NCBI GenBank assembly: GCA_022449765.1
Contig: JAKUPZ010000002.1
Span: forward strand, 62,001-126,000
DNA: 64,000 nucleotides
Origin: Dehalococcoidia bacterium
Lineage (GTDB): Bacteria > Chloroflexota > Dehalococcoidia > Lucifugimonadales > Australimonadaceae
Direction of reading: 5' to 3'
Positions 1 through 64,000 of this stretch are shown one piece after another; positions within the stretch are counted from its first letter, which is position 1; every line of letters starts with the position of its first letter. The notes below the pieces were generated by a model that did not search any database, was not told the DNA's origin, and saw only the letters and a list, made by a program, of their open reading frames with translations. The position numbers and the translations under genes are program-made.

Positions 1-979
1 CAGTTGGCGAATTAGGTGAATTTCTTAATTCAGAGTAACGATCTGTTCTGTTCTCCCAAATATTTCGTATTCGGGTAAGTAATTCAGTATTTGATTCACC
101 CGCGCGCAATGGCGTTTTTAAATCGATTCCTGAGTTGGCGAATAAGCAGGTAAAGAAAAATCCTTCAGGGGATAACCTAGCTCTTGTGCAGGATTGACAA
201 AAGGGCTGAGTTATCGAAGATATGAACCCAATTTCCCCATCACCATCTAAGAATTTCCATCTTTCTGCCACTTCACCTACGTAATTTGCATCAACGGGCT
301 CAATTGGAAAAATTTTGTTGATAGATTCGCAAAGTTCTTTTGATGGCACAACTTGATCACGTGCCCATCCATTAACATTGCCTACATCCATGAATTCTAT
401 AAATCGTAATATATGCCCTGAACCTTTAAAGTACTTGACTAAATCGAGAACTCCATTGTCGTTTACCCCTCGTTCAATTACTGCATTGACTTTTACTGGC
501 AAACCCAAATCCTCAGCGGCTTTGATACCGTTCAACACTACGTCAGGCTTGTAGCCCTTGCCATTCATTTTTGCAAATATATCTTCATCCAAGCTATCAA
601 GGCTTACTGTTATTCGGCGTAGACCAGCTTTTTGTAGTTTTTCTACTTGCTCAGCTAATAAATACCCGTTAGTAGTCAGAGTTAAGTCTTCTATCTCCTC
701 AATATTACTCAATTGCGCAATGAGTTTATCTATGTCACGTCTAACTAAAGGCTCCCCTCCAGTAATTCTGACTTTGCGGACTCCTAGGTGTATAAAAATC
801 TCTGTAAGCCTTTTAATTTCTTCATAAGAAAGGACTTCCTCTCGATTGAGGAAATGGTATTTTTCGCCAAAAATTTCTGATGGCATGCAGTAGGTACAGC
901 GAAAATTGCATCTATCCGTAACAGAAATGCGAAGATCCCGCAAAGGGCGACCGAGTAAATCATTAACTTGGTTACCCAT
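1..979 (-). CDS. moaA: GTP 3',8-cyclase MoaA (3' end beyond window)
   Basis: Radical-SAM enzyme that starts molybdenum cofactor synthesis by converting GTP to 3',8-cyclo-GTP in the cytoplasm. I translated it from the minus strand: the ATG at 979-977 opens a frame that runs without a stop off the left edge (about 326 codons visible). Near residues 24-31 there is the radical-SAM CX3CX2C motif, followed by the GGEP motif. Towards the C-terminus there is a second cluster motif, CX2CX13C, preceded by QPFCQSC. Only a few C-terminal residues should be missing, since the family is about 330 aa and normally ends in GG. The start overlaps the rdgB stop as TGATG, suggesting translational coupling. moeA lies on the same strand at 7603-8955. 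Confidence 0.95.
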   Translation of the reverse strand, partial: MGNQVNDLLGRPLRDLRISVTDRCNFRCTYCMPSEIFGEKYHFLNREEVLSYEEIKRLTEIFIHLGVRKVRITGGEPLVRRDIDKLIAQLSNIEEIEDLTLTTNGYLLAEQVEKLQKAGLRRITVSLDSLDEDIFAKMNGKGYKPDVVLNGIKAAEDLGLPVKVNAVIERGVNDNGVLDLVKYFKGSGHILRFIEFMDVGNVNGWARDQVVPSKELCESINKIFPIEPVDANYVGEVAERWKFLDGDGEIGFISSITQPFCQSCTRARLSPEGFFFTCLFANSGIDLKTPLRAGESNTELLTRIRNIWENRTDRYSELRNSPNSPT

Positions 980-1581
980 CAGATGCCTCCTTCACTTTGT
1001 AGCAGTTGAATCATTTTTTTAGTTGCCATTCCTCGATGACTAATCAAATCTTTTTGCTCTGGAGATAATTCCGCCATAGAGACCTGAGAATTATCTACTA
1101 AGAAAATAGGATCATACCCGAAACCATTTAAGCCTATTGGTTTGTGAGCGATTGATCCTTCACATTTACCTTCAGAGAGTATTTCACTCCCATCAGGTCT
1201 TGCTAAAACTAGAATAACCCTGTACCTGCATGTTCTTTTTTCAGTAGGAACATCAACCAATTCTCTCAATAATAATTGGACTCGGTCTTCATCTGACAGA
1301 TTTGTGCCACCGTACCTTGCGGAGTAAACACCGGGGCGTCCATCTAGTGCATCTACTTCAATTCCTGAATCATCTGCAAGCGAGTCAATGCCTGTAGCTT
1401 TTGCAAAAGCATGGGCTTTTAAGCGTGCGTTTTGCTCAAAAGTATTCCCTGACTCTTCGACATCTAGATTGACGCCAATACTTGCAGGGGTAAGTATTTC
1501 ATGATTTATGCCATTTAGAAGCCGTTTAAACTCTAAAATTTTATGAGCATTGTTAGTAGCAATTAGTAGGGAGTTACGCAA
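979..1581 (-). CDS. rdgB: XTP/dITP diphosphatase (RdgB/HAM1)
   Basis: House-cleaning pyrophosphatase that hydrolyses non-canonical purine nucleotides (XTP, ITP, dITP) to monophosphates and so keeps them out of DNA and RNA. The 200-aa protein has the usual length of about 200. Visible family motifs are TNNAHK (residues 9-14), ADDSG (69-73), GFGYDPIF (153-160) and SHRG (181-184). The start is TTG at 1581, which places the conserved beta-strand before TNNAHK at the N-terminus; no strong ribosome binding site is visible. It is followed directly by moaA with a 1-nt overlap and is divergent from pheS. Confidence 0.95.
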   Translation of the reverse strand: MRNSLLIATNNAHKILEFKRLLNGINHEILTPASIGVNLDVEESGNTFEQNARLKAHAFAKATGIDSLADDSGIEVDALDGRPGVYSARYGGTNLSDEDRVQLLLRELVDVPTEKRTCRYRVILVLARPDGSEILSEGKCEGSIAHKPIGLNGFGYDPIFLVDNSQVSMAELSPEQKDLISHRGMATKKMIQLLQSEGGI

Positions 1582-1649
1582 AATACTTAAATATTAACAG
1601 AGATATAAATATATTTTTTGTCAGGTTTTACACATTAGAGGATTCAGGA

Positions 1650-2690
1650 ATGCTCATTATGTATAATTCATCCATGATTACAAAATCTTTACGTGACATA
1701 GAGTTGCTAAAAGAGAACTCCTTAAAGGAGTTGAATGAAATTAATACTCTCGATGCGTTAGATGCTTGGAGACTCCAGTATTTAGGGCGTTCTGGAAGCC
1801 TGACTCAATTACTACGATCAGTATCGGAATTACCTGTGGAGCAAAGGAAAACGGTGGGTTCTGCGGCTAATGCAGTGAAAGTTGCGTTAGAAGATCAATT
1901 GCATCTGCATCGGGAGGCTATTGAATTTGATAGCTTAGCTAAAGATGGGCAAGATTTTGTAGATATTTCTTTGCCGGGACGTAATGGATTGCTAGGTCGT
2001 TACCACCCTTCGACGTTAGTCATTCGAGAGATTAGTGCAATTTTTGCAAATATGGGATTTCAAATAATTGACGGCCCTGAAGTTGAATGGGATCGATACA
2101 ATTTCGAAATGCTGAATATTCCTCAGGATCATCCTGCTAGAGATATGTTTGATACGTTTTGGCTAGATATAAATCGCCAGGATGACGGGGCATTCACGAC
2201 TCTTCTCAGGACACATACTTCGCCAATGCAGGCTCGAGTAATGGAATCAAATGACCCTCCAGTTAGGGTTATTATTCCAGGTAAGTGTTATAGATATGAG
2301 GCCACTGATGCAACACATGAATCGCAATTCCACCAAATTGAAGGTCTTGCTGTAGACAAAGGGATAACTTTTGCAAATCTTAAACATACCTTGTTTGAAT
2401 TTGCTCGCCAAATGTTTGGAGCTGACACCAAAGTTCGCTTTCGCTGCGACTATTTTCCTTTTGTTGAACCTGGGGTGGATATGTCCATTGAATGGAAAGG
2501 CAAATGGTTGGAAATTTTGGGAGCTGGAATGGTTCACCCGAACGTTTTACGTGCAGTTGGGTATGACCCCTCAATCTACTCAGGATTTGCTTTTGGAATG
2601 GGTCCCGAACGGATAGCAATGCTGAAATATGGTATTAATGATATAAGGCATTTCCTGCAGAATGATATTCGCTTTCTGAGGCAGTTCTAA
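1650..2690 (+). CDS. pheS: Phenylalanine-tRNA ligase alpha subunit
   Basis: Catalytic alpha subunit of the heterotetrameric class II synthetase that charges tRNA-Phe. The 346-aa product shows the N-terminal helical tRNA-binding arm (about 1-100), motif 2 around RTHTSPMQARVM, and motif 3 near the end with GFAFGMGPERIAML. The ATG at 1650 is preceded by AGAGGA at 7-nt spacing; an in-frame ATG at 1674 would give 338 aa and cannot be excluded. The partner pheT is not next door: it lies at 8955-11357 on the other strand, so the subunits are expressed from separate operons. First gene of a rightward run ending at plsY. Confidence 0.97.
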   Translation: MLIMYNSSMITKSLRDIELLKENSLKELNEINTLDALDAWRLQYLGRSGSLTQLLRSVSELPVEQRKTVGSAANAVKVALEDQLHLHREAIEFDSLAKDGQDFVDISLPGRNGLLGRYHPSTLVIREISAIFANMGFQIIDGPEVEWDRYNFEMLNIPQDHPARDMFDTFWLDINRQDDGAFTTLLRTHTSPMQARVMESNDPPVRVIIPGKCYRYEATDATHESQFHQIEGLAVDKGITFANLKHTLFEFARQMFGADTKVRFRCDYFPFVEPGVDMSIEWKGKWLEILGAGMVHPNVLRAVGYDPSIYSGFAFGMGPERIAMLKYGINDIRHFLQNDIRFLRQF

Positions 2691-2725
2691 ATTAATTCCG
2701 TAGCTATAGAGGCTACGATACAAAT

Positions 2726-2923
2726 GTGAATGAAATGATGATTCCTGATACCGAAAGAGAACGTCTATATTACCGGTGGTATGAATTAAATTTACTTTAC
2801 TACGATGCTGTTCGAAGGGATGTGGTTGAGTCGGAAATATTGGCTACGAAAGTGATGGCCGATATTGCTTGGGATGCCTATATTGAAACTATTTCAGACT
2901 TGAATGGTCCTAGAAAGGAGTAA
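2726..2923 (+). CDS. Small hypothetical protein between pheS and argF
   Basis: A 65-aa acidic, helix-prone protein rich in Tyr, Asp and Glu, with no motif that I recognise. It starts with GTG at 2726; ATG codons at 2735 and 2738 are in frame. Support for it being real comes from its position: it fills the pheS-argF gap exactly, and its last codons contain the argF ribosome binding site (AAAGGAG, 2914-2920), with its stop 2 nt before the argF start. That layout is typical of coupled operon genes. It has no predicted signal peptide or membrane segment. A chance ORF remains possible. Confidence 0.5.
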   Translation: MNEMMIPDTERERLYYRWYELNLLYYDAVRRDVVESEILATKVMADIAWDAYIETISDLNGPRKE

Positions 2924-2925
2924 TT

Positions 2926-3852
2926 GTGAAGAAAAACTTCCTTTCAATAGATGACGTATCTGATGAAGAGCTGACTTGGCTGGTAGATAAGAGTATTGAG
3001 TTTGCAAATCGTTCTGATAGTACTACCCCTTTTCTAGGGAAAATTGCTGCAATGATTTTTGAAAAGCCTTCATTACGCACTAAGGTTTCTTTTGACATTG
3101 CATGTTATGAACTTGGTGGTCATGGAATTTATTTAAGTTCTGACGAAGTAGGTTTAGACCTGAGAGAACCAGTTGAAGATGTGGCTAAAGTTTTATCTAG
3201 CTGGGCTGCATTGATTGTTGCTCGAGTCAATTCGCATAGTACTTTAGATCGGCTATCAGTCTCATCTTCAATCCCTGTAATTAATGCTCTGTCAGATATA
3301 GAGCATCCGTGTCAAGCATTAGCGGATATTTTGACAGTAAAGCAAAAATTCGGGTCGATCCAAGGCCTCAATATCGCGTATGTGGGAGATGCGAATAACT
3401 GTGCTCTTAGTTTAGGGCTTGCAGCTGTGTCTCAGGGTGCAAATTATAAAATCATTTCCCCTGAGGCATATGGATTCAGCGCGAATGATCAACATAAAAT
3501 CTTGGCGAGAGCTTCAGGCCAAAAGAACGGTGAGGTCGAGTTTTACACTGGTACTTCCCCTAAAGATGCGATTGAGGGATCTCATGTGATTTACACTGAT
3601 GTCTGGACCAGTATGGGGCAGGAATCTGAAACTGAAACGAGGAAATCGGCTTTTCAAGGTTTCCAAGTGAACGAAAAATTGCTTGAGCTAGCGGATCGTG
3701 AAGCGATTGTATTGCATCCAATGCCAGTTCACTATGGCGAGGAAATGTCTTTAGGAATGCTAGATCATTCCCAGTCTAGAGCATATCAGCAAGCCGAAAA
3801 TAGATTGCATGCTCAGAAGGCTATAATTACCTATCTAATGTCTAGCGTATAG
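2926..3852 (+). CDS. argF: Ornithine carbamoyltransferase (variant HCLP motif)
   Basis: Transfers the carbamoyl group from carbamoyl phosphate to ornithine to give citrulline in arginine synthesis. The 308-aa protein has the two-domain carbamoyltransferase layout: carbamoyl-phosphate loop SLRTK (49-53), HPCQ (127-130), and the ornithine-binding D-x-x-x-SMG (225-231) that separates OTCs from aspartate carbamoyltransferases. The usual HCLP motif reads HPMP (264-267), so the conserved cysteine is absent. The GTG start at 2926 follows AAAGGAG by 5 nt. It is in line with der, 11 nt downstream. Because of the HPMP change, a relative acting on a modified ornithine is an alternative. Confidence 0.88.
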   Translation: MKKNFLSIDDVSDEELTWLVDKSIEFANRSDSTTPFLGKIAAMIFEKPSLRTKVSFDIACYELGGHGIYLSSDEVGLDLREPVEDVAKVLSSWAALIVARVNSHSTLDRLSVSSSIPVINALSDIEHPCQALADILTVKQKFGSIQGLNIAYVGDANNCALSLGLAAVSQGANYKIISPEAYGFSANDQHKILARASGQKNGEVEFYTGTSPKDAIEGSHVIYTDVWTSMGQESETETRKSAFQGFQVNEKLLELADREAIVLHPMPVHYGEEMSLGMLDHSQSRAYQQAENRLHAQKAIITYLMSSV

Positions 3853-3863
3853 AAGGTTCTCAA

Positions 3864-5303
3864 ATGAGAAATCCAGAGGCAATTCCGCTGATAGCCATTG
3901 TTGGCCGGCCAAATGTTGGTAAATCAAGCTTATTCAACGCCTTGGTTGGTAGGCGCAGCGCGATTGTGGCTGAGGAAACAGGTACCACCAGAGATAGGTT
4001 GATTTCACCCGTTGAATTTGAAGGTCATCATTTTCTGCTTGCAGATACTGGCGGATTGGTACCACAGCCTGAAACTGAGATAGAAGCTCATATAGAGGCT
4101 CAGGTAAACGAAGCACTAGAAGTTGCAGATGCAATATTGCTTGTCACAGACGTGCGAACGGGTCCGATATATGCAGATCAAGAAGTAGCTCGAAAATTAC
4201 GTCGTACCGATAAACCGGTAGTTGTAGCAGTCAATAAGGCCGACAATCTTAAGCTCGAGAATATGATGCCGGAGAGTTATGCTCTTGGACTTTCTGACTT
4301 AGTTGCAGTGAGCGCTCTACATCGGAGAGGACTTGGAGAATTGATGGATTCTCTATTGTCAGTCATTGATTTACCTCTACAGGCTGAAGAATCGATTGAT
4401 ATGCCTCGCTTTGCCATTGTTGGTCGCCCGAATGTCGGTAAATCTGCAATTGCAAATGCAATTTTGAATGAAGAACGATCTATAGTCAGTGACATACCTG
4501 GCACTACAAGGGATGCATTGGATTCAGAGTTTGTATTTGAGGATAGCAAAATTCTCCTAATAGACACTGCGGGAATACGTCGGAGGGGAGCGATTGAGCC
4601 GGGTGTTGAAAAATTTAGTGTTTTGCGTTCTGTTACCTCTATTCACCGTTCCGATGTAGCTATATTGGTTTTGGATGCTAACCAGCCTGCTACTGACCAA
4701 GACCTACATATTGCGGGCCAAGCGGCAGAAGCGTTTAAATCCGTCTTGGTGGTAGTAAATAAATGGGACCTTGTAGAAACAGACGATATAAGAAGGGAAG
4801 AGAAGCGGTTCACTTACATGCTACGCTCGCGGTTCCGGTTCATACCAGATGTTCCCATTGTCTTTACATCTGCAATCAATAAATCAGGGATTGACACTTT
4901 GCTCACTGAAGGGCTTCGTTTGTTTCATAAACGCAACCAATGGGTGGATTCGTCACATCTTTCCCGAATTGTCACAGATGCAATTTCACGCCACCTACCC
5001 CCATCTGTCGGCCCTACAGGATCCTTGAAACTGTATAGAGTTAAGCAGGACTCGATAAGACCACCTACGTTTGTTTTTTACGTCAATAATACGTCTAGAG
5101 TCCATTTTTCATATGAACGATACCTTGCAAATACGATTCGTGACGAATTCGCATTCTATGGAGTCCCTTTGAAAATCGAATTTAGAGGGAAAGGTGGAGT
5201 GCATGTTATAGGTGATAATCGCTCCAAGGCATCTGCCCGTAAACGTCAATCTGCCAATCGTGGTAATTGGAAAACGGCCCGTCGCAGGAAACCTAATGAT
5301 TGA
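3864..5303 (+). CDS. der: Ribosome biogenesis GTPase Der (EngA)
   Basis: Double-GTPase factor for late 50S ribosomal subunit assembly. The 479-aa product has two G domains in tandem: first P-loop GRPNVGKS at 14-21 with DTGG (61-64) and NKAD (124-127); second P-loop at 187-194 with DTAG (234-237) and NKWD near 293. A KH-like domain (about 370-450) and a basic tail follow. This is the canonical Der architecture at near-usual length. An AAGG lies upstream of the ATG. The last 8 nt overlap the start of plsY (ATG at 5296), so the two are probably translationally coupled. Confidence 0.97.
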   Translation: MRNPEAIPLIAIVGRPNVGKSSLFNALVGRRSAIVAEETGTTRDRLISPVEFEGHHFLLADTGGLVPQPETEIEAHIEAQVNEALEVADAILLVTDVRTGPIYADQEVARKLRRTDKPVVVAVNKADNLKLENMMPESYALGLSDLVAVSALHRRGLGELMDSLLSVIDLPLQAEESIDMPRFAIVGRPNVGKSAIANAILNEERSIVSDIPGTTRDALDSEFVFEDSKILLIDTAGIRRRGAIEPGVEKFSVLRSVTSIHRSDVAILVLDANQPATDQDLHIAGQAAEAFKSVLVVVNKWDLVETDDIRREEKRFTYMLRSRFRFIPDVPIVFTSAINKSGIDTLLTEGLRLFHKRNQWVDSSHLSRIVTDAISRHLPPSVGPTGSLKLYRVKQDSIRPPTFVFYVNNTSRVHFSYERYLANTIRDEFAFYGVPLKIEFRGKGGVHVIGDNRSKASARKRQSANRGNWKTARRRKPND

Positions 5304-5898
5304 ATTGGCATTGGTTCTATTTTCGTACTTACTTGGAAGTTTCCAGCCAGGACTATTGATCGTTCGCTTAACTCATCGAATTGATGTTCGCAATTTTGGT
5401 AGCGGGAAAACAGGAGTCACGAATGTTTTGCGTACTGCAGGCAAAAAACACGCCTTGGTAGTACTACTATTAGACGTTGGTAAAGGCCTAGCAGTTGTAG
5501 TATTAGCAAAAGCATTTTTTGAAGATCCGTTATTTGAGGCTGCTGTAGGCATGGCTGTGATTTTGGGGCATGTCTTCCCTGTATTTTTTAAATTTAAAGG
5601 AGGGCGTGGAGTTGCAACCGGATTTGGCGCTGCAACTGGATTATTTGCGCTACCTTCTTTATTTGGTTTATTTGTTTTTCTTCCAGTGATTTTTTTGACT
5701 CGATTTGTTTCTTTAGGATCAATATTATCTGTCGTGACCGTAATGATGGGATTCGGTATCGGAGTGATTTGGGGCGATTTACCGTGGGAATATGTAATTT
5801 TCTCATCAACATGTGGTGCATTAATTATATATATGCACAAAGATAATATAGCTCGTCTTTTTCAAGGGACAGAGCGTAAAATTGGACACGGCTCTTAA
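5296..5898 (+). CDS. plsY: Acyl-phosphate:glycerol-3-phosphate acyltransferase PlsY
   Basis: Integral membrane enzyme that acylates glycerol-3-phosphate from acyl phosphate, the first step of phospholipid synthesis; its substrate is made by PlsX (30127-31128 here). The 200-aa protein has about five hydrophobic segments, the N-terminal LGS motif, the loop GSGKTGVTN (a variant of the usual GSGNPGATN) and the GH-FP-KFKGGRG loop. I chose the ATG at 5296 rather than the longer frame from 5212: it has AGGAAA just upstream, overlaps der by 8 nt and places the first membrane helix at the N-terminus as in the family. Confidence 0.93.
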   Translation: MIELALVLFSYLLGSFQPGLLIVRLTHRIDVRNFGSGKTGVTNVLRTAGKKHALVVLLLDVGKGLAVVVLAKAFFEDPLFEAAVGMAVILGHVFPVFFKFKGGRGVATGFGAATGLFALPSLFGLFVFLPVIFLTRFVSLGSILSVVTVMMGFGIGVIWGDLPWEYVIFSSTCGALIIYMHKDNIARLFQGTERKIGHGS

Positions 5899-5932
5899 AA
5901 AATAATAATTTATCACTGATAGTTGATACTTC

Positions 5933-5960
5933 TTTACGATGTGCTCTATCCGTGTATAAT
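5933..5960 (+). promoter_or_regulatory. Promoter for infC-rpmI-rplT
   Basis: A TTTACG -35 box (5933-5938) and a perfect TATAAT -10 box (5955-5960) are separated by 16 bp, in the plsY-infC gap. This is a sigma-70-type promoter by sequence. The transcript would start near 5967, at the foot of the leader hairpin. Confidence 0.7.
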
Positions 5961-5966
5961 GAAGGT

Positions 5967-5989
5967 GGCTGCCGCTTTACTCGGCAGCC
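5967..5989 (+). promoter_or_regulatory. Leader hairpin upstream of infC
   Basis: GGCTGCCG (5967-5974) and CGGCAGCC (5982-5989) form a perfect 8-bp stem with a 7-nt loop, followed by GATTTTAG. It lies between the promoter and the infC ribosome binding site. In other bacteria this operon has autoregulatory leaders bound by L20. Whether this is an L20 leader, an attenuator or a 5' stability hairpin cannot be told from sequence alone. Confidence 0.6.
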
Positions 5990-6002
5990 GATTTTAGTCA
6001 TG

Positions 6003-6018
6003 AAAGGGTTTACGAATA
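6003..6018 (+). promoter_or_regulatory. Ribosome binding site with ATA start of infC
   Basis: AAAGGG (6003-6008) lies 7 nt before ATA (6016-6018). The reading frame is closed by TGA at 6001-6003. No ATG, GTG or TTG occurs in frame between that stop and the conserved IF3 N-terminal residues, so ATA is the best-placed initiation codon. Confidence 0.7.
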
Positions 6019-6579
6019 GCTAAGGAATATCGAGTTAATGAACGAATTCGGGTCCCTGAAGTTAGGGTTGTCGATGAAAAAGGCGAACAATTCGGGGTTA
6101 TGACTGTGCCCGATGCTTTGGCTCTGGCCCGTGAGCATGATCTCGATTTGGTCGAAGTTGCACCGAATTCTGTGCCTCCGGTATGTCGTCTCTTGGATTA
6201 TGGGAAATTTAGATACCTCCAGTCCACAAAAGAACGTGAAATGCGGAAGACGCACAAAAACCTGGGTCTTCGAGAAGTTAGATTTCGACCTAGGATCGGC
6301 CAGCATGATATGCAATCGAAAGAACGCCTTGTTTCAAAATTACTAGTTCAAGGTAACAAGGTTAAAGTTTCTGTCATGCATAGGGGTCGCGAGCTAGATC
6401 ACCCTGAATTGGCTGTAGGGTTGCTTAGGCAAGTCCATGAAGCAGTTAAAGAAGGTGCGAAACTTGAGCAGGCACCCAAGCTGGAAGGACGATTCATGAG
6501 CATTGTATTGGCTCCAGGAAAGCCGGCGCCTACACAGCAAAATGAACGTGAGGAAACTAAGGAGTCTATAGATGCCTAA
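6016..6579 (+). CDS. infC: Translation initiation factor IF-3, probable ATA start
   Basis: IF-3 prevents premature joining of ribosomal subunits and checks the start codon. The 187-aa frame begins at ATA 6016 with IAKEYRVNERIRVPEVR, the typical IF3 N-terminus; then comes the N-domain with YGKFRY, a lysine-rich linker and the C-domain (LREVRFRP, then KVKVSVMHRGRE). Starting at the first ATG (6100) would remove 28 conserved residues. IF3 genes elsewhere use AUU, AUC or AUA as a device for autoregulation, because IF3 rejects such codons. The end overlaps rpmI by 8 nt. Confidence 0.93.
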   Translation: MAKEYRVNERIRVPEVRVVDEKGEQFGVMTVPDALALAREHDLDLVEVAPNSVPPVCRLLDYGKFRYLQSTKEREMRKTHKNLGLREVRFRPRIGQHDMQSKERLVSKLLVQGNKVKVSVMHRGRELDHPELAVGLLRQVHEAVKEGAKLEQAPKLEGRFMSIVLAPGKPAPTQQNEREETKESIDA

Positions 6580-6775
6580 AATGAAAACACATAAAGGAGC
6601 AGCGGGGCGTTTTCGCATCAGTGGCTCGGGTAAACTGCTTCGTATGAAGAGGCATTCAAGTCATCTTAGACGAAAAAAACCCAGGTCTGTTACCAGAGAG
6701 TACAGTGATACAGTTTCTGCTAGTCCGACTAACAGAAAGCGATTATTAAGATTAGTTCCAGGTTTGAATAAGTAG
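6572..6775 (+). CDS. rpmI: 50S ribosomal protein L35
   Basis: Small basic protein of the large ribosomal subunit. The 67-aa sequence has the family start MPKMKTHKGAAGRF and a basic tail, at normal length. Its ATG overlaps the last 8 nt of infC, and rplT follows after 12 nt, in the widely conserved infC-rpmI-rplT order. Confidence 0.97.
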   Translation: MPKMKTHKGAAGRFRISGSGKLLRMKRHSSHLRRKKPRSVTREYSDTVSASPTNRKRLLRLVPGLNK

Positions 6776-6787
6776 TAGGGGGATTCG

Positions 6788-7150
6788 ATGGCACGGGTTA
6801 AACGTGGGGTTACGGCTCGACAAAAACATAAAAAAGTATTAAAGCTCACTAAGGGCCATAGAGGAACACGCCATTCACTATATAGAAGAGCTCATGAATC
6901 TATGCTCCATGCACTGGCCTATTCCTATGCACATCGAAAAGAACTTAAAGGCGATATGCGTCGCCTTTGGATTGTAAGGCTTGGCGCAGCTGCCAGGGAG
7001 AATGGGATTTCCTACTCTCAACTAGTTCATGGGTTAAAATTGGCAGAAATCCAACTTGATCGTAAAGTGTTATCAGATTTAGCGATATCTGACCCTGCTG
7101 CATTTGCTGAAGTAGTCGGCAAAGCAAAGAACCAACTTGCTGTAGCCTAA
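6788..7150 (+). CDS. rplT: 50S ribosomal protein L20
   Basis: Assembly protein of the 50S subunit that also acts as translational repressor of this operon in several bacteria. The 120-aa protein has the basic N-terminus MARVKRGVTARQKHKK and the C-terminal globular domain with family length. A GGGGG stretch lies upstream of the ATG. It is the last gene of the operon; the next gene is convergent and its stop is only 18 nt away, with no clear terminator between them. Confidence 0.97.
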   Translation: MARVKRGVTARQKHKKVLKLTKGHRGTRHSLYRRAHESMLHALAYSYAHRKELKGDMRRLWIVRLGAAARENGISYSQLVHGLKLAEIQLDRKVLSDLAISDPAAFAEVVGKAKNQLAVA

Positions 7151-7168
7151 TATTATAATAACCCGTTT

Positions 7169-7600
7169 TTAAACCCTAGTTATCCCAAAGGATGTAGCGT
7201 TATCAAGCACTCGTCGCATGGCATCTTTGCTCATGTGCCTTGGCCAAGTAGATGTAAGCCAGAGTGCTGAAATTTTTGAATGCAATTCACTTAATTTCAG
7301 AGATTCTGTTTTAGAGGACAATAGAATTCTTACCGCACTTTCTAGGATAGGGTGTTGTGGTGAAAGAAAATCCTGAGCGCCTGCACACTGTTCGCGAAAA
7401 ATTTTACGCAATGCCTTAAAAGTAATTTTTTCGTCAGATGTATTGAGTTTTTGCTGACCATTCGGGCAAAGTTTTGCTTCAAGTATTACAACAAGTGAGT
7501 GGCCTTGTTGCTCAATTAATGTAGGATCGAAAGCGTAGCTAAAGTCGTTTTCTTGTTCGTTAGATTCGATTAATTCATCGGAATAGTAATCTGTGGTCAT
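7169..7600 (-). CDS. Hypothetical protein downstream of moeA
   Basis: A 143-aa acidic protein that I do not recognise. It has no membrane segment or signal peptide. The N-terminal 25 residues are rich in Asp and Glu, and the C-terminal part (about 95-143) is predicted by eye to be mostly helical, ending in a Trp- and Arg-containing stretch that could be a small helical DNA- or protein-binding fold; this is a guess. GAGGTAA overlaps the moeA stop codon and serves as its ribosome binding site, so it is translated as the last gene of pheT-moeA. Confidence 0.75.
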   Translation of the reverse strand: MTTDYYSDELIESNEQENDFSYAFDPTLIEQQGHSLVVILEAKLCPNGQQKLNTSDEKITFKALRKIFREQCAGAQDFLSPQHPILESAVRILLSSKTESLKLSELHSKISALWLTSTWPRHMSKDAMRRVLDNATSFGITRV

Positions 7601-7602
7601 TT

Positions 7603-8955
7603 TTACCTCAAAGCTATAGAAATATCGTGTGGTTTTGTCAAAATGTCATAGTGATCAAGCCAGTCCAGTAATTGAACAACGACCTGGTCTCCTTTTGCAA
7701 GCTTGGAATAATTTTCTGGACAAATAGCAAGTCCATTGGCAAGAGTCATAGAGGTAAGCAAGTTAGACCCTTGCGAACCAGTAAGATGAGCATGGACTTT
7801 ATCGTTTTGCTTATACAATTGGACACGGGCATAAACTCTTCGTCCGTCGGTGTTTTCGATATCGTCATCAAGTATTGCTTCTATTGTGGGAAGGGCTCTA
7901 GCATTTTTCCCCATCATTTTCATGATTGCTGGACGGGCGAATTCTATTAACGCTACTAGCGCACTGACGGGGTTTCCAGGAAGACCTATGTGAGGAATAT
8001 TTCGGTCTCCATTCTTTAATATTCCAAATGCAATTGGTTTAGCCGGTCGCATTTTGACTGACCAAAAATCTACGGTTCCTAGTTCAGATAAAACATCTTT
8101 AACCAAGTCGTATGCCCCTCCACTAACACCTGCAGATGTGATTAATAAGTCAGAGCTGAGGCTTGACAGGATTTTCTGTCGTATATCGCCTAGATCATCT
8201 GACGCAACCCCAATTATTTTGGGTATTCCGCCCCATCTTTTTACGGCCGTAGCGATTCCATATGTATTGCTATCGTAAAGATGCCCAGGCTTTAATACTT
8301 CACCAGGTGACTGAACTTCATTCCCTGTGGCTAAAATCGCAACCGTAGGGCGTCGGATTACTGGTACATGTTGCAATCCTAGTGCCGCTAATAACCCAAT
8401 TCCTGCAGGATTTAATTCATACCCTGATTCTAGTGCAAGTTCTCCAATAGATGTGTCTTCTCCAGGTGGTCTGACGTGATCCCCGAGCGTTGCAGGTGAA
8501 TGTATCTGAATGCGATCAAGGCCGGTGTTATTTTCTAGTCGGTTTCGCTCATCAGTTAATTCGTAAGGGATAATTGAGTCAGCCCCTTCAGGGATAGGAG
8601 CACCCGTCATAATACGTATAGCTGCTTCGGAAGAGACGCTTAAGCTGGGAAGATCACCGGCTTGTACCTGCCCCAAAACGTTTAATGTAACGGGACTATC
8701 TGCCGTTGCAGTTTTGGTGTCGATCGCGCGAACGGCGTAGCCGTCCATGGCTGAATTAGCCAAGCTAGGAATGTTTAGTGATGAAAAAATATCTTGAGCT
8801 AAGACCAGATTGTCAGAATTCAACAACTCCTCAGATGTTTCCTCCAAGACATATACAAGGTTCAAAATTCTTGCGAGGGCATCTTCGACAGTAAGCATAT
8901 TTGCTGTTGGAGGATGACTGTGAGAATGGTGTTTAGTGTGATTTTTGTGATTCAT
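7603..8955 (-). CDS. moeA: Molybdopterin molybdenumtransferase MoeA
   Basis: Inserts molybdenum into adenylated molybdopterin, the last common step of Mo cofactor synthesis. The 450-aa protein shows the MoeA signature NSAMDGYA, the TSAGVSGGAYD loop (usually TSGGVSVGDYD), and GLPGNPVSA in domain III, followed by a C-terminal beta domain. An unusual feature is the N-terminus, which carries six histidines in its first 14 residues before the conserved part. Its ATG overlaps the pheT stop as TAATG. moaA at the left edge belongs to the same pathway but to another transcription unit. Confidence 0.95.
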   Translation of the reverse strand: MNHKNHTKHHSHSHPPTANMLTVEDALARILNLVYVLEETSEELLNSDNLVLAQDIFSSLNIPSLANSAMDGYAVRAIDTKTATADSPVTLNVLGQVQAGDLPSLSVSSEAAIRIMTGAPIPEGADSIIPYELTDERNRLENNTGLDRIQIHSPATLGDHVRPPGEDTSIGELALESGYELNPAGIGLLAALGLQHVPVIRRPTVAILATGNEVQSPGEVLKPGHLYDSNTYGIATAVKRWGGIPKIIGVASDDLGDIRQKILSSLSSDLLITSAGVSGGAYDLVKDVLSELGTVDFWSVKMRPAKPIAFGILKNGDRNIPHIGLPGNPVSALVALIEFARPAIMKMMGKNARALPTIEAILDDDIENTDGRRVYARVQLYKQNDKVHAHLTGSQGSNLLTSMTLANGLAICPENYSKLAKGDQVVVQLLDWLDHYDILTKPHDISIALR

Positions 8956-11357
8956 TATGTTCTCGTAACGGCACCAGTTTCTTGTGCCAGCATTTGCAAA
9001 ATTTTTGAGAAGATTGCATCCAACTGCTCTGTTGTTAATGTTCCTTCACTAGATTGAACTTCCACACGGAAAGCGAGGCTCTTTTCGCCAGGAGATAAAG
9101 ACCCTCCCTCGTATAGATCGAATAAACTGACACGAGTGACAAATGCCTCTTTTCGAATAACAGTTTCGATTTGCTCTGCAGATATTTCTGATTTTACGAC
9201 TAGTGCTAAGTCACGAATAGCAGCAGGGTAGCGTGAGAAGGGTACAAAAAAGGACTTTTGCTCTGGTAAAAATTGAGTTATCTGGCTTAGATTGAGTTCA
9301 AAAATCACGACAGCGGAGGTTGGAAGGTTAAATTTATTGATGGATAACGGGTTTATTTCCCCTATCATGCCCACCTGTGTTCCATCAATGAATAATTCAG
9401 CAGAATGCCCGATCTTAACGGTGTTATTTTTTGAAGGTATATAGTCAACTTGAACACCCAAGTTAGCAAAAATAGCCTCAATAATCCCCTTAGCATCGAA
9501 GAAATCATAAGTTTCTTGAGTATCTTCCCAAAAAGAATGGCTTCTTATCCCAGCTAGTACACCTACTGCCATCTCGTCTTCGGTTGGTAAATCATTTTTT
9601 TGTTTTTTGAAACTTCGGCCAGTTTCAAAAAATGCAACAGAATTAGGAGGGTGTTTTAATGCTTCGGATGTAGCTCTTAGAAGCTCTGGGATTAGTGAAG
9701 CTCTTAAAAATTCTTGTTCGCGGCTCATGGGGTTCTCTGTTCGAATTACAGATTCCATAGGCGTATTAATCGATTCAAGATTTTGTCCGCTTACTAAACT
9801 GTGTGAAATAGTTTCTTGAAGACCTAAGCTGACTAATAAGTCTTTTACTTTTTCCCGGAGTATCCGTATGGGCTGATTAAGGGGTTGAGGTACTAGGCCT
9901 GCTAGAGGTATATCAGGAATAGAGTCATAGCCAATAGCGCGCGCAATTTCTTCTACGATATCTTCCTCTATTTCTATGTCGGTCCTCCAATAGGGAGGTT
10001 GAATTTTTAAATTAAGATCATCCATTTTGGTGTATACAAACCCTAATGAATTCAGCACTTGCTCTACTTGGCTACTTGGGTATGAGGTACCTAATATTTT
10101 TTGCAGAGAATTTAAAGAGAATTGTATTTGCAGAGGATCTTTCTTCCCTGGGAATACATCGTATATTCCTTTGCGAACTTCACCACCTGCAATAGAGTGG
10201 ATAAGTGCGGTAGCGCGTTTCAGGGCTCTTTCAGCGAGCTCTGGATTTAATCCTTTTTCAAATCGTAGTGAAGCCTCTGTTCGCAATTTCAATGTGCTTG
10301 CGGTTCTTCTAGTATTAATTCCATTAAAAGTTGCTGATTCAAGTAGTACATTTTTAGTGGATTTAGTCATTTCTGAATTTAATCCACCCATGACACCCGC
10401 AATTCCTATAGAGCGCTGAGGATCCGTAATCATAAGCATTGGGGGTTTTAGTTCGTGAAGAGCCCCATCAAGTGAAGTAAACGTCTCACCGGAATTTGCA
10501 GTTCGAACAATTAAAGTAGATTCTAAAATCTGATCGTAGTCGAACGCGTGCAACGGCTGGCCATATTCAAGCATTACAAAATTTGTGATATCAACAACAT
10601 TATTGATTGGCCGGTGGCCTGAGTCTCGGAGTTTTTTCTGAAGCCATTCAGGCGAATCTTCGACTTTGATCCCCTTGGTAAGAGTACATGCATATCTTTG
10701 ACATAACTGTGGATCTTCGACGATTACATTTATGCATTCTTCGACAGATGGCGAAACTTCTTCATACTCTAAATTTGGTTCAGTAACTTGTGCGCCAATA
10801 ATTGCAGCTACTTCATGAGCAACACCTAAAACCGAAAGACAATCTCCTCGGTTAGCAGTGATTTCGATTTCGAAAGCATCTGAAGAGTCTAAAATTTCAT
10901 TAATTGGGGTGCCTACAGAGCTTTCTTCGGGTAAAACTAGAATTCCATGGTGATTGCTACTCAAACCTAACTCTAATTCAGAGCAGATCATGCCGGCTGA
11001 CTCTACTCCTCTAATTTTCGCAGCAGTTAATTCGACCGTTTCGCCGGTTTTAGCATTGAGAAGACGAGCACCTAATTGTGCGTAGGCAATTTTTTGACCT
11101 ACTTCTATATTGGGAGCTCCGCAAACCACAGTCACGCGTTGATCACCCGTGTCTACAGTCGCCAACTGTAATCTATCCGCGTTGGGGTGTTTTTCAATTG
11201 ATACTATTTGCCCAACGATAACTTTATTCCAGTATTGACTCCCCCCTTGTTCAAAGGTCGTTTCCAATCCTGCCATAGTTAACCTGTGAGCTAGATCTAG
11301 CGGGTCAATGTTCTGTAATGGCACATAATCTTGTAGCCATGATAAAGGAACTCTCAT
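8955..11357 (-). CDS. pheT: Phenylalanine-tRNA ligase beta subunit
   Basis: Structural and editing beta subunit of phenylalanyl-tRNA synthetase. The 800-aa product has the full family layout: EMAP-like tRNA-binding domain (about 40-150, with HPNADRL), B3/B4 editing domain (about 210-370), B5 domain (about 405-480), the class II-like core, and the C-terminal FDX-ACB anticodon-binding domain (about 705-800). It is separated from pheS by some 6 kb and reversed. A promoter lies just upstream (11391-11419). moeA follows with a 1-nt overlap, an unusual pairing without an obvious functional link. Confidence 0.97.
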   Translation of the reverse strand: MRVPLSWLQDYVPLQNIDPLDLAHRLTMAGLETTFEQGGSQYWNKVIVGQIVSIEKHPNADRLQLATVDTGDQRVTVVCGAPNIEVGQKIAYAQLGARLLNAKTGETVELTAAKIRGVESAGMICSELELGLSSNHHGILVLPEESSVGTPINEILDSSDAFEIEITANRGDCLSVLGVAHEVAAIIGAQVTEPNLEYEEVSPSVEECINVIVEDPQLCQRYACTLTKGIKVEDSPEWLQKKLRDSGHRPINNVVDITNFVMLEYGQPLHAFDYDQILESTLIVRTANSGETFTSLDGALHELKPPMLMITDPQRSIGIAGVMGGLNSEMTKSTKNVLLESATFNGINTRRTASTLKLRTEASLRFEKGLNPELAERALKRATALIHSIAGGEVRKGIYDVFPGKKDPLQIQFSLNSLQKILGTSYPSSQVEQVLNSLGFVYTKMDDLNLKIQPPYWRTDIEIEEDIVEEIARAIGYDSIPDIPLAGLVPQPLNQPIRILREKVKDLLVSLGLQETISHSLVSGQNLESINTPMESVIRTENPMSREQEFLRASLIPELLRATSEALKHPPNSVAFFETGRSFKKQKNDLPTEDEMAVGVLAGIRSHSFWEDTQETYDFFDAKGIIEAIFANLGVQVDYIPSKNNTVKIGHSAELFIDGTQVGMIGEINPLSINKFNLPTSAVVIFELNLSQITQFLPEQKSFFVPFSRYPAAIRDLALVVKSEISAEQIETVIRKEAFVTRVSLFDLYEGGSLSPGEKSLAFRVEVQSSEGTLTTEQLDAIFSKILQMLAQETGAVTRT

Positions 11358-11390
11358 CAGGGAGATTTACTCCAGGCGAATATTTTCACC

Positions 11391-11419
11391 ATTATACGTC
11401 ATTCAGGTGTGTATATTAA
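11391..11419 (-). promoter_or_regulatory. Promoter for pheT-moeA operon
   Basis: Read on the minus strand, TTAATA (11419-11414) and a perfect TATAAT (11396-11391) are 17 bp apart. The implied start of transcription is about 25 nt before the pheT ATG. Confidence 0.55.
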
Positions 11420-11421
11420 TT

Positions 11422-11438
11422 GAGTATTTGAAATACTC
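11422..11438. repeat. 17-bp palindrome between DUF3501 gene and pheT promoter
   Basis: GAGTATTT (11422-11429) and AAATACTC (11431-11438) form a perfect 8-bp inverted repeat with a 1-nt centre. It lies 10 nt past the DUF3501 stop and just upstream of the pheT -35 box. It could be a protein operator; it lacks the G+C stem and T-run of a terminator. Confidence 0.5.
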
Positions 11439-11447
11439 GCAGTTCGT

Positions 11448-12029
11448 TTATAAAAGATCTTGGCTGAGTGATTCCCTCACCATCTCATTTATTACAGTTT
11501 CTGCTTTGTACTTGAAATGATCAATTTCAAATGAAATAGGTTCTTCACCTGAAATGAATTGAGATACCTGCTGGTCAGTGAGCGAAAAAGTGACATAATG
11601 AACGGCACTGACACGATCTTCCTTGCTTCGGCCACCTTCGTATTCGCCATACACTACTGAATCTCCAATTTTCAGTGAAGTGGTATTACCATGATCGATA
11701 CCAATAAAACTATCAAGTATCTCTCTCATTTTCGCTTGATCTGTCACTTCAATCAATAACGTTGCAGAAAATGAGTTCAACTTAGGCAAAAGCTGATTAT
11801 AGGTATCAATTTCTTCTTGAATCCTATCTTCTAGTACGATTCTCTCTGCGCGCATCATTTCTTGTATTTGAAATCTAATTGTTTCTCTATTTTCAAAGAC
11901 AAGCGTGACCAATTCACCAATCTGAATTCTTCTGTTTTTTTTGAATTTTATGATTTGATCTCGATATGAAGGTCTCTCGATTTCATATTCTGCGATATTG
12001 ACAATGTCTACTATGGATAGTGGGTCCAT
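11448..12029 (-). CDS. DUF3501 family protein
   Basis: A 193-aa soluble protein of unknown biochemical role. It matches what I know of the DUF3501 family: the N-terminal IADYE/YEIERP-like start, a central ERI..EIDTYN segment (about 85-98) and a C-terminal beta-rich half. The family is found next to a rubrerythrin and a heterodisulfide-reductase-like Fe-S protein in many aerobic bacteria, and the same trio occurs here. Its ATG overlaps the upstream stop as TAATG. Context suggests a part in peroxide or iron-linked redox protection, which is inferred. Confidence 0.8.
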   Translation of the reverse strand: MDPLSIVDIVNIAEYEIERPSYRDQIIKFKKNRRIQIGELVTLVFENRETIRFQIQEMMRAERIVLEDRIQEEIDTYNQLLPKLNSFSATLLIEVTDQAKMREILDSFIGIDHGNTTSLKIGDSVVYGEYEGGRSKEDRVSAVHYVTFSLTDQQVSQFISGEEPISFEIDHFKYKAETVINEMVRESLSQDLL

Positions 12030-13321
12030 TATTGCTCTCCTGAAAGTCCGTACGCTGCCGCTAAAGCCTGAACTGTATGGATTGGTCGAATTCCCGTCCC
12101 TATTTCAATGTGCCGAGCAGCCAGAGGGCAGTCGGAAACTATTAGGTCAGGGGATGATTTGGATAGATTGTTGAATAATTTCTCTCCTATCTTAATAGCG
12201 ATTGGGAAAGTTTTTTTGCCTACTCCCCAGGAACCGTCATGACCAGAGCAATATTCACTGGTATCGACTTGCGTATCAGGAATAATTCCTAATAACCGAG
12301 GAGAATTTATTCCCATCGCTTGCGCTCTAGTGTGACAAGCAACGTGAAATGCGATTTTCCCTAAGGGTTTTTTGAAATCACGATTAAGTAGCTTTTCCCT
12401 CGCTAATTGTGTCAAAAAAGTACCAATCTCCATGGTATGCGTTGCAACTTTTTGTGAGAGCTCTTTGTTCTCAGACATTTGGGGGTAATCTTCTCTCATA
12501 ACCAAAGTGCATGTAGGTTGCGCAACAACGATTTCGTACCCTTGGTCGATCAATGCGGACAACGAATTCAGATTGAAATTCATTTTGTCTACCGATTTGT
12601 CATATTCGCCGATATCCATTAGAGGCATACCGCAGCATTGATGATCGGGCAAAATTACTTCAACATTGTTATGAGCCAATACAGATATAGCTGCTTTCCC
12701 AATTTGGGTGTCGTTATAGTCGATTGTGCAGCTAGGGAAGAATGCAATTTTTTTGACAGGGTTATCAGACGGTTTTAAACATGTTCCGTAATGTTTATTA
12801 AACCACGAGGAAAATGTTTGGGTTTTATATTCGGGTAATTTAGCATTTCGATTGATGTCTAGTACTAATTCACTCACTATGCGTGTAGGTGGGAAGCTAT
12901 TAGCAAAATTTGTGAATGGAGCTAGTGCACCTCCCGCGAGCTTTGCTAGGCGATCTTGATCCGCAATTATTTTCTTTGAAAATTTGATCCCCTCGTTCTT
13001 TGCGCGGACAAATTTTGAACGAGCAATCATCCTAGGAACGTCTAAATTGTATTCGTGTGGTGAAGTGTAGGGGCATACAACCCAGCACAATTTGCATTGG
13101 AAGCAATTACTTTCAATTTGGGAAAATTGGCCTGCGCTGATTTGCTCCATTTCACCTTGAACCGAATCCGTGAGATCAAACAAATCAGGAAAAACAGGGC
13201 ATAAATTCCAGCATAGACGACAACCGTGGCAAAGATCATATTGCCTGCGCTGTTCAGCGATTAAGTCTTCAGAGTCCCAATAACGGGGTTCATTTGTATT
13301 CGAAGCTGGAACGTGCTGCAT
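12029..13321 (-). CDS. Heterodisulfide-reductase/GlpC-like Fe-S oxidoreductase
   Basis: Probable cytoplasmic electron-transfer protein of the GlpC/HdrB type, 430 aa. Near the N-terminus two ferredoxin-type motifs bind two [4Fe-4S] clusters (CHGCRLCWNLCP near 31-42 and CFQCKLCWVVCP near 73-84). Two CCG-type domains follow: one with PSC and QCCGMP, the second with HVACHTRAQ and a variant CSGHDGSWG in place of CCG. This form is typical of the homologues linked to rubrerythrin and DUF3501. It is separated from the upstream rubrerythrin by an intrinsic terminator, so it is probably made in lower amounts than that protein. Confidence 0.85.
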   Translation of the reverse strand: MQHVPASNTNEPRYWDSEDLIAEQRRQYDLCHGCRLCWNLCPVFPDLFDLTDSVQGEMEQISAGQFSQIESNCFQCKLCWVVCPYTSPHEYNLDVPRMIARSKFVRAKNEGIKFSKKIIADQDRLAKLAGGALAPFTNFANSFPPTRIVSELVLDINRNAKLPEYKTQTFSSWFNKHYGTCLKPSDNPVKKIAFFPSCTIDYNDTQIGKAAISVLAHNNVEVILPDHQCCGMPLMDIGEYDKSVDKMNFNLNSLSALIDQGYEIVVAQPTCTLVMREDYPQMSENKELSQKVATHTMEIGTFLTQLAREKLLNRDFKKPLGKIAFHVACHTRAQAMGINSPRLLGIIPDTQVDTSEYCSGHDGSWGVGKKTFPIAIKIGEKLFNNLSKSSPDLIVSDCPLAARHIEIGTGIRPIHTVQALAAAYGLSGEQ

Positions 13322-13336
13322 TTATATGTAACCCTC

Positions 13337-13371
13337 AAAAAGGCGCCCTCCAGAAACGAACGGAGGGCGCC
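13337..13371 (-). terminator. Intrinsic terminator between rubrerythrin and Fe-S protein genes
   Basis: On the minus strand a perfect 10-bp G+C-rich stem (13371-13362 with 13351-13342, loop of 10 nt) is followed directly by five T residues (13341-13337). It lies just after the rubrerythrin gene and probably allows only partial read-through to the next two genes. Confidence 0.85.
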
Positions 13372-13394
13372 GAAGTATCCTTAAAATTATTAGC

Positions 13395-13817
13395 TTATAG
13401 ACTTAGATTCTCTGAACCCTTGGAAAATCTACCTGCATGAGATTTTTCAGCTCGAGCCAAAGTTTCAAACCATTCTGCTAATTCCTCGAAACCTTCGTCG
13501 CGGGCAGTACGTGCAAACCCTGGATACATTTCACTGTATTCGTAAGTCTCACCAGCCTCCGCTGCCTTAAGGTTATTTTCAGTTGTACCGATTGCTAATC
13601 CTGTTCCAGGGTCTCCAGTCTCTTTCAAGAAATCTAGATGACCGAAAGCGTGTCCTGTTTCAGCTTCAGATATATCACGGAATAGACCACCTATCTCTGC
13701 ATACCCTTCGATGTCAGCGCGTCTTGCAAAGTATAGATAACGCCTGTTTGCTTGTGATTCTCCCGCAAAGGCGTCTTTTAAGTTTTGCTCACTTTGAGTA
13801 CCTTTAAGATCTGGCAT
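13395..13817 (-). CDS. Rubrerythrin (diiron domain only)
   Basis: Ferritin-like diiron protein that reduces hydrogen peroxide with electrons from a redox partner. The 140-aa protein has the four-helix pattern with metal ligands in [31 protein letters not shown] and [10 protein letters not shown]. The C-terminal rubredoxin domain of classical rubrerythrin is missing, so electrons must come from another protein, plausibly the adjacent Fe-S oxidoreductase. I chose ATG 13817, with GAGG 8 nt upstream; a GTG at 13826 is also in frame. A strong terminator follows, suggesting high expression of this gene alone. Confidence 0.92.
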
Positions 13818-13924
13818 TTTGTGCACCTCAAAATATTAAAATTTCGTAACAATATAATAATAACAGTGAGAAGGCTTAGTTCAAAGCTTTAGGTGTTATA
13901 GATTTAACTTCGCTAATGAAGCGT

Positions 13925-13953
13925 TTGCATCTAATCTATTAACGCAGTATAAT
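13925..13953 (+). promoter_or_regulatory. Promoter for rpoB-rpoC
   Basis: TTGCAT (13925-13930) and a perfect TATAAT (13948-13953) are exactly 17 bp apart. Transcription would start near 13960 and leave a leader of about 140 nt before rpoB. The rest of the 13818-14102 gap contains A/T-rich DNA before the divergent rubrerythrin gene, with no other clear element. Confidence 0.75.
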
Positions 13954-14028
13954 TACCCCCATATAGGAGTAGAGGTGCGCAGGCGCGTAACCACACTAAA
14001 TATCCCAATTAACGCATAAAAGCGTAAC

Positions 14029-14078
14029 AGGTCTAACGGTGCATTGTCCGTTGGACCTTTTTTCGTGTCTTTGACACG
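14029..14078 (+). terminator. Attenuator-like terminator in the rpoB leader
   Basis: An 11-bp stem, AGGTCTAACGG (14029-14039) with CCGTTGGACCT (14048-14058), contains one G-U pair and is followed by six T residues (14058-14063). That is the shape of a rho-independent terminator, yet it lies inside the leader between promoter and rpoB. A second small perfect hairpin follows (CGTGTC 14064-14069, GACACG 14073-14078). The layout suggests controlled read-through of the RNA polymerase genes. Confidence 0.75.
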
Positions 14079-14102
14079 TCAATTTCGGTTGTAGGAGAAT
14101 TC

Positions 14103-17100
14103 ATGACTACGCTAGTATCTAGATCTGATCAATATCCGGTTCACCCTCTTAAATCTTATGCTCGTATACATAAGGTCATTGAGCCTTCAAGCTTGGTCCA
14201 AATACAGACCCAGTCGTTTGACTCATTAAAAATCGATGGCATCCGTGAGGTGCTTGATGAAATTAACCCCATACAGGATGTTACGGGAAGCCGATTTGAA
14301 TTGAAATTTGGGTCTTATGAGTTCCGTAAGCCTAAATATACTGAGGAAGAGTGTCGCGATCGAGAAATTACGTTTGAGGCGCCCTTGTACGTCACAGTTG
14401 AGTTGGAAGTTAAAGAAACTGGGGAAATAAAGGAACAGACTTTATTTTTCGGTGACATTCCAATGATGACCCCGACGGGTACATTTGTAATCAATGGGGC
14501 TGAACGGGTAGTAGTCAGCCAGTTGGTACGATCTCCAGGTGCCTATTTTACGAGAGTTATTGACCCTGGTACTGGCCGGAATGTTTCTTTATCAAAATTG
14601 ATACCTTATCGAGGAGCTTGGTTAGAATTTGAAACTAGTCCTCGAGACATAATTTCAGTAAAAATTGATAGGAAACGAAAACTTCCAATCACAACTTTCC
14701 TCAGAGCGCTAGGTTTTGCAGAGAATGAGCAGCTTTTGGGAATGTTCGACGATGTAGATGTTGACCCTGATCATCCATATATGCGCACTACATTGGAGAA
14801 AGACGGAGGTATTGAAACGGAAGCTCAGGCCCTTGTGGAGGTCTATCGACGCTTGAGGCCAGGTGAGCCTGCGAGCGTTGAGAGTGCACGCTCATTAATT
14901 GACAATCTGTTTTTCAATCCTCGTAGGTATGATCTTGGGAAAGTTGGCCGGTACAAGATGAATAGGCGTATGGGCCAAGATATTCCTCAACAAAATCGTA
15001 CGCTTACTAAGGAAGACATTGTTGAAATGATTCGTATGATGATCAGGATTAACAATGGGGTTTCACACGCTGATGATATTGACCATCTAGGAAACCGTCG
15101 TGTTCGTGCAGTTGGTGAATTAATTATGAACCAGCTAAGGGTAGGTTTGCTTAGGATGGAGCGTGTTGTTAAAGAGCGCATGACCATTTTGGACCAAGAA
15201 GAAGCTACTCCAAGTGCGCTGATTAACATACGCCCGGTTGTTGCGGCGTTACGTGAGTTTTTTGGTGGGTCACAATTGTCTCAATTTATGGACCAGACCA
15301 ACCCTCTTGCCGAATTGACGCACAAACGCAGGCTTTCTGCTCTTGGACCAGGCGGATTATCAAGGGAGCGAGCAGGATTTGATGTGCGAGATGTCCATTA
15401 CTCCCACTATGGTCGTATATGTCCGATTGAAACTCCTGAGGGGCCGAATATTGGCCTGCTAGGTTCTCTTGCCACCTATGGGCGTATTAATGACTACGGT
15501 TTCATTGAGACTCCATATAGAAAAGTGCTAAAAGAAATTTCTACAAAATCAGATGATTTAACTGGTCGAATATCTCGGCAGGATGTTAAAGATGCAGAAG
15601 GGAAAAATATTGTACGTTCAGGGAATATAATTTCGACAGCCGCGGCCAAAAAACTTGCACTGCTAGATCAAGTTATGGCAATTCAGCCTTATGTTTCGGA
15701 ATCACCTGAAGACGTGGTTTATCTTTCTGCAGACGAAGAAGAAAAATATGTTGTTGCGCAAGCAAACTCCCAAATGGATGCAAAATTTCAGCTGACTGAA
15801 GACAAAGTAGAATGCAGAGTTTCTGAAGATTATTCAATGGAATCCCCTGAAAACGTCGATTATGTCGACGTGGCTCCCATGCAAATAGTAAGTGTTTCTA
15901 CAGCCTTGATTCCTTTCTTGGAACACGATGATGCTAACCGTGCATTGATGGGTTCAAATATGCAACGCCAGGCGGTTCCTCTTCTTCGTCCTGATGCTCC
16001 TTTGGTAGGCACTGGAATGGAAAGGCGAGTTGCGAGAGATTCTGGGCAGATGGTGCTGGCTAAAGTTGAGGGTACCGTTATTTCAGTGACGGGAGATTTA
16101 GTCGTAATACGAGATTCTGAAGGGTATGAACATCCTCAGATACTAAGAAAATTCGTTCGTTCCAACCAAGGCACCTGTTTAACCCAACGAGCCATAGTCT
16201 CCGTTGGTCAATATGTTGAAGAAGGTGATCCGCTTGCTGATAGTTCATCTACACAGGAAGGGGATCTCGCACTTGGACAGAATGTATTGTGCGCATTTAT
16301 GGCCATGGAAGGCTATAACTTTGAGGATGCAATAATTGTATCTGAGAACATTGTGCGAAATTCGAAATTTACTTCCATTCACATTGAAAAGTATGAAGTT
16401 GAATCCAGAGATACAAAATTAGGCCCTGGTGAGATTACTCGCGATATCCCTAATGTTGGGGAGGATGCGCTACGCAACCTTGATGAGGATGGGATTATAA
16501 GAATAGGCGCAGAAGTTACTCCTGGTGACATTCTCGTTGGTAAAATTACACCAAAAGGTGAAACTGAGCTCACTGCGGAAGAAAAATTGCTTAGAGCAAT
16601 TTTTGGAGAAAAAGCGAGAGATGTTAAAGATACCTCTTTAAGAGTTCCACATGGGGAGAGAGGTAAGGTTATTGAGGTTAAGATCCTAACACGTGAAAAC
16701 GGGGATGATCTTCTTCCCGGTGTGAACAAGCTTGTTCGTGTTTGGGTTGCACAAACCCGAACTTTGTCTCAGGGCGACAAGATGGCAGGTCGACATGGTA
16801 ATAAAGGCGTTGTATCCCGAATTATGCCCGTAGAAGATATGCCTTACCTTTCTGACGGCACGCCAATAGATATTATTTTGAACCCAATTGGAGTACCTTC
16901 TCGTATGAATCTGGGTCAAGTGCTTGAAACTCATTTAGGGCTTGCTGCTCATAAACTCCGATTTCGTGCTGCTACGCCAGTATTCGACGGGGCATCTGAC
17001 GGAGACATACAGGACGCATTAGCCCGTTCTTGGATCCTAGAGCGATCAAATTCACTTGGAAGCGATTTATTAGGCGCTACTAATTATGAGCCCGATTGGA

Positions 17101-17969
17101 GCAAGGCACGAGCGTGGGTATCAGAAAGAGGCTATTCTGCAGATAAAATATTCGATGAAACCGCAATTAATTATGCAGCAGAGGTTTGTCTGAAAATTTG
17201 GCTTAATGATTTCACTGAGGCCTACTATGATCAGACAAATATTTCTATAACAACTGAGGACCTAGGTTTCAATGAGCTTTATGAGCTTGCATTGGAAGTA
17301 GGTCGTGTCTTGAGTGTTGCCGCTCCTGTATTAGGGAAATCCACTCTTTTTGATGGCAGAACTGGAGAAAAATTTGATGGGCCTGTGACAGTTGGCTATA
17401 TATATATGCTTAAACTTATACATTTAGTGGAAGATAAAATTCACGCTCGTTCTACAGGACCGTACTCGCTAATTACGCAGCAACCATTGGGCGGGAAAGC
17501 TCAATTTGGCGGCCAGCGATTTGGAGAAATGGAAGTCTGGGCACTTGAAGCATACAGCGCCGCATATAACCTTCAAGAAATGCTTACTGTTAAATCGGAT
17601 GACGTTGTAGGGAGAGTGAAAACTTACGAAGCAATCGTCAAAGGCGAAGACGTTGTGCAACCAGGCGTCCCTGAATCATTTCATGTATTGGTGAAAGAAT
17701 TACAGAGCCTAGGGTTGGCTGTAGAACTGCGCTATGAAGATGACCGAGGAGTGCCAACACCAAGATTTACATATGCTGAAGAGGATGAAGACGATATTTC
17801 AGGAGTATTAGCCGCTCCTCAGGAGCAACCAGTTGCACCTGCTTGGGAGGCTGATTTTGTTCCATTAGAAGAGCAGGAGTCAGAAATTTCCAATGAGGTT
17901 CGTATGGATTTGGGCACATATGCCCGCCATGCTTCCGAAGAGGAAAATGACAACGATCTGAATAATTAA
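14103..17969 (+). CDS. rpoB: DNA-directed RNA polymerase subunit beta
   Basis: Catalytic beta subunit of RNA polymerase, 1288 aa. The rifampicin pocket shows the ordinary sequence ([17 protein letters not shown], then [14 protein letters not shown]), so no resistance change is visible. The lysines and arginines of the active site ([12 protein letters not shown]) and the C-terminal [19 protein letters not shown] are all present. The last 65 or so residues form an acidic tail that the E. coli protein lacks. AGGAGA lies 4 nt before the ATG. rpoC follows after 57 nt. The usual upstream genes rplK-rplA-rplJ-rplL are absent here; the operon has its own promoter and attenuator-like leader. Confidence 0.98.
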
Positions 17970-18026
17970 TTTTATTACTTGAATGTATGAGTGAACCTAC
18001 TGCGAGGTTCACCTAGGAGAATTGAC

Positions 18027-21000
18027 ATGCCGAACGGGACTGACTTTAATGCCATACGAATTTCTCTTGCATCACCTGAACAGATCAGGCAATGGTCATA
18101 TGGAGAAATAACTAAGCCGGAAACAATTAATTACCGTACGTTGCGACCAGAGAAGGATGGTCTTTTCTGTGAGCGTATTTTTGGACCTACCAAGGACTGG
18201 GAATGCTATTGCGGTAAATATAAAAAGATTCGGTATAAGGGTGTAATTTGTGATCGCTGTGGAGTTGAAGTCGCTAGGGCAAAAGTGAGGCGTGAGCGTA
18301 TGGGGCATGTTGCTCTTGCTGCTCCAGTGGCACACATATGGTTTGCCAAAGGAATCCCCAGTAGATTGGGCCTGCTGTTAGATTTATCCCCAAGGAATAT
18401 GGAACGGGTACTATACTTTGCGCAGTATGTAGTGATCTCTACTGACCCTCTTTTGCAGACTCGAAAAGTTGAAGAATTAGAGAATTTATTTGCACAGCAA
18501 ACTGAGGCTTTGGAAACACAATTTACAGAGCAACTACTCGTTCTCGAAGCTGAATTAGAATCTGAGTCTAGTGATGCGAAATTAGAAATTCAAAGCAAAA
18601 TCGACGAGTTGCACGAGAATAATAAAAGAGCTACTGCCGAACTTGAAAATGCACTAAAACAAGAGGTTGATGACATAGAGAGTATTCAACCTATGATGCT
18701 TCTTACAGAAACTAGGTATCGCGATCTCAATGATAAGTATTCTGATCTTTTCCGTGCAGGAATGGGTGCTGAGGCGATACTTGATATTCTTAAAACAGTT
18801 GATTTGGAACGCATTAGCCAAGAATTAGAAATTGAAATACGTACAACTTCTGGGCAAAAAAGAAAAAGAGCAATAAAGAGAGCGAGAGTTATTGAGGCTT
18901 TTCGCCGTAGTGGAAACAAACCTGAATGGATGGTTATGACTTCCCTTCCAGTCCTACCTCCAGACTTACGGCCAATGGTGCAATTAGATGGGGGGCGTTT
19001 TGCCACTAGTGATCTAAACGATCTCTACCGAAGGGTTATTAATCGGAACAATCGGTTGAGGCGGCTGCTTGAGTTAGGGGCACCAGAGATAATTATCCGT
19101 AACGAGAAACGGATGCTGCAAGAGGCTGTAGATGATTTAATCGATAATGGTCGCAGAGGCCGCGCAATTGTTGGTAGTCATAATCATAAATTAAAGAGTC
19201 TGTCTGATTTGCTTCGAGGGAAACAAGGGCGCTTTCGTCAAAATTTGTTAGGTAAGCGAGTTGATTATGGAGGCCGTTCCGTCATTGTAGTAGGACCTAG
19301 CCTTCGCTTACATCAATGCGGATTGCCTAAGAAAATGGCACTGGAATTATTTAAACCGTTTGTAATGAATAGACTTGTGGTACAAGGATTTGCACACAAC
19401 ATCAAAAGTGCAAAGAGGATGGTAGAGCGGGAAAGACCTGAAGTTTGGGATATATTAGAAGAAGTAATCCAGGGTCGCCCTGTGATGCTCAATCGTGCTC
19501 CTACTTTACATCGCTTAGGTATTCAAGCATTTATGCCTACGCTTGTAGAGGGTAGTGCTATTCAACTTCATCCCCTAGTATGCGCTGCTTTCAACGCAGA
19601 TTTTGATGGTGATCAGATGGCTGTTCATGTGCCACTTTCTCAAGAGGCAGTGCATGAAGCTCGAAATGTAATGCTTAGCACTTTTAACATGCTTTCACCT
19701 AGTTCGGGTGAGCCTTTAGTAGCTCCTACTTATGAAATCGTGCTTGGCTGTTACTACCTCACGCAAGTAAAAGAGAACGCTAAAGGTACTGACACGAAGT
19801 ACCGTGATTTTGAAGATGTGATGATGGCTTATGATTCTGGTCTTATTGAGCTGCATTCCCAAGTATCGGTACGCACAAAAGACCATGAAGAGGGTTGGCT
19901 TAAAACTACTCCCGGTCGAATAATATTTAACCAAGTATTACCAGAAGAAGTGCGTGCATATCAGAAAGTAATGGACAAGAAAGAGCTTAAAGAGCTTGTT
20001 ACTGCTGTTTACAGACTTTCGGGGAATGAAGTTACTTCTGTTGTATTAGATAAACTAAAACAGATTGGATTTCATTACGCGACTGTATCCGGTACCACCA
20101 TTGGAATTACGGATATTAAAGTTCCTAAGGAGAAGTCAGAGATTATAGCTGGAGCTGATGCTGAAATTACTGAGCTTGAAGATCAGTATGAAATGGGCTT
20201 GATAACTGAGCGAGAGAAGCACAATCGTGCTGTAGCAGCCTGGCAGAGAGTTTCTGGGAAAATGGATGAAGTTATCCAGAAGCACTTACCCGAATTTGGT
20301 GGGATCTACACAATGGCTCACTCCGGAGCTCGCGGTAATGAAGCCCAGATCAAACAGATGGCAGTTATGCGTGGATTAATGAGCAATCCACGTGGTGACA
20401 TTATTGAACTGCCAATTAAATCAAGCTTCCGCGAGGGCCTCACGGTTTTAGAGTATTTCATCTCAACTCACGGTGCTAGAAAAGGATTGGCTGACACGGC
20501 TTTGCGGACAGCAGATTCTGGTTATTTGACAAGGAGATTAATTGACGTAGCACAAGAAGTTATTGTTCTTGAAGAAGATTGTGAAACTGATCGTGGAGTA
20601 ATTTTGCATGCCGATGCATCTGAAGAAGATGTAATGATTGCTGGGATTGCAGAAAGAATTATTGGTCGGGTAGTTTCCTCTCCAATTGCTCATCCAGAGA
20701 CAGGTGAAATCATCGCAGATATTGGTCTGATTATTGAAGAGCACAAGGCTAAAGAGATCGAAAATGCTGGTGTAAAAGAACTTTGGCTCCGAAGTCCTCT
20801 GACTTGTGAAGCTACTAGAGGTATCTGCCAGGTTTGCTATGGCCGCAGCCCTGCGTCTGGGAAATATGCGTTGATTGGCGATGCTGTAGGTATCATTGCT
20901 GCTCAGTCAATTGGAGAACCAGGAACACAATTAACGATGCGTACCTTTCACATGGGAGGTATTGCTGGGAAAGATATTACCTCTGGTTTGCCAAGGGTCG

Positions 21001-22256
21001 AAGAGCTTTTCGAAGCTAGGTCACCAAAAGGTAAATCGACAATTGCAGAGATTGATGGGGATGTAATTATTTTCGAGAATGGAACAATAATTGGGGATTA
21101 TGTTGAAGATCCGGATCCTCAGGTTTATACCCCTCCAACATCAATGACTACAGTGATTCGTGTTGTAAATAAAATCCCTTTCACAGATTCATATTTGATC
21201 CCAGAGACTCACAAGTTAGTGGTTAAGGCCAAGCAGGTAGTAAAGGCAGGTCAAGTTCTTGCACAGGCGCGTCCGAAAAAGGGTACGAAACCCTCGGACG
21301 ATAATGATGAAGAAGTTGATCAAAGCCCTCAACTGGTGGATTTATTGGCACGTGTTTCTGGAGTGGTACGGGCTGTGGACGGCGGAATTGAAATAGATGC
21401 TTTTGAAATTGAAGTGAGGGATCATCCTGTAGATGCGACTGATCAAAGATTAGTGCGAACAGGAGATGCAGCTTATGCTGGAGGCAAGCTAACTAGCGGA
21501 GTCAAAGATCCCCACGATATTCTTCGTGTAGAAGGAATTGAAGCAACTCAACGGTATTTAGTTGAGCAGGTGCAAACTGTTTACAGGAACCAAGGTGTTT
21601 CGATAAATGATAAGCATATTGAAACTATTATTCGGCAATTGCTGCGTTGGGTACGTGTTGAAACAAGCGGCGATACTGACCTTTTACCGAACCAATTGAC
21701 GGACCGATTACAATTCCAGGAAGTCAATGAACGAATTATTGCTGAAGGCGGCGAGCCTGCTACTAGTAAGCCAGAAATTTTAGGGGTAACTCGCGCATCC
21801 TTGAATACTGACAGCTTCTTAGCGAAAGCTTCTTTTCAAGAGACTGCAAGAGTGCTTACCGAAGCCGCAATTTTAGGTGAAGTCGATTACCTTCGCGGTC
21901 TCAAAGAGAACGTGATCATTGGACGATTGATCCCAGCAAGACTGGATGTTTCTGAAGAAGGACGTCAATTACTTGGCTTGCCTGAATCTTCATTTGCTAC
22001 TAATGCCGCTGTTGTAGACGATGGTGAGAATGATGTGGCTGACTTAGCACAATTGATTGAAGATATTCCTGGAGATAATTCAAGTATCGACAATATCTTA
22101 GAAGATATTTTAGGTACAGACGATGAAGGGGATGATGATATCTTCGATTCTGTAGAAGATGACTTAGCAGAACCAGAAATAACTGCAGACGATGATATTG
22201 CAGATCCCGAAATCACTTCGGACGATGATCCTTTTGAGGAAATTGAAGAAGAATAA
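18027..22256 (+). CDS. rpoC: DNA-directed RNA polymerase subunit beta'
   Basis: Clamp and catalytic subunit of RNA polymerase, 1409 aa from ATG 18027, which has AGGAGA at 6-nt spacing; a GTG at 17991 is in frame but has no such site. Visible are the N-terminal zinc motif (CYCG.. and CDRCGVEV), the catalytic [12 protein letters not shown] loop, the second zinc site ([13 protein letters not shown]), the trigger-loop region (MRTFHMGG) and a charged coiled coil at about 145-235. The C-terminal 80 or so residues are strongly acidic and end in a duplicated 11-aa unit. A perfect 22-bp hairpin ends the operon. Confidence 0.98.
22167..22232 (+). repeat. 33-bp imperfect tandem duplication in the rpoC 3' end
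   Basis: Two adjacent 33-nt units (22167-22199, 22200-22232) encode [11 protein letters not shown] and [11 protein letters not shown] in the beta' acidic tail. The copies differ at several third positions, so the duplication is not very recent. Confidence 0.8.
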
Positions 22257-22303
22257 AATCACTGGTTGGAGCAAGAGGAAACCTCTTGCTCCAACCAGTG
22301 ATT
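22257..22303. terminator. Perfect 22-bp hairpin between rpoC and menA
   Basis: The arms 22257-22278 and 22282-22303 are exact reverse complements over 22 bp with a 3-nt AAA loop. The hairpin begins right after the rpoC stop and ends 3 nt before the convergent menA stop, so it probably serves both. There is no long T-run on the plus side (GATTTAT follows), while the minus side continues TTTTATTC. Confidence 0.88.
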
Positions 22304-22306
22304 GAT

Positions 22307-23218
22307 TTATAAGCCTGTAAGCAAAATACCTAAAGAAAGGGCATAACCTGTCCAAGCGTGTAATTTCGCACTAATAACCATAAGCTTATTCATTGAGGCT
22401 TTGTCATTGCCCCTGAAAACTTTGACAATTGATTGAATACCTATCGGGATTGTAACGAGGCCTAGTGATATCCAGTAACCTAGTTCACTTAACGCCAAAG
22501 CTCCTATAACTAAATACGCAGTTACTATGAACATAGAATAAACGAATTTAGAAAAATTAGACCCTAATAAAATAGCGATACTGATTTTGCCTGCTTTAGA
22601 ATCCTCATCAACATCGCGCATATTGTTGCAATGAAGAATCGCAGTGACTATGCACCCAACAGGAATTGAAACAAGGAATGAGTGCACAGAAATTGATTGC
22701 ACTTGTACGAAATAAGCAGACATAACCATTACAGGTCCCATAAATATGAAAACTATTATTTCGCCTAAGCCAATATGGCCCAGAGGTTTTGGGCCTCCCG
22801 CGTAAAGGTATGCTACTAAGACGCTTACTAGCCCAATTAAGAGGATAGGGAACCCCGCGTAGTAAGTTATAATTAATCCTGTAATGATTCCGTAGGTGAA
22901 CACTACAATCATTCCATTTAAAACGTTTCGTTCACTTAAAAGCCCACGCTGTATAACTTTGTGGGGAGCTAGAAATTTGTCTGAGCCCCCTGTACTTCTG
23001 TGATCAGCGTATTCATCAGTTAAATTGGTTCCAATTTGAATCGCAATTGACCCTGTGATACAAAGAAAGAATAAAGGTAAATTAATTGTAGTTACTGTTG
23101 TGGCGAGCGAAGTCCCTACTAAAATTGGAGCGATTGAAGCGGATAGCGAAAAAGGTCTTATCCCCCAAAACCAAGCATGTAACTTTGCAAGGAATTGCGT
23201 TCGGTTTATATTTACCAA
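22307..23218 (-). CDS. menA: 1,4-dihydroxy-2-naphthoate polyprenyltransferase MenA
   Basis: UbiA-family membrane enzyme that attaches the isoprenoid tail to DHNA in menaquinone synthesis. The 303-aa protein has about eight hydrophobic segments and two aspartate-rich sites: NLTDEYADH (near 66-74) and [14 protein letters not shown] (near 197-210). The second is typical of MenA rather than of UbiA or CtaB. Its start overlaps menB by 7 nt, which supports the assignment. The stop faces the rpoC terminator hairpin. Confidence 0.9.
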
Positions 23219-24009
23219 TTTTGATTCCGGAATGAACTGAAATCAGGCTTTCTTTTTTCGTTAAATGCATCAACTCCTTCTTGGGCTTCTGCTGTTCCGT
23301 AGTACATTTGCACGGCGCCATGCGCCATTTGTTGTAATCCGTATGCCCAATCAGTACTTTGATTGAATGATGCCTTTAGGAATCGTATTGCTGTAGGACT
23401 CATTTCTAAAATCCTATTAGCCCAGTCTATGGCGGTGGCTTCAAGTTCTTCAAACGGGACAATTTTATTAATTAATCTCATTTCGAGAGCTTCGGATGCG
23501 CTGTATTGGAGGCATAAGTACCATATTTCTCTTGCCTTCTTCTCCCCTACTATATTTGTTAGAAATGCCGTTCCAAAACCTGCGTCAAAACTACCAACTT
23601 TCGGTCCGGTTTGCCCAAAAATAGCATTTTCTGAAGCTATACTAAGATCACATATGACATGCAGGACATGCCCTCCGCCAATTGCATACCCATTTACGGC
23701 TGCTATCACAGGCTTTGGAATCATTCTGATAATTGTATGCAATTCAGATATTCGTAATTTATTATGTCCGTCGTTTGCTTGGTATCCGTGATTACCGCGA
23801 ATTTTTTGATCACCACCACTTGAAAACGCCTTATCGCCTGCTCCAGTAAGTATAACTACGCCAATCTGGTCGTCATCCCAAGCGTCTTGGAATGCACTAA
23901 TCATCTCGTCAATAGTTAATGGCCGAAAAGCATTTCTCACCTCAGGACGATTGATGGTAATAGTAGCTATTCCGTTTGTTTTGGAAAAAAGAATATCGGT
24001 ATAATTCAT
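23212..24009 (-). CDS. menB: 1,4-dihydroxy-2-naphthoyl-CoA synthase MenB
   Basis: Crotonase-fold enzyme that closes the naphthoquinone ring by converting O-succinylbenzoyl-CoA to DHNA-CoA. The 265-aa product has the MenB-specific [14 protein letters not shown] loop, the [11 protein letters not shown] oxyanion site, [10 protein letters not shown] and a C-terminal KPDFS segment close to that of known MenB proteins (KPDFSKF). Length is normal. It overlaps menA, and lies 27 nt downstream of a dienelactone hydrolase gene. Together with menA it shows a menaquinone-based respiratory chain; the other men genes are not in the window. Confidence 0.93.
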
Positions 24010-24036
24010 GTTTTACCTCGAGCTAGTCAATTCTGA

Positions 24037-24771
24037 CTAGGGGCAGTACGTATTGAAGAAATCTAAGGTTTTTGCCCATGCATCTTTTGCAGAGTCTGGG
24101 CGAAAACTTTCACGCTCTTCACAGAAGAATCCATGTCCTGCATTCTCATAGTAATTGAAATTACAGACTTTGCCTAAACTCATCAATTTATTCTCAAGCC
24201 CTTGTACCTGTGTAATTGTGGGGTTTTGGTCTTCTACTCCAAAGAATCCTATGATAGGTATCTCTAACTGATCTGCTTCTATATCTGCGGAGAAGGTGCC
24301 CTTAGTATCTTGCGAAGGGAACATGTTCCCTCCGTAAAAAATGGCAGCTCCTGCCAACCCTTTGGCACGAATGGCCGATTGCAGAGAAATGCGGCCACCC
24401 AAGCAAAACCCCACAATTCCTATATTGCTGGTTACGTCTTCACGGTTGTGCAAAAAATTTATAGTTTGCTGGATATCAGTATCGATGGATTGGTCTGAGA
24501 AGCCTTGACGCAAATCTTCGCGCATTTCTTGGAGTTTATCGTAGGTGGCAAAACGTAATCTCCCAGATCGATGGAATAAATCAGGCGCAACAGCAAAAAA
24601 CCCTGCATTTGCAAATCTTTCCGTGATATTTACGATATGAGGGTCTAACCCAAAAGCTTCCATAATTACAATAATTGCTGAATGAGGTTTTGTTCCTACT
24701 GGTTTTGCTGTCACCAGCGCCATATCTCCATCAGGTGTTGCAATATCTATTATTTCTTTCGTGATTTCCAT
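24037..24771 (-). CDS. Dienelactone hydrolase family protein (copy 2)
   Basis: Alpha/beta hydrolase of the dienelactone hydrolase family, 244 aa, probably cytoplasmic. The Cys-Asp-His triad is visible: cysteine in GFCLGGR, aspartate in the FFGVEDQNP segment and histidine in AGHGFFCEER. It is a diverged tandem paralogue of the next gene upstream (24787-25515), separated by 15 nt. It precedes menB. Substrate is unknown; the family acts on lactones, esters and thioesters, and a role as a thioesterase for DHNA-CoA is a speculative idea based on position only. Confidence 0.85.
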   Translation of the reverse strand: MEITKEIIDIATPDGDMALVTAKPVGTKPHSAIIVIMEAFGLDPHIVNITERFANAGFFAVAPDLFHRSGRLRFATYDKLQEMREDLRQGFSDQSIDTDIQQTINFLHNREDVTSNIGIVGFCLGGRISLQSAIRAKGLAGAAIFYGGNMFPSQDTKGTFSADIEADQLEIPIIGFFGVEDQNPTITQVQGLENKLMSLGKVCNFNYYENAGHGFFCEERESFRPDSAKDAWAKTLDFFNTYCP

Positions 24772-24786
24772 AATTACTCCGTAAAT

Positions 24787-25515
24787 TTAAAATAGGTGAG
24801 TAGAAAAAAAATCTAACGCGCGGCCCCATGCTTCTTTACTTGATTGTGGATGGAAGCCAGGGCTGCCCGATTGAGCGAATCCGTGATTTGCCCCTTTAAC
24901 TGTGATTATTTCGAGAGGGTGTTTATTCGTAATCGATGCTTTATGAATAACTTCGATTCCATCAGGAGGATTGAATTCGTCTAGCTCTGGGAAAAAAATC
25001 ATTAGAGGAATATTAATATTCTTACCGTTGTCTATTGGTTTTAGTGATGCTTTAATGGCCGGGTCTGCTTCTCTGAGCCGAGTGGGATAAAAGGCAACTG
25101 CAGCATCAAAATCGCTGGTATTTGAAGCAGCTAAATAAGTTATACGTCCTCCTAAACAAAAGCCTGTAATTCCTATTTTCCGATTGGAGTGATAAGTATT
25201 TTTGATATGCCTTGAAAGTATTTCCATATCAGATTTATGACCTTGATTTGTCATACCTTTTCGCAAGCTCATCATCGCCTCAATCGTGTTACCCAATATA
25301 GATGTCGTTTGCAATTCACCAACTCTATAAAATACATCAGGGGCGACTACGCGATAGCCATGCTGAGATAGCCATTTGGCTTGCTCTAGCGCATCAGGAG
25401 TGAGTCCATGAGCATCGTGTACCATAATGATTGTTGGGATATCTGCTTGCTTAGTTACATTAAATACAAATACCGTCATCACTCCATCATTTAATTGTAA
25501 GCTGAGTTTTTCCAT
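24787..25515 (-). CDS. Dienelactone hydrolase family protein (copy 1)
   Basis: A 242-aa alpha/beta hydrolase with the same triad pattern: cysteine in GFCLGGR, aspartate in FFPELDEFNPPD (position less certain) and histidine in GANHGFAQ. It is the first gene of the leftward group DLH-DLH-menB-menA. The two copies are similar in length and motif order but differ widely in sequence, so the duplication is old. It is divergent from the cytochrome-oxidase-related genes; the 96-bp gap between them must hold both promoters. Confidence 0.85.
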   Translation of the reverse strand: MEKLSLQLNDGVMTVFVFNVTKQADIPTIIMVHDAHGLTPDALEQAKWLSQHGYRVVAPDVFYRVGELQTTSILGNTIEAMMSLRKGMTNQGHKSDMEILSRHIKNTYHSNRKIGITGFCLGGRITYLAASNTSDFDAAVAFYPTRLREADPAIKASLKPIDNGKNINIPLMIFFPELDEFNPPDGIEVIHKASITNKHPLEIITVKGANHGFAQSGSPGFHPQSSKEAWGRALDFFSTHLF

Positions 25516-25611
25516 TTTAGATAGTCGTCTCGTCGTTCAGATATAGTTATAAGCCTTCGCTTCAGATACCATAAGCTTGAGTATAGTGGATAGCAATTCG
25601 AGGTAAGAGTA
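25516..25611. promoter_or_regulatory. Divergent promoter region, DLH-men operon and heme A genes
   Basis: For the rightward genes a TATAGT (25582-25587) lies about 24 nt before the start codon with a weak -35 (TTCAGA, 15 bp upstream). For the leftward genes TATAAC occurs with only a poor -35 candidate. Neither is strong, so the positions are tentative. Confidence 0.3.
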
Positions 25612-25818
25612 TTGCAAGTTGAAATAGATATTTATTCTTGGGTGGTGATTGGATTAATTGCCTTAGTCAACCTAGGGATAGTTATAACTGCGACTCGAAT
25701 GAAAATCAGTTATGAAATAAAACGAGGAATATTGGGTACACGTGTTATTGAATTGCTTTGGACCGTGTTGCCTTTTGGTTTGACCGTGGCCATTATTTGG
25801 ATTTCTTTTAGGGTATGA
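25612..25818 (+). CDS. Small membrane protein like the COX subunit II transmembrane hairpin
   Basis: A 68-aa protein with two membrane helices (about 8-28 and 46-66). The second begins with ELLWTVLPF (47-55), close to the E-x-x-WTxxP signature at the start of the second transmembrane helix of cytochrome c oxidase subunit II, preceded by a polar loop as in that protein. The periplasmic CuA domain is absent. It starts with TTG after AGGTAAG and lies 6 nt before ctaA, so it is almost certainly translated with the heme A genes. It may be a detached oxidase subunit or an assembly protein. Confidence 0.7.
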   Translation: MQVEIDIYSWVVIGLIALVNLGIVITATRMKISYEIKRGILGTRVIELLWTVLPFGLTVAIIWISFRV

Positions 25819-25824
25819 GGTTAA

Positions 25825-26706
25825 ATGAAAACAGATCAGAGTGAATGGGTTTCGAGGGCAGGGAAATCAGCATTGGTAGCGTCTGTATTGACTATACTAC
25901 TTATAGCGTATGGTTCATGGGTCCGTGTATCTGGTTCTGGCTTAGGTTGCCCTGATTGGCCTCTGTGTGAAGGTAACGTTATCCCTGAATTACAGGGAGA
26001 TGTTGCCATTGAGTTCGGTCATCGATTTCTTGCAGGGATCACAATGATTTTGGTTATTGTGACATCTTTTTTTGCATATAAAGGCCGTACAGAAGATATG
26101 TTGACTGCAAAGTTAATATTCCTAGCGCTTTCAGCTATTTTTATCCAAGCAATTCTTGGTGGAATTACAGTATTAACCGAGCTTCATGGGATGGTTAGGT
26201 TGGCACACTTGACATTCGCTATGCTCACGCTGGGACTATTAGTTAGTGGAGCAGCACGCTCGCTTAACATCAAGGGCATAAGTATGCCAACTCCCAAAAG
26301 AGCGAGGGCAATGATTATTGCTACTTTATTTGTGGTGCTTGCTGGAGGCCTAATAGTAGGATCCGGCGAAAGTTCAGGATGTCCAGGGCTTCCTTTGTGT
26401 GATTCTAGGAGCAGTAACGCTGCGTTATTGTTTCATAGCCTCCATCGTATTGCCGCAACACTTCTTGTTTTTGTGTTTGTGTGGACAGCATTTCAAGTCC
26501 GAAAAAATGGGGCGAAGGGTTTTACATGGATTATTAGCTTAGTGATTGCATCACTTGCTCTTTTGCAATTTAGTGTAGGAATTAGTGCGATCGTTACCGA
26601 TCTTCCTCAATCACTTAGAGTTATTCATTTGGCACTTGCAGCTACCATATGGTCATTTGTGGTAGCTCAATTTAATTTGAGCCTCAAGGGAGAGAGCCAA
26701 AAGTGA
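25825..26706 (+). CDS. ctaA: Heme A synthase CtaA
   Basis: Membrane enzyme that oxidises heme O to heme A for aa3-type cytochrome oxidase. The 293-aa protein has about eight helices and an internal repeat. It has the conserved N-terminal VRVSGSGLGCPDWPLC cysteine pair and a second pair in GCPGLPLC, plus the four heme-ligand histidines in FGHRF, ELHGM, FHSLHR and VIHLA. It ends in a GTGA overlap with ctaB. The presence of this gene indicates aerobic respiration with a heme A-containing oxidase; the oxidase itself is not in the window. Confidence 0.94.
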   Translation: MKTDQSEWVSRAGKSALVASVLTILLIAYGSWVRVSGSGLGCPDWPLCEGNVIPELQGDVAIEFGHRFLAGITMILVIVTSFFAYKGRTEDMLTAKLIFLALSAIFIQAILGGITVLTELHGMVRLAHLTFAMLTLGLLVSGAARSLNIKGISMPTPKRARAMIIATLFVVLAGGLIVGSGESSGCPGLPLCDSRSSNAALLFHSLHRIAATLLVFVFVWTAFQVRKNGAKGFTWIISLVIASLALLQFSVGISAIVTDLPQSLRVIHLALAATIWSFVVAQFNLSLKGESQK

Positions 26707-27569
26707 GGTTTGCTCGTCAGATTATAACTCTCTCTAAGCCTCGAGTAATTTTTTTATTAGTGGTTACTGGGGCGGCAGGAGTATGGAAAGCTTCGGAAGG
26801 AGATCCTGACATTGCAATCCTGCTCGCTGTTATTTTTGGAGGGACACTAGCTTCAGCGGGCTCAAACGCTATAAATCAGGCTTTTGATTCTGATATCGAC
26901 GCTTTGATGCGCCGAACAAGACATCGTCCAGTGCCATCAAACGATATCGGTGCTTTTTACGCATCTGCAGTAGGGATGTTTTTTATCATCCTATCGATAT
27001 TAATTATGTTTCTATGGACGAATTTACTAGCATCCATTTTGATGATGGTTGCTGCCGCAGTGTATGTTTTTGTATATACAATCGTTTTGAAAAGACGATC
27101 CTGGAATAATATAGTTATTGGAGGTGCAGCAGGTGCATTCCCGCCACTAATAGGGGCGACTGCTGTTTCTGGAGAGATTACAGCAATTGGCTTGTATATG
27201 TTTGGGTTCATATTTTTTTGGACTCCACCACATTTCTGGACTCTTTCTATATTGCTTAAAGATGATTATGCAGATGCAAAAATCCCAATGCTATCTGTAG
27301 TCGCTAGTCTCAGGGATACAACGGTTCAAATCGCACTTTACGTTATGCTCCTTATAGTGTTTTCGTGGTTGCCTGTTGTTGCAGGGTACGCTGGCTTAAC
27401 ATTTGCTTTTTCTAGTTCTATTCTGGGTGTTTTTTGGCTTCAGAAGATCCGCTTGATGTTTAAAGAACCAAGTTCAAAAAACACCTTAAGTACCTATAAA
27501 TTTAGCTTATTGCATTTAGCTTTGGTGTTCTTGGTATTAGCACTAGAGCCACATCTACCATGGTATTGA
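26703..27569 (+). CDS. ctaB: Protoheme IX farnesyltransferase CtaB (heme O synthase)
   Basis: UbiA-family membrane enzyme that adds a farnesyl group to heme b, giving heme O, the substrate of CtaA. The 288-aa product has the first aspartate motif in NAINQAFDSDIDALMRRT followed by RHRP, and the second in the loop around KDDYADAKIPML, both specific to heme O synthases. It starts with GTG inside the last codons of ctaA. A convergent crotonase gene begins only 9 nt beyond its stop, with no terminator. Confidence 0.95.
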   Translation: MRFARQIITLSKPRVIFLLVVTGAAGVWKASEGDPDIAILLAVIFGGTLASAGSNAINQAFDSDIDALMRRTRHRPVPSNDIGAFYASAVGMFFIILSILIMFLWTNLLASILMMVAAAVYVFVYTIVLKRRSWNNIVIGGAAGAFPPLIGATAVSGEITAIGLYMFGFIFFWTPPHFWTLSILLKDDYADAKIPMLSVVASLRDTTVQIALYVMLLIVFSWLPVVAGYAGLTFAFSSSILGVFWLQKIRLMFKEPSSKNTLSTYKFSLLHLALVFLVLALEPHLPWY

Positions 27570-27578
27570 TCTGATGTG

Positions 27579-28379
27579 TCAGTTCCCAGTGAAATGTGCA
27601 TCCCTTTTTTCTTTAAATGAAATAACCCCTTCAATAAAATCGTTACTCGCTTCCGTAGCATCTATTGCTTGAAGGGAATCCTTAGGAATTCCTCTTACGC
27701 CCCCGTACCGTTTTAAATCACTCAGGGCTTGTTTATGGAAACGATGCGAAACAGGGGATAGTTCAGCAATTTCTATAGCTAATGCTGCAGTGGCATCATA
27801 AAGTTTTCCATGTTCGGTAATAGTAGATACTAGCCCTAGTGACAGTGCACGATTTGCATCGATAGAACGCCCAGTTAGTAAAAGATAATTTGCCTCATTA
27901 TGACCAACAGCTTGAATTAATTTTTCCAAATGATGGTGTGAAATAGCAATTCCTCTTTTTGCTGCAGGCAATCCAAATTTTGCTGTATCAGAGGAAACTC
28001 TTATGTCCATACAGAGCGCTAGCTCAAAGCCTCCACCCAAGCAATACCCTTCTATTGCAGCTACAGTAGGCTTAGTAAGGCTAGATATCGCATCGCATGC
28101 TTCATCAACATTCTGGCGGTACTTCTGGGCTAGTTGAGGGGTACTTCTGGTGGTATCAAAATCGTTAATATCTGCCCCTGCAGAAAATGCCTTGGTGCCT
28201 GCACCTTGAAAAATTACTACTCGAACAGAGTCATTTGATTGTAATTCAGTGGCTATTTGAGGAATTTGCTGCCACATTTCAGATGTGATCGCATTCAACT
28301 GTGAAGGACGATTGATTGTAATAGTAGCTATAGGAGAATCTATATCTAAAGCGAAACCTTTATGTATCATCTGCTTCAC
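27579..28379 (-). CDS. Enoyl-CoA hydratase/isomerase (crotonase) family protein
   Basis: A 266-aa crotonase-fold protein acting on an acyl-CoA. The oxyanion-hole segments are present (SAGADINDF and GYCLGGGFELAL, the latter with the first catalytic glutamate). The position of the second glutamate in hydratases, next to GLP, is occupied by alanine in GLPAAKRG, so simple hydration is uncertain and an isomerase or other activity is possible. The GTG start at 28379 overlaps the zinc-ribbon gene by 20 nt; ATG 28370 is an alternative. It is the last gene of a three-gene leftward operon. Confidence 0.85.
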   Translation of the reverse strand: MKQMIHKGFALDIDSPIATITINRPSQLNAITSEMWQQIPQIATELQSNDSVRVVIFQGAGTKAFSAGADINDFDTTRSTPQLAQKYRQNVDEACDAISSLTKPTVAAIEGYCLGGGFELALCMDIRVSSDTAKFGLPAAKRGIAISHHHLEKLIQAVGHNEANYLLLTGRSIDANRALSLGLVSTITEHGKLYDATAALAIEIAELSPVSHRFHKQALSDLKRYGGVRGIPKDSLQAIDATEASNDFIEGVISFKEKRDAHFTGN

Positions 28380-28542
28380 TCATTATTTTCATAACATCAC
28401 TTAATGACAAACCATCTTCAATAAATGTGTCTTCGGAATTAGCGTAGGTCATTAAACAGATTGGACATTGAATTAATTCTTGTTCAATGATGTCAAAAGT
28501 AGTACCGCATTCTATACATTGCATACGCCGACTATATATCAC
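28360..28542 (-). CDS. Small zinc-ribbon protein
   Basis: A 60-aa protein with two CXXC knuckles, CIECG and CPICL, about 15 residues apart, enough to bind one zinc ion; the C-terminal half is acidic. It starts with GTG at 28542, sharing GTGA with the upstream stop; an ATG at 28524 just before the first cysteine is a second candidate. Similar small ribbons often accompany enzymes as partners or regulators. No specific function can be given. Confidence 0.7.
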   Translation of the reverse strand: MIYSRRMQCIECGTTFDIIEQELIQCPICLMTYANSEDTFIEDGLSLSDVMKIMSEADDT

Positions 28543-29270
28543 CTACTAAGGCTGGGCCACTCTTCTAGCAGTCGCCCGCCTTTGCTACCAGGGAATCGAT
28601 AGCTTAGAAGAGAAGAAATATGCCAAAACATTGCAGGATTACTCGCTATCACTGGTATACCGAGTGTAGATTCAATATCTTCAATTGCGTGTAAGGGGTT
28701 TAGTGGCGCACCTTGAAAATATATTGCCTCAACATCAGGATATTCTTGGTATGCATTTATTGCTAAGCTAAACACTTCTTCAGTGGTTTTGCGCTCCGTG
28801 GAATCCACGTCTGCTTTTCGAGTATCAGTTCTATTATTAATGGGAACAGAAACTTCCAAAGCTTGATCTTCAAGGAAATCTTGAAGCAGCGAATTGAGAC
28901 CATCATCAAATGGCGTAAGAAGAAGAATTTTTTTTGCCCCAAATGCTTTCAAAGCAGCAGTCCCTGCTTCCAAAGCTGTGGTTATGGGGATCTCAATAAC
29001 TGCACGTAATTTTTGGATATGATCTGGGTTTTGTACTTGCATAGGAGCACCCATTAATGCAATCCCGTCCCATTTATTCTGGGATTGGAGCCCTGTTACC
29101 AGATGAATATGTTCCTCTGTTTTACCTTTCAGGTCGTACAAAGAATCTTTCCACAGGCTTAAAGGAGTAATTTCAACTGAGGCTTCTTGAGGTATAAGGT
29201 TCAAGAAATCATCATAATGTGAACCTCTTCGGTTATTCGCACTTAAGAATCCAAGGCTTACTACAGGCAT
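28539..29270 (-). CDS. Asp/Glu racemase-fold protein (maleate isomerase/arylmalonate decarboxylase-like) without cysteines
   Basis: A 243-aa protein that resembles the maleate cis-trans isomerase and arylmalonate decarboxylase branch of the Asp/Glu racemase superfamily: N-terminal GFLS strand, a GAPM loop (74-77), AGTAALKAFGAKKILLLTP, and a second GAPL loop (187-190) followed by IPVIASNPAMFWH. In active members the two loops carry one or two catalytic cysteines. Here neither does, and the whole protein contains no cysteine. Catalysis, if any, must differ. It is the first gene of the group with the zinc ribbon and crotonase. Confidence 0.75.
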   Translation of the reverse strand: MPVVSLGFLSANNRRGSHYDDFLNLIPQEASVEITPLSLWKDSLYDLKGKTEEHIHLVTGLQSQNKWDGIALMGAPMQVQNPDHIQKLRAVIEIPITTALEAGTAALKAFGAKKILLLTPFDDGLNSLLQDFLEDQALEVSVPINNRTDTRKADVDSTERKTTEEVFSLAINAYQEYPDVEAIYFQGAPLNPLHAIEDIESTLGIPVIASNPAMFWHISSLLSYRFPGSKGGRLLEEWPSLSR

Positions 29271-29312
29271 TTACTTACTCCTAGAACATGTATTTTTCAT
29301 TTTAGAACCGCC

Positions 29313-29318
29313 TATAAT
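29313..29318 (+). promoter_or_regulatory. -10 element close to the hadA-like start
   Basis: A perfect TATAAT lies 13 nt before the ATG at 29332, and no good -35 is seen. If it is used, the transcript would have a leader of only a few bases, in line with the lack of a clear ribosome binding site. Confidence 0.4.
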
Positions 29319-29331
29319 CCATGTGAAGATC

Positions 29332-29721
29332 ATGAATTTAAGCTTACTTCAAAAAGATCAGATTATTTTTAAAAAAAACATTGCTCTGTCCCAAGACCAA
29401 ATAGCGTGCTATTTAGATGCGGTTGGAGACAAATCAACGTTATTTTTAGACGAGGCAATTGTACCTCCGATGGCAATTTTAGCTCAGGCAATGGCTGAAG
29501 CAATGGCTGCTATAAAATTGCCGCCAGGTACTGTACATACTAGCCAAGATCTTGAGGTTGACCATTTGGCTAGCGTGGGAGCCTCCGTTGAATGTACTTG
29601 CGCTATCAACTCGAATACATTGCGTAGTGATATTAGATTTTTAGTCTTGGAATTTAAATGTACTTCTGCTAGCAGGGACAGAATTTTTGTTGCAAGGACC
29701 ACTTTGGTAGTGACTGAGTAA
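29332..29721 (+). CDS. MaoC-N/HadA-like hot-dog protein
   Basis: A 129-aa single hot-dog domain resembling the N-terminal (FAS1-like) dehydratase domain of MaoC proteins and mycobacterial HadA. The region matching the catalytic D-x4-H site reads GDKSTLFLD, lacking the histidine, as expected for the non-catalytic partner that shapes the acyl tunnel. It overlaps the next MaoC gene by 1 nt (TAATG), consistent with a two-subunit dehydratase. ATG 29332 was chosen; a GTG at 29323 is in frame. First gene of a fatty-acid and phospholipid operon. Confidence 0.72.
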   Translation: MNLSLLQKDQIIFKKNIALSQDQIACYLDAVGDKSTLFLDEAIVPPMAILAQAMAEAMAAIKLPPGTVHTSQDLEVDHLASVGASVECTCAINSNTLRSDIRFLVLEFKCTSASRDRIFVARTTLVVTE

Positions 29722-30134
29722 TGGGAAAAATTCCTGAAAAATTGAAACCGATAGAGCATGTTATTACTCAGGAGCGTCTGATTAAGTATGCTGAAGCAAG
29801 TGGAGATTATAATCCTCTTCATTTAGATGAGGAATTCGCTAGGAACACTCCTTACGGGAAAACTATAGCCCATGGAATGCTAATACTTGCTTTTATCTCA
29901 GCATTAATGACCAGTGCATTTGGAAATACATGGTTACGTACAGGCAAACTAAAAGCTCGGTTTCGAGCACCTGTATTTCCTGGTGATGTTGTGAAAGTGA
30001 ATGCTCAATTAAAATCTTCTAACGATGAGGAAGTGGTCTATCAAGTTATCGTTATTAATCAAAATGAGAGCCAGGTAATCACTGGAGACGCGAAGCTCAA
30101 ATTAGATTCACAAGGTCTGGAGGACTATGTCTAA
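29721..30134 (+). CDS. MaoC-like (3R)-hydroxyacyl dehydratase (HadB-like)
   Basis: A 137-aa hot-dog hydratase/dehydratase. The catalytic hydratase-2 motif is complete: YAEASGDYNPLHLDEEFA contains Asp29 and His34, and the downstream IAHGML segment matches the family. Together with the preceding subunit it should dehydrate or hydrate (3R)-hydroxyacyl chains. The neighbours plsX and fabG point to fatty acid synthesis, where the pair could replace FabZ, as HadAB does in mycobacteria. It overlaps plsX by 8 nt. Confidence 0.85.
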   Translation: MGKIPEKLKPIEHVITQERLIKYAEASGDYNPLHLDEEFARNTPYGKTIAHGMLILAFISALMTSAFGNTWLRTGKLKARFRAPVFPGDVVKVNAQLKSSNDEEVVYQVIVINQNESQVITGDAKLKLDSQGLEDYV

Positions 30135-31128
30135 ATATACGATTGCAATAGATGCTATGGGAGGGGACGATGTGCCCGCTGTTCCCGTTGAAGCAGGTGT
30201 AATTGCTGCTCGTGATTACGGAGTAGGAATAATACTGGTTGGTGATGAAAGTTCTGTACATGAAGAACTTCAAAGGCATAAAAGTGCGTCTTTACCAATC
30301 AAGGTACTTCACGCGGATGACGTTATTAATGAAGGAGAACATCCCGCACTGGCCTTACGCAGAAAACCTCGTTCTTCAATTGCAATTACAGTGGGGCTAC
30401 TTAAAGAAGGGATCGCTCATGCTTCAATTAGCATGGGTTCAACTGGGGCAACTATGGCGGCATCTGTTTTTGCGCTTGGGTTATTTGATGGGCTTGAACG
30501 ACCTACTTTAGGGGGACCGTTTATAGGATTGGCTCCAGAAACAACAATCATTGACTTGGGTGCCAATGTCGATTGTAAACCGTCTCAATTAGTCAATTTT
30601 GGATCGCTTGGTGCATCGTTTGAGAGATTTTACCATAAAATAAATGATCCCAGAGTAGCGTTGCTAAGCGTAGGATCCGAAGATGGCAAAGGTAATAAGC
30701 AAGTTCAAGAGGCGTTTCCTCTTTTTCAATCGAGTGGCTTGAATTTTGTTGGCAATATTGAACCCCACGAGATATTTATGCGAAAGGCTGACGTCGTGGT
30801 ATGCGACGGATTTGTAGGTAATGTCCTATTGAAATACACAGAAGGACTGGCTGCGGCGGCAGGACAATATTTAGCAAGTAAGCTAGGGAACGATAATCCC
30901 GCGGTTGCTGCAATTGAAGGACTTGCGGAAGCTGCTGAAGGTGGTGGAGGTCCTCTTTTTGGTGTTAATGGCGTAGTAATTGCAGGTCATGGCAGATCTA
31001 GTGCAAAGAACATAGCAGGTTCTGTTTTATTGGCGATGCAAGTTTTGGATTCAAATTTTGTTCAGACAATGCGCGAAGATCTTGCTCGAGTAACAACTAG
31101 GACAGGGGATTCTGATGATAAATCTTGA
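30127..31128 (+). CDS. plsX: Phosphate acyltransferase PlsX
   Basis: Converts acyl-ACP and phosphate to acyl phosphate, the donor for PlsY (5296-5898). The 333-aa protein shows the family start TIAIDAMGGDDVP, the SMGSTGATMA loop, LDLGANVDCKP-like segment and a C-terminal HGRSS motif, at normal length. Its ATG lies within the last 8 nt of the HadB-like gene and its end overlaps fabG by 14 nt, so the four genes are closely coupled. plsX-fabG pairing is common in bacterial fatty acid clusters. Confidence 0.95.
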   Translation: MSKYTIAIDAMGGDDVPAVPVEAGVIAARDYGVGIILVGDESSVHEELQRHKSASLPIKVLHADDVINEGEHPALALRRKPRSSIAITVGLLKEGIAHASISMGSTGATMAASVFALGLFDGLERPTLGGPFIGLAPETTIIDLGANVDCKPSQLVNFGSLGASFERFYHKINDPRVALLSVGSEDGKGNKQVQEAFPLFQSSGLNFVGNIEPHEIFMRKADVVVCDGFVGNVLLKYTEGLAAAAGQYLASKLGNDNPAVAAIEGLAEAAEGGGGPLFGVNGVVIAGHGRSSAKNIAGSVLLAMQVLDSNFVQTMREDLARVTTRTGDSDDKS

Positions 31129-31861
31129 TGGTAAAAAAGCTTTAGTCACGGGTGCTAGTCGAGGAATTGGCAAAGCGATTGCAATTCGCTTGGCTACAGA
31201 AGGAGTAAGTGTAGGAGTTAATTACAACGCTAGTGAGCAAGAGGCTGCTAAAGTGGTCGACGAAATTCAATCATTAGGTGGCAAAGCAATAATTCTAAAA
31301 GGCAGTGTTGCAGATAGTTTAGAGGTTCAAAGTCTAATCCAAGCAGCTGAAGATAAACTTGGAGGACTGGATATACTTGTTAACAATGCGGGGATTACTA
31401 AAGATAATTTGATAATGAGGCTACCCGAAGAAGATTGGGATCAAGTCATTGATACCAACCTGAAGGGGGCTTTTTTATGCACAAAAGCTGCGCTGAGATC
31501 GATGGTCCGCCAACGTTCTGGTCGGATAATAAATATGTCTTCGGTTGTAGCGATAACTGGAAATGCTGGGCAATCGAATTACACAGCAGCAAAGGCGGGC
31601 CTAATAGGGTTCACAAAAACAGTGGCAAAAGAGGTCGCTTCTCGTGGGATAACCGTAAATGCTATAGCTCCTGGCTTTATTGAAACACAAATGGTGGATG
31701 CTATTAGTTCACAATTGCAGGAAAAAATTTTAGAGCGGATACCGCTAGGGTATTTTGGGACTCCCGAAGATGTCGCAGGTGTTGTGGCGTTTCTAGCAAG
31801 CGAGGATGCTCGATACGTAACCGGACAAGTTATAGGTATTGATGGAGGATTAAGTCTTTAA
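31115..31861 (+). CDS. fabG: 3-oxoacyl-[ACP] reductase FabG
   Basis: NADPH-dependent short-chain dehydrogenase that reduces 3-oxoacyl-ACP in fatty acid elongation. The 248-aa protein has the cofactor motif TGASRGIG (12-19), NNAG (90-93), and the catalytic Ser143, Tyr156 and Lys160 in SNYTAAK. The C-terminal VTGQVIGIDGG is typical of FabG. It starts inside plsX and ends in TAATG with the PIG-L gene. FabD, FabF/FabB and acpP are not in the window. Confidence 0.92.
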   Translation: MINLDGKKALVTGASRGIGKAIAIRLATEGVSVGVNYNASEQEAAKVVDEIQSLGGKAIILKGSVADSLEVQSLIQAAEDKLGGLDILVNNAGITKDNLIMRLPEEDWDQVIDTNLKGAFLCTKAALRSMVRQRSGRIINMSSVVAITGNAGQSNYTAAKAGLIGFTKTVAKEVASRGITVNAIAPGFIETQMVDAISSQLQEKILERIPLGYFGTPEDVAGVVAFLASEDARYVTGQVIGIDGGLSL

Positions 31862-32595
31862 TGGATATTTGGCCGATTGATCATTCAGGTCCAGGTGAGA
31901 AAATTTTAGTTATAGTAGCGCATCCTGACGATGCCGAATTTATGTGCGCTGGTAGCGTTGCAAGATGGTGTAGTGAAGGTAAATCGGTGGTTTATGGATT
32001 GGTGACTTCAGGTGATAAAGGTACCCCTGACCCTAGCATCCTGCCCTCTGATCTCGCAGTCATACGTGAAAAAGAGCAAGCAGAAGTTTGCAGGATTTTA
32101 GGTGTACAGGCGATAGAATTTTTGCGCTACGAAGACGGAATGGTCCAAAACACTCTGAAATTAAGAGAAGACATAGTGAGGCTTATACGTAAGCATAAAC
32201 CGACTGCAGTGATTACTCAGAATCCGACTATTCGATGGTCAGGTAACTATATTAACCATCCTGATCATCGGAATACGGGTGATGCTGTTTTGGATGCAGT
32301 ATTTCCTTCAGCACGCGATATTCATATGTTCCCGCACCTAGCAAAACAAGAAGGCTTAGATGCTCATATAGTTGAACACTTATATGTTGGTGCAAGAGAT
32401 GATTCTGCAAATGTTTTTTTTGATGTTTCTCGTACGGTTGATACTAAATTGAGGGCTCTAAAAGCTCATGAAAGTCAGATGCAAAATATCACGGAAGCCT
32501 TTGATGAGAGAATAAAAAGCTGGCTACGTATGCCTAAAGAAAATGGCATCCCTCTTGATTTAGCTGAATCATTTAAATATTTTTATCTAGGTTGA
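31861..32595 (+). CDS. PIG-L (LmbE-like) family deacetylase
   Basis: A 244-aa zinc-dependent N-acetylglucosamine-type deacetylase fold. The metal-binding AHPDDAEF motif is at about residues 20-27, and the second site is NHPDHRNTG near 136. Family members deacetylate GlcNAc-phosphatidylinositol, GlcNAc-inositol (MshB), GlcNAc-malate (BshB) or chitin oligomers; the substrate cannot be fixed from this sequence. It is the last gene of the hadA-hadB-plsX-fabG operon. A related gene occurs at 58760-59488. Its TGA abuts the TCA of the convergent ygfZ-like gene, forming a TGATCA. Confidence 0.85.
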   Translation: MDIWPIDHSGPGEKILVIVAHPDDAEFMCAGSVARWCSEGKSVVYGLVTSGDKGTPDPSILPSDLAVIREKEQAEVCRILGVQAIEFLRYEDGMVQNTLKLREDIVRLIRKHKPTAVITQNPTIRWSGNYINHPDHRNTGDAVLDAVFPSARDIHMFPHLAKQEGLDAHIVEHLYVGARDDSANVFFDVSRTVDTKLRALKAHESQMQNITEAFDERIKSWLRMPKENGIPLDLAESFKYFYLG

Positions 32596-33591
32596 TCACA
32601 GTTCACTTGGCTCTGTTGCTAGTGCATGATTAGGATCGGAAAGCTTAATTAGTGCATTTTGCTCACTTTCCGTTAGTAAATGGTCTGAGTTCGCGTACTT
32701 CGAAGATACAAGAGCTAATCCTCTGGTCACGCTACCATTTTTGTAGGCTGACGTGACGACTCCTGCATTATGTCCATCTTTAGTGGTTAATATAGTTCCG
32801 ATACTGATATTTTTGTCAGCCTCAAATGACATAAGTAATCGCTGTATTTTTTGATAAGTTTGCAATCTTGCAATTACTTCCTGGCCCGTATAGCAACCTT
32901 TAGATTCACTGATGGAACCAGTAAGTCGTGCTTCAAGTGGATTATTAAATTCCCCGAACTCTTTTGAGTATGAAGGGACGCCTTCGTGGATCCTTAAATT
33001 TTCGAATTCTTCAGTACTAATTTCGACAATTGATTGGGCTTTCAAGATACTCTTTACTGCCGGAAGATCATCTTTATTTGGAACCAGAATATGATAGGAG
33101 AGATATTGCCCAAAATTTGCAGAGAACATTACTGAATTAAAAGGATTTTCTGTTGAACTACTGCTATTTGCAGGAATGCTGAAACCTTCATTTTCAGCTA
33201 ATGAAAATGAAGCACCTGGCAGTTTTAGGATTATGAGTTGCCCTGTGTTTTCTGTTCGATCTTCTGTAGTTATATCTTCACCGAACGTATATAGATCAAG
33301 CCAATCAGCTACTGTAGAAGAACGTTTATTACTTGTGACACACCAAAGTCCTTGGCGTCCATCTCCGGCCAAAAGCAAATAGTCGATTACTTTTGCATCA
33401 CCATTGGTAATAACTGTTGAGATTGCAGAATTACTCTTAAATGCAGAAAGATCATTTGTAGTGAGCCTGTTAAGAAGGTCAATTGCATCAGAACCAGACA
33501 TGTGCAGTCGACCGTGCTCGCTAATATCTGAGAAAATAGATCGGCCTTCCATGAGTGATTCACGGCCTGAATTGGTTGTCATAGTTGGCAT
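32596..33591 (-). CDS. ygfZ: YgfZ/GcvT-like folate-binding Fe-S maturation protein
   Basis: A 331-aa protein of the aminomethyltransferase fold that assists repair or assembly of certain Fe-S clusters in a folate-dependent way (YgfZ, IBA57 in mitochondria). The diagnostic motif KGCYTGQE is at 231-238, and the N-terminal DLLNRLTTNDL segment also fits. Full GcvT proteins are longer and lack this motif. It lies 27 nt downstream of an iscA-type gene on the same strand, which agrees with the known partnership of YgfZ/IBA57 with A-type carriers. Confidence 0.9.
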   Translation of the reverse strand: MPTMTTNSGRESLMEGRSIFSDISEHGRLHMSGSDAIDLLNRLTTNDLSAFKSNSAISTVITNGDAKVIDYLLLAGDGRQGLWCVTSNKRSSTVADWLDLYTFGEDITTEDRTENTGQLIILKLPGASFSLAENEGFSIPANSSSSTENPFNSVMFSANFGQYLSYHILVPNKDDLPAVKSILKAQSIVEISTEEFENLRIHEGVPSYSKEFGEFNNPLEARLTGSISESKGCYTGQEVIARLQTYQKIQRLLMSFEADKNISIGTILTTKDGHNAGVVTSAYKNGSVTRGLALVSSKYANSDHLLTESEQNALIKLSDPNHALATEPSEL

Positions 33592-33618
33592 AGAAAATTA
33601 GAGTTCGATTTATCAGTA

Positions 33619-33966
33619 CTAGACGGCAAACGATGTACCGCACCCGCAGGATTTCTTTGCATTGGGATTATTGAAAACAAACCCTTTACCGTTTAATCCC
33701 CCAGAGTAATCTAGTTCTGTTCCAGCAAGGAAAATATAGCTTTTTTTGTCAACAGCAAGTGTTACCCCGTTTTGCTGTATTACTTTGTCATCTTCTTGTG
33801 CCTCAGACGCAATATCCAAGGCATAGGTTAGACCAGAACAGCCTCCACCTTTGACTGCAACTCTTAGTATTCCAGATGCAACGCCCTCTGCTTCCATGAA
33901 GCTGCGGACATGCTTTGCTCCGTTCTCAGTGATTGTGATCGTCAAAGGTTCAGTTGTGATTGACAT
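33619..33966 (-). CDS. erpA: A-type Fe-S cluster carrier (ErpA/IscA family)
   Basis: Carries and delivers Fe-S clusters to target proteins. The 115-aa protein has the three conserved cysteines: Cys43 in GGGCSG and Cys107/Cys109 in SCGCG near the C-terminus, at family length. GAGGAAA precedes the ATG, and a strong promoter is visible at 33987-34015. It forms an operon with the ygfZ-like gene. The choice between ErpA, IscA and SufA cannot be made from sequence, so the symbol is provisional; the many Fe-S proteins nearby (MoaA, PurF, GlpC-like) are possible clients. Confidence 0.9.
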   Translation of the reverse strand: MSITTEPLTITITENGAKHVRSFMEAEGVASGILRVAVKGGGCSGLTYALDIASEAQEDDKVIQQNGVTLAVDKKSYIFLAGTELDYSGGLNGKGFVFNNPNAKKSCGCGTSFAV

Positions 33967-33986
33967 AATTTCCTCTATGTGGAGAT

Positions 33987-34015
33987 ATCGTAAAAAGTAT
34001 CTAGCCCATAGTCAA
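33987..34015 (-). promoter_or_regulatory. Promoter for erpA-ygfZ
   Basis: On the minus strand TTGACT (34015-34010) and TACGAT (33992-33987) are separated by 17 bp. This near-consensus promoter lies about 20 nt before the carrier gene. Confidence 0.7.
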
Positions 34016-34039
34016 GTAATAAGAACAGTAAGTTGAAAA

Positions 34040-34609
34040 TCAAGCTAAGTAGAAGAGTCGAAAAACCTTATGTATATTTCTGGGTATGAAAAGAAAAAGC
34101 CTGACAATTGCAGCAACTAATATTGCTGCAGAAATTCCTATCAAAGCACCACCGATTATATCGGTGGGGAAATGTACTCCTGCGTAAACGCGAGCAAATC
34201 CCCATCCGAACGCAAGTAAATAAAGTAGGACTCCTGTTTTTCGGTGCTTGAATACAACACATGTCGCAATTGCGAAACCAACAGCTGCAGCATTCGATGG
34301 GAATGAAGGGTCAGTAGGTTCGTAGAATAACGGCTTAAGTTCATTTTCAACGAAGGGCCTAGCCCGATCTATACGAACATTAATCATTGATGTAATTAAA
34401 TTGGATATTCCCACACTTCCTGTACCGATTAATGTGATTGCTTGATTGTACGATCGATCTTTTTCGTTACCCGTAAACCATAGGGACATTAAAATTAGAC
34501 TTCCAATTACCGGAACAGCATAATCACTAACCAATATTCCCATGATGAAATCTAAGGTCGCAGATTTACCTACAATTGTGTTTAGGGATAAAACTATCGA
34601 ATTTTCCAT
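34040..34609 (-). CDS. PAP2 superfamily membrane protein with altered motifs
   Basis: A 189-aa membrane protein of the PAP2 phosphatase superfamily with about five helices. Motif 3 is intact: Arg140, His146 and Asp150 in ARVYAGVHFPTD. Motif 1 ends in the expected RP (84-85) but the usual lysine seven residues earlier is Asn77, and motif 2 (normally PSGH or PSNH) reads PSNA (104-107), losing the general-acid histidine. Lipid phosphatase activity is therefore doubtful. It overlaps the upstream membrane gene by 16 nt in an ilvE-led operon. Confidence 0.8.
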   Translation of the reverse strand: MENSIVLSLNTIVGKSATLDFIMGILVSDYAVPVIGSLILMSLWFTGNEKDRSYNQAITLIGTGSVGISNLITSMINVRIDRARPFVENELKPLFYEPTDPSFPSNAAAVGFAIATCVVFKHRKTGVLLYLLAFGWGFARVYAGVHFPTDIIGGALIGISAAILVAAIVRLFLFIPRNIHKVFRLFYLA

Positions 34610-35046
34610 ATGATTCCGTTTTTATAGATAGCTTGAATTATGCAGAAAATTGCTCGCAAGAAAGTGGTTTTTTCTATCCATGAAATACCTATTGGAGGCC
34701 AATTTTGTGCACTTGAATCCCATCCATGTTGCGCACCCCAACGGTGATTAGTAATAGATGAAATAAGAGATAGTAGGGCAATTGCACTAATTGCACCGAT
34801 AGCAAACCAACGGGTTTGAACGACGCCATCAATTCCTTCAGCTGTGTCTGGTACATTCCGATCTTCACTAAGAAAGAACCATAGGAATGAGCAAATTACG
34901 ATTGCGACCGATAAAATTTTTGTAGTTGACGGCATGTTACGAAGCACTACAAAGCCCCATAAATTATTTTTCAGTACTGTATATTGGAATACTCCTATGG
35001 TACTCAAGAAAACCCATAAGGTGTATTCGAATTCAAAACCTGACAT
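34594..35046 (-). CDS. Hypothetical membrane protein
   Basis: A 150-aa protein with perhaps three membrane segments (about 8-28, 42-60 and 82-98) and a C-terminal amphipathic region rich in Trp. I recognise no family. It lies 7 nt after ilvE and overlaps the PAP2 gene, so it is cotranscribed with both. The positional link to the PAP2 protein suggests that the two act together at the membrane, which is inference. Confidence 0.72.
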   Translation of the reverse strand: MSGFEFEYTLWVFLSTIGVFQYTVLKNNLWGFVVLRNMPSTTKILSVAIVICSFLWFFLSEDRNVPDTAEGIDGVVQTRWFAIGAISAIALLSLISSITNHRWGAQHGWDSSAQNWPPIGISWIEKTTFLRAIFCIIQAIYKNGIIWKIR

Positions 35047-35053
35047 GGTCTCT

Positions 35054-35989
35054 CTAATGAATATTATTTGGGGAAGCTACGGTCAAAGTATTCATATATT
35101 TTGTATTGTCCCCACGCACTATCGGGAAATAAAGTTCCTGTAGTTTTCTAGTAACAGGTCCAACGGCGCCATTTCCTACTTTTCGATGGTCCACTGAACC
35201 AACTCCCTGTATATGCGCGGCTGTACCAGACAAGAAAATCTCTTCTGCAGTATAAAGCTCGCTTCTATCTACCGGCCGTTCTACAATTTTCATACCGAGC
35301 TCTTCTTGAGCAAGATCAATAACAGTCTGGCGAGTAATTCCTGGTAGCACGTTGCTTTCTAGGGTAGGAGTAGCGATAGTGTTTCCGTATACAAAGAATA
35401 TATTTTCGCCTGTCCCTTCACTGACGTGACCGTCCGTATTTAGCATTATGGCTTCATCAAATCCTGTTGCTAAAGCGTCGGTTTTTGCGAGTATCGAATT
35501 AAGATACAGTCCATTCAGTTTGAAGCGTGGAGGTACCATTGTGTCATCAATTCTGCGATACGATGCTACACAGCAATTGATTGCTCCATCCGTATCGATG
35601 TAGTTGCCGAATGGTATTGCGAGGCAAAAGAATCCATCAGCAAGCGCCTTAAGGTTTAAGTTCGCAACCTTTTCTTCGGATTTATACGCAACTGGGCGAA
35701 TATAGAGATCTTCTGTAAATCCCGAACGTTCTACAACTTCAACAGTTATGTCACACAGGTCTTGAACGCTGTATGGAAGGTCTATCCAAAGCATTTTGCA
35801 CCCACTAAGGAGTCTTTCGTAGTGCTCCCTTAGCTTGTAAATGTATATTTTCTTATCTTTGGAATTCCAGTTTCCACGAATTCCTTCAAATGCTCCTGTA
35901 CCGTAATGAAGTGCATGCGTCATTATGCCGACTTTTGCTTCGTGTAAGGGGACATATTCACCATTCAGGAAAGCTACAGGATTGGACAT
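35054..35989 (-). CDS. ilvE: Branched-chain amino acid aminotransferase
   Basis: PLP-dependent class IV aminotransferase for the last step of valine, leucine and isoleucine synthesis. The 311-aa protein has YGTGAFEGIRG near the N-terminus, the PLP lysine (Lys157) in RFKLNGLYLNS, and the class IV signature with EGTGENIFFV. Length is normal. A near-consensus promoter lies just upstream (36031-36060). Two membrane-protein genes follow in the same operon without an obvious metabolic link. Confidence 0.93.
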   Translation of the reverse strand: MSNPVAFLNGEYVPLHEAKVGIMTHALHYGTGAFEGIRGNWNSKDKKIYIYKLREHYERLLSGCKMLWIDLPYSVQDLCDITVEVVERSGFTEDLYIRPVAYKSEEKVANLNLKALADGFFCLAIPFGNYIDTDGAINCCVASYRRIDDTMVPPRFKLNGLYLNSILAKTDALATGFDEAIMLNTDGHVSEGTGENIFFVYGNTIATPTLESNVLPGITRQTVIDLAQEELGMKIVERPVDRSELYTAEEIFLSGTAAHIQGVGSVDHRKVGNGAVGPVTRKLQELYFPIVRGDNTKYMNTLTVASPNNIH

Positions 35990-36030
35990 TTATGTTTTCT
36001 CGCTTATATAACCTTTATTGCAATCAGAAG

Positions 36031-36060
36031 ATTATCGTCATCTATATCTCAGCGTGTCAA
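36031..36060 (-). promoter_or_regulatory. Promoter for ilvE
   Basis: On the minus strand a perfect TTGACA (36060-36055) and GATAAT (36036-36031) are 18 bp apart, in the 92-bp gap between the MFS gene and ilvE. The leader would be about 35 nt. Confidence 0.7.
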
Positions 36061-36081
36061 ATATTATATATTCATTTCGCA

Positions 36082-37377
36082 TCAGCCATCGGTATTCATA
36101 ACTGTTGCTAATCGAATTTGTAATTTTGAATGAGATTTCATTAAAAAGGACAAAGGGATCATTATTACGCAAACTGCCACTAGCCCCCATATAGATAGGA
36201 AATACCTCCCATCTATATCAAAGATAACTCCCATGAAAATAGGACCGATTACTCCTGCAGCAACTGCTCCACCCTGTAATACTCCGACTATTGACCCTAG
36301 TGATTTTGTACCAAACATCATGCTGCCCAATGTCCCTCGCATTGGAATGATGCTCCCAAAGCCCACTCCGAATAAAATTATGAAAGGGGCTGCCATAAGT
36401 ATAGAACTGACTGTAACAAGTTGCAGATATATGAAAGCAAGTCCCATAAATGCTGCTACCGTGCATAGCACAAGGCGATAATCTGCCTTATCTAACATAT
36501 AGCCTGCGCCCATCCTTCCCACTCCGCTAAGCGTAAATACAAGCGTGAAAATTACTGCTGCAGATTTTGCAGTAAGTCCAACATCTTGTATGAAATAGGG
36601 GATTAGATGAACTTGGAATGCAGAATTAACCATGAACATTCCTGATAGATACCCAGTAAATAGCCAAAATTCCAATGTACGCGCTGCTTCGCCAAGCCTC
36701 ATTCCGTGCTCTATCGTTTTAGAGGGGTTATTTGTACTGTAATTTGAAAGTTCTTGTGAATGCTCCCCGTCAGGAAGTAAACCATATTTCTCTGGCCTCT
36801 CTCGTGCAATTGCACTAATGAGCGTAAGAAACATTAAGACTATAACCCCATACCCTATGAGTATAGATCGCCATCCGAATGTTTCTTCCAATGAAGTGTT
36901 TAGTATTACAAATGGAGAACCAAAAATTGGTCCCATAACTGCAATACCCGTTGCGAGACCTAATTTTTTTCGAAACCATCTAGCGATTACTACTGGCCAA
37001 GTAACGGCATGACTCATTCCTGAAGTACCGATAGATACAACGAATATAGCTAGATAAAAAGTAACGATTCCATTAATGAGGCCCAAGGAAATGAGACCGA
37101 TCCCGGTGGTGATTGCACTCCAGAATAGCAAAGTGCGTGGCCTGATTTTATCGAGTAGAAACCCTACTACAGGGCTTATGATCCCGGACTCAAGTTGACG
37201 GAGAGACATTGCGCCACTAATCACTGATCGACTCCAACCGAAGTGACTCTCAATTGGCAATATGAACGCATTGAACCCTTGGAAATAAGCAGCGGATAAA
37301 ATCGCGTTAGTAATAACACTACCAGCTACGATATACCATCCGAAAAATATTCTCGGGTTTGAATTATTTTGTTGCAT
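36082..37377 (-). CDS. MFS transporter (monocarboxylate/oxalate-formate-like)
   Basis: A 431-aa major facilitator permease with twelve predicted helices and a charged central loop (about 200-225). The N-terminal FFGWYIVAGS start and HFGWSRSVISGAMSL resemble the oxalate:formate/monocarboxylate antiporter branch. The usual cytoplasmic loop between helices 2 and 3 is visible (GFLLDKIRPR). Substrate is unknown; small organic acids are likely for this branch. It lies between htrA and ilvE on the same strand, with spacing that suggests separate transcription. Confidence 0.85.
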   Translation of the reverse strand: MQQNNSNPRIFFGWYIVAGSVITNAILSAAYFQGFNAFILPIESHFGWSRSVISGAMSLRQLESGIISPVVGFLLDKIRPRTLLFWSAITTGIGLISLGLINGIVTFYLAIFVVSIGTSGMSHAVTWPVVIARWFRKKLGLATGIAVMGPIFGSPFVILNTSLEETFGWRSILIGYGVIVLMFLTLISAIARERPEKYGLLPDGEHSQELSNYSTNNPSKTIEHGMRLGEAARTLEFWLFTGYLSGMFMVNSAFQVHLIPYFIQDVGLTAKSAAVIFTLVFTLSGVGRMGAGYMLDKADYRLVLCTVAAFMGLAFIYLQLVTVSSILMAAPFIILFGVGFGSIIPMRGTLGSMMFGTKSLGSIVGVLQGGAVAAGVIGPIFMGVIFDIDGRYFLSIWGLVAVCVIMIPLSFLMKSHSKLQIRLATVMNTDG

Positions 37378-37416
37378 TAGCTAAGGATGCTTCCTGCATT
37401 TATCAATGCGAAAATA

Positions 37417-38505
37417 TCAATCTAAATTTTCTAATGTAACGTCAAATGTTAGGTAAATTGTATTTCGCACAACTGTCACTCGTATATTGTCGCCAACTTG
37501 GTATTTTTTAAGTATCAGCCTAACAAGCTCAGTCATAGAAGAGACAGTATTATTATCGATTTGGACAATTACATCATTAGCTTTTATACCTGCTCTGCTT
37601 GCAGGACCGTCTTCTGATACAGAAACAACAAGAATTCCTTCGTCGATAGGAAGTTTAAGTTCTGCTGCTGTTGCAGGAGTTACATCACGGATCATGACGC
37701 CTATTCTTGGCCTAATTACACGACCATGATCAATTAGTTGACTTGCGATAGAAGAAGCTGTGTCCACGCTAATTGCGAAGCCAATGCCATCTGCCTGACC
37801 GCCTCTAATTATCGCTGTATTGATACCGATAATTTCGCCTCTAAGGTTGAGTAAAGGACCGCCGCTATTCCCTGGGTTAATAACAGCGTCTGTTTGAATT
37901 AGGTCATCTAATCGTGTGCTAGCGTCAATATTAAGTGAACGATCTTTTGCACTTACTACGCCAACTGTGACGGAGCCTTCAAACCCCAACGGACTTCCAA
38001 TAGTGATGACCCAATCTCCAATGCGCATTTCACTCGCATTACCGATAGGAGCAATAGCGAAGTCCTCAATATCTGCAGGGTTTACTTTTAATACTGCAAG
38101 ATCAGTTTCCGGATCTGTTCCAATAATTTCGGCAGTAATGCGTTGTCGGTTTATTAGGGCTATTTCAACTTTGGTTGCATTTTCAACTACATGATGGTTG
38201 GTTAAAAGATATCCGCGATTATCAAAAAATACTCCTGAACCCTGCGATCGACCGATTGAAGGTTGCCCAAAAAAGGATGTTTGTTGAACGTCAGTGATAA
38301 CTTGTACGACTGATGGCATAACTTTTTCAACAACGGATGCGATATCAGGCAATTGGATTGAAGGCAATGAGGATTCGTTAGTTACAGTAGGCGTTGGCTC
38401 AGGCAACGGCATAGGAGTTGCAGTAGGCGCGGCGGTACTGGTACAACCGATGCAAAAAGCTATAAGAAGGAAAAAGTAATTTACTTTTTTTAACAAACTT
38501 AACAT
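37417..38505 (-). CDS. htrA: HtrA/DegP-like serine protease, lipoprotein
   Basis: Envelope quality-control protease, 362 aa. A signal peptide ends in the lipobox-like FCIGC, so Cys21 is probably lipidated; a Pro/Thr-rich linker follows. The trypsin-like domain has the triad His105 (NHHVV), Asp135 (TDLAV) and Ser214 (GNSGGP). A single PDZ domain (about 265-360) ends the protein, as in the DegS/HtrA class with one PDZ. It therefore acts outside the membrane, anchored by lipid. The rph gene lies upstream, with a possible promoter at 38527-38554. Confidence 0.93.
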   Translation of the reverse strand: MLSLLKKVNYFFLLIAFCIGCTSTAAPTATPMPLPEPTPTVTNESSLPSIQLPDIASVVEKVMPSVVQVITDVQQTSFFGQPSIGRSQGSGVFFDNRGYLLTNHHVVENATKVEIALINRQRITAEIIGTDPETDLAVLKVNPADIEDFAIAPIGNASEMRIGDWVITIGSPLGFEGSVTVGVVSAKDRSLNIDASTRLDDLIQTDAVINPGNSGGPLLNLRGEIIGINTAIIRGGQADGIGFAISVDTASSIASQLIDHGRVIRPRIGVMIRDVTPATAAELKLPIDEGILVVSVSEDGPASRAGIKANDVIVQIDNNTVSSMTELVRLILKKYQVGDNIRVTVVRNTIYLTFDVTLENLD

Positions 38506-38526
38506 AACTCACTTATGTGGAGGCTC

Positions 38527-38554
38527 TTAATAGTATAAATGGATATGGCGTCAA
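38527..38554 (-). promoter_or_regulatory. Possible promoter for htrA
   Basis: On the minus strand TTGACG (38554-38549) and TATTAA (38532-38527) are 16 bp apart, overlapping the 3' end of rph. The elements are moderate and the call is tentative. Confidence 0.4.
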
Positions 38555-39282
38555 TTATGTAATTTTGAGAGGTCTGAAATCGTTACTCTTTGGATCTCGT
38601 GCAGTTCTTTTATACCCGCAGCCGCTAGATCTAGCATCTCGCTTAACATTTCTCGGGAGAACGGCGACTCTTCAGCAGTGCCTTGCACTTCTACGAATTC
38701 TCCGGAATCTGTCATTACAACATTCAAATCTACGGATGCTTTGAAATCCTCTTCATAGCATAAGTCAAGCACAGGAACGTCGTTCAATATACCCACGCTT
38801 GTCGCTGCAACACTTTCTTTGAGTGGTACATGATGCAGTGCTTTTTTTTGGACCAATAAAAGAAGCGCTTGGTATAGAGCGACATATGCCCCCGTGATGG
38901 ATGCGGTCCGCGTTCCTCCATCAGCTTGCAGGACATCGCAGTCAATATTTATTGATCTTTCGCCAATTTTTTCTAGGTCACACACTGCACGCAAGGATCT
39001 ACCTATCAGCCTTTGAATTTCATGAGTTCTGCCGCTTGAAAGACTGCGCTCCCTTGAAGTCCTGGTATGTGTAGCTCTGGGTAGCATATTGTATTCTGCC
39101 GTAACCCATCCTCTACCTTGGCCTCTTAAGAAAGGTGGAACTTTTTCGTCAATACTTGCAGCACAGATCACCTTTGTTTGGCCAGTTTCTATTAGCACTG
39201 ATCCTTCAGCGTAATCTTGAATACCAATTTTTATGCTAGTTGGACGAATTTGATTTGTGTTGCGGCCATCTACTCTATTCAA
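38551..39282 (-). CDS. rph: Ribonuclease PH
   Basis: Phosphorolytic 3'-5' exoribonuclease that trims tRNA 3' ends. The 243-aa protein has the family start with R-x-D-GR (here RVDGR), [13 protein letters not shown], the RSLRAV segment, the phosphate-binding [15 protein letters not shown], and a central [17 protein letters not shown]. Length is normal for bacterial RNase PH. It lies 14 nt downstream of nadX in the long leftward gene series. Confidence 0.96.
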
Positions 39283-39296
39283 TTATTCACCTTGAT

Positions 39297-40109
39297 TTAC
39301 GTGCCTAGTCGCACTGGGTCAACTTCTTGTTGGATAGTACGAATTATAGACATCGCTGTTAATTTTCCAGTTTTCGGGTTTTCCCCAGGTATATTCTCCA
39401 GATGAATTCGCATTAACCCGAATTCACCTTCAACCTCTATGTCATGGCAATTTCTTTGTAACCCGGGAGCGGCGATCATTTTTACAGTTGTAGCATCGGG
39501 GCCAATTCCTGCAAAACTGACAGCTGCTGAGACGTTTAAGTTAGCAGGGAATCCAACACAAGCTTCTCTGGCATTGCCTTCAAAAATTACTGTTTCCTCA
39601 TTCAAGCTCCACAAATCAATGGCACTATCTAAGACATGAGGAGCGCCTGCAAGGGCTTCAGGGGCTTTTCGCGATTCCATTACTACCCTATCTATTCTCC
39701 CCACCGCCGCAGATTTGATCCCATCTAGTCCAATGATTGCGCCAGACGGCATCAACAATCTGCAATTGGTATCACGCGCTAGTTCAAGCAACTCAGAATT
39801 TGCGATTAAAGCTCCCACACTGATTACCATTGCTCCTTTTTTATTGTGAAAAGCATTTCTCACTAAATCTGGGACAACTTCACTACCGGCTGCTTCCACG
39901 ATTAGGTCTGCTTGATCGATGAGTTCGTCTTGTGACATAAAAGATGGCGGGTTTCTCAGGGTCCGAATATAAGCTTTAGCTTTTTCCTCTGACTTACTAT
40001 TAACCCCGACCACTTTCACATTCAGAGTACCTTGATCAGAAGCTTGTAAGATTGCTCTTCCAATTGCTCCGCACCCGACTATCCCTATTGAAAGGCTATT
40101 GCTGATCAC
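39297..40109 (-). CDS. nadX: L-aspartate dehydrogenase
   Basis: NAD(P)-dependent enzyme that oxidises L-aspartate to iminoaspartate, feeding quinolinate and NAD synthesis in place of NadB. The 270-aa protein has an N-terminal Rossmann motif GIVGCGAIG and the family hallmark VMESRKAPEALAGAPH in the catalytic domain, followed by a conserved VGFPANLNVSAAV. It overlaps the preceding epimerase-like gene by 1 nt. Together with pncB (52981-53988) it shows both de novo and salvage inputs to NAD; nadA and nadC are not in the window. Confidence 0.9.
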   Translation of the reverse strand: MISNSLSIGIVGCGAIGRAILQASDQGTLNVKVVGVNSKSEEKAKAYIRTLRNPPSFMSQDELIDQADLIVEAAGSEVVPDLVRNAFHNKKGAMVISVGALIANSELLELARDTNCRLLMPSGAIIGLDGIKSAAVGRIDRVVMESRKAPEALAGAPHVLDSAIDLWSLNEETVIFEGNAREACVGFPANLNVSAAVSFAGIGPDATTVKMIAAPGLQRNCHDIEVEGEFGLMRIHLENIPGENPKTGKLTAMSIIRTIQQEVDPVRLGT

Positions 40110-41053
40110 TATTGCTCGTTACCCTCTTTTAGCCATTCTATGTAGTCGGCCATGGCTTCTTTAGGTCCAAATTTATTAACGAATCCAAGTTCAGATTCTG
40201 CTCTCGACATATCGAGGAAGTTATTTTCTTTGTATGCAGGGCTTTTACCGGGCTGTAAAGAAAGCTTCGCATTTGGTTCCACTGAAAGAGCAGCATCTAC
40301 AAGTTGCTGGTTGGTGACAGCAATACCGGAGCTGATGTTATAAATTCGGTGCTCCAGCTTTTCCTTAGTCACGATTAATTTGATCCCTTCCGCACAGTCC
40401 TTTACATAGCAGACATCACCTGTGTCCTCAGCAAATGGGATTCCGCGTGAATAATCGGGTTCAGTACCGTTATAAGCTGCGTGAGCAAGTCTGCTTGGGA
40501 GGTTCATCATAGAGTGATATAGCGGGCCCCATATCCCACCAATCCTCATTGCAATTACCTCAAGTCCAGTTCGGTCAGCGTAATGGAAAGAGAGTATTTC
40601 CCAAGCTTTTTTGAATGTTTCGGTAGGGTTAGCAGATTGCACGGGCAAAAGATCTGTTTCTTTGTATGGTCCTGAAGGAAGTGAATGATATGTTGCTATG
40701 GAGCTAGCTAGGGAAAGCCGTTTTACTTTTGCGTTTGTAGCTGCTTCAAGTACACCAATAAGGCCGTTCATATTGACTCTATAGTCTTCGTAGGCACTAA
40801 GAGCAGCGACCCCAGGGACGGCTAAGTGCACAATGTGCTCGACGTTATGTTTTTTGGCAAGTTCTTCTATAACTGCTGGCTGGGAGACATCAGCTTTTTC
40901 TACAGTTACCCGTTTACCAAATTCATCTTTTATAAAACTTGGCTCTCGCCAGGTTTGGTAATACGTGATTACTACGTCTTCCCCTGCTTCTACAAGTGAT
41001 TTTGTAGTGTGGAGTCCTATAAACCCCATGCCCCCAGTAATTAAAACAGTCAT
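40109..41053 (-). CDS. NAD-dependent epimerase/dehydratase-like SDR (copy 2)
   Basis: A 314-aa extended short-chain dehydrogenase fold protein with the dinucleotide motif TGGMGFIG (6-13). The active-site lysine is present (Lys148 in FKKAWE), but the tyrosine of the YxxxK motif is replaced (Thr144). Sequence and layout match the upstream neighbour (41121-42086), so the two are tandem paralogues, and both lack that tyrosine. They sit between ileS and nadX. Substrate is unknown; nucleotide sugars or related aldehydes are usual for the fold. Confidence 0.82.
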   Translation of the reverse strand: MTVLITGGMGFIGLHTTKSLVEAGEDVVITYYQTWREPSFIKDEFGKRVTVEKADVSQPAVIEELAKKHNVEHIVHLAVPGVAALSAYEDYRVNMNGLIGVLEAATNAKVKRLSLASSIATYHSLPSGPYKETDLLPVQSANPTETFKKAWEILSFHYADRTGLEVIAMRIGGIWGPLYHSMMNLPSRLAHAAYNGTEPDYSRGIPFAEDTGDVCYVKDCAEGIKLIVTKEKLEHRIYNISSGIAVTNQQLVDAALSVEPNAKLSLQPGKSPAYKENNFLDMSRAESELGFVNKFGPKEAMADYIEWLKEGNEQ

Positions 41054-41120
41054 TGCCCCTCCATGAAAAACGAATTAAATCTTTGTTAGAGTAAACTATT
41101 GTGCTTCTTGGTACTAGTGA

Positions 41121-42086
41121 TCAATATTGTTCACCAGAATCAAGCCAATCTAAATAATCTTCTATTGCCGATTCGATATGGAACTTTGGTTCCCATTTCG
41201 AGTCTTTTAATACCCTGGAGTTATCTAGGTATGCATTGGCTCTAAACCGAGGCCCAGCCCCTTCCTGTAGTTGCGGAGTGAAATTGGATTTGACTTTCGT
41301 AACAGCATCTACTAATTCCTGTGCTCTGACTGTTGTACCGCGCGAGATGTTGTAAACGAGATGAGGCAAATCATCAGCCTCGTAGAGAGCAAGTACTGCC
41401 GCCGCAACGTCTTTGGCATAGGTCAAGTCGAAAGTGTCATCAGAATAAGGAACACCTCCACGCTGCGCAGAAAAATCAGGAGGAAGATTTTTTGATGCAG
41501 CGTGACATAACCGACTAGGTAAATTCAGCATTGAGCGATAAGTTGGTCCAAACACTCCACTTATTCGCATAGAGACAATTTTTAATGATGACTGTATTTG
41601 ATAATTTTGTGCGAAATTATGCGCTAATACTTCCCATGCTTTTTTAAAAGCCCCTGGTTGAATGGCTCCAGATAGAGAGACTGCGGTGTCTTCATAAAAC
41701 GGACCTTCGGGTAATTCGGCAAATATTGCTCCATTGGATGCCCAAAACAATTTCTCGACACCACTTTTTAACGCTCCCTCAAAAAAATGGGAAAGTTTAT
41801 CCATATTTATACGGATATCTTCTGCTGGATCAGAAGAGGATTTCCGATGGATAGCTAAATTAATTATTGTATTGACGTTATGTTCCTTAGATAGACGTTC
41901 AATAGCTCCGGGCTCCCCAATATCAATTTGCTTGATAAGTAGCCCATTTTTCACTTCTTGTCTCAGAAAACTAGGAGGTTCTAGATTTTCATATGAAGTT
42001 ACAACAACGCTTTCTCCTGCGTCAGTAAATTTTTTGACCACATGCGCTCCGATAAAACCAAACCCTCCGGTGATAAGCGTTGTCAT
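41121..42086 (-). CDS. NAD-dependent epimerase/dehydratase-like SDR (copy 1)
   Basis: A 321-aa paralogue of the downstream gene, with TGGFGFIG at 6-13 and Lys148 in FKKAWE; the expected tyrosine position is Pro144. The two copies share spacing, the REP/LEPPSF segment near residue 38 and the MMNLPSRL/MLNLPSRL segment (about 190), so they arose by duplication. It overlaps the ileS stop by 4 nt. A 67-bp gap separates it from copy 2, with no terminator visible. Confidence 0.82.
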   Translation of the reverse strand: MTTLITGGFGFIGAHVVKKFTDAGESVVVTSYENLEPPSFLRQEVKNGLLIKQIDIGEPGAIERLSKEHNVNTIINLAIHRKSSSDPAEDIRINMDKLSHFFEGALKSGVEKLFWASNGAIFAELPEGPFYEDTAVSLSGAIQPGAFKKAWEVLAHNFAQNYQIQSSLKIVSMRISGVFGPTYRSMLNLPSRLCHAASKNLPPDFSAQRGGVPYSDDTFDLTYAKDVAAAVLALYEADDLPHLVYNISRGTTVRAQELVDAVTKVKSNFTPQLQEGAGPRFRANAYLDNSRVLKDSKWEPKFHIESAIEDYLDWLDSGEQY

Positions 42087-45000
42087 AGGATTTTCACTTC
42101 GGTCTTTGTGATTCCGATATTCAATATGACCCCCTCAATTTCGTGTTGCTCCGAATAGGCATTTTGTGTAGGCGTTTCAAAGTGCAAAGTATCGCTTAAA
42201 GTTTCTTCTTTTAAGTAACTTGCATGCTTTCTAAGTGCATTTGAAGAATGGGAATGGGTGCAATCGATATAGCAAACTATACGGTCTTCAATCTTTAGTC
42301 CCGCGCTTTTTCTCATGTTTTGTATTCGATGAATTATTTCTCGGGTGAAGCCTTCGTCGAGTAAATCTTCAGTAATAAGAGTGTTAATCCCTACGATTAG
42401 CCCATCTGACGAACTTTCCATACTTGCAATTACGTCATCTTTTGGTTGAAGCTCAATTAGTAAATCCTCGGCAAGTAAATTGGATTGTTCGATAACTACG
42501 CTTCCATCTTTAGCTAGGCTCTGCATTAGTAGCGAGGCATTGGCACTCTCGATCCCTGCTCGAACTTTGCTCAGTGTAGAGCCAAGTTTTGGCCCTAGAA
42601 CCGGCAGGTTTGGTTTGATTACGTAATTACCAATATCTTCTGCAGAAGCAATAGATATTGTTTTAACATTTAGCTCTTCACGAATTTGATTTTCGACAAG
42701 CGGAATTAGCGCGCTATCTTCAGGTCTTGGGCGAACCAGCAGGCTAGCTAATGGTTGCCTTACTTTAATTTTTCCCTTACTACGCGCACTTCTACCTAAG
42801 CTTGCAATTCGCTTAGCTAGCCTTACTGCACGAGAAAGTTCATTATCAATTAGAAGTTCGTTTGAAACAGGGAAGTCAGATAAATGCACACTTTTCGGTG
42901 AGTTTTTTGGTGCAAGGTTTTGGAAAATAGCGTCAGAAATAAATGGAGCTAAAGGTGCTATCAACTTACTAACTGTCAAAAGGCAAGAATATAGACTGAC
43001 ATAAGCCCAAATTTTGTCATCATCATTTTCTGATTTCCAGAACCTTCGGCGGCTACGCCTTACATACCAATTTGATAATAAATCTACGAAGTCTTGTATT
43101 TTACGCCCTGCTGAAGTGGGATTAATTTCGTCTAGATCGTTAGAAACTTGCTTGACCAGCTCGTTTAACTCCGAAATTATCCATTTATCGAGTTCATTTG
43201 GAGGTAGCTCAGCTAAGTCAGGGCTTCCTGTTTCAGTTTTCCAAAACGAAGAATATTTATCTGCATCGAAATTATCTATATTTGCATAGGTCGTGAAGAA
43301 ACTATATGTATTCCATAAAGTAAGAATGAATTGCCGTAACGTTTCTTGCACGAGTTCTGTCGAAAATCTTCGTGCTTCTGAAGCTGGAGCTGCTGTGAAT
43401 AGATACCACCGTAATGCATCCGCACCGTGTTCTGAAACTACGTCCCAAGGGTTCACCACATTTCCCTTGGATTTGGACATCTTTTCCCCTTTGCCATCTA
43501 GAATGAGGCCTAGAACCAAGCAGCTTTCAAAAGAAGGTTTATCAGCAATTAATGTAGACAGTGCAAGGAGGCTATAAAACCATCCACGAGTTTGGTCAAC
43601 CGCTTCAGTAATATAATTCGCAGGGAAAAAAGGACTTTCGATTAGATCATCAATATTATTGAGTGTTATGGGGTTTGAATCGGGCCCTTTTAAAGTTACT
43701 GGATAGTTCCATTGAGCAAATGGCATTGCACCTGAGTCAAACCATGCATCCGCAACTTCAGGTATGCGCTCCATAATTCCCGTGCACTGGTTACAGTTGA
43801 TCTTTATTTGATCAATGAATGGTTTGTGTAAATCGAGATTGATGAAGTCAATATTTTCTGAGTTATTACACTGGCTTTGCAATTCAATTTTTGACCCGAT
43901 TACTTTTAAATGTTCGCTATCGTCTTGACATCTCCATATGGGTATAGGCGTTCCCCAATATCGCTCACGGGACACTGACCAATCGATATTATTACGTAAC
44001 CATTCACCGAACCTTCCTTCTTGAATATGTTCAGGTACCCATTTTATAGCGCGATTTCCTTGCACCATTGCTTCCTTTTTAGAAGTAGTTTGTATGTACC
44101 ACGAAGCTTTAGCGTAATACAGCAATGGTGTGTTGCAGCGCCAGCAGAAAGGGTAAGTGTGTAAATAAGGAGATGTATCTTTGAAAAGCAATTCCCTGTT
44201 CATCAAATCTTTGATGATTTCCTTATCCGCATCCTTTACGAACTTACCGCCACCAGGGAAAGGACTTTGTAATGTTCCCTTTAAATCAACAGTATGAAAC
44301 GTTTCAATGCCATGAGCCTTACCTAATTCAGCATCCTCTGCTCCATATGCCACGGCAGTATGCACTATGCCCGTACCGTCGTCAGTTGTGACATATGCAG
44401 CTGTTAAGACTCGATAAGTATGAGTATTAATCGGTAGTGAACTATATGGTGGATCGTATTGAATTCCCGCGAGTTCGGTTCCTGAAAATTCAACAATTGG
44501 ATCCCACTCATCTCCAAGGACTTTCGTCTTTAAATTAGATGCAACAATAGCAAGTTCTTGCGATACGGTACTTGTACAAAGTACATATTTTTCATTTGGC
44601 CCGACTGCTAATGCTGCGTTGGCAGTTAATGTCCATGGAGTTGTGGTCCAAGCTATAAAGGAAGGTGTGCCGTTAGGCCAACTTCCTGCCTCGAAACCTA
44701 TTTTCTTTAGAATGGCGTCCGATGCATGTGAATCTTGATTCTTAGATAATCGGAATCTGACAAACACACTAGGGTCGGGCGTATTGTCCTTATACCCTAG
44801 TGCAACTTCATGGGAGCTTAAACTAGTTACGCATCTTGGACAGTGGGGAGTAACTTTATAGCCTTCGTACATAAGGCCTTGGTCCCATAATCTTTTAAAA
44901 ATCTCCCATGCAGTTTCAATATAGGAATTGTGATAAGTGACGTAAGCGTTATCCATATCTAGCCAGACGCCTACGCGATCTGTCATGGACTCCCACTCTG

Positions 45001-45403
45001 AGACATATTTGAATACACTCTCACGACACTTTTGATTAAATTCTTGTATTCCAAAGTTCTCAATTTCTTGCTTGGAAGAAAGACCCAGTTCTTTTTCTAC
45101 CTCGAGCTCAACTGGTAATCCGTGTGTATCCCATCCACCTCTCCGAAGCGGCCGATAGCCTTGCATTGTTTTGAATCGCAGAATGACATCTTTAAATGAA
45201 CGAGAAAGTACATGATGAATTCCTGGACTACCGTTTGCAGTAGGAGGCCCTTCATAGAAAACAAAAATTGGTGAATGCGAGCGTATATTTTCAACTTCAT
45301 CAAGGATCTGAATTTTTTGCCAATAATCAAGAATTTCCTGTTCAAGCTGAGGTAAGTTGATTTGGCTGGGAACGGGATTGTAGGCTGTGTTTTGGTTAGC
45401 CAT
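42083..45403 (-). CDS. ileS: Isoleucine-tRNA ligase (type 2-like)
   Basis: Class I synthetase that charges tRNA-Ile, with an editing domain. The 1106-aa protein has the HIGH-region variant GIHH (61-64) within PPTANGSPG, the GWDTHGLPVE segment, an editing domain with WTTTPWTL, and KMSKS near residue 635. The motif forms and the length above 1000 aa match the eukaryote-like type 2 enzymes (Thermus, Actinobacteria) rather than the E. coli type. Type 2 enzymes are usually insensitive to mupirocin, so the same may hold here. It overlaps its neighbours at both ends (8 nt and 4 nt). Confidence 0.95.
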   Translation of the reverse strand: MANQNTAYNPVPSQINLPQLEQEILDYWQKIQILDEVENIRSHSPIFVFYEGPPTANGSPGIHHVLSRSFKDVILRFKTMQGYRPLRRGGWDTHGLPVELEVEKELGLSSKQEIENFGIQEFNQKCRESVFKYVSEWESMTDRVGVWLDMDNAYVTYHNSYIETAWEIFKRLWDQGLMYEGYKVTPHCPRCVTSLSSHEVALGYKDNTPDPSVFVRFRLSKNQDSHASDAILKKIGFEAGSWPNGTPSFIAWTTTPWTLTANAALAVGPNEKYVLCTSTVSQELAIVASNLKTKVLGDEWDPIVEFSGTELAGIQYDPPYSSLPINTHTYRVLTAAYVTTDDGTGIVHTAVAYGAEDAELGKAHGIETFHTVDLKGTLQSPFPGGGKFVKDADKEIIKDLMNRELLFKDTSPYLHTYPFCWRCNTPLLYYAKASWYIQTTSKKEAMVQGNRAIKWVPEHIQEGRFGEWLRNNIDWSVSRERYWGTPIPIWRCQDDSEHLKVIGSKIELQSQCNNSENIDFINLDLHKPFIDQIKINCNQCTGIMERIPEVADAWFDSGAMPFAQWNYPVTLKGPDSNPITLNNIDDLIESPFFPANYITEAVDQTRGWFYSLLALSTLIADKPSFESCLVLGLILDGKGEKMSKSKGNVVNPWDVVSEHGADALRWYLFTAAPASEARRFSTELVQETLRQFILTLWNTYSFFTTYANIDNFDADKYSSFWKTETGSPDLAELPPNELDKWIISELNELVKQVSNDLDEINPTSAGRKIQDFVDLLSNWYVRRSRRRFWKSENDDDKIWAYVSLYSCLLTVSKLIAPLAPFISDAIFQNLAPKNSPKSVHLSDFPVSNELLIDNELSRAVRLAKRIASLGRSARSKGKIKVRQPLASLLVRPRPEDSALIPLVENQIREELNVKTISIASAEDIGNYVIKPNLPVLGPKLGSTLSKVRAGIESANASLLMQSLAKDGSVVIEQSNLLAEDLLIELQPKDDVIASMESSSDGLIVGINTLITEDLLDEGFTREIIHRIQNMRKSAGLKIEDRIVCYIDCTHSHSSNALRKHASYLKEETLSDTLHFETPTQNAYSEQHEIEGVILNIGITKTEVKIL

Positions 45404-46232
45404 TATGATTGGTTCCTTCGGCTAGTAAGGCTTGTCTTTGGGCTTCTTGCCGAATATGTGCTATGCGAAATCGTATTAAAACTGCAGCCATTCCAAGTTG
45501 AATACCAGCTAACATTAGCCAACGGAAGCTTTGTTCTAACATTTCAGCAATTCCCATAGTTCCTCTCAATAGTGGATCTTGCCAGCATGCAACGATACCG
45601 TGCGATACTGCTAAAGCTACTAATAATAAAGTTGTTTTTGCACCAGACCGATCATCAGCTTCAACAACTCGTCGAGCTAGCCAGACTAGCACGATTATCT
45701 CACAAATTGAAAAGAGAGCTGCTATAAAAGTAAAGAATGGAGCCCAGCTTAGGCTGGTAGTACTTTCTACTTCAAATATTGGGAATCTCGCTGCTTGAGT
45801 CAGGATAAAGAAAGAGACAAAGCTAACGCCTAGTTGCCCTCCATTATTTGAAATTATCACGGAGAGTATCAGGACTATAAGGTATATAAGGATATACGCA
45901 ATTAAAAAAGCAATCGCAGTTATTTCAGTTGCGTCCCCTCCGGTAAAGAAACCTGTTGCCAGTAGAACTATAGCGCCTTGCCCTGCAGGTAGCCATGTAA
46001 TCATCGAAAGCGGCAATCGGCGGCGAAGAGCAAAAGTGGAACCTGCCACTGTAGCGATAAGCAGAATGAAGCTTGGTGGAGTTAGTGAGCCTACTGATCC
46101 AGGAATCTCCAAAGCTCGCCAAGGCCAGGCGACTAAAGACGAAAGGGAAAGTAGCATGAAGGGAGTCCCAAGCGTAATCAGTAATCTAGTTCTGTCTGCA
46201 GGTGTAGTTTGCGGATCTAAGGCCGTAACCAT
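45396..46232 (-). CDS. Hypothetical polytopic membrane protein
   Basis: A 278-aa protein with about eight hydrophobic segments and a basic C-terminal end. I recognise no family or catalytic motif; it may be a small-molecule permease or an envelope protein. AGGA lies 5 nt before the ATG. It is 1 nt from the jag stop and overlaps ileS by 8 nt, so it is translated as part of the rpmH-to-ileS gene series, where it is not a usual member. Confidence 0.75.
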   Translation of the reverse strand: MVTALDPQTTPADRTRLLITLGTPFMLLSLSSLVAWPWRALEIPGSVGSLTPPSFILLIATVAGSTFALRRRLPLSMITWLPAGQGAIVLLATGFFTGGDATEITAIAFLIAYILIYLIVLILSVIISNNGGQLGVSFVSFFILTQAARFPIFEVESTTSLSWAPFFTFIAALFSICEIIVLVWLARRVVEADDRSGAKTTLLLVALAVSHGIVACWQDPLLRGTMGIAEMLEQSFRWLMLAGIQLGMAAVLIRFRIAHIRQEAQRQALLAEGTNHNG

Positions 46233-46233
46233 A

Positions 46234-46956
46234 TTAATCCTGTTGCGTTTCAGTAGACTCGCGCCCCTTAGTTCTCCTTGGCTGACGAGTTTTTCTTTCG
46301 CTAGAGCTAGAATTCTCTACCGGACGTATTGTCACTTTCCGCTGTATGCCTTCTCCTGAACTTATGGTTTCAACGCCTTCAAACTCGCTGAGAGTTGAAT
46401 GGATAACTCGCCGGTCACCAGCTGGCATAGGTTCTAGGGCAATTTCTTCGTCATTATTTCGCACCCGTTGAGCAGTACGTTCTGCTAAAATCCGCAATTC
46501 TCGGTAGCGTCGATCTCGATACTTTTCGACGTCAATTATTACACCGACGGACCGATCATTATTATTATTGATGATCATATTCACAACCATTTGAAGAGCT
46601 CGTAATGTTTCACCTTTTTTACCTATAATCAGGCCAGCATCCTCCCCTTGGATGTCGATGATTGCACGCTCTTCCGGCTGTTTCCCTGAATTACGGATGG
46701 TTGGAGAAACTTCGACATTAAGCAATGACAATATTTCCCGTACCGTATGTATCGCATCACTTGCGACCCCATCGGTTTCAGTGATTAGTTGTACGCGAAC
46801 CTTTGCCGGTTCAGAGCCAATACCTAAAATACCGGCTCTACCATTACTAATTACGTCGACCTCTATTTCGTCTCGGCCTACGCCGAGCTCGAGAGTCGCG
46901 AGCTCTATCGCTTCTTCCACTGTCTTCGCTGAGCGGATTAGGCTCTGGTCCTCCAT
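46234..46956 (-). CDS. jag: Jag/KhpB-like RNA-binding protein (Jag-N, KH, R3H)
   Basis: RNA-binding protein usually encoded next to yidC. From ATG 46956 it has 240 aa: a Jag-N domain (about 1-50, AKTVEEAIE.. and GRAGILGIG), a KH domain with the IIGKKGET loop (about 95-165), an R3H domain (about 165-225) with RRYRELRILAERTAQ, and a short basic tail. AAGGAGG lies 6 nt before the chosen start; a longer frame from 46989 is possible but has no such site. The first 110 nt overlap the 3' end of yidC in another frame. Confidence 0.93.
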   Translation of the reverse strand: MEDQSLIRSAKTVEEAIELATLELGVGRDEIEVDVISNGRAGILGIGSEPAKVRVQLITETDGVASDAIHTVREILSLLNVEVSPTIRNSGKQPEERAIIDIQGEDAGLIIGKKGETLRALQMVVNMIINNNNDRSVGVIIDVEKYRDRRYRELRILAERTAQRVRNNDEEIALEPMPAGDRRVIHSTLSEFEGVETISSGEGIQRKVTIRPVENSSSSERKTRQPRRTKGRESTETQQD

Positions 46957-47782
46957 TGCCTTCCTCCTTATCTTGTATATATCCCCCAAGCGTTGGACCT
47001 AGCTTTGGAGATGAATTTCCTTCGGATGCAGTTGACTGAGGTATCAATCCTCCCCAGCCTGTTACGAAATACTGCATAACTATTCCAATTAGAGTAGATG
47101 CTACCCAATAAATCACCAGCCCGAGAGGGAAAAATAAACTGAACATCCCAAACATGACGGGGAACATAAATAGCATCATTCGCTGCGTACTTTGTTGTGC
47201 AGGGTCAGATGTGGAAACTTGGCTCATTTTTTGCTGCACGTACATACTTAAGCCAGAAAGCCCTACAAGAATGAAACCTAAAGTACTCCCTGCGCGCATT
47301 GGCTCGAGCGCGAGGTCCATTCCAAGGAACGCACGATTAACAGGTACTACTGAATCCAGTAAAGGTAACCAAGAATATAATTTCCCAGATAGGCCAGCCA
47401 AATTCTCTGGAGTAAACGGTAGTACACCATTAATTGCCCAAAAAAGCCCTATAAATATAGGCATTTGAATTACTAAGGGGCCTAAACACCCAACAGGATT
47501 AACACCTGTTTCTTTGTAAACTTTCATGGTCTCTTGGCCACGAAGCTGGGGGTTAGATTTGTATTTTTCGTTGATTTCCTTGATCCGAGGCTGAAGGCTT
47601 TGCATGCGTTTCATTTGACGTAACTGACGGACAACTAAGGGATAGGTAAGTGCCCGAACGATTACGGTGAAAGCAATAATTGCTATGCCTAAATTTGCGC
47701 CTAGTAGTACGTAGAGGCCCAATAGACTGTTCGTCATGGGTTTGGTAATTAATTCATTCCAAATCAGGCCCAAAAATTCCAT
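46847..47782 (-). CDS. yidC: Membrane protein insertase YidC (short form)
   Basis: Inserts membrane proteins, alone or with SecYEG. The 311-aa protein is the short form without a large periplasmic domain, with five helices, the positively charged cytoplasmic loop after helix 1 (RQLRQMKRMQ) and a FIGLFWAING segment. The C-terminus is an Arg-rich tail (about 290-311) like the ribosome-binding tail of some YidC/Oxa1 proteins. That tail is encoded within the 110-nt overlap with jag. It lies 3 nt after a beta-propeller lipoprotein gene. Confidence 0.93.
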   Translation of the reverse strand: MEFLGLIWNELITKPMTNSLLGLYVLLGANLGIAIIAFTVIVRALTYPLVVRQLRQMKRMQSLQPRIKEINEKYKSNPQLRGQETMKVYKETGVNPVGCLGPLVIQMPIFIGLFWAINGVLPFTPENLAGLSGKLYSWLPLLDSVVPVNRAFLGMDLALEPMRAGSTLGFILVGLSGLSMYVQQKMSQVSTSDPAQQSTQRMMLFMFPVMFGMFSLFFPLGLVIYWVASTLIGIVMQYFVTGWGGLIPQSTASEGNSSPKLGPTLGGYIQDKEEGNGGPEPNPLSEDSGRSDRARDSRARRRPRRNRGRRN

Positions 47783-47785
47783 AAC

Positions 47786-48958
47786 TTACCTTACATCCTC
47801 TAAGTTGCGAGCCCATGCAAGCTGCCTTGTTTCCATATCAATTGCGGTAATAGTTTCATCGATAGAATGTAGAAAGACTAAATTCTCGCTTGATGTTAAT
47901 GGCGAGCGGACGCTGTCGCCAACGCGGCGGTCCCACAAGCGCGAGCCACTTACAGCATCGAGGACAACCATCATTCCTGCATCTGTTGCATATACTAGTT
48001 TGTCTTCATATAAAACAGGGGCGGCAAGTATAGGATCAATTTGAGGTTCATCAGGGTATACCCATCGAATACGACCCGTGCCTACATCGTAAGCATAAAT
48101 ATTCCCATCCATATTGGGAATGTAGAACGTATTTCCATCAGTAATACTTCCTGCCCAAAACCAATTTTCCCCTGCGAATAATTTTTTAGATGAGCCTGTG
48201 AGAAGGTCTATCTCATAAAAATACTGGTCAAAGGTGCCCAAATACAGGTTATTACCTAGTATGGTCGGCGGCGATACAACAGCTCCTCCAAGTTTGGTTG
48301 GCGATACCCAATTTGTGGAGCAATCCGCAATAGAGATTGAATGTACGTAATGGTTCAAATCTCCGAAATAAGCTACGCCATTCGCGGCGATTGGGGTCGT
48401 CCATAATTGTCCAATAGGATCTTCGTTTCTTGCGGGGTATCTGCAAATTTCGGAGAGTGTTTGAGAATCGAGAACGTAGAGTCTGCCTTCATTTGCATCT
48501 TCCGCAGCAGCTACCACTAAGCGGTTCTCGTGCACAATTACCGAGCCTGCAATGCCCTTCGTCAGATCATTACCTCCTATTTCAAAACTTCGCATGTCTC
48601 TGAGATCGGTACGATTGAGAGATACTACAAGGCCGTTGTAAGTGCCAAAGTAAATGCGGTCTTCGTTTATCGTGGGAGTTCCGTATATTGCAGGGAAGCC
48701 TTGGTTCTGCTTGGTCTGAGGTGCTTCAAAGGGCGCAATTCTTGCAATTCCGCCCTCAACGGATAATTGAATTAGCTTACCATCCTTAGTCCCAATATAA
48801 GTTGTGTCGTTGGAGACAGCTACACCAGACCAGCTTTGGGTTGCAGCGTTACGATTCTGACCTGTGCAACCTACGAGTATAGGTACAGCGATCAAGATAA
48901 GAAGCACACCAAAAAATAAGCGCCCCAAATTAAATTTACGAAAAATGCTCAGACTCAA
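47786..48958 (-). CDS. PQQ-type beta-propeller repeat lipoprotein
   Basis: A 390-aa secreted or surface lipoprotein. The signal peptide ends in ILVGC (lipid cysteine at 31). The rest consists of repeats of about 45 residues with W-x-G, YIGTKDGKL/YFGTYNGLV-type strands that match the PQQ/BamB-like propeller fold. It is not a PQQ enzyme by evidence seen; structural repeats only. The start is TTG at 48958 with GAGGAAA upstream. It interrupts the usual yidD-yidC order, so a role in envelope protein assembly, as for BamB, is a reasonable but unproven idea. Confidence 0.87.
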   Translation of the reverse strand: MSLSIFRKFNLGRLFFGVLLILIAVPILVGCTGQNRNAATQSWSGVAVSNDTTYIGTKDGKLIQLSVEGGIARIAPFEAPQTKQNQGFPAIYGTPTINEDRIYFGTYNGLVVSLNRTDLRDMRSFEIGGNDLTKGIAGSVIVHENRLVVAAAEDANEGRLYVLDSQTLSEICRYPARNEDPIGQLWTTPIAANGVAYFGDLNHYVHSISIADCSTNWVSPTKLGGAVVSPPTILGNNLYLGTFDQYFYEIDLLTGSSKKLFAGENWFWAGSITDGNTFYIPNMDGNIYAYDVGTGRIRWVYPDEPQIDPILAAPVLYEDKLVYATDAGMMVVLDAVSGSRLWDRRVGDSVRSPLTSSENLVFLHSIDETITAIDMETRQLAWARNLEDVR

Positions 48959-49009
48959 ATATGTTTCCTCAATTAACTGTAGGCATGATTATGATGCATG
49001 CCTGATTCA

Positions 49010-49252
49010 TTACAAATGAAAATGATTAGATCGAGAGCCTCTATCAGGCACTGGGTCGTAACCATGATTTCCAAACGGATTACAGCGTACTACACGTTTT
49101 ATTCCGATCCAACTTCCAACCCAAACACCATATTCCAGGATGGCCTGTTTAGTGTACTCAGAGCATGACGGAGTGTAGCGGCATTGACTTGGCCAATAGG
49201 GAGAAAGGATTTTTTGGTATAAGGTTATCAGTGACAGTAAGAACGTTTGCAT
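49010..49252 (-). CDS. yidD: Membrane protein insertion efficiency factor YidD
   Basis: Small membrane-associated protein that helps YidC-dependent insertion. The 80-aa product has the family pattern YQKILSPYWPSQCRYTPSCS, followed by EY, and CNPFGNHGYDPVP, with the three conserved cysteines. It lies 4 nt after rnpA, in the standard rpmH-rnpA-yidD order. Confidence 0.95.
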   Translation of the reverse strand: MQTFLLSLITLYQKILSPYWPSQCRYTPSCSEYTKQAILEYGVWVGSWIGIKRVVRCNPFGNHGYDPVPDRGSRSNHFHL

Positions 49253-49256
49253 GTCC

Positions 49257-49640
49257 CTATCTTAATTTAGAAGTCGTAGTTTCGCGACCATCTGCATGAA
49301 GCAATTCTAATTTATTGCACAAATGCCAAGTTGCGTTTAACAATTCGGCGTGAGTGGCATTTAAAGCCGATTTTCTTGCGATAAACAGGATATCTCGTTC
49401 CTCGCGCAATGGAATCCTGCTAATTACATCTCTCAAAATTCTTTTAATACGGTTTCGGTTTACTGCCAATGGCGATGTTCGTTTGCTTACAATGAAGCCA
49501 TACCTAGAGTGTTTCAAGCCATTTGGTACAGTTCTAACTACAAGAAATGTGTTTGAGCGAGACTTGCCCTGATCACGAAGGTTCTCGAAGTCACTTTTTA
49601 AACGCAACCGCTGCTCACGCCCGATGCGTTGAATGGACAT
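49257..49640 (-). CDS. rnpA: Ribonuclease P protein component
   Basis: Protein subunit of RNase P, which matures tRNA 5' ends together with the M1 RNA. The 127-aa protein has the basic N-terminus, the RYGFIVSKRTSPLAV strand and the hallmark NRNRIKRILRD. It follows rpmH after 12 nt and precedes yidD by 4 nt. Confidence 0.95.
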   Translation of the reverse strand: MSIQRIGREQRLRLKSDFENLRDQGKSRSNTFLVVRTVPNGLKHSRYGFIVSKRTSPLAVNRNRIKRILRDVISRIPLREERDILFIARKSALNATHAELLNATWHLCNKLELLHADGRETTTSKLR

Positions 49641-49652
49641 AACGAATCTCGC

Positions 49653-49790
49653 CTATACGGTCAGCTTATGGCGGCCCTTTAAGCGGCGCGCACTAAGAAC
49701 TCTGCGACCACCAGGAGTGTGCATGCGGTGCATGAACCCGTGGCGTCGTTGACGACGTCTTTTTTTTGGTTGCCAAGTACGCTTGGGCAT
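49653..49790 (-). CDS. rpmH: 50S ribosomal protein L34
   Basis: Small basic ribosomal protein of 45 aa with the family start [14 protein letters not shown] and end LKGRHKLTV. The ATG at 49790 follows GGAGAC; a longer in-frame extension upstream has no support. A strong promoter (49822-49850) drives it. It heads the leftward series that runs through yidC and ileS. dnaA, often divergent from rpmH near the origin, is absent; tlyA takes its place. Confidence 0.97.
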
Positions 49791-49821
49791 AAGAGTCTCC
49801 AAAAGGATTTTTAACCCGTCA

Positions 49822-49850
49822 ATTTTACTTTTGAGTAAGGAGAGTGTCAA
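49822..49850 (-). promoter_or_regulatory. Strong promoter for rpmH operon
   Basis: On the minus strand a perfect TTGACA (49850-49845) and TAAAAT (49827-49822) are exactly 17 bp apart, about 30 nt before the rpmH ATG. It is one of the two best promoters in the window. Confidence 0.85.
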
Positions 49851-49901
49851 ATATGCGAGAGGATAAATTTACGGCAAAGTCTATTTTGGGGAATTATTTT
49901 C

Positions 49902-50642
49902 ATGCCAGCTAAGAGAAAATTACGTGCAGACGAATTGCTAATCAGTAATGGACTCCTCGTTTCAAAAGAAAGTGCTAGAGCCTCGATATTAGCGGGAGAG
50001 GTTTTTTCGCATAAAGGAAGAATAGAAAAACCCGGGCAATTCTTACCGGTAGATACCCCAGTCTGGATAAAAGCAAAGAGAAAGTTTGTAAGTAGAGGCG
50101 GTGAAAAAATTGAAGGTGCTTTGCAAGACTTTGGTATAGAAGTTACCGGAGTGAAGTTTTTGGATATAGGCGCATCCACAGGTGGATTTACTGATTGTTT
50201 ATTACAGTATGGTGCTTCACAGTCGTATGCATTGGATGTGGGCCGTGCTCAATTAGCAGAGAAATTACGCCATGATCCGAGAGTTTGGTACAAAGAGGGA
50301 GTCAATGCTAGATATCCCTTTGATCTCCCCGAGGAGGTAGATTTAATAGTTGCCGACGTATCGTTCATATCGTTGAAGTTAGTTCTATTACCTTCTTTGG
50401 AGCATTTGAGATTAAATGGACAAATCTTAAGTTTAATAAAACCTCAATTTGAAGCTTCCAAAAGCAAAGTAGGGAATCGCGGTATTATCAAAGATCCTAA
50501 GGTTCATGCGAGTGTTTTGGGAGAATTTTGTCTTTGGGCTATCGAAAATGGCTTAAAGGTTTTAGGCGTCCGCCCTTCGGTCATCAAAGGTGGAAATGGA
50601 AATCAGGAATTTTTTGCCCTATTCAGAAAAATAAAAAGATAA
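49902..50642 (+). CDS. tlyA: TlyA family rRNA 2'-O-methyltransferase
   Basis: Methylates 2'-hydroxyls of 16S and 23S rRNA; loss gives capreomycin resistance in mycobacteria. The 246-aa protein has an N-terminal S4 RNA-binding domain (about 5-65), then the RSRGGEK-type junction (KFVSRGGEKIEGAL) and a Rossmann methyltransferase domain with LDIGASTGGFTDCLL for SAM binding and KPQFEA near 180. GGGGAA lies 7 nt before the ATG. Its promoter must lie in the 111-bp gap shared with rpmH. Confidence 0.93.
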   Translation: MPAKRKLRADELLISNGLLVSKESARASILAGEVFSHKGRIEKPGQFLPVDTPVWIKAKRKFVSRGGEKIEGALQDFGIEVTGVKFLDIGASTGGFTDCLLQYGASQSYALDVGRAQLAEKLRHDPRVWYKEGVNARYPFDLPEEVDLIVADVSFISLKLVLLPSLEHLRLNGQILSLIKPQFEASKSKVGNRGIIKDPKVHASVLGEFCLWAIENGLKVLGVRPSVIKGGNGNQEFFALFRKIKR

Positions 50643-50722
50643 GGCATAGGTGACAATGAGATTACTTGGTTTTTTTTCGGATAGAATGTTATATGTCATG
50701 ATGGAGGATTAGTTTTATTTAT

Positions 50723-52201
50723 ATGCTAGCCAGCAACCATGAATCTGACGGACCACGGGAGGCGTGTGGCGTCGCTGGGGTTTACCTTCCCAGCTTGTCT
50801 GGATATGAAGCAGCAAGCGTAGCATTCCATGCGCTTTTTGCACTCCAGCATCGTGGTCAAGAAAGCGCAGGAATTGCTGCATCGGATGGCCGAAATATAC
50901 GTAACTTTACTAACGAAGGATTAGTTTCCAATGCTTTCCGCCAGGAGGATATTGAGAGGCTTCCTGGTCATATTGCAATTGGTCACACTCGCTATTCAAC
51001 AACAGGATCAAGCAGCTTGCTAAATGCTCAACCTATTGTTTCTAAGAGCTCAAGCGTTGAATTAGCCTTAGCTCATAACGGGAACGTGATAAATGCTGCA
51101 GCTGTTAGGGAACGCCTAGAGATTGAGCATGGCGTCCAGTGTGCCACTGGTACCGATTCTGAAGTTATTGCGCATTTGCTCGCATGGGCTCCTGGCAATG
51201 ATTGGTCTCAGAAAATTGCGCATTTAATGAAAACTTTAGAGGGAGCTTATTCACTGACGGTATCTACTGCTGACAGTCTTCTTGGAATAAGAGATCCACA
51301 TGGCTTGCGCCCATTGGCTTTAGGCAAGTACCAGTCTGGAGGATGGGTCATTGCTTCAGAATCTTGCGCGTTTGACCATGTAGGAGCTCAATTTTTACGA
51401 GAGATAGAACCTGGTGAAGCAATATTAATTGACCGAGATGGATTGAAAAGCTTTGCATCTCCTGTACCAGAGGCGAAGAAGGCACACTGCGTATTCGAGC
51501 ATATCTATTTTGCGCGGCCAGATTCAATTTTAGACGGAGTTTTGACCCATAGCTCACGGACACGTATGGGGCAAGAATTAGCTAGAGAGCATCCTGTAGA
51601 TGCTGATCTCGTGATCGGTGTTCCCGATTCTGCTAATTCTGCAGCCGTGGGATACGCACAGGAATCAGGAATCCCATTTAGTTACGGCCTTATAAAGAAT
51701 AGGTACGTCGGGAGAACATTTATTGAGCCTGACCAAAGATTTAGAGAACTTGGGGTTAGGAACAAATTTAATCCACTCCCTGAGGTTTTATCAGGTAAAA
51801 AAATTATTGTTGTGGATGACAGTATAGTGAGAGGCACTACCACCCCGCCTATCGTTGCTTTGCTTAGAAGAGCTGGCGCAGTTGAAGTTCATATGAGGGT
51901 ATGTGCACCCCCAATTACTAATCCTTGCTTCTTCGGGGTTGACATGGCTACAAAGGACGAGCTTATTGCATCTGATCGTTCCGTTGAAGAGATCCGAGAA
52001 TTTATCGGGGCTGATTCTTTAGGGTATTTGAGTTTAGATGGTCTACATCTGGCTATTAATAATGACCGTTCTTCCGAAGGATTTTGTAATGCCTGCTTTA
52101 CAGGGAACTACCCAATTCCAGTACAATTGCAGTTGGACAAACTTTCATTAGAACGATCTATCCCAACCCTTTCTTCAAAAGAAAACAAGGCTAATCATTG
52201 A
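50723..52201 (+). CDS. purF: Amidophosphoribosyltransferase PurF
   Basis: Commits PRPP to purine synthesis by making phosphoribosylamine with glutamine nitrogen. The 492-aa protein has a 14-residue propeptide ahead of the nucleophile Cys15 (CGVAGVY), so it should be processed like the Bacillus enzyme. The PRPP loop is VVDDSIVRGTTT. Cysteines in KAHCVFEHIYFARPDS, TNPCFFGVD and CNACFTGNYP match the [4Fe-4S] ligands of the B. subtilis type. GGAGG lies 15 nt before the ATG, rather far. The purine gene purO follows at 53985-54623. Confidence 0.96.
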   Translation: MLASNHESDGPREACGVAGVYLPSLSGYEAASVAFHALFALQHRGQESAGIAASDGRNIRNFTNEGLVSNAFRQEDIERLPGHIAIGHTRYSTTGSSSLLNAQPIVSKSSSVELALAHNGNVINAAAVRERLEIEHGVQCATGTDSEVIAHLLAWAPGNDWSQKIAHLMKTLEGAYSLTVSTADSLLGIRDPHGLRPLALGKYQSGGWVIASESCAFDHVGAQFLREIEPGEAILIDRDGLKSFASPVPEAKKAHCVFEHIYFARPDSILDGVLTHSSRTRMGQELAREHPVDADLVIGVPDSANSAAVGYAQESGIPFSYGLIKNRYVGRTFIEPDQRFRELGVRNKFNPLPEVLSGKKIIVVDDSIVRGTTTPPIVALLRRAGAVEVHMRVCAPPITNPCFFGVDMATKDELIASDRSVEEIREFIGADSLGYLSLDGLHLAINNDRSSEGFCNACFTGNYPIPVQLQLDKLSLERSIPTLSSKENKANH

Positions 52202-52239
52202 AATACTAGTGATTAGTAAATTAATTGAAGTAAAAAACT

Positions 52240-52968
52240 ATGCCTAGTGTAGATATAGTAATTCCTGTATTAAATGAAGAACATTCGCTACCCAGATGTT
52301 TAGATATGCTTATGGATTTTTTAGGCGAGAATTTGGATTACAACTGGCGTGTAGTAGTTGCTGACAATGGTTCAACTGATCGTACTTTTGCTGTTGCGCA
52401 GCAATACCAGAATATGCATCCTAACGAAATAGGTGTTATCTACTTAAGCGAAAGAGGTAGAGGCCGGGCTTTGAAAAAAGCTTGGATGGAAAGCGATGCC
52501 CAGGTCGTTTCGTATATGGATGTAGACTTATCTACTGACCTCGAATCATTTCCTCAGTTGATTGAAGCTATCTTAGAAGAAAAGAAGCATCTTGCATGGG
52601 GCTCAAGGCTATCACGGGATTCAATGACCCGCCGTTCTTTGAGTAGGGAATTTATTTCACGGTCCTACAACCTTTTAATTCGTATGATTATGGGGACTCG
52701 CTTCAGGGATGCGCAGTGTGGCTTCAAGGCTTTAAGCGTTGAAACTGCGAGAGCTATAATTCCCCAAATTAAAGACAATGAATGGTTTTTCGATACTGAA
52801 TTATTGATTATCGCCGAAAAAAATGGACTAAAAAGTAAAGAAATTCCAGTCAGATGGACTGAGGATCCAGATTCGCGGGTTAAGGTTTTTCGCACGGCAT
52901 TGCAAGACATTAAAGGTCTTATGCGACTTCGGTTCGGCGGAATACCTAACGTTTTTGTGCCAGATTAG
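52240..52968 (+). CDS. Glycosyltransferase family 2 (polyprenyl-phosphate sugar transferase-like)
   Basis: A 242-aa GT-A enzyme. The N-terminal VDIVIPVLNEEHSL, then VADNGSTDRT, and the DXD-type metal site in SYMDVDLSTDL place it with dolichyl/polyprenyl-phosphate mannosyl- or glucosyltransferases; the QCGFKAL segment (about 160) is also typical of that group. There is no C-terminal membrane pair, so it should sit at the inner face of the membrane. It lies between purF and pncB. Donor and acceptor are unknown. Confidence 0.87.
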   Translation: MPSVDIVIPVLNEEHSLPRCLDMLMDFLGENLDYNWRVVVADNGSTDRTFAVAQQYQNMHPNEIGVIYLSERGRGRALKKAWMESDAQVVSYMDVDLSTDLESFPQLIEAILEEKKHLAWGSRLSRDSMTRRSLSREFISRSYNLLIRMIMGTRFRDAQCGFKALSVETARAIIPQIKDNEWFFDTELLIIAEKNGLKSKEIPVRWTEDPDSRVKVFRTALQDIKGLMRLRFGGIPNVFVPD

Positions 52969-52980
52969 TTATGCTTTTAT

Positions 52981-53988
52981 ATGATGAATTTCAATTCTAG
53001 AAACCCCTTATTTGAAGTAAAACCTTCTGTAATTACCGGTGATACGGCCGATGTGTATTTGCACAGAACGCAGAGAATTATGCGTAATGAAGGAATGAAC
53101 CCTAATGTGTTAATGGAATTTGCAGCTACTGAGCATGCAATTATGTGTGGGGCGTTAGAGGTAAAAGCGATTCTTAGCAAAGTGACTTCTGAGGGAAATC
53201 GAGAGATATGGGCATTAGAAGAAGGGTTAAGTGTGAGTCCTAGTGAGGTTTGCCTTCAGGTTCGTGCTCCCTATTCGTCTTTTGGATTATATGAAACGGC
53301 AATTTGTGGAACGCTAGCGCATCAAACGGGATGGGCTACTGCTGCAAGGAGATTAACTGATGCTGCTAAAGGAATTCCTGTAATTTCGGTTGGTGCACAT
53401 AATGTTCATCCTTCGGTAGCTGCAGTAATGGATTATGCTGCAGTTGTTGGAGGATGCGCCTCTGGTTCAACCGCACTTGGAGCAAAACTTGCTAATACTC
53501 CCCCTGTTGCAACGGTTTCTGGTGCTCTTGTTCAATTAATGGGAGACCCTCTAAAAGCAGTTCTGGCATTTGACAAGGCTTTTCCGCCTGATGTCCAAAG
53601 AGTGGCTTATGTAGACCCTCGCAAGGACATAATTGATCAAGTTATTTCGGTGGCGGCTGGTACCAAAGACCATTTAAACAGCGTTAGAATATCGCGAGCT
53701 CCTGGTGGAAGGTTAGTCGATGCTTCGGATATACATTTAGTGCGGCAAAGGCTTGATGAAATAGATGCTAATCATGTTCAAATAGTCTTAAGTGGCAGAT
53801 TATCTCCCGAACGAATTATGGATCTAGTGGAAAATAACGCACCTGTAGATATTCTTCATGACACGAGCTATATCGCTTCATCGTCGCCAGTTCCGTTTTC
53901 TCCAAACATCAGATCAATAAGCGATAAAGAAGTTCCACAAGAATTGGATCCAATGCCACCTAATCCAAGATTACTGAGATTACTTTAA
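52981..53988 (+). CDS. pncB: Nicotinate phosphoribosyltransferase-like protein
   Basis: Salvages nicotinate to nicotinate mononucleotide for NAD synthesis. The 335-aa protein resembles the shorter NAPRT forms: TGDTADVYLHRT near the N-terminus, an EGL..P..V segment, FGLYETAICGTLAH, ISVGAHNVHP and the phosphate-binding region VDPRKD. The family also includes nicotinamide and quinolinate phosphoribosyltransferases, so the substrate is likely but not certain. Its TAA shares the TTAA sequence with the stop codon of the convergent purO gene. Confidence 0.82.
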   Translation: MMNFNSRNPLFEVKPSVITGDTADVYLHRTQRIMRNEGMNPNVLMEFAATEHAIMCGALEVKAILSKVTSEGNREIWALEEGLSVSPSEVCLQVRAPYSSFGLYETAICGTLAHQTGWATAARRLTDAAKGIPVISVGAHNVHPSVAAVMDYAAVVGGCASGSTALGAKLANTPPVATVSGALVQLMGDPLKAVLAFDKAFPPDVQRVAYVDPRKDIIDQVISVAAGTKDHLNSVRISRAPGGRLVDASDIHLVRQRLDEIDANHVQIVLSGRLSPERIMDLVENNAPVDILHDTSYIASSSPVPFSPNIRSISDKEVPQELDPMPPNPRLLRLL

Positions 53989-54623
53989 TTTCCGACTATG
54001 TAGGTTCCTAGTTCGAAGTTATTTTTAATTGCAACTGCTGATGCACTAGTAACGGGCTTCTCAAATGCAGCATATGAGCCACCGTCAATAATATAGCGAG
54101 CTGCAGTTTCAGCTGAATCAGCATCATAGATACTAGTGTGTTCTGTATTAATTTCGTCTGCTTCGTACGTGGCTAAATATTGGGATTGCCCTGCTTTGAG
54201 CTCTACTTCTTTTATGATTAGTGCATCACGCCTAACAATGGCTAGCCATCCAGAATCACCTTGGCTTGGGACAGCGGCAACTATTCGAGGGGTACTGTAT
54301 TCATCCTTTTCATAATCTAAGGTCATTAAGGAAAGTGCAATTGCATCGCGTATTGGAACTCCTGAGTGAATTTTTTCTACAATTGGGTCAGTATGTGTTC
54401 CATTTGTTGCTACTGCCCATCCAGAAGCTATTCGGATAGCGTTATATGCAATATAGGGATTTCGGTGAATATCATTTTCAAACCCTTCACGAGGAATTAC
54501 TGAGATGATGCCATTATTAGTTACAGCTTTTCTGTTGGGGAATGATCTACTGGACACTCTATATAAAGCTGAATTGTGACCGTCCTTCGTTTTACCTAAA
54601 GCTACAATTCTTCCTACGTACAT
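53985..54623 (-). CDS. purO: IMP cyclohydrolase, archaeal PurO type
   Basis: Closes the ring of FAICAR to IMP, the last step of purine synthesis. The 212-aa protein matches the PurO family first described in methanogens: MYVGRIVALGKT start, YRVSSRSFPNRKAV, NPYIAYNAIRI, NGTHTDPI and LTLDYEKDEYSTPR-like region. Most bacteria use PurH instead. I chose ATG 54623, with GGAG 8 nt upstream, over the GTG at 54632. It follows tsaD closely, and its stop codon overlaps that of pncB by 4 nt. Confidence 0.88.
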   Translation of the reverse strand: MYVGRIVALGKTKDGHNSALYRVSSRSFPNRKAVTNNGIISVIPREGFENDIHRNPYIAYNAIRIASGWAVATNGTHTDPIVEKIHSGVPIRDAIALSLMTLDYEKDEYSTPRIVAAVPSQGDSGWLAIVRRDALIIKEVELKAGQSQYLATYEADEINTEHTSIYDADSAETAARYIIDGGSYAAFEKPVTSASAVAIKNNFELGTYIVGN

Positions 54624-54628
54624 TAAAT

Positions 54629-55648
54629 TCACTCCAGTGACAAATTTGGATTTGCATCCATATCGAGGCCATGCGTTTCACCATTCATTAGCCTGTAATA
54701 TGCAACGGTAGCAATCATTGAGCCATTATCCGTGCAAAGCTTAGGTGAAGGTATCAGTACTGGAGCAGAACTCCTCTCTTTACAAGCGATTCTAAGCGGC
54801 GTATTTGCTGAAACACCGCCTCCTAAAATTAAACCTTTGGCATGGTATTTTGCCACTGCTTCTGCAGCCTTATACGAAATAACGTCTACTACTGATTCTT
54901 GGAATGCTGCTGCAATTTCGGATACTTTTTGAAGATCGTAAGTATCTTCTGAGTATGGATAGATGAGAGAATCTTGAGCTTTATGCAAGACCGCAGTTTT
55001 TAGCCCTGAAAAGCTGAAATCATAAGAACCTTTGAGCCATGCGCGAGGGAATTTGAATGTAGGGACTACATTCTCTGAAATTTTTTGAATGGCTGGACCT
55101 CCAGGAAAGCCTAGATTGAGAACACGCGCAGCTTTATCAAAAGCTTCTCCCGAAGCATCATCCCTTGTTCTGCCAAGGAATTCATATTTCCCATGGCCTT
55201 CCATCAAAATTAAATCTGTATGCGCCCCTGAGGCTATTAGAACGATTAGAGGGAAGCCTGGGTCGATTGCAGGGTCAGAATATTCGAGCCATGCGGCATA
55301 AGTATGGCCTTCTAGATGGTGAATTCCAATTAATGGCAGGTCGCGTGAATATGCGATAGATTTTGCCATATTGATTCCTACCATCAAAGCTCCTATGAGC
55401 CCTGGACCGCGTGTCACGGCGACTGCATCAATATCATCGAGAGTGATCTCTGCTTGATCAAGAGCTTTTTGAATCACTGGGGATATTTCAAGCAAATGCT
55501 GCCTGGAGGCGACCTCAGGCACAATACCCCCATACCTAGCATGGATTTCTACTTGTGAAGATATTACGTCTGAGAGGGCTTTATGCCCGTTCTCAACGAC
55601 TGCCGCAGCTGTTTCATCACAAGAACTTTCAATTCCTAGAATTAACAT
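54629..55648 (-). CDS. tsaD: tRNA N6-adenosine threonylcarbamoyltransferase TsaD
   Basis: Transfers the threonylcarbamoyl group to A37 of ANN-decoding tRNAs. From ATG 55648 the product has 339 aa with the family start LILGIESSCDETAAAVV, the metal site HHLEGH, the ATP loop IASGAHT (usually VSGGHT) and GFSGLKTA. A TTG at 55663 is an alternative start. Length is normal. purO follows with near overlap. Partner genes tsaB, tsaC and tsaE are not in the window. Confidence 0.95.
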   Translation of the reverse strand: MLILGIESSCDETAAAVVENGHKALSDVISSQVEIHARYGGIVPEVASRQHLLEISPVIQKALDQAEITLDDIDAVAVTRGPGLIGALMVGINMAKSIAYSRDLPLIGIHHLEGHTYAAWLEYSDPAIDPGFPLIVLIASGAHTDLILMEGHGKYEFLGRTRDDASGEAFDKAARVLNLGFPGGPAIQKISENVVPTFKFPRAWLKGSYDFSFSGLKTAVLHKAQDSLIYPYSEDTYDLQKVSEIAAAFQESVVDVISYKAAEAVAKYHAKGLILGGGVSANTPLRIACKERSSAPVLIPSPKLCTDNGSMIATVAYYRLMNGETHGLDMDANPNLSLE

Positions 55649-55743
55649 ACATTCCGCATCCAACTATTTACTATATATGCTACCATCGTAGGGTATGTGT
55701 GCGGTATGCGTTGCAATGATGCAAAGTCGTAAAAAGGAAATCT

Positions 55744-57018
55744 ATGTTTGATGAAATTGGCGTCGTCAGCGCTTTTTTGTTGGCGGCGTTTTTGTTACTC
55801 TCTGCTTTTTTTTCAGGCTCCGAAGCGGCGCTATTATCCGTGCAACGTGTAAGGCTGGCTCATTTAATAAATCTGAAAATTCCGGGAGCAACTAGAGTTG
55901 CAAGATTAATCGAGCATCCTGAGAAATTATTACCTCCTATTTTGCTGGGTAATAATCTTGTGAATACGGGCGCTGCGGCTATTGCAACAAGTATTGCGAT
56001 TACGTTGATTGAAGATGAAAGTATGGCAGTTTTAATAGCCACAGCTTCAGTCACCATTGCGCTACTTATTTTTGGTGAAACAGTACCTAAGACCATTGCA
56101 ACGAAACATCCTGAAAGGTTCTCGATAATAGTCGCTGCACCTGTGCAAGCACTGGCTTACGTTTTACGCCCAATCTCTTATTTATTGCAGCTAATAAGCA
56201 CGGCTACGGCTTCGATATTTGGGAGTAATTCTTCGGTTGGTGAAATAACTGAAGAGGAAATAAAGGCGATCGTTCAAGTAGGCAGTGATCGTGGTGCTGT
56301 AGAACAAGGTGAGGCAGACATAATCAGAAGAGTTCTTGAATTTGGTGATCGTAAGGTGAATGAACTTATGACACCTAGGCCCGAAATTATAACTGTATTA
56401 GAGGGGACAACAGTTACTGATTTTTTCAAGATATATAACGATAATTACCATACAAGATTTCCTGTAATAAGGGATAACCTTGATGATGTCATTGGCTTCA
56501 TCGCTGTCAAAGATGTAATGAGGCAGCTTTCTAAAGGTACTAGTTATGATTCCTCTACTACTTCTTCAGTACGCTCAGTGCGCTTCGTTCCCGAAACGAA
56601 ACGGGTACAAGAATTGTTTGACGAAATGCGAGCTTCTGGAGATCAGATGGTGATGGTTGTGGATGAGTTTGGCGGTATCGCAGGATTGGTAACTTTGAAA
56701 AGGTTAGTTGAGGGGATGGTAGGGAGAGTTGGAGACAAAGAAGAAAACCAAGCGGATACGGCTATTAACCCGTTAGACGAGAATACCGTCGAATTAGACG
56801 CTGGCCTTTCAATTAGTGAGGCAAACGAACGATTAGGATTAGGTTTACCTGCTGGAGAGTATGAAACAGTGGCAGGGTTTTTATTGGAACAATTGGGGAG
56901 AATTCCTACTCTGGACGTAGTCGTTGTGCATAAAAATTTCAGATGTGCAATTGTTGAAATGAAAGGAGCGAGAATTTCGCGGGTTAGATTAACACGAGTG
57001 GTTTCGGAGAATGGATAA
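55744..57018 (+). CDS. CNNM/CBS-domain membrane protein (CorC/HlyC-like)
   Basis: A 424-aa protein with an N-terminal DUF21/CNNM membrane domain (about 1-190; FSGSEAALLS and GETVPKTIA motifs), a pair of CBS domains (about 210-335; MTPRPEIITV, FPVIRD) and a C-terminal CorC_HlyC domain (about 345-424). Such proteins are linked to magnesium or cobalt efflux and resistance. AAAAGGAA precedes the ATG. tilS follows with an 8-nt overlap, so the two genes are coupled. Confidence 0.9.
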   Translation: MFDEIGVVSAFLLAAFLLLSAFFSGSEAALLSVQRVRLAHLINLKIPGATRVARLIEHPEKLLPPILLGNNLVNTGAAAIATSIAITLIEDESMAVLIATASVTIALLIFGETVPKTIATKHPERFSIIVAAPVQALAYVLRPISYLLQLISTATASIFGSNSSVGEITEEEIKAIVQVGSDRGAVEQGEADIIRRVLEFGDRKVNELMTPRPEIITVLEGTTVTDFFKIYNDNYHTRFPVIRDNLDDVIGFIAVKDVMRQLSKGTSYDSSTTSSVRSVRFVPETKRVQELFDEMRASGDQMVMVVDEFGGIAGLVTLKRLVEGMVGRVGDKEENQADTAINPLDENTVELDAGLSISEANERLGLGLPAGEYETVAGFLLEQLGRIPTLDVVVVHKNFRCAIVEMKGARISRVRLTRVVSENG

Positions 57019-58018
57019 ACCATTAGGTCCTGTTAATAAACTAGTCGCAATGAAAATTCGTGCTTCTATCCTCAAATACAGTGAAAAATTAGAAGATAAA
57101 AAAATGATATTAGCAGTGTCGGGTGGACCAGATTCATTGGCAATGCTATTAGCTGCGCAAAATGTGGGACTCAATATTAAAAAAAAATTTATTGTAGCTA
57201 ATTTCTCACATGGCCTTCGTCCTAAGGAGGACGAATCAGAGCGGATCTTGGTTAAAAATATAGCCGAAAATTTCGGATTTAGTTTTACCTCAGGATCAGG
57301 TGAAGTCCTAGCCAATGAAGCTTCTGCGAGAGAAGCGCGATACAATTTTTTAGGTAAAGTCGCGCTGGAAAATGATGCAAGTGCGATTCTTACCGCCCAT
57401 ACAAGGAATGATCAAGCAGAAACGGTATTACTCAGGCTTATTCGCGGCACTGGACTTAAGGGAATTCGTTCAATCCGTGAGATTTCTAGTCGAAAAATAT
57501 ATGGCAATGAAATTTATTTACTTCGGCCAATGCTTGAAGTGACTAGGGACCAGACGGAAGCAATTTGCAATGAATTTAATATTCAGCCTGCTCGGGACAA
57601 GTCGAATGAGTCATTACGTTATTCTAGGAATAGAGTTCGATTAAAGGTTATTCCTGAGCTCATTAAAGTAAATAGCCAGGCCCAATCTGCCTTAGCTTCT
57701 TTTGCGGAACGTGCTGCCAGCGACAATCAATTATTGGAGGACCTTGCGCTTGAAGCAGTGGCTGGTTTTGAATCCAGACACAAATTTTCTATTGAATGGG
57801 ATAAGAAGCAATTGAGGCAAATACCGGAGCCTTTACTTGTTCGTATTCTTGAGAATTCCTGGCGGCAATTAACCGAGGACGGTTCAACTCTCGGGTCAAA
57901 AAAACTACAGCAAATGACGAGAGTTATCCATAGTTCCGGGGAAGTTTATTTAGGCAAGGCAGGGAAATTGCAAACAACTGAAACAAATAAAGTGATTATG
58001 AAAATCACAAAGCCGTAA
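57011..58018 (+). CDS. tilS: tRNA(Ile)-lysidine synthetase TilS
   Basis: Modifies C34 of tRNA-Ile (CAU) to lysidine so that it reads AUA. The 335-aa protein has the PP-loop SGGPDS (37-42), FSHGLRP, the TAHTRNDQAETVLLRLIRG core and a C-terminal dimer region; it is a short form without the full-length C-terminal domain of E. coli. The start lies within the last 8 nt of the CBS gene; an internal ATG at 57050 is possible. AUA codons are used here, even as the likely infC start, so this modification matters. Confidence 0.93.
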   Translation: MDKPLGPVNKLVAMKIRASILKYSEKLEDKKMILAVSGGPDSLAMLLAAQNVGLNIKKKFIVANFSHGLRPKEDESERILVKNIAENFGFSFTSGSGEVLANEASAREARYNFLGKVALENDASAILTAHTRNDQAETVLLRLIRGTGLKGIRSIREISSRKIYGNEIYLLRPMLEVTRDQTEAICNEFNIQPARDKSNESLRYSRNRVRLKVIPELIKVNSQAQSALASFAERAASDNQLLEDLALEAVAGFESRHKFSIEWDKKQLRQIPEPLLVRILENSWRQLTEDGSTLGSKKLQQMTRVIHSSGEVYLGKAGKLQTTETNKVIMKITKP

Positions 58019-58021
58019 AGC

Positions 58022-58723
58022 TTACTGGGGCTCCTCTTTTGATGGATCGGGGTCGTTATTAGAGTAGGGAAGTGCTTTTCTCAAATTCGACAAAATTGCG
58101 TTCTCTAAAGGGTTTGCAGTACTAGTACCTCCAAACGTTGAATTAGGAGAAATTGAAATGCCTGAATCATCGGCGAGAATATTTTTTCGAGCGATTGAAT
58201 TGGTTGCAAAATAATCACTATAAAAATTTAAAAGGAATTGATGAGCAGCTAATTCAGACTCTTTAGTTTGCAAGGATTGGCTAATGGCTTGCTGCATTGA
58301 ATAAAGAATTAGCTCATTCTTAGCGTCAGGTATTGCCCATCCCGAAAATAAATAAATTCCAGCAAGAGTCGGTAGGCCTCCGAGTATTATAGTAATCGCC
58401 ATTACATCAAGTAATAGCCAACTAAGCGCACTTAATGAAACTCCTGCTAGCATAAGTGCAAAGCTTTGCAATAGCTTTGCGTTAGATTTTGTAACTTTAA
58501 CTACATCAATACTTGTAATTTGCTGAATAGGGACCGCTGTTGAAGTGACAGATTCTGAAGTTCTACCTAACTTGAGGACGCGTAAATTCGTTAGGAGAAT
58601 TGAATCAATCCCTGCTTCATCAGGGTAATCGATTGTTCCTTTAATCGAATCAATGCCGAACCTAAATTCTTCGGTTTCGAGTAGGAGGGGATGATTAAAT
58701 GCTTCCGAGTTTGAAGGGTTCAT
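58022..58723 (-). CDS. Hypothetical membrane protein with PH-like N-terminus
   Basis: A 233-aa protein. The N-terminal part (about 12-75) has the pattern of a bacterial PH-type domain: a strand with LLTNLRVLKLG followed by PIQQITSIDV. Two hydrophobic helices follow (about 82-128), then a soluble polar C-terminus. Similar PH-plus-membrane proteins are common but poorly known. Its stop is 3 nt from that of the convergent tilS gene. It lies 36 nt after the PIG-L gene on the same strand. Confidence 0.7.
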   Translation of the reverse strand: MNPSNSEAFNHPLLLETEEFRFGIDSIKGTIDYPDEAGIDSILLTNLRVLKLGRTSESVTSTAVPIQQITSIDVVKVTKSNAKLLQSFALMLAGVSLSALSWLLLDVMAITIILGGLPTLAGIYLFSGWAIPDAKNELILYSMQQAISQSLQTKESELAAHQFLLNFYSDYFATNSIARKNILADDSGISISPNSTFGGTSTANPLENAILSNLRKALPYSNNDPDPSKEEPQ

Positions 58724-58759
58724 ATACTGGCACCTCTTGAAATTCCCTGGAGATAATAC

Positions 58760-59488
58760 TTATTGGCGGAAATTTATTCGCCTGAATACCTCTGCGTATT
58801 TTACATTATGCCCATCTTTGTTAGCTTTGCTCGCAGCGTCTTCGGCACGTCGTTTAGCGAATTGTTCTATTTTTTGAAGATCTGATGATAATTGACTTAC
58901 ATGCGCTGCAAGTCCTTGAATTTTTTGATTAATAGTTGCGCCAATATCTACCATGTCTGTAGGGTTTTCTGTTCCCCAAAGAAGAGCGCAGCTAGTCTTA
59001 TGAGTATTAAGGCCATTTTGGGAATGTGAAGGAAAATGCAAGAAATCTCTGGCAAATGGGAAACATGCATCTAATGCAATCTGCCCTGAGATACGATGAT
59101 CGCGGTGACTGTGTGACAAATGCCTTATTGGGTCCATAGCCATTACTATTTCTGGTTGCCAGCGACGTATCTGTTCAACCACGAGCCCTAAAAACTCATT
59201 GTTATCTGCTAATTCTCCATCACCATATTCTAGAAAATGAACTTCCTCCACCCCTAATATAGTTGCAGCATTTATTTGCTCTACGCGTCTTATGGCGGCT
59301 AATTTTTCACTTGTCATATTAATGTCAGAAGATCCTTTATCGCCATTGGTGCAGATTACATAAAGGATGTGCGCGCCTTCATTGACCCATTTTGCGACAG
59401 TACCTCCAACCCCAGATTCACCATCATCTGGATGTGGGATAACAAGCATGGCACGTTTAGGTGTCTCAATAATATTCATTGGTCTCAT
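58760..59488 (-). CDS. PIG-L family N-acetylglucosamine deacetylase (MshB/BshB-like)
   Basis: A 242-aa zinc hydrolase of the PIG-L/LmbE family. The metal and catalytic motif is PHPDDGES (about 18-25); the distal site is SHRDHRISG (about 127-135). MshB and BshB, which deacetylate GlcNAc-inositol and GlcNAc-malate in thiol synthesis, belong here. The location beside an MshD-like acetyltransferase and an MshA-like glycosyltransferase makes an MshB-like role plausible, but the family has many substrates. It is diverged from the paralogue at 31861-32595. Confidence 0.85.
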   Translation of the reverse strand: MRPMNIIETPKRAMLVIPHPDDGESGVGGTVAKWVNEGAHILYVICTNGDKGSSDINMTSEKLAAIRRVEQINAATILGVEEVHFLEYGDGELADNNEFLGLVVEQIRRWQPEIVMAMDPIRHLSHSHRDHRISGQIALDACFPFARDFLHFPSHSQNGLNTHKTSCALLWGTENPTDMVDIGATINQKIQGLAAHVSQLSSDLQKIEQFAKRRAEDAASKANKDGHNVKYAEVFRRINFRQ

Positions 59489-59547
59489 GTTATTCTGCTA
59501 TGATCCCGCTGTCATTTGGTTTCTTGGATTGTTGGAGATTAATTTCT

Positions 59548-60447
59548 ATGAGCAACTCTTTGAGTTTGGCTACGTTTACCTTAGATAAACTTCCCCAATT
59601 AGCTGATTTAAAGTTAGGGTTTCCAGCTTCAAAGAGAGAGCAAAATTTTCTGATGCGCCAATTGGCCCAGCCTAATATCGATCCAGAGCGAGACTGTTTT
59701 TTCGTCCTAGATGGGTCATTACCTGTCGGGTATTTTCTGCTAATTCAGGAGACGCTATTATCGAGAGGAGTACTAGAATATAGCGTTATTGATGTTCCTG
59801 AACGAAATAGGATAACTCGATTTTTATTGGATGCCGCATCAAAAATAGCAGCGGACTCCGATCTTAAAATACTTCACGTAGACGTTCCGGAATCGAGTCA
59901 ATATTTGGAAAATTTTAATGCAAACCCTCAATGGGAGCATATTCGAACACACCTGCACTTGGTTACCAATGTTAGAGAATTCCCTGAGATAGAGATTCCA
60001 GGGAATTTAAATTTGAGAATCGCTAATAAAGAAGATGCAGCCGTGGTTACTTCTATTCAGAATCAAGCATTTCAAGGTAGCTGGGGGTATTGCCCCAATA
60101 CCGTGGCAGAGATTGAATACAGGATTTTTGATCTACCTGAGTACAAACCTGACAGAGTATTAATTCTGGAACAAAATACAGAGGCAGTAGGCTATTGCTG
60201 GACACACGTAGACTCAATAAAGAATTCTGGAATTATAGGTATGATAGGCGTGATTCCTTCCTATCAAGGCAACGGATTTGGGAAAATACTTTTATCTTCG
60301 GGGTTAAGCCACTTACAAGCATCAGGTTTGGATTGCTTTGAAATAACTGTGGATAGTGAAAACCCATCTGCAATTCACGTATATCAAAAAGCAGGATTTA
60401 CTTTAGATTGGAAATCATTTTGGTATGAGCGTAAACCAGGCGGGTAA
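59548..60447 (+). CDS. Tandem GNAT acetyltransferase (MshD-like)
   Basis: A 299-aa protein with two GNAT-fold halves. The N-terminal half (about 1-145) is degenerate; the C-terminal half (about 155-299) has the acetyl-CoA loop VIPSYQGNGFGKIL and the SENPSAIHVYQKAGF segment. The double-GNAT layout, length and motif order resemble MshD, which acetylates the cysteine amine in mycothiol. I chose ATG 59548 with GGAGA 10 nt upstream over a longer frame from 59479 that would overlap the divergent PIG-L gene. It might also be another N-acetyltransferase. Confidence 0.83.
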   Translation: MSNSLSLATFTLDKLPQLADLKLGFPASKREQNFLMRQLAQPNIDPERDCFFVLDGSLPVGYFLLIQETLLSRGVLEYSVIDVPERNRITRFLLDAASKIAADSDLKILHVDVPESSQYLENFNANPQWEHIRTHLHLVTNVREFPEIEIPGNLNLRIANKEDAAVVTSIQNQAFQGSWGYCPNTVAEIEYRIFDLPEYKPDRVLILEQNTEAVGYCWTHVDSIKNSGIIGMIGVIPSYQGNGFGKILLSSGLSHLQASGLDCFEITVDSENPSAIHVYQKAGFTLDWKSFWYERKPGG

Positions 60448-60450
60448 TAT

Positions 60451-60867
60451 TTATTTGATCAGGAAGGCCAGAGCTATAACCGCAAGTACGATCCCAGCAA
60501 CATAGGAGACCTTGAAAGGCTCACCCAAGATAAGGAACCCTATAGTTGCAGCAATAATTAAATTCATGGAAAAAATTGGAGCAACTATGGAGGCAGGACC
60601 AAGGTTTAGAGCGCGATAGAGTGAGAATATGGCACCCGCCAAAACTATTGATGTGAGAAGTAAAATACCTGTAGTTTGATTAAAACCCAATCCTCTAGTG
60701 GCTTTAGTTCCTTCGATAGCCCACCAAATAAATCCTAATAATACAATCGAAGAGTTTGTGATAATTAATGCTACAGAAGGATGAATGGTCTTAAGTGAGA
60801 CTTTTAGCAGGGCGATCGCTATGCCATAAAGAGTCAATGCTATAAAGGACCAAAGAAGATAAGTCAT
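60451..60867 (-). CDS. Small EamA/DMT-type membrane protein
   Basis: A 138-aa protein with five predicted helices, matching one EamA half of drug/metabolite transporters; the pattern SIVAPIFSMNLIIAATIGFLIL.. (split here) with GEPF is typical. Half-size forms work as dimers, as in the SMR proteins. The substrate is unknown. It overlaps the MshA-like gene by 4 nt and faces the GNAT gene at 3-nt distance, so it belongs with the glycosyltransferase and could export its product. Confidence 0.82.
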   Translation of the reverse strand: MTYLLWSFIALTLYGIAIALLKVSLKTIHPSVALIITNSSIVLLGFIWWAIEGTKATRGLGFNQTTGILLLTSIVLAGAIFSLYRALNLGPASIVAPIFSMNLIIAATIGFLILGEPFKVSYVAGIVLAVIALAFLIK

Positions 60868-62129
60868 GCTAATTTTTCGTTGGGTTGAAGCGCAGCATAA
60901 GAACTTTCGCTAGTCACATATGATCGATATATTTTGGAAAGTTCGTGCGCTGAATGCTCCCATGAAAAATACTTTGAATGTTCAAAACTATGGTCTCCCA
61001 AATTTTTGGCTAAATTGTTGTCAAAAAGAATTTTTTGAAATTTATTGCCCATTTCTATAATGTCGCCTGGCGGGACTCTATATCCGGTAACTTCATTAAC
61101 AACAATTGATTTCAATCCTCCAATATCAAAAGAAACCACAGGCGTTCGACACGCCATCGCTTCTAAGGCAACTAGACCGAAGGTTTCATTTAGTGAAGGA
61201 ATGGCACAGAGATCAGAGGCGATGTAATAATCTGGCAAGGTTGCTTGAGGAACCGCAGGATGCCAAATTATTTTTTCATAAACACCCAGTTTAGAGGCAA
61301 TTCCCTTTAGCCAAATCAAACTGGAGTCTCCAACGTCTCCCCCCACAAATAGTATTTTCACATCATCAAGATTTTGCATTTGCGCTACGGACGAGAGCAG
61401 CAGTTCCGGGCCCTTAAAATATTCTATCCGTCCTACGAACAAGATAATTTTGCTGTCAGGGCTAAGGCCTAGCCGGAGCCTAGAATCTGATTGGCTTCCT
61501 GGGTGAAACAACTTGGAATCAACTCCAAGCTGAACAGCATTTGTCTTATTTACCTCTGTTCCATATATACGATGCATCGCATGGGATTCTTCTTCAGTAA
61601 AAGTGATGATCCCATCCGCAGTAACTGCAATATTTGCTTCATTTTGCTTTCGGTAGGAACCCTCTTTATGACCACCAGAACGTTCCTTTATTTCAGCAGA
61701 TGTATGGAAAGTGAATAAATGAGGTACACCTAGGTAATTTGCGAGACTCTGCCCTGCACTTGCAGAGAGCCAGTAATGACTATGTACAAGATCGTAGGAG
61801 AGTTCGTTGTCCGAAATAAAATCGAGTAGATTGTCCGTGAACTCGTCCAGGTGCTTAGTAATTTCATCTTTACTTATTTGTGGGTTGCCTGCGGGAAGAT
61901 GAAAAATATGTGAATTTTGGTCAAATTGGAAAATTTCTGGACCGCCTACATGATGACATCTTGTAAAAATGTCAACCAAAATACCTTGTCGCGAGAGTAA
62001 CGGTGCAATTCTTCTCAAAAAAACATTCATTCCACCTGCGGATCGCATACCTGGTGTCATTAATGGGCAACCATGAGTAGAAATAAATGCCACTCTTCTG
62101 CAATTTTTGTTAATTGAAAAGGTATTCAT
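60864..62129 (-). CDS. MshA-like family 4 glycosyltransferase
   Basis: A 421-aa GT-B enzyme from ATG 62129 (an earlier frame from 62186 would overlap the next gene). The N-terminal FISTHGCPL and AGGMNV (31-36) followed by RQGILVDIFTR resemble mycobacterial MshA, as does the VHSHYWLSA segment (about 115). The C-terminal half has FVGRIEYFKGPELLL and the donor-site E-x7-E in NETFGLVALEAM. MshA adds GlcNAc to inositol phosphate; sucrose-phosphate synthase-like enzymes are the main alternative. It lies directly after the FemAB/CelD-like gene. Confidence 0.82.
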   Translation of the reverse strand: MNTFSINKNCRRVAFISTHGCPLMTPGMRSAGGMNVFLRRIAPLLSRQGILVDIFTRCHHVGGPEIFQFDQNSHIFHLPAGNPQISKDEITKHLDEFTDNLLDFISDNELSYDLVHSHYWLSASAGQSLANYLGVPHLFTFHTSAEIKERSGGHKEGSYRKQNEANIAVTADGIITFTEEESHAMHRIYGTEVNKTNAVQLGVDSKLFHPGSQSDSRLRLGLSPDSKIILFVGRIEYFKGPELLLSSVAQMQNLDDVKILFVGGDVGDSSLIWLKGIASKLGVYEKIIWHPAVPQATLPDYYIASDLCAIPSLNETFGLVALEAMACRTPVVSFDIGGLKSIVVNEVTGYRVPPGDIIEMGNKFQKILFDNNLAKNLGDHSFEHSKYFSWEHSAHELSKIYRSYVTSESSYAALQPNEKLA

Positions 62130-62133
62130 TCGA

Positions 62134-63114
62134 TTAGAGAAGACTACGTGAGATTCGTATCTTATGTACACTTGAATCAGTTGCACCTAAATGGTACTTA
62201 TAAGCCTCTGGCCCCCTCAGCAGGTCGAAATAGCCTAAACCAGATTCAATCGCATCTTTTATACAGAGCGCCTTCAATATTAAACCAACTGATAAGTTTG
62301 AGAAGTTTTGCAAGTACCCACTATTATAAACAAGTCTTGTATTTTGATAATCAAAACACATTACTGCAGCTACTGGTGCGTCCTTCAATTCAAGGATAAA
62401 TAATTTTAGGTAATGGCATTCCTGCATTTTATATGCTACTGCCTGAAGGAAATTTTCCCGTTGAGGTATTAAAAAATCTTTCTTGTCTTCACGGCTCCCG
62501 GCCATCATTGATATGAATAAATTTAAATCATCTTCTAGCGTGGATGAATTAGAGGTACGAAGACGAAGATCTCCAGAGCTTTCAATTCGTCTAAATTTCC
62601 GACGCAACTCATGCCTATCTTTTTTATTAAGGAGATAAAGGTATTCATCCCAAGACGAAGGCAAGCTTATTCCTGGCACAACGTCTTCAAATTCGATTGA
62701 AACGCTGTATCCACGCTCTGATGCGGCTTTAGGTAATAATGAAAACGTTGGTGTCCATGCAGGGATTGATGTCAATTCGAAGCTCGTCCAGTCTAATTGC
62801 TCAACACTTTCAAATAAATACGGATAAAATTCTCTGTCATTAGTAATGAAATCATGGTAATCAAATAGGTCGGTATCTCCAATGAATCTTAAAGTGTTAT
62901 CTTTTAAGGTGAGAGGGGCAACACCCAGGGATTTATTAATAGATTTCACGTCAATAAGACTTAAGGTCTCCCTGTCACCATAGACAGACCACCATGTTTC
63001 TTGCCATTCAGGAGTAAGGAACACGCTACTCCACGCCTGAAGTAGTTGAAACTCTTTCCATTGTTCACGAATTTCATCGAATGACGACGAGTTATGCGCA
63101 TGCGCTAATGTCAA
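62134..63114 (-). CDS. FemAB/CelD-like GNAT-fold acyltransferase
   Basis: A 326-aa protein of the CelD/BioF2-like, FemAB-type double-GNAT family. The [16 protein letters not shown] segment (about 160-176), the central [16 protein letters not shown] and the C-terminal [16 protein letters not shown] are characteristic. Family members transfer acyl or aminoacyl groups to sugars, peptides or polysaccharides. It starts with TTG inside the folE stop (TTGA overlap) and is followed within 4 nt by the MshA-like gene. Its substrate is unknown; position suggests that it modifies the product of that glycosyltransferase. Confidence 0.82.
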
Positions 63115-63680
63115 TGCAGACCCTCTTGAAGTAAGCTCAGGACTTCTGAACGAGTACGGCTACTCGTTTCAAATATGCCTCTTAATGCTGAAGTGACAAT
63201 TGATGTTCCAGGTTTTCGAACGCCTCGCATGGCCATGCATAGATGCTCTGCGCGCATAACTACGGCAACTCCTTCAGGATTTACGACATCCATGATGGAA
63301 TCAGCAATTTGGGATGTTAGTCGCTCCTGTACTTGAGGACGCTTAGCAAAAATATCTACAGCTCGGGCCAATTTGCTTATCCCTACAACTTTTCCTCTTG
63401 GTATATATGCGACATGTGCAGTACCAAAAAAAGGTAGTAAGTGATGCTCGCATAAAGAATAAAATGGAGCATCGCGCATTATCACCATTTCTTGATGATC
63501 TTCTTCAAATTGAACTTTTAATACTTCGTGGGGATCCATTTCGTATCCACCGACGATTTCCTCATACATATGCGCTACGCGTTTAGGAGTATTAAGCAGA
63601 CCGTCTCTGTTCGGGTCTTCCCCTATAGCTATTAGTAACTCATGAACTGCTTTTTCAACACGGGACGTGTCTACTGTCAT
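63111..63680 (-). CDS. folE: GTP cyclohydrolase I FolE
   Basis: Converts GTP to dihydroneopterin triphosphate, the first step of folate synthesis. The 189-aa protein has the zinc-binding Cys77 and His79/80 in [12 protein letters not shown], the VGISKLAR segment and the second zinc cysteine in EHLCMAMRG (about 148), at normal length. AGAGGA overlaps the thrC stop. Its end overlaps the FemAB/CelD-like gene by 4 nt, so the folate gene leads into the glycosyltransferase group. Confidence 0.96.
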
Positions 63681-63682
63681 TT

Positions 63683-64000
63683 TTATCCTCTATTGCTTTC
63701 AATTATTTTCATTACTTCCTGAAAACTAGGCAAAGCTTCTTCGGGGGGAGCCTCTGCCAGTGAATTTGCGATTGGTGGATCCTTAAGTCCGTTGCCAGTA
63801 ATTATGCATACAATAGTTTTATTACGTAGATCCAATCCTTGATTTACATGCTTGATCAAGCCTGCAATAGAAGCAGCTGAGGCAGGTTCACAAAAAATAC
63901 CTTCCTCTCTTGCCATACGCTTATAGGAACTTAGTATTTCCTCGTCAGATACTGAATCGATCGTTCCTTTTGATTCATCACGAGCAGTAATGGCAGTTGC
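63683..64000 (-). CDS. thrC: Threonine synthase, C-terminal part (5' end beyond window)
   Basis: PLP enzyme that forms threonine from O-phosphohomoserine. Only the last 105 codons are inside the window; the frame stays open to base 64000. I translated the edge as [19 protein letters not shown], continuing into [17 protein letters not shown], both typical of the C-terminal domain of bacterial threonine synthase. The ITGNGLKDP segment that follows is characteristic. folE starts 2 nt after its stop. Confidence 0.9.

Follow-up and report, generated by a model that had tools for sequence, protein, structure and literature searches.

How a bacterium keeps its supply of RNA polymerase in balance with its ribosomes is an old question. 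Part of the answer of Escherichia coli is a joint operon, in which rplKAJL adjoins rpoB, and an attenuator. The genome analysed here (1.6 Mb in 35 contigs), from which we took one stretch of 64,000 nucleotides (the window), raises the question of what can stand in for this arrangement. Its classical rplKAJL-rpoBC unit is split, and rpoBC does not lie directly behind rplL. The genes rplK-rplA-rplJ-rplL are found on contig 7, behind secE and nusG (names from translations; L12 by family search), with an L10 leader (RF00557) before rplJ at L278:2609-2740 (53.6 bits) that has its own terminator. An earlier inspection of the window (the sequence-only reading) had found the ribosomal protein genes to be missing upstream of rpoB. 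This agrees with our results: rplKAJL is on another contig, and the direct neighbour of rpoB is a divergent rubrerythrin-like gene. The locus, in window coordinates, is laid out as follows.

13395 to 13826, reverse strand: divergent rubrerythrin-like gene (name from translation)
13924 to 13953, forward strand: rpoBC promoter, with -35 box TTTGCA, an 18-bp spacer and -10 box TATAAT (consensus scan)
13965 to 13969, forward strand: Shine-Dalgarno AGGAG of the leader open reading frame (ORF), at about RNA position +6 (from the sequence)
13975 to 14019, forward strand: leader ORF of 14 codons, GTG to TAA (MRRRVTTLNIPINA; frame tests, identity with the congener)
14029 to 14058, forward strand: terminator-like hairpin of 11 bp, with 6 GC pairs and a loop of 8 (scan, fold, covariation)
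14058 to 14063, forward strand: run of six T (U-tract), the first T being the last base of the stem; putative end of the short RNA (from the sequence)
14064 to 14070, forward strand: CGTGTCT motif right behind the U-tract (12 of 15 family leaders have CGYGTCT)
14064 to 14078, forward strand: second hairpin CGTGTC-TTT-GACACG, perfect, 6 bp (only in the two g1 genomes)
14093 to 14097, forward strand: Shine-Dalgarno AGGAG of rpoB (from the sequence)
14103 to 17969, forward strand: rpoB, with ATG at 14103 (ORF list)
17991 to 22256, forward strand: rpoC (start from the mechanical ORF list; a later ATG may be the true start)

The rubrerythrin-like gene and the rpoBC promoter use one intergenic region in opposite directions. 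All the elements that the sequence-only reading had named are present: the promoter, the 11-bp hairpin with six T residues 75 nt further on, the short perfect hairpin, and rpoB. From the position of the -10 box we infer that the rpoBC RNA starts near 13960, and the distance from there to the end of the T-run matches the leader RNA of about 105 nt predicted earlier. A consensus scan of a 1-kb stretch gave four promoters, with 1.7 expected.

To place the leader among its relatives, we used two samples. The family of the window is represented by 16 genomes, 15 of which contain the start of rpoB and provide the 15 family leaders; the window's genus (g1) is represented by two genomes, that of the window and one congener. 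The named relatives closest to the window genome by RpoB are labelled Dehalococcoidia, SAR202 cluster or Chloroflexi bacteria, and its order includes SAR202. The first 199 aa of the window's RpoB were matched in 230 of the 250 genomes of the order, and the order-wide sample was built from the upstream regions of part of these genomes, among the matches listed. It started with 161 processed regions (101 + 60), of which 150 leaders passed the filters and 106 were non-redundant. Of the 11 excluded leaders, seven had no promoter call (L029, L206), no rpoB match (L239), N bases (L138, L241) or a promoter that scored low (L132, L211), and four were discarded manually because the called promoter or start looked wrong (L168-L171, all from one family). 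The 106 leaders were thinned by sequence and not by tree, and counts based on them are not fully independent; stricter thinning leaves 57. Two genomes with a closer rpoB match, G088 and G044, also gave distant second RpoB-like matches (G088:C5:277055-277594, 28% identity, and G044:C37:11214-11519, 39%).

The stem type GGTCTAGC..GCTAGGCC is kept in all 15 family leaders in the alignment of rpoB upstream regions, where it begins 62-78 nt past the -10 box, and a TTGAC-like/TAnnnT promoter was called ahead of the leader in each of these 15 loci. It is this conservation that identifies the hairpin as real; the scan match alone is near chance (2 terminators in the 1-kb stretch vs 1.0 ± 1.0 expected). 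Among the 13 distinct stem rows of the family, 92.1% of the 126 cells are paired, compared with 24.6-52.4% when the control pairs are slid by 1-3 columns. Two-sided changes affect 4 of the 11 stem pairs, a number equalled in 9 of 500 shuffles, and no shuffle reached the paired percentage or the covariation score of the stem; pair types in the stem are no more numerous than in shuffles (8 vs 7.7). The pairing, the two-sided changes and both kinds of control therefore indicate that the stem is under selection. The fold of positions 13960-14064 is also much more stable than its shuffles (z -3.74, 0/200), as is that of the 44-nt hairpin segment (z -4.99, 1/200). When 10 of the 13 stem rows were folded, the hairpins of g1, g2 and g4 were clearly beyond shuffles (z -3.4 to -5.0), and those of g5, g6 and g7 were not clearly so (z -1.07 to -1.56). 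In summary, related genomes back the earlier proposal, which set an attenuator-like hairpin between rpoB and a dedicated promoter of rpoBC: the stem is conserved with two-sided changes, and the fold is stable.

A covariance model of the family leader found 16 places before rpoB in 15 of the 16 genomes (two contigs in one genome), although 14 of these matches built the model and are recovered by construction. It revealed no second copy of the element above noise in the 16 family genomes, the next-best match being weak (E 0.012) and restricted to the hairpin part. Applied to 96 loci outside the family it gave one match, with an E of 0.74, and therefore only the layout, not the sequence, is common beyond the family. 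Across the order, the folds of RNA positions 60-110 exceed shuffles in stability (mean z -1.18, p 8.5e-8, n=97). Terminator-like sites occur in 25 of the 106 non-redundant leaders, vs 1-5 in six shuffles; by the definition used, roughly three in four leaders therefore lack one. We consider that the hairpin probably acts on transcription, either by termination or by pause.

The sequence behind the stem differs between genera. A stable hairpin with a U-tract between promoter and gene, as in an intrinsic terminator, is found in the window and its congener. In the window's genus, T makes up 6 of the first 8 bases behind the stem, a good U-tract, as against 3-4 of 8 for the remaining 13 family leaders; the stem may not terminate transcription fully in all genera of the family. 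The second hairpin, which the sequence-only reading had included in the leader's regulatory layout, is present in the window's genus only, and we rejected it as a family-wide part. The conservation of CGYGTCT exceeds what a terminator needs; the motif sits where the polymerase is expected to be released, and we take it to resemble a pause consensus. Similar GCGTY sequences follow T-runs in some other families (L019, L131, L213, L217). In genus g76 (L179-L196), a third hairpin, CGCGT..ACGCG, lies behind the terminator-like hairpin, where the window has its second one. An antiterminator with CGTGTCT as one partner was discarded, as no complementary segment was seen upstream by eye.

One account of such a hairpin is a plain partial terminator or pause site that sets the level of rpoBC or responds to the activity of RNA polymerase, a response proposed for E. 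coli, any ORF in the leader being incidental. A conserved stem with two-sided changes is what this account expects, and the excerpts available of descriptions of the rpoBC attenuator or leader of E. coli and cyanobacteria mention no leader peptide (PMC1242208, PMC2659441). The remainder of the leader fits it less well. The sequence-only reading, which saw the whole leader as devoted to regulation, had overlooked the ORF at 13975-14019, and a purely untranslated regulatory RNA is not supported. The GTG of this ORF is about 16 nt from the putative RNA start, and its TAA (14017-14019) ends 9 nt before the hairpin. From one base before AGGAG to the end of the stop codon (13964-14019), the window and its congener are identical at 56 of 56 bases. 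In rpoB, the same two genomes agree at 19 of 63 fourfold sites, and their longest identical run in 597 nt is 14. That the 56-nt block ends exactly at the stop codon speaks against an incidental ORF. All three codon positions of the ORF are frozen, so the constraint is not on the peptide alone.

The arrangement recurs in the family. Fourteen of the 15 leaders have an ORF of 13-18 codons, whose stop falls inside the stem in 3 leaders and 6-15 nt ahead of it in the other 11, the exception being L015, with an ORF of 4 codons and a stop 41 nt before the stem. The sequence AGGAG stands 4-5 nt ahead of the start codon in 8 of the 15 leaders, which again is not expected of a chance ORF before a plain terminator; it is absent in L015 and in the six leaders of g4, a genus in which the starts lie close to the 5' end. 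The peptides are not conserved: no run of residues is common to the 15 family leaders, and the three Arg codons of the ORF are found in the window's genus only.

We then searched the first 46 nt of the 106 non-redundant leaders of the order for motifs. The motif GTCGAnnTATGYCC was found around the start, with the ATG columns strongest. The start triplet at the motif is ATG in 67 leaders, GTG in 9 and TTG in 3, i.e. 79 of the 106, and in 71 of these 79 it is located 14-24 nt past the -10 box. Codons 3-12 are open in 66 of these 71 leaders; the other two frames reach 50 and 51, and shuffles 50.2 ± 4.0. Past codon 13, the frame of the motif start has no such advantage over the other frames in the 71 leaders. 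First stops accumulate at codon 13 (11, vs 1 and 0 in the other frames; shuffles 1.65, maximum 7) and at codon 25 (8, vs 0 and 3), and those at codons 13-14 use TAA, TAG and TGA. The 57 thinned leaders give the same picture, with a start near RNA +11 and a frame open for at least 13 codons in 54, vs 35 and 38 in the other frames (p 5e-6), and with stops at 13-14 codons in 11, vs 3 and 0 (p 4e-4). Frame-specific openness together with a pile-up of stops is the pattern expected of a translated short ORF, and it speaks against a plain terminator. We consider that the leader ORF is probably translated.

Genera of the order keep to this pattern to different degrees. The five leaders fetched from genus g74 (which has 8 genomes) each have precisely 13 codons, although the start varies between GTG and ATG and the stop between TAG and TAA. 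Of the 18 leaders of g76, a 13-codon ORF is present in 11, three have lost the start codon (L183, L185 and L186, with TCG, ATA and ATC), one has it shifted (L187), and three further leaders have lost the stop at codon 14. The seven leaders of g75 have no fixed stop, their ORFs ranging from 6 to at least 79 codons, and L022 and L026 (genus g19) are one 1-nt indel apart within the frame. The motif was not seen in several AT-rich small genomes, e.g. L121, L210 and L212. In other Dehalococcoidia (L037, L038, L050, L055), a related motif, close to TTGTnATTATGCC, follows the rpoB -10 box at the corresponding position; two of these leaders, L050 and L055, have lost its ATG and kept its surroundings.

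Comparisons within genera gave no clear excess of differences at third positions (positions 1/2/3: 292/406/385 in g93 and 99/128/143 in g76), and among the family pairs only L004-L009 showed one. Selection at the level of the peptide is not supported by these counts. Since the peptides are not conserved either, the pressure seems to be on the RNA or on translation as such. Both the lack of a third-position excess and the absence of the start codon in some genera are compatible with a plain terminator. Given the frame-specific openness, the length pile-up and the spacing described below, we nevertheless think this explanation rather unlikely.

Pressure on the RNA could have another origin: the 5' part of the leader (about RNA +5 to +60) might be an element bound by a protein or a ligand that toggles the hairpin, with the ORF as a by-product. 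The 56 of 56 identical bases, with every codon position frozen while the silent sites of rpoB are saturated, are the pattern of an RNA-level constraint. The conserved GTCGAnnTATGYCC context around the start points the same way, and some genera (g76, g2, g5) have hairpins there as well. Against such an element, the first 40 nt of the leaders are order-wide no more structured than their shuffles (mean z -0.14, n=106). The single match of the family model outside the family indicates that it is not the 5' sequence that is widely common; the position of the start is. Finally, no Rfam family matches the leader, whether the whole window is searched at gathering score or positions 13830-14130 at E up to 10; the latter search gave two chance-level matches, both outside the leader proper. 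We judge an RNA element of this kind improbable. More specific candidates were also dropped. A lysine riboswitch, suggested by a likeness of TAGAGGTGCGC to its start, gave no match. An RNA thermometer, or a 5' hairpin sequestering the start, was rejected as a general theme: it occurs in some genera only, the first 40 nt are no more structured than shuffles, and in L005 a 12-nt in-frame deletion (read by hand) removes the 5' hairpin arm yet keeps start and frame. In g76, the start codon sits in the loop of a small hairpin whose stem varies between GAGA/UCUC and AAGA/UCUU.

The reading that we prefer, a transcription attenuator sensitive to ribosomes, draws on where the ORF stops relative to the hairpin. 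Of the 18 non-redundant leaders of the order with both parts, 12 have the ORF stop inside the hairpin or at most 20 nt before it, 5 have it past the hairpin and 1 has it far upstream; ten start positions in this count were set by hand (eleven set). Stops with the same spacing occur in 4 and 6 of the 18 leaders in the other frames. A different use of the ORF is suggested by genus g93, from another family (L267-L277), where an ORF of 39-43 codons in 9 of the 11 leaders (broken by an early TAG in L270 and L274) ends at the rpoB Shine-Dalgarno. Its TAA overlaps that sequence (TAAGGAG) in 8 of the 11, which suggests translational coupling. This raises a third alternative, that leaders of this type serve translational control or mRNA processing, their hairpins stabilising or processing the 5' end or the ORF coupling translation into rpoB. 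The RNase III site in the rplL-rpoB interval of E. coli would be a precedent for processing. In the window's family, the ORF stops 62-100 nt ahead of rpoB, too far for coupling, and a T-run follows the stem; there, we regard this alternative as very improbable.

Several known systems resemble the leader in part. One is pyrBI-type attenuation, in which the leader ORF ends at or over the terminator and a trailing ribosome would block the hairpin, as described in the accessible portion of PMC4824070. Ending on or near the terminator is what we observe in 14 of 15 family leaders and 12 of 18 order leaders. The differences are that the pyrBI leader gene has 135 bp according to the same portion of that source and the ORF here 14 codons, that the target here is RNA polymerase itself, and that the window leader has no U-rich pause tract. 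In a search of 14 leaders for a U-rich pause site, the longest T-run was 2 in the window leader and up to 5 in one relative, and UTP sensing is therefore not indicated. The attenuators of trp, his and ilv also combine a short leader ORF with a terminator within about 110 nt, and the leader of ilvB1 in Mycobacterium tuberculosis is comparably arranged (PMC13236596, in the portion available). In contrast to these, the leaders studied here have no conserved regulatory codons. Consistent antiterminator pairing may be lacking as well: folded without the 3' arm, 14 leaders pair 0-7 bases of the 5' arm, with no common partner. A codon-sensing leader peptide of trp/his type was rejected, as the 15 family leaders share no codons. 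Moreover, the stop-to-hairpin distance, 6-15 nt or overlap, compares with more than 20 in amino-acid attenuators (PMC4824070, accessible portion). This spacing therefore points to direct masking of the hairpin, in the manner of pyrBI, and not to codon sensing.

The attenuator between rplL and rpoB of E. coli, with which the sequence-only reading had drawn a parallel, is likewise a terminator-like element upstream of rpoB that is thought to tune rpoBC, according to the excerpts seen of PMC1242208 and PMC2659441. It lies inside the joint rplKAJL-rpoBC unit. In the window genome, rplJL is elsewhere, rpoBC has a separate promoter with a leader ORF ahead of the hairpin, and the element is not located between rplL and rpoB in one transcription unit. 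We found no support for homology between the two, and the likeness is one of analogy. The L10 leader (RF00557) before rplJ of the same genome is an attenuator-type leader of the sister operon, and differs in giving no match at the rpoB leader.

In the mechanism that we propose, RNA polymerase would start near 13960, and the 14-codon ORF would be translated just ahead of the terminator hairpin. Masking of the hairpin by a ribosome that completes the ORF would let the polymerase pass into rpoBC; with late or no translation, the hairpin would form and the short RNA of about 105 nt would be released. In relatives with a poor U-tract, the polymerase might pause instead. The quantity sensed would be whether a ribosome initiates and arrives in time, which would link the amount of polymerase core made to the availability of initiating ribosomes. 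This coupling in the leader could take the place of the one that the joint rplKAJL-rpoBC unit provides in E. coli.

Published measurements show how strongly such masking depends on distance. In the portion seen of PMC4824070, moving the stop codon to 5 bp before a terminator lowered its efficiency from about 90% to less than 10%, an effect that vanished once translation was uncoupled. Terminators 17-18 bp after the stop were 12% or 80% efficient depending on sequence, those more than 30 bp past it were maximally efficient, and the footprint of the ribosome extends about 10 nt past its A site. The same portion of this source states that a ribosome is less likely to reach a terminator within the first 100 bp unless the polymerase pauses. 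That a ribosome should reach so early a terminator in time is the weakest step of the proposal. All considered, including the confinement of a good U-tract to the window's genus, which lowers our confidence, we put the whole switch, i.e. the leader as a ribosome-sensitive transcription attenuator of rpoBC, at just under even chances.

We found no report of a leader peptide of rpoBC, or of this leader in SAR202, in the literature searched, outside of which most subscription journals lie. The named relatives of the lineage include no cultured members, and SAR202 is abundant in the deep ocean. A wider reading, which we hold to be somewhat less likely than not, is that in Dehalococcoidia of the SAR202 type, ribosomes gate the making of RNA polymerase at the start of its own mRNA. 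In this reading, the start is kept near +11, the ORF is minimal (often of 13-14 or 25 codons) with no conserved peptide, and the terminator is placed so that rpoBC would be transcribed only if a ribosome comes on time. With the joint operon split and an ORF-plus-terminator leader in its place, sensing of translation by the leader could bring RNA polymerase and ribosomes back into balance. If this is true, polymerase synthesis would be coupled to translation simply and directly, the sensor being initiation at the extreme 5' end of the RNA, and the supply of polymerase would follow the capacity for translation without an operon common to the ribosomal proteins.
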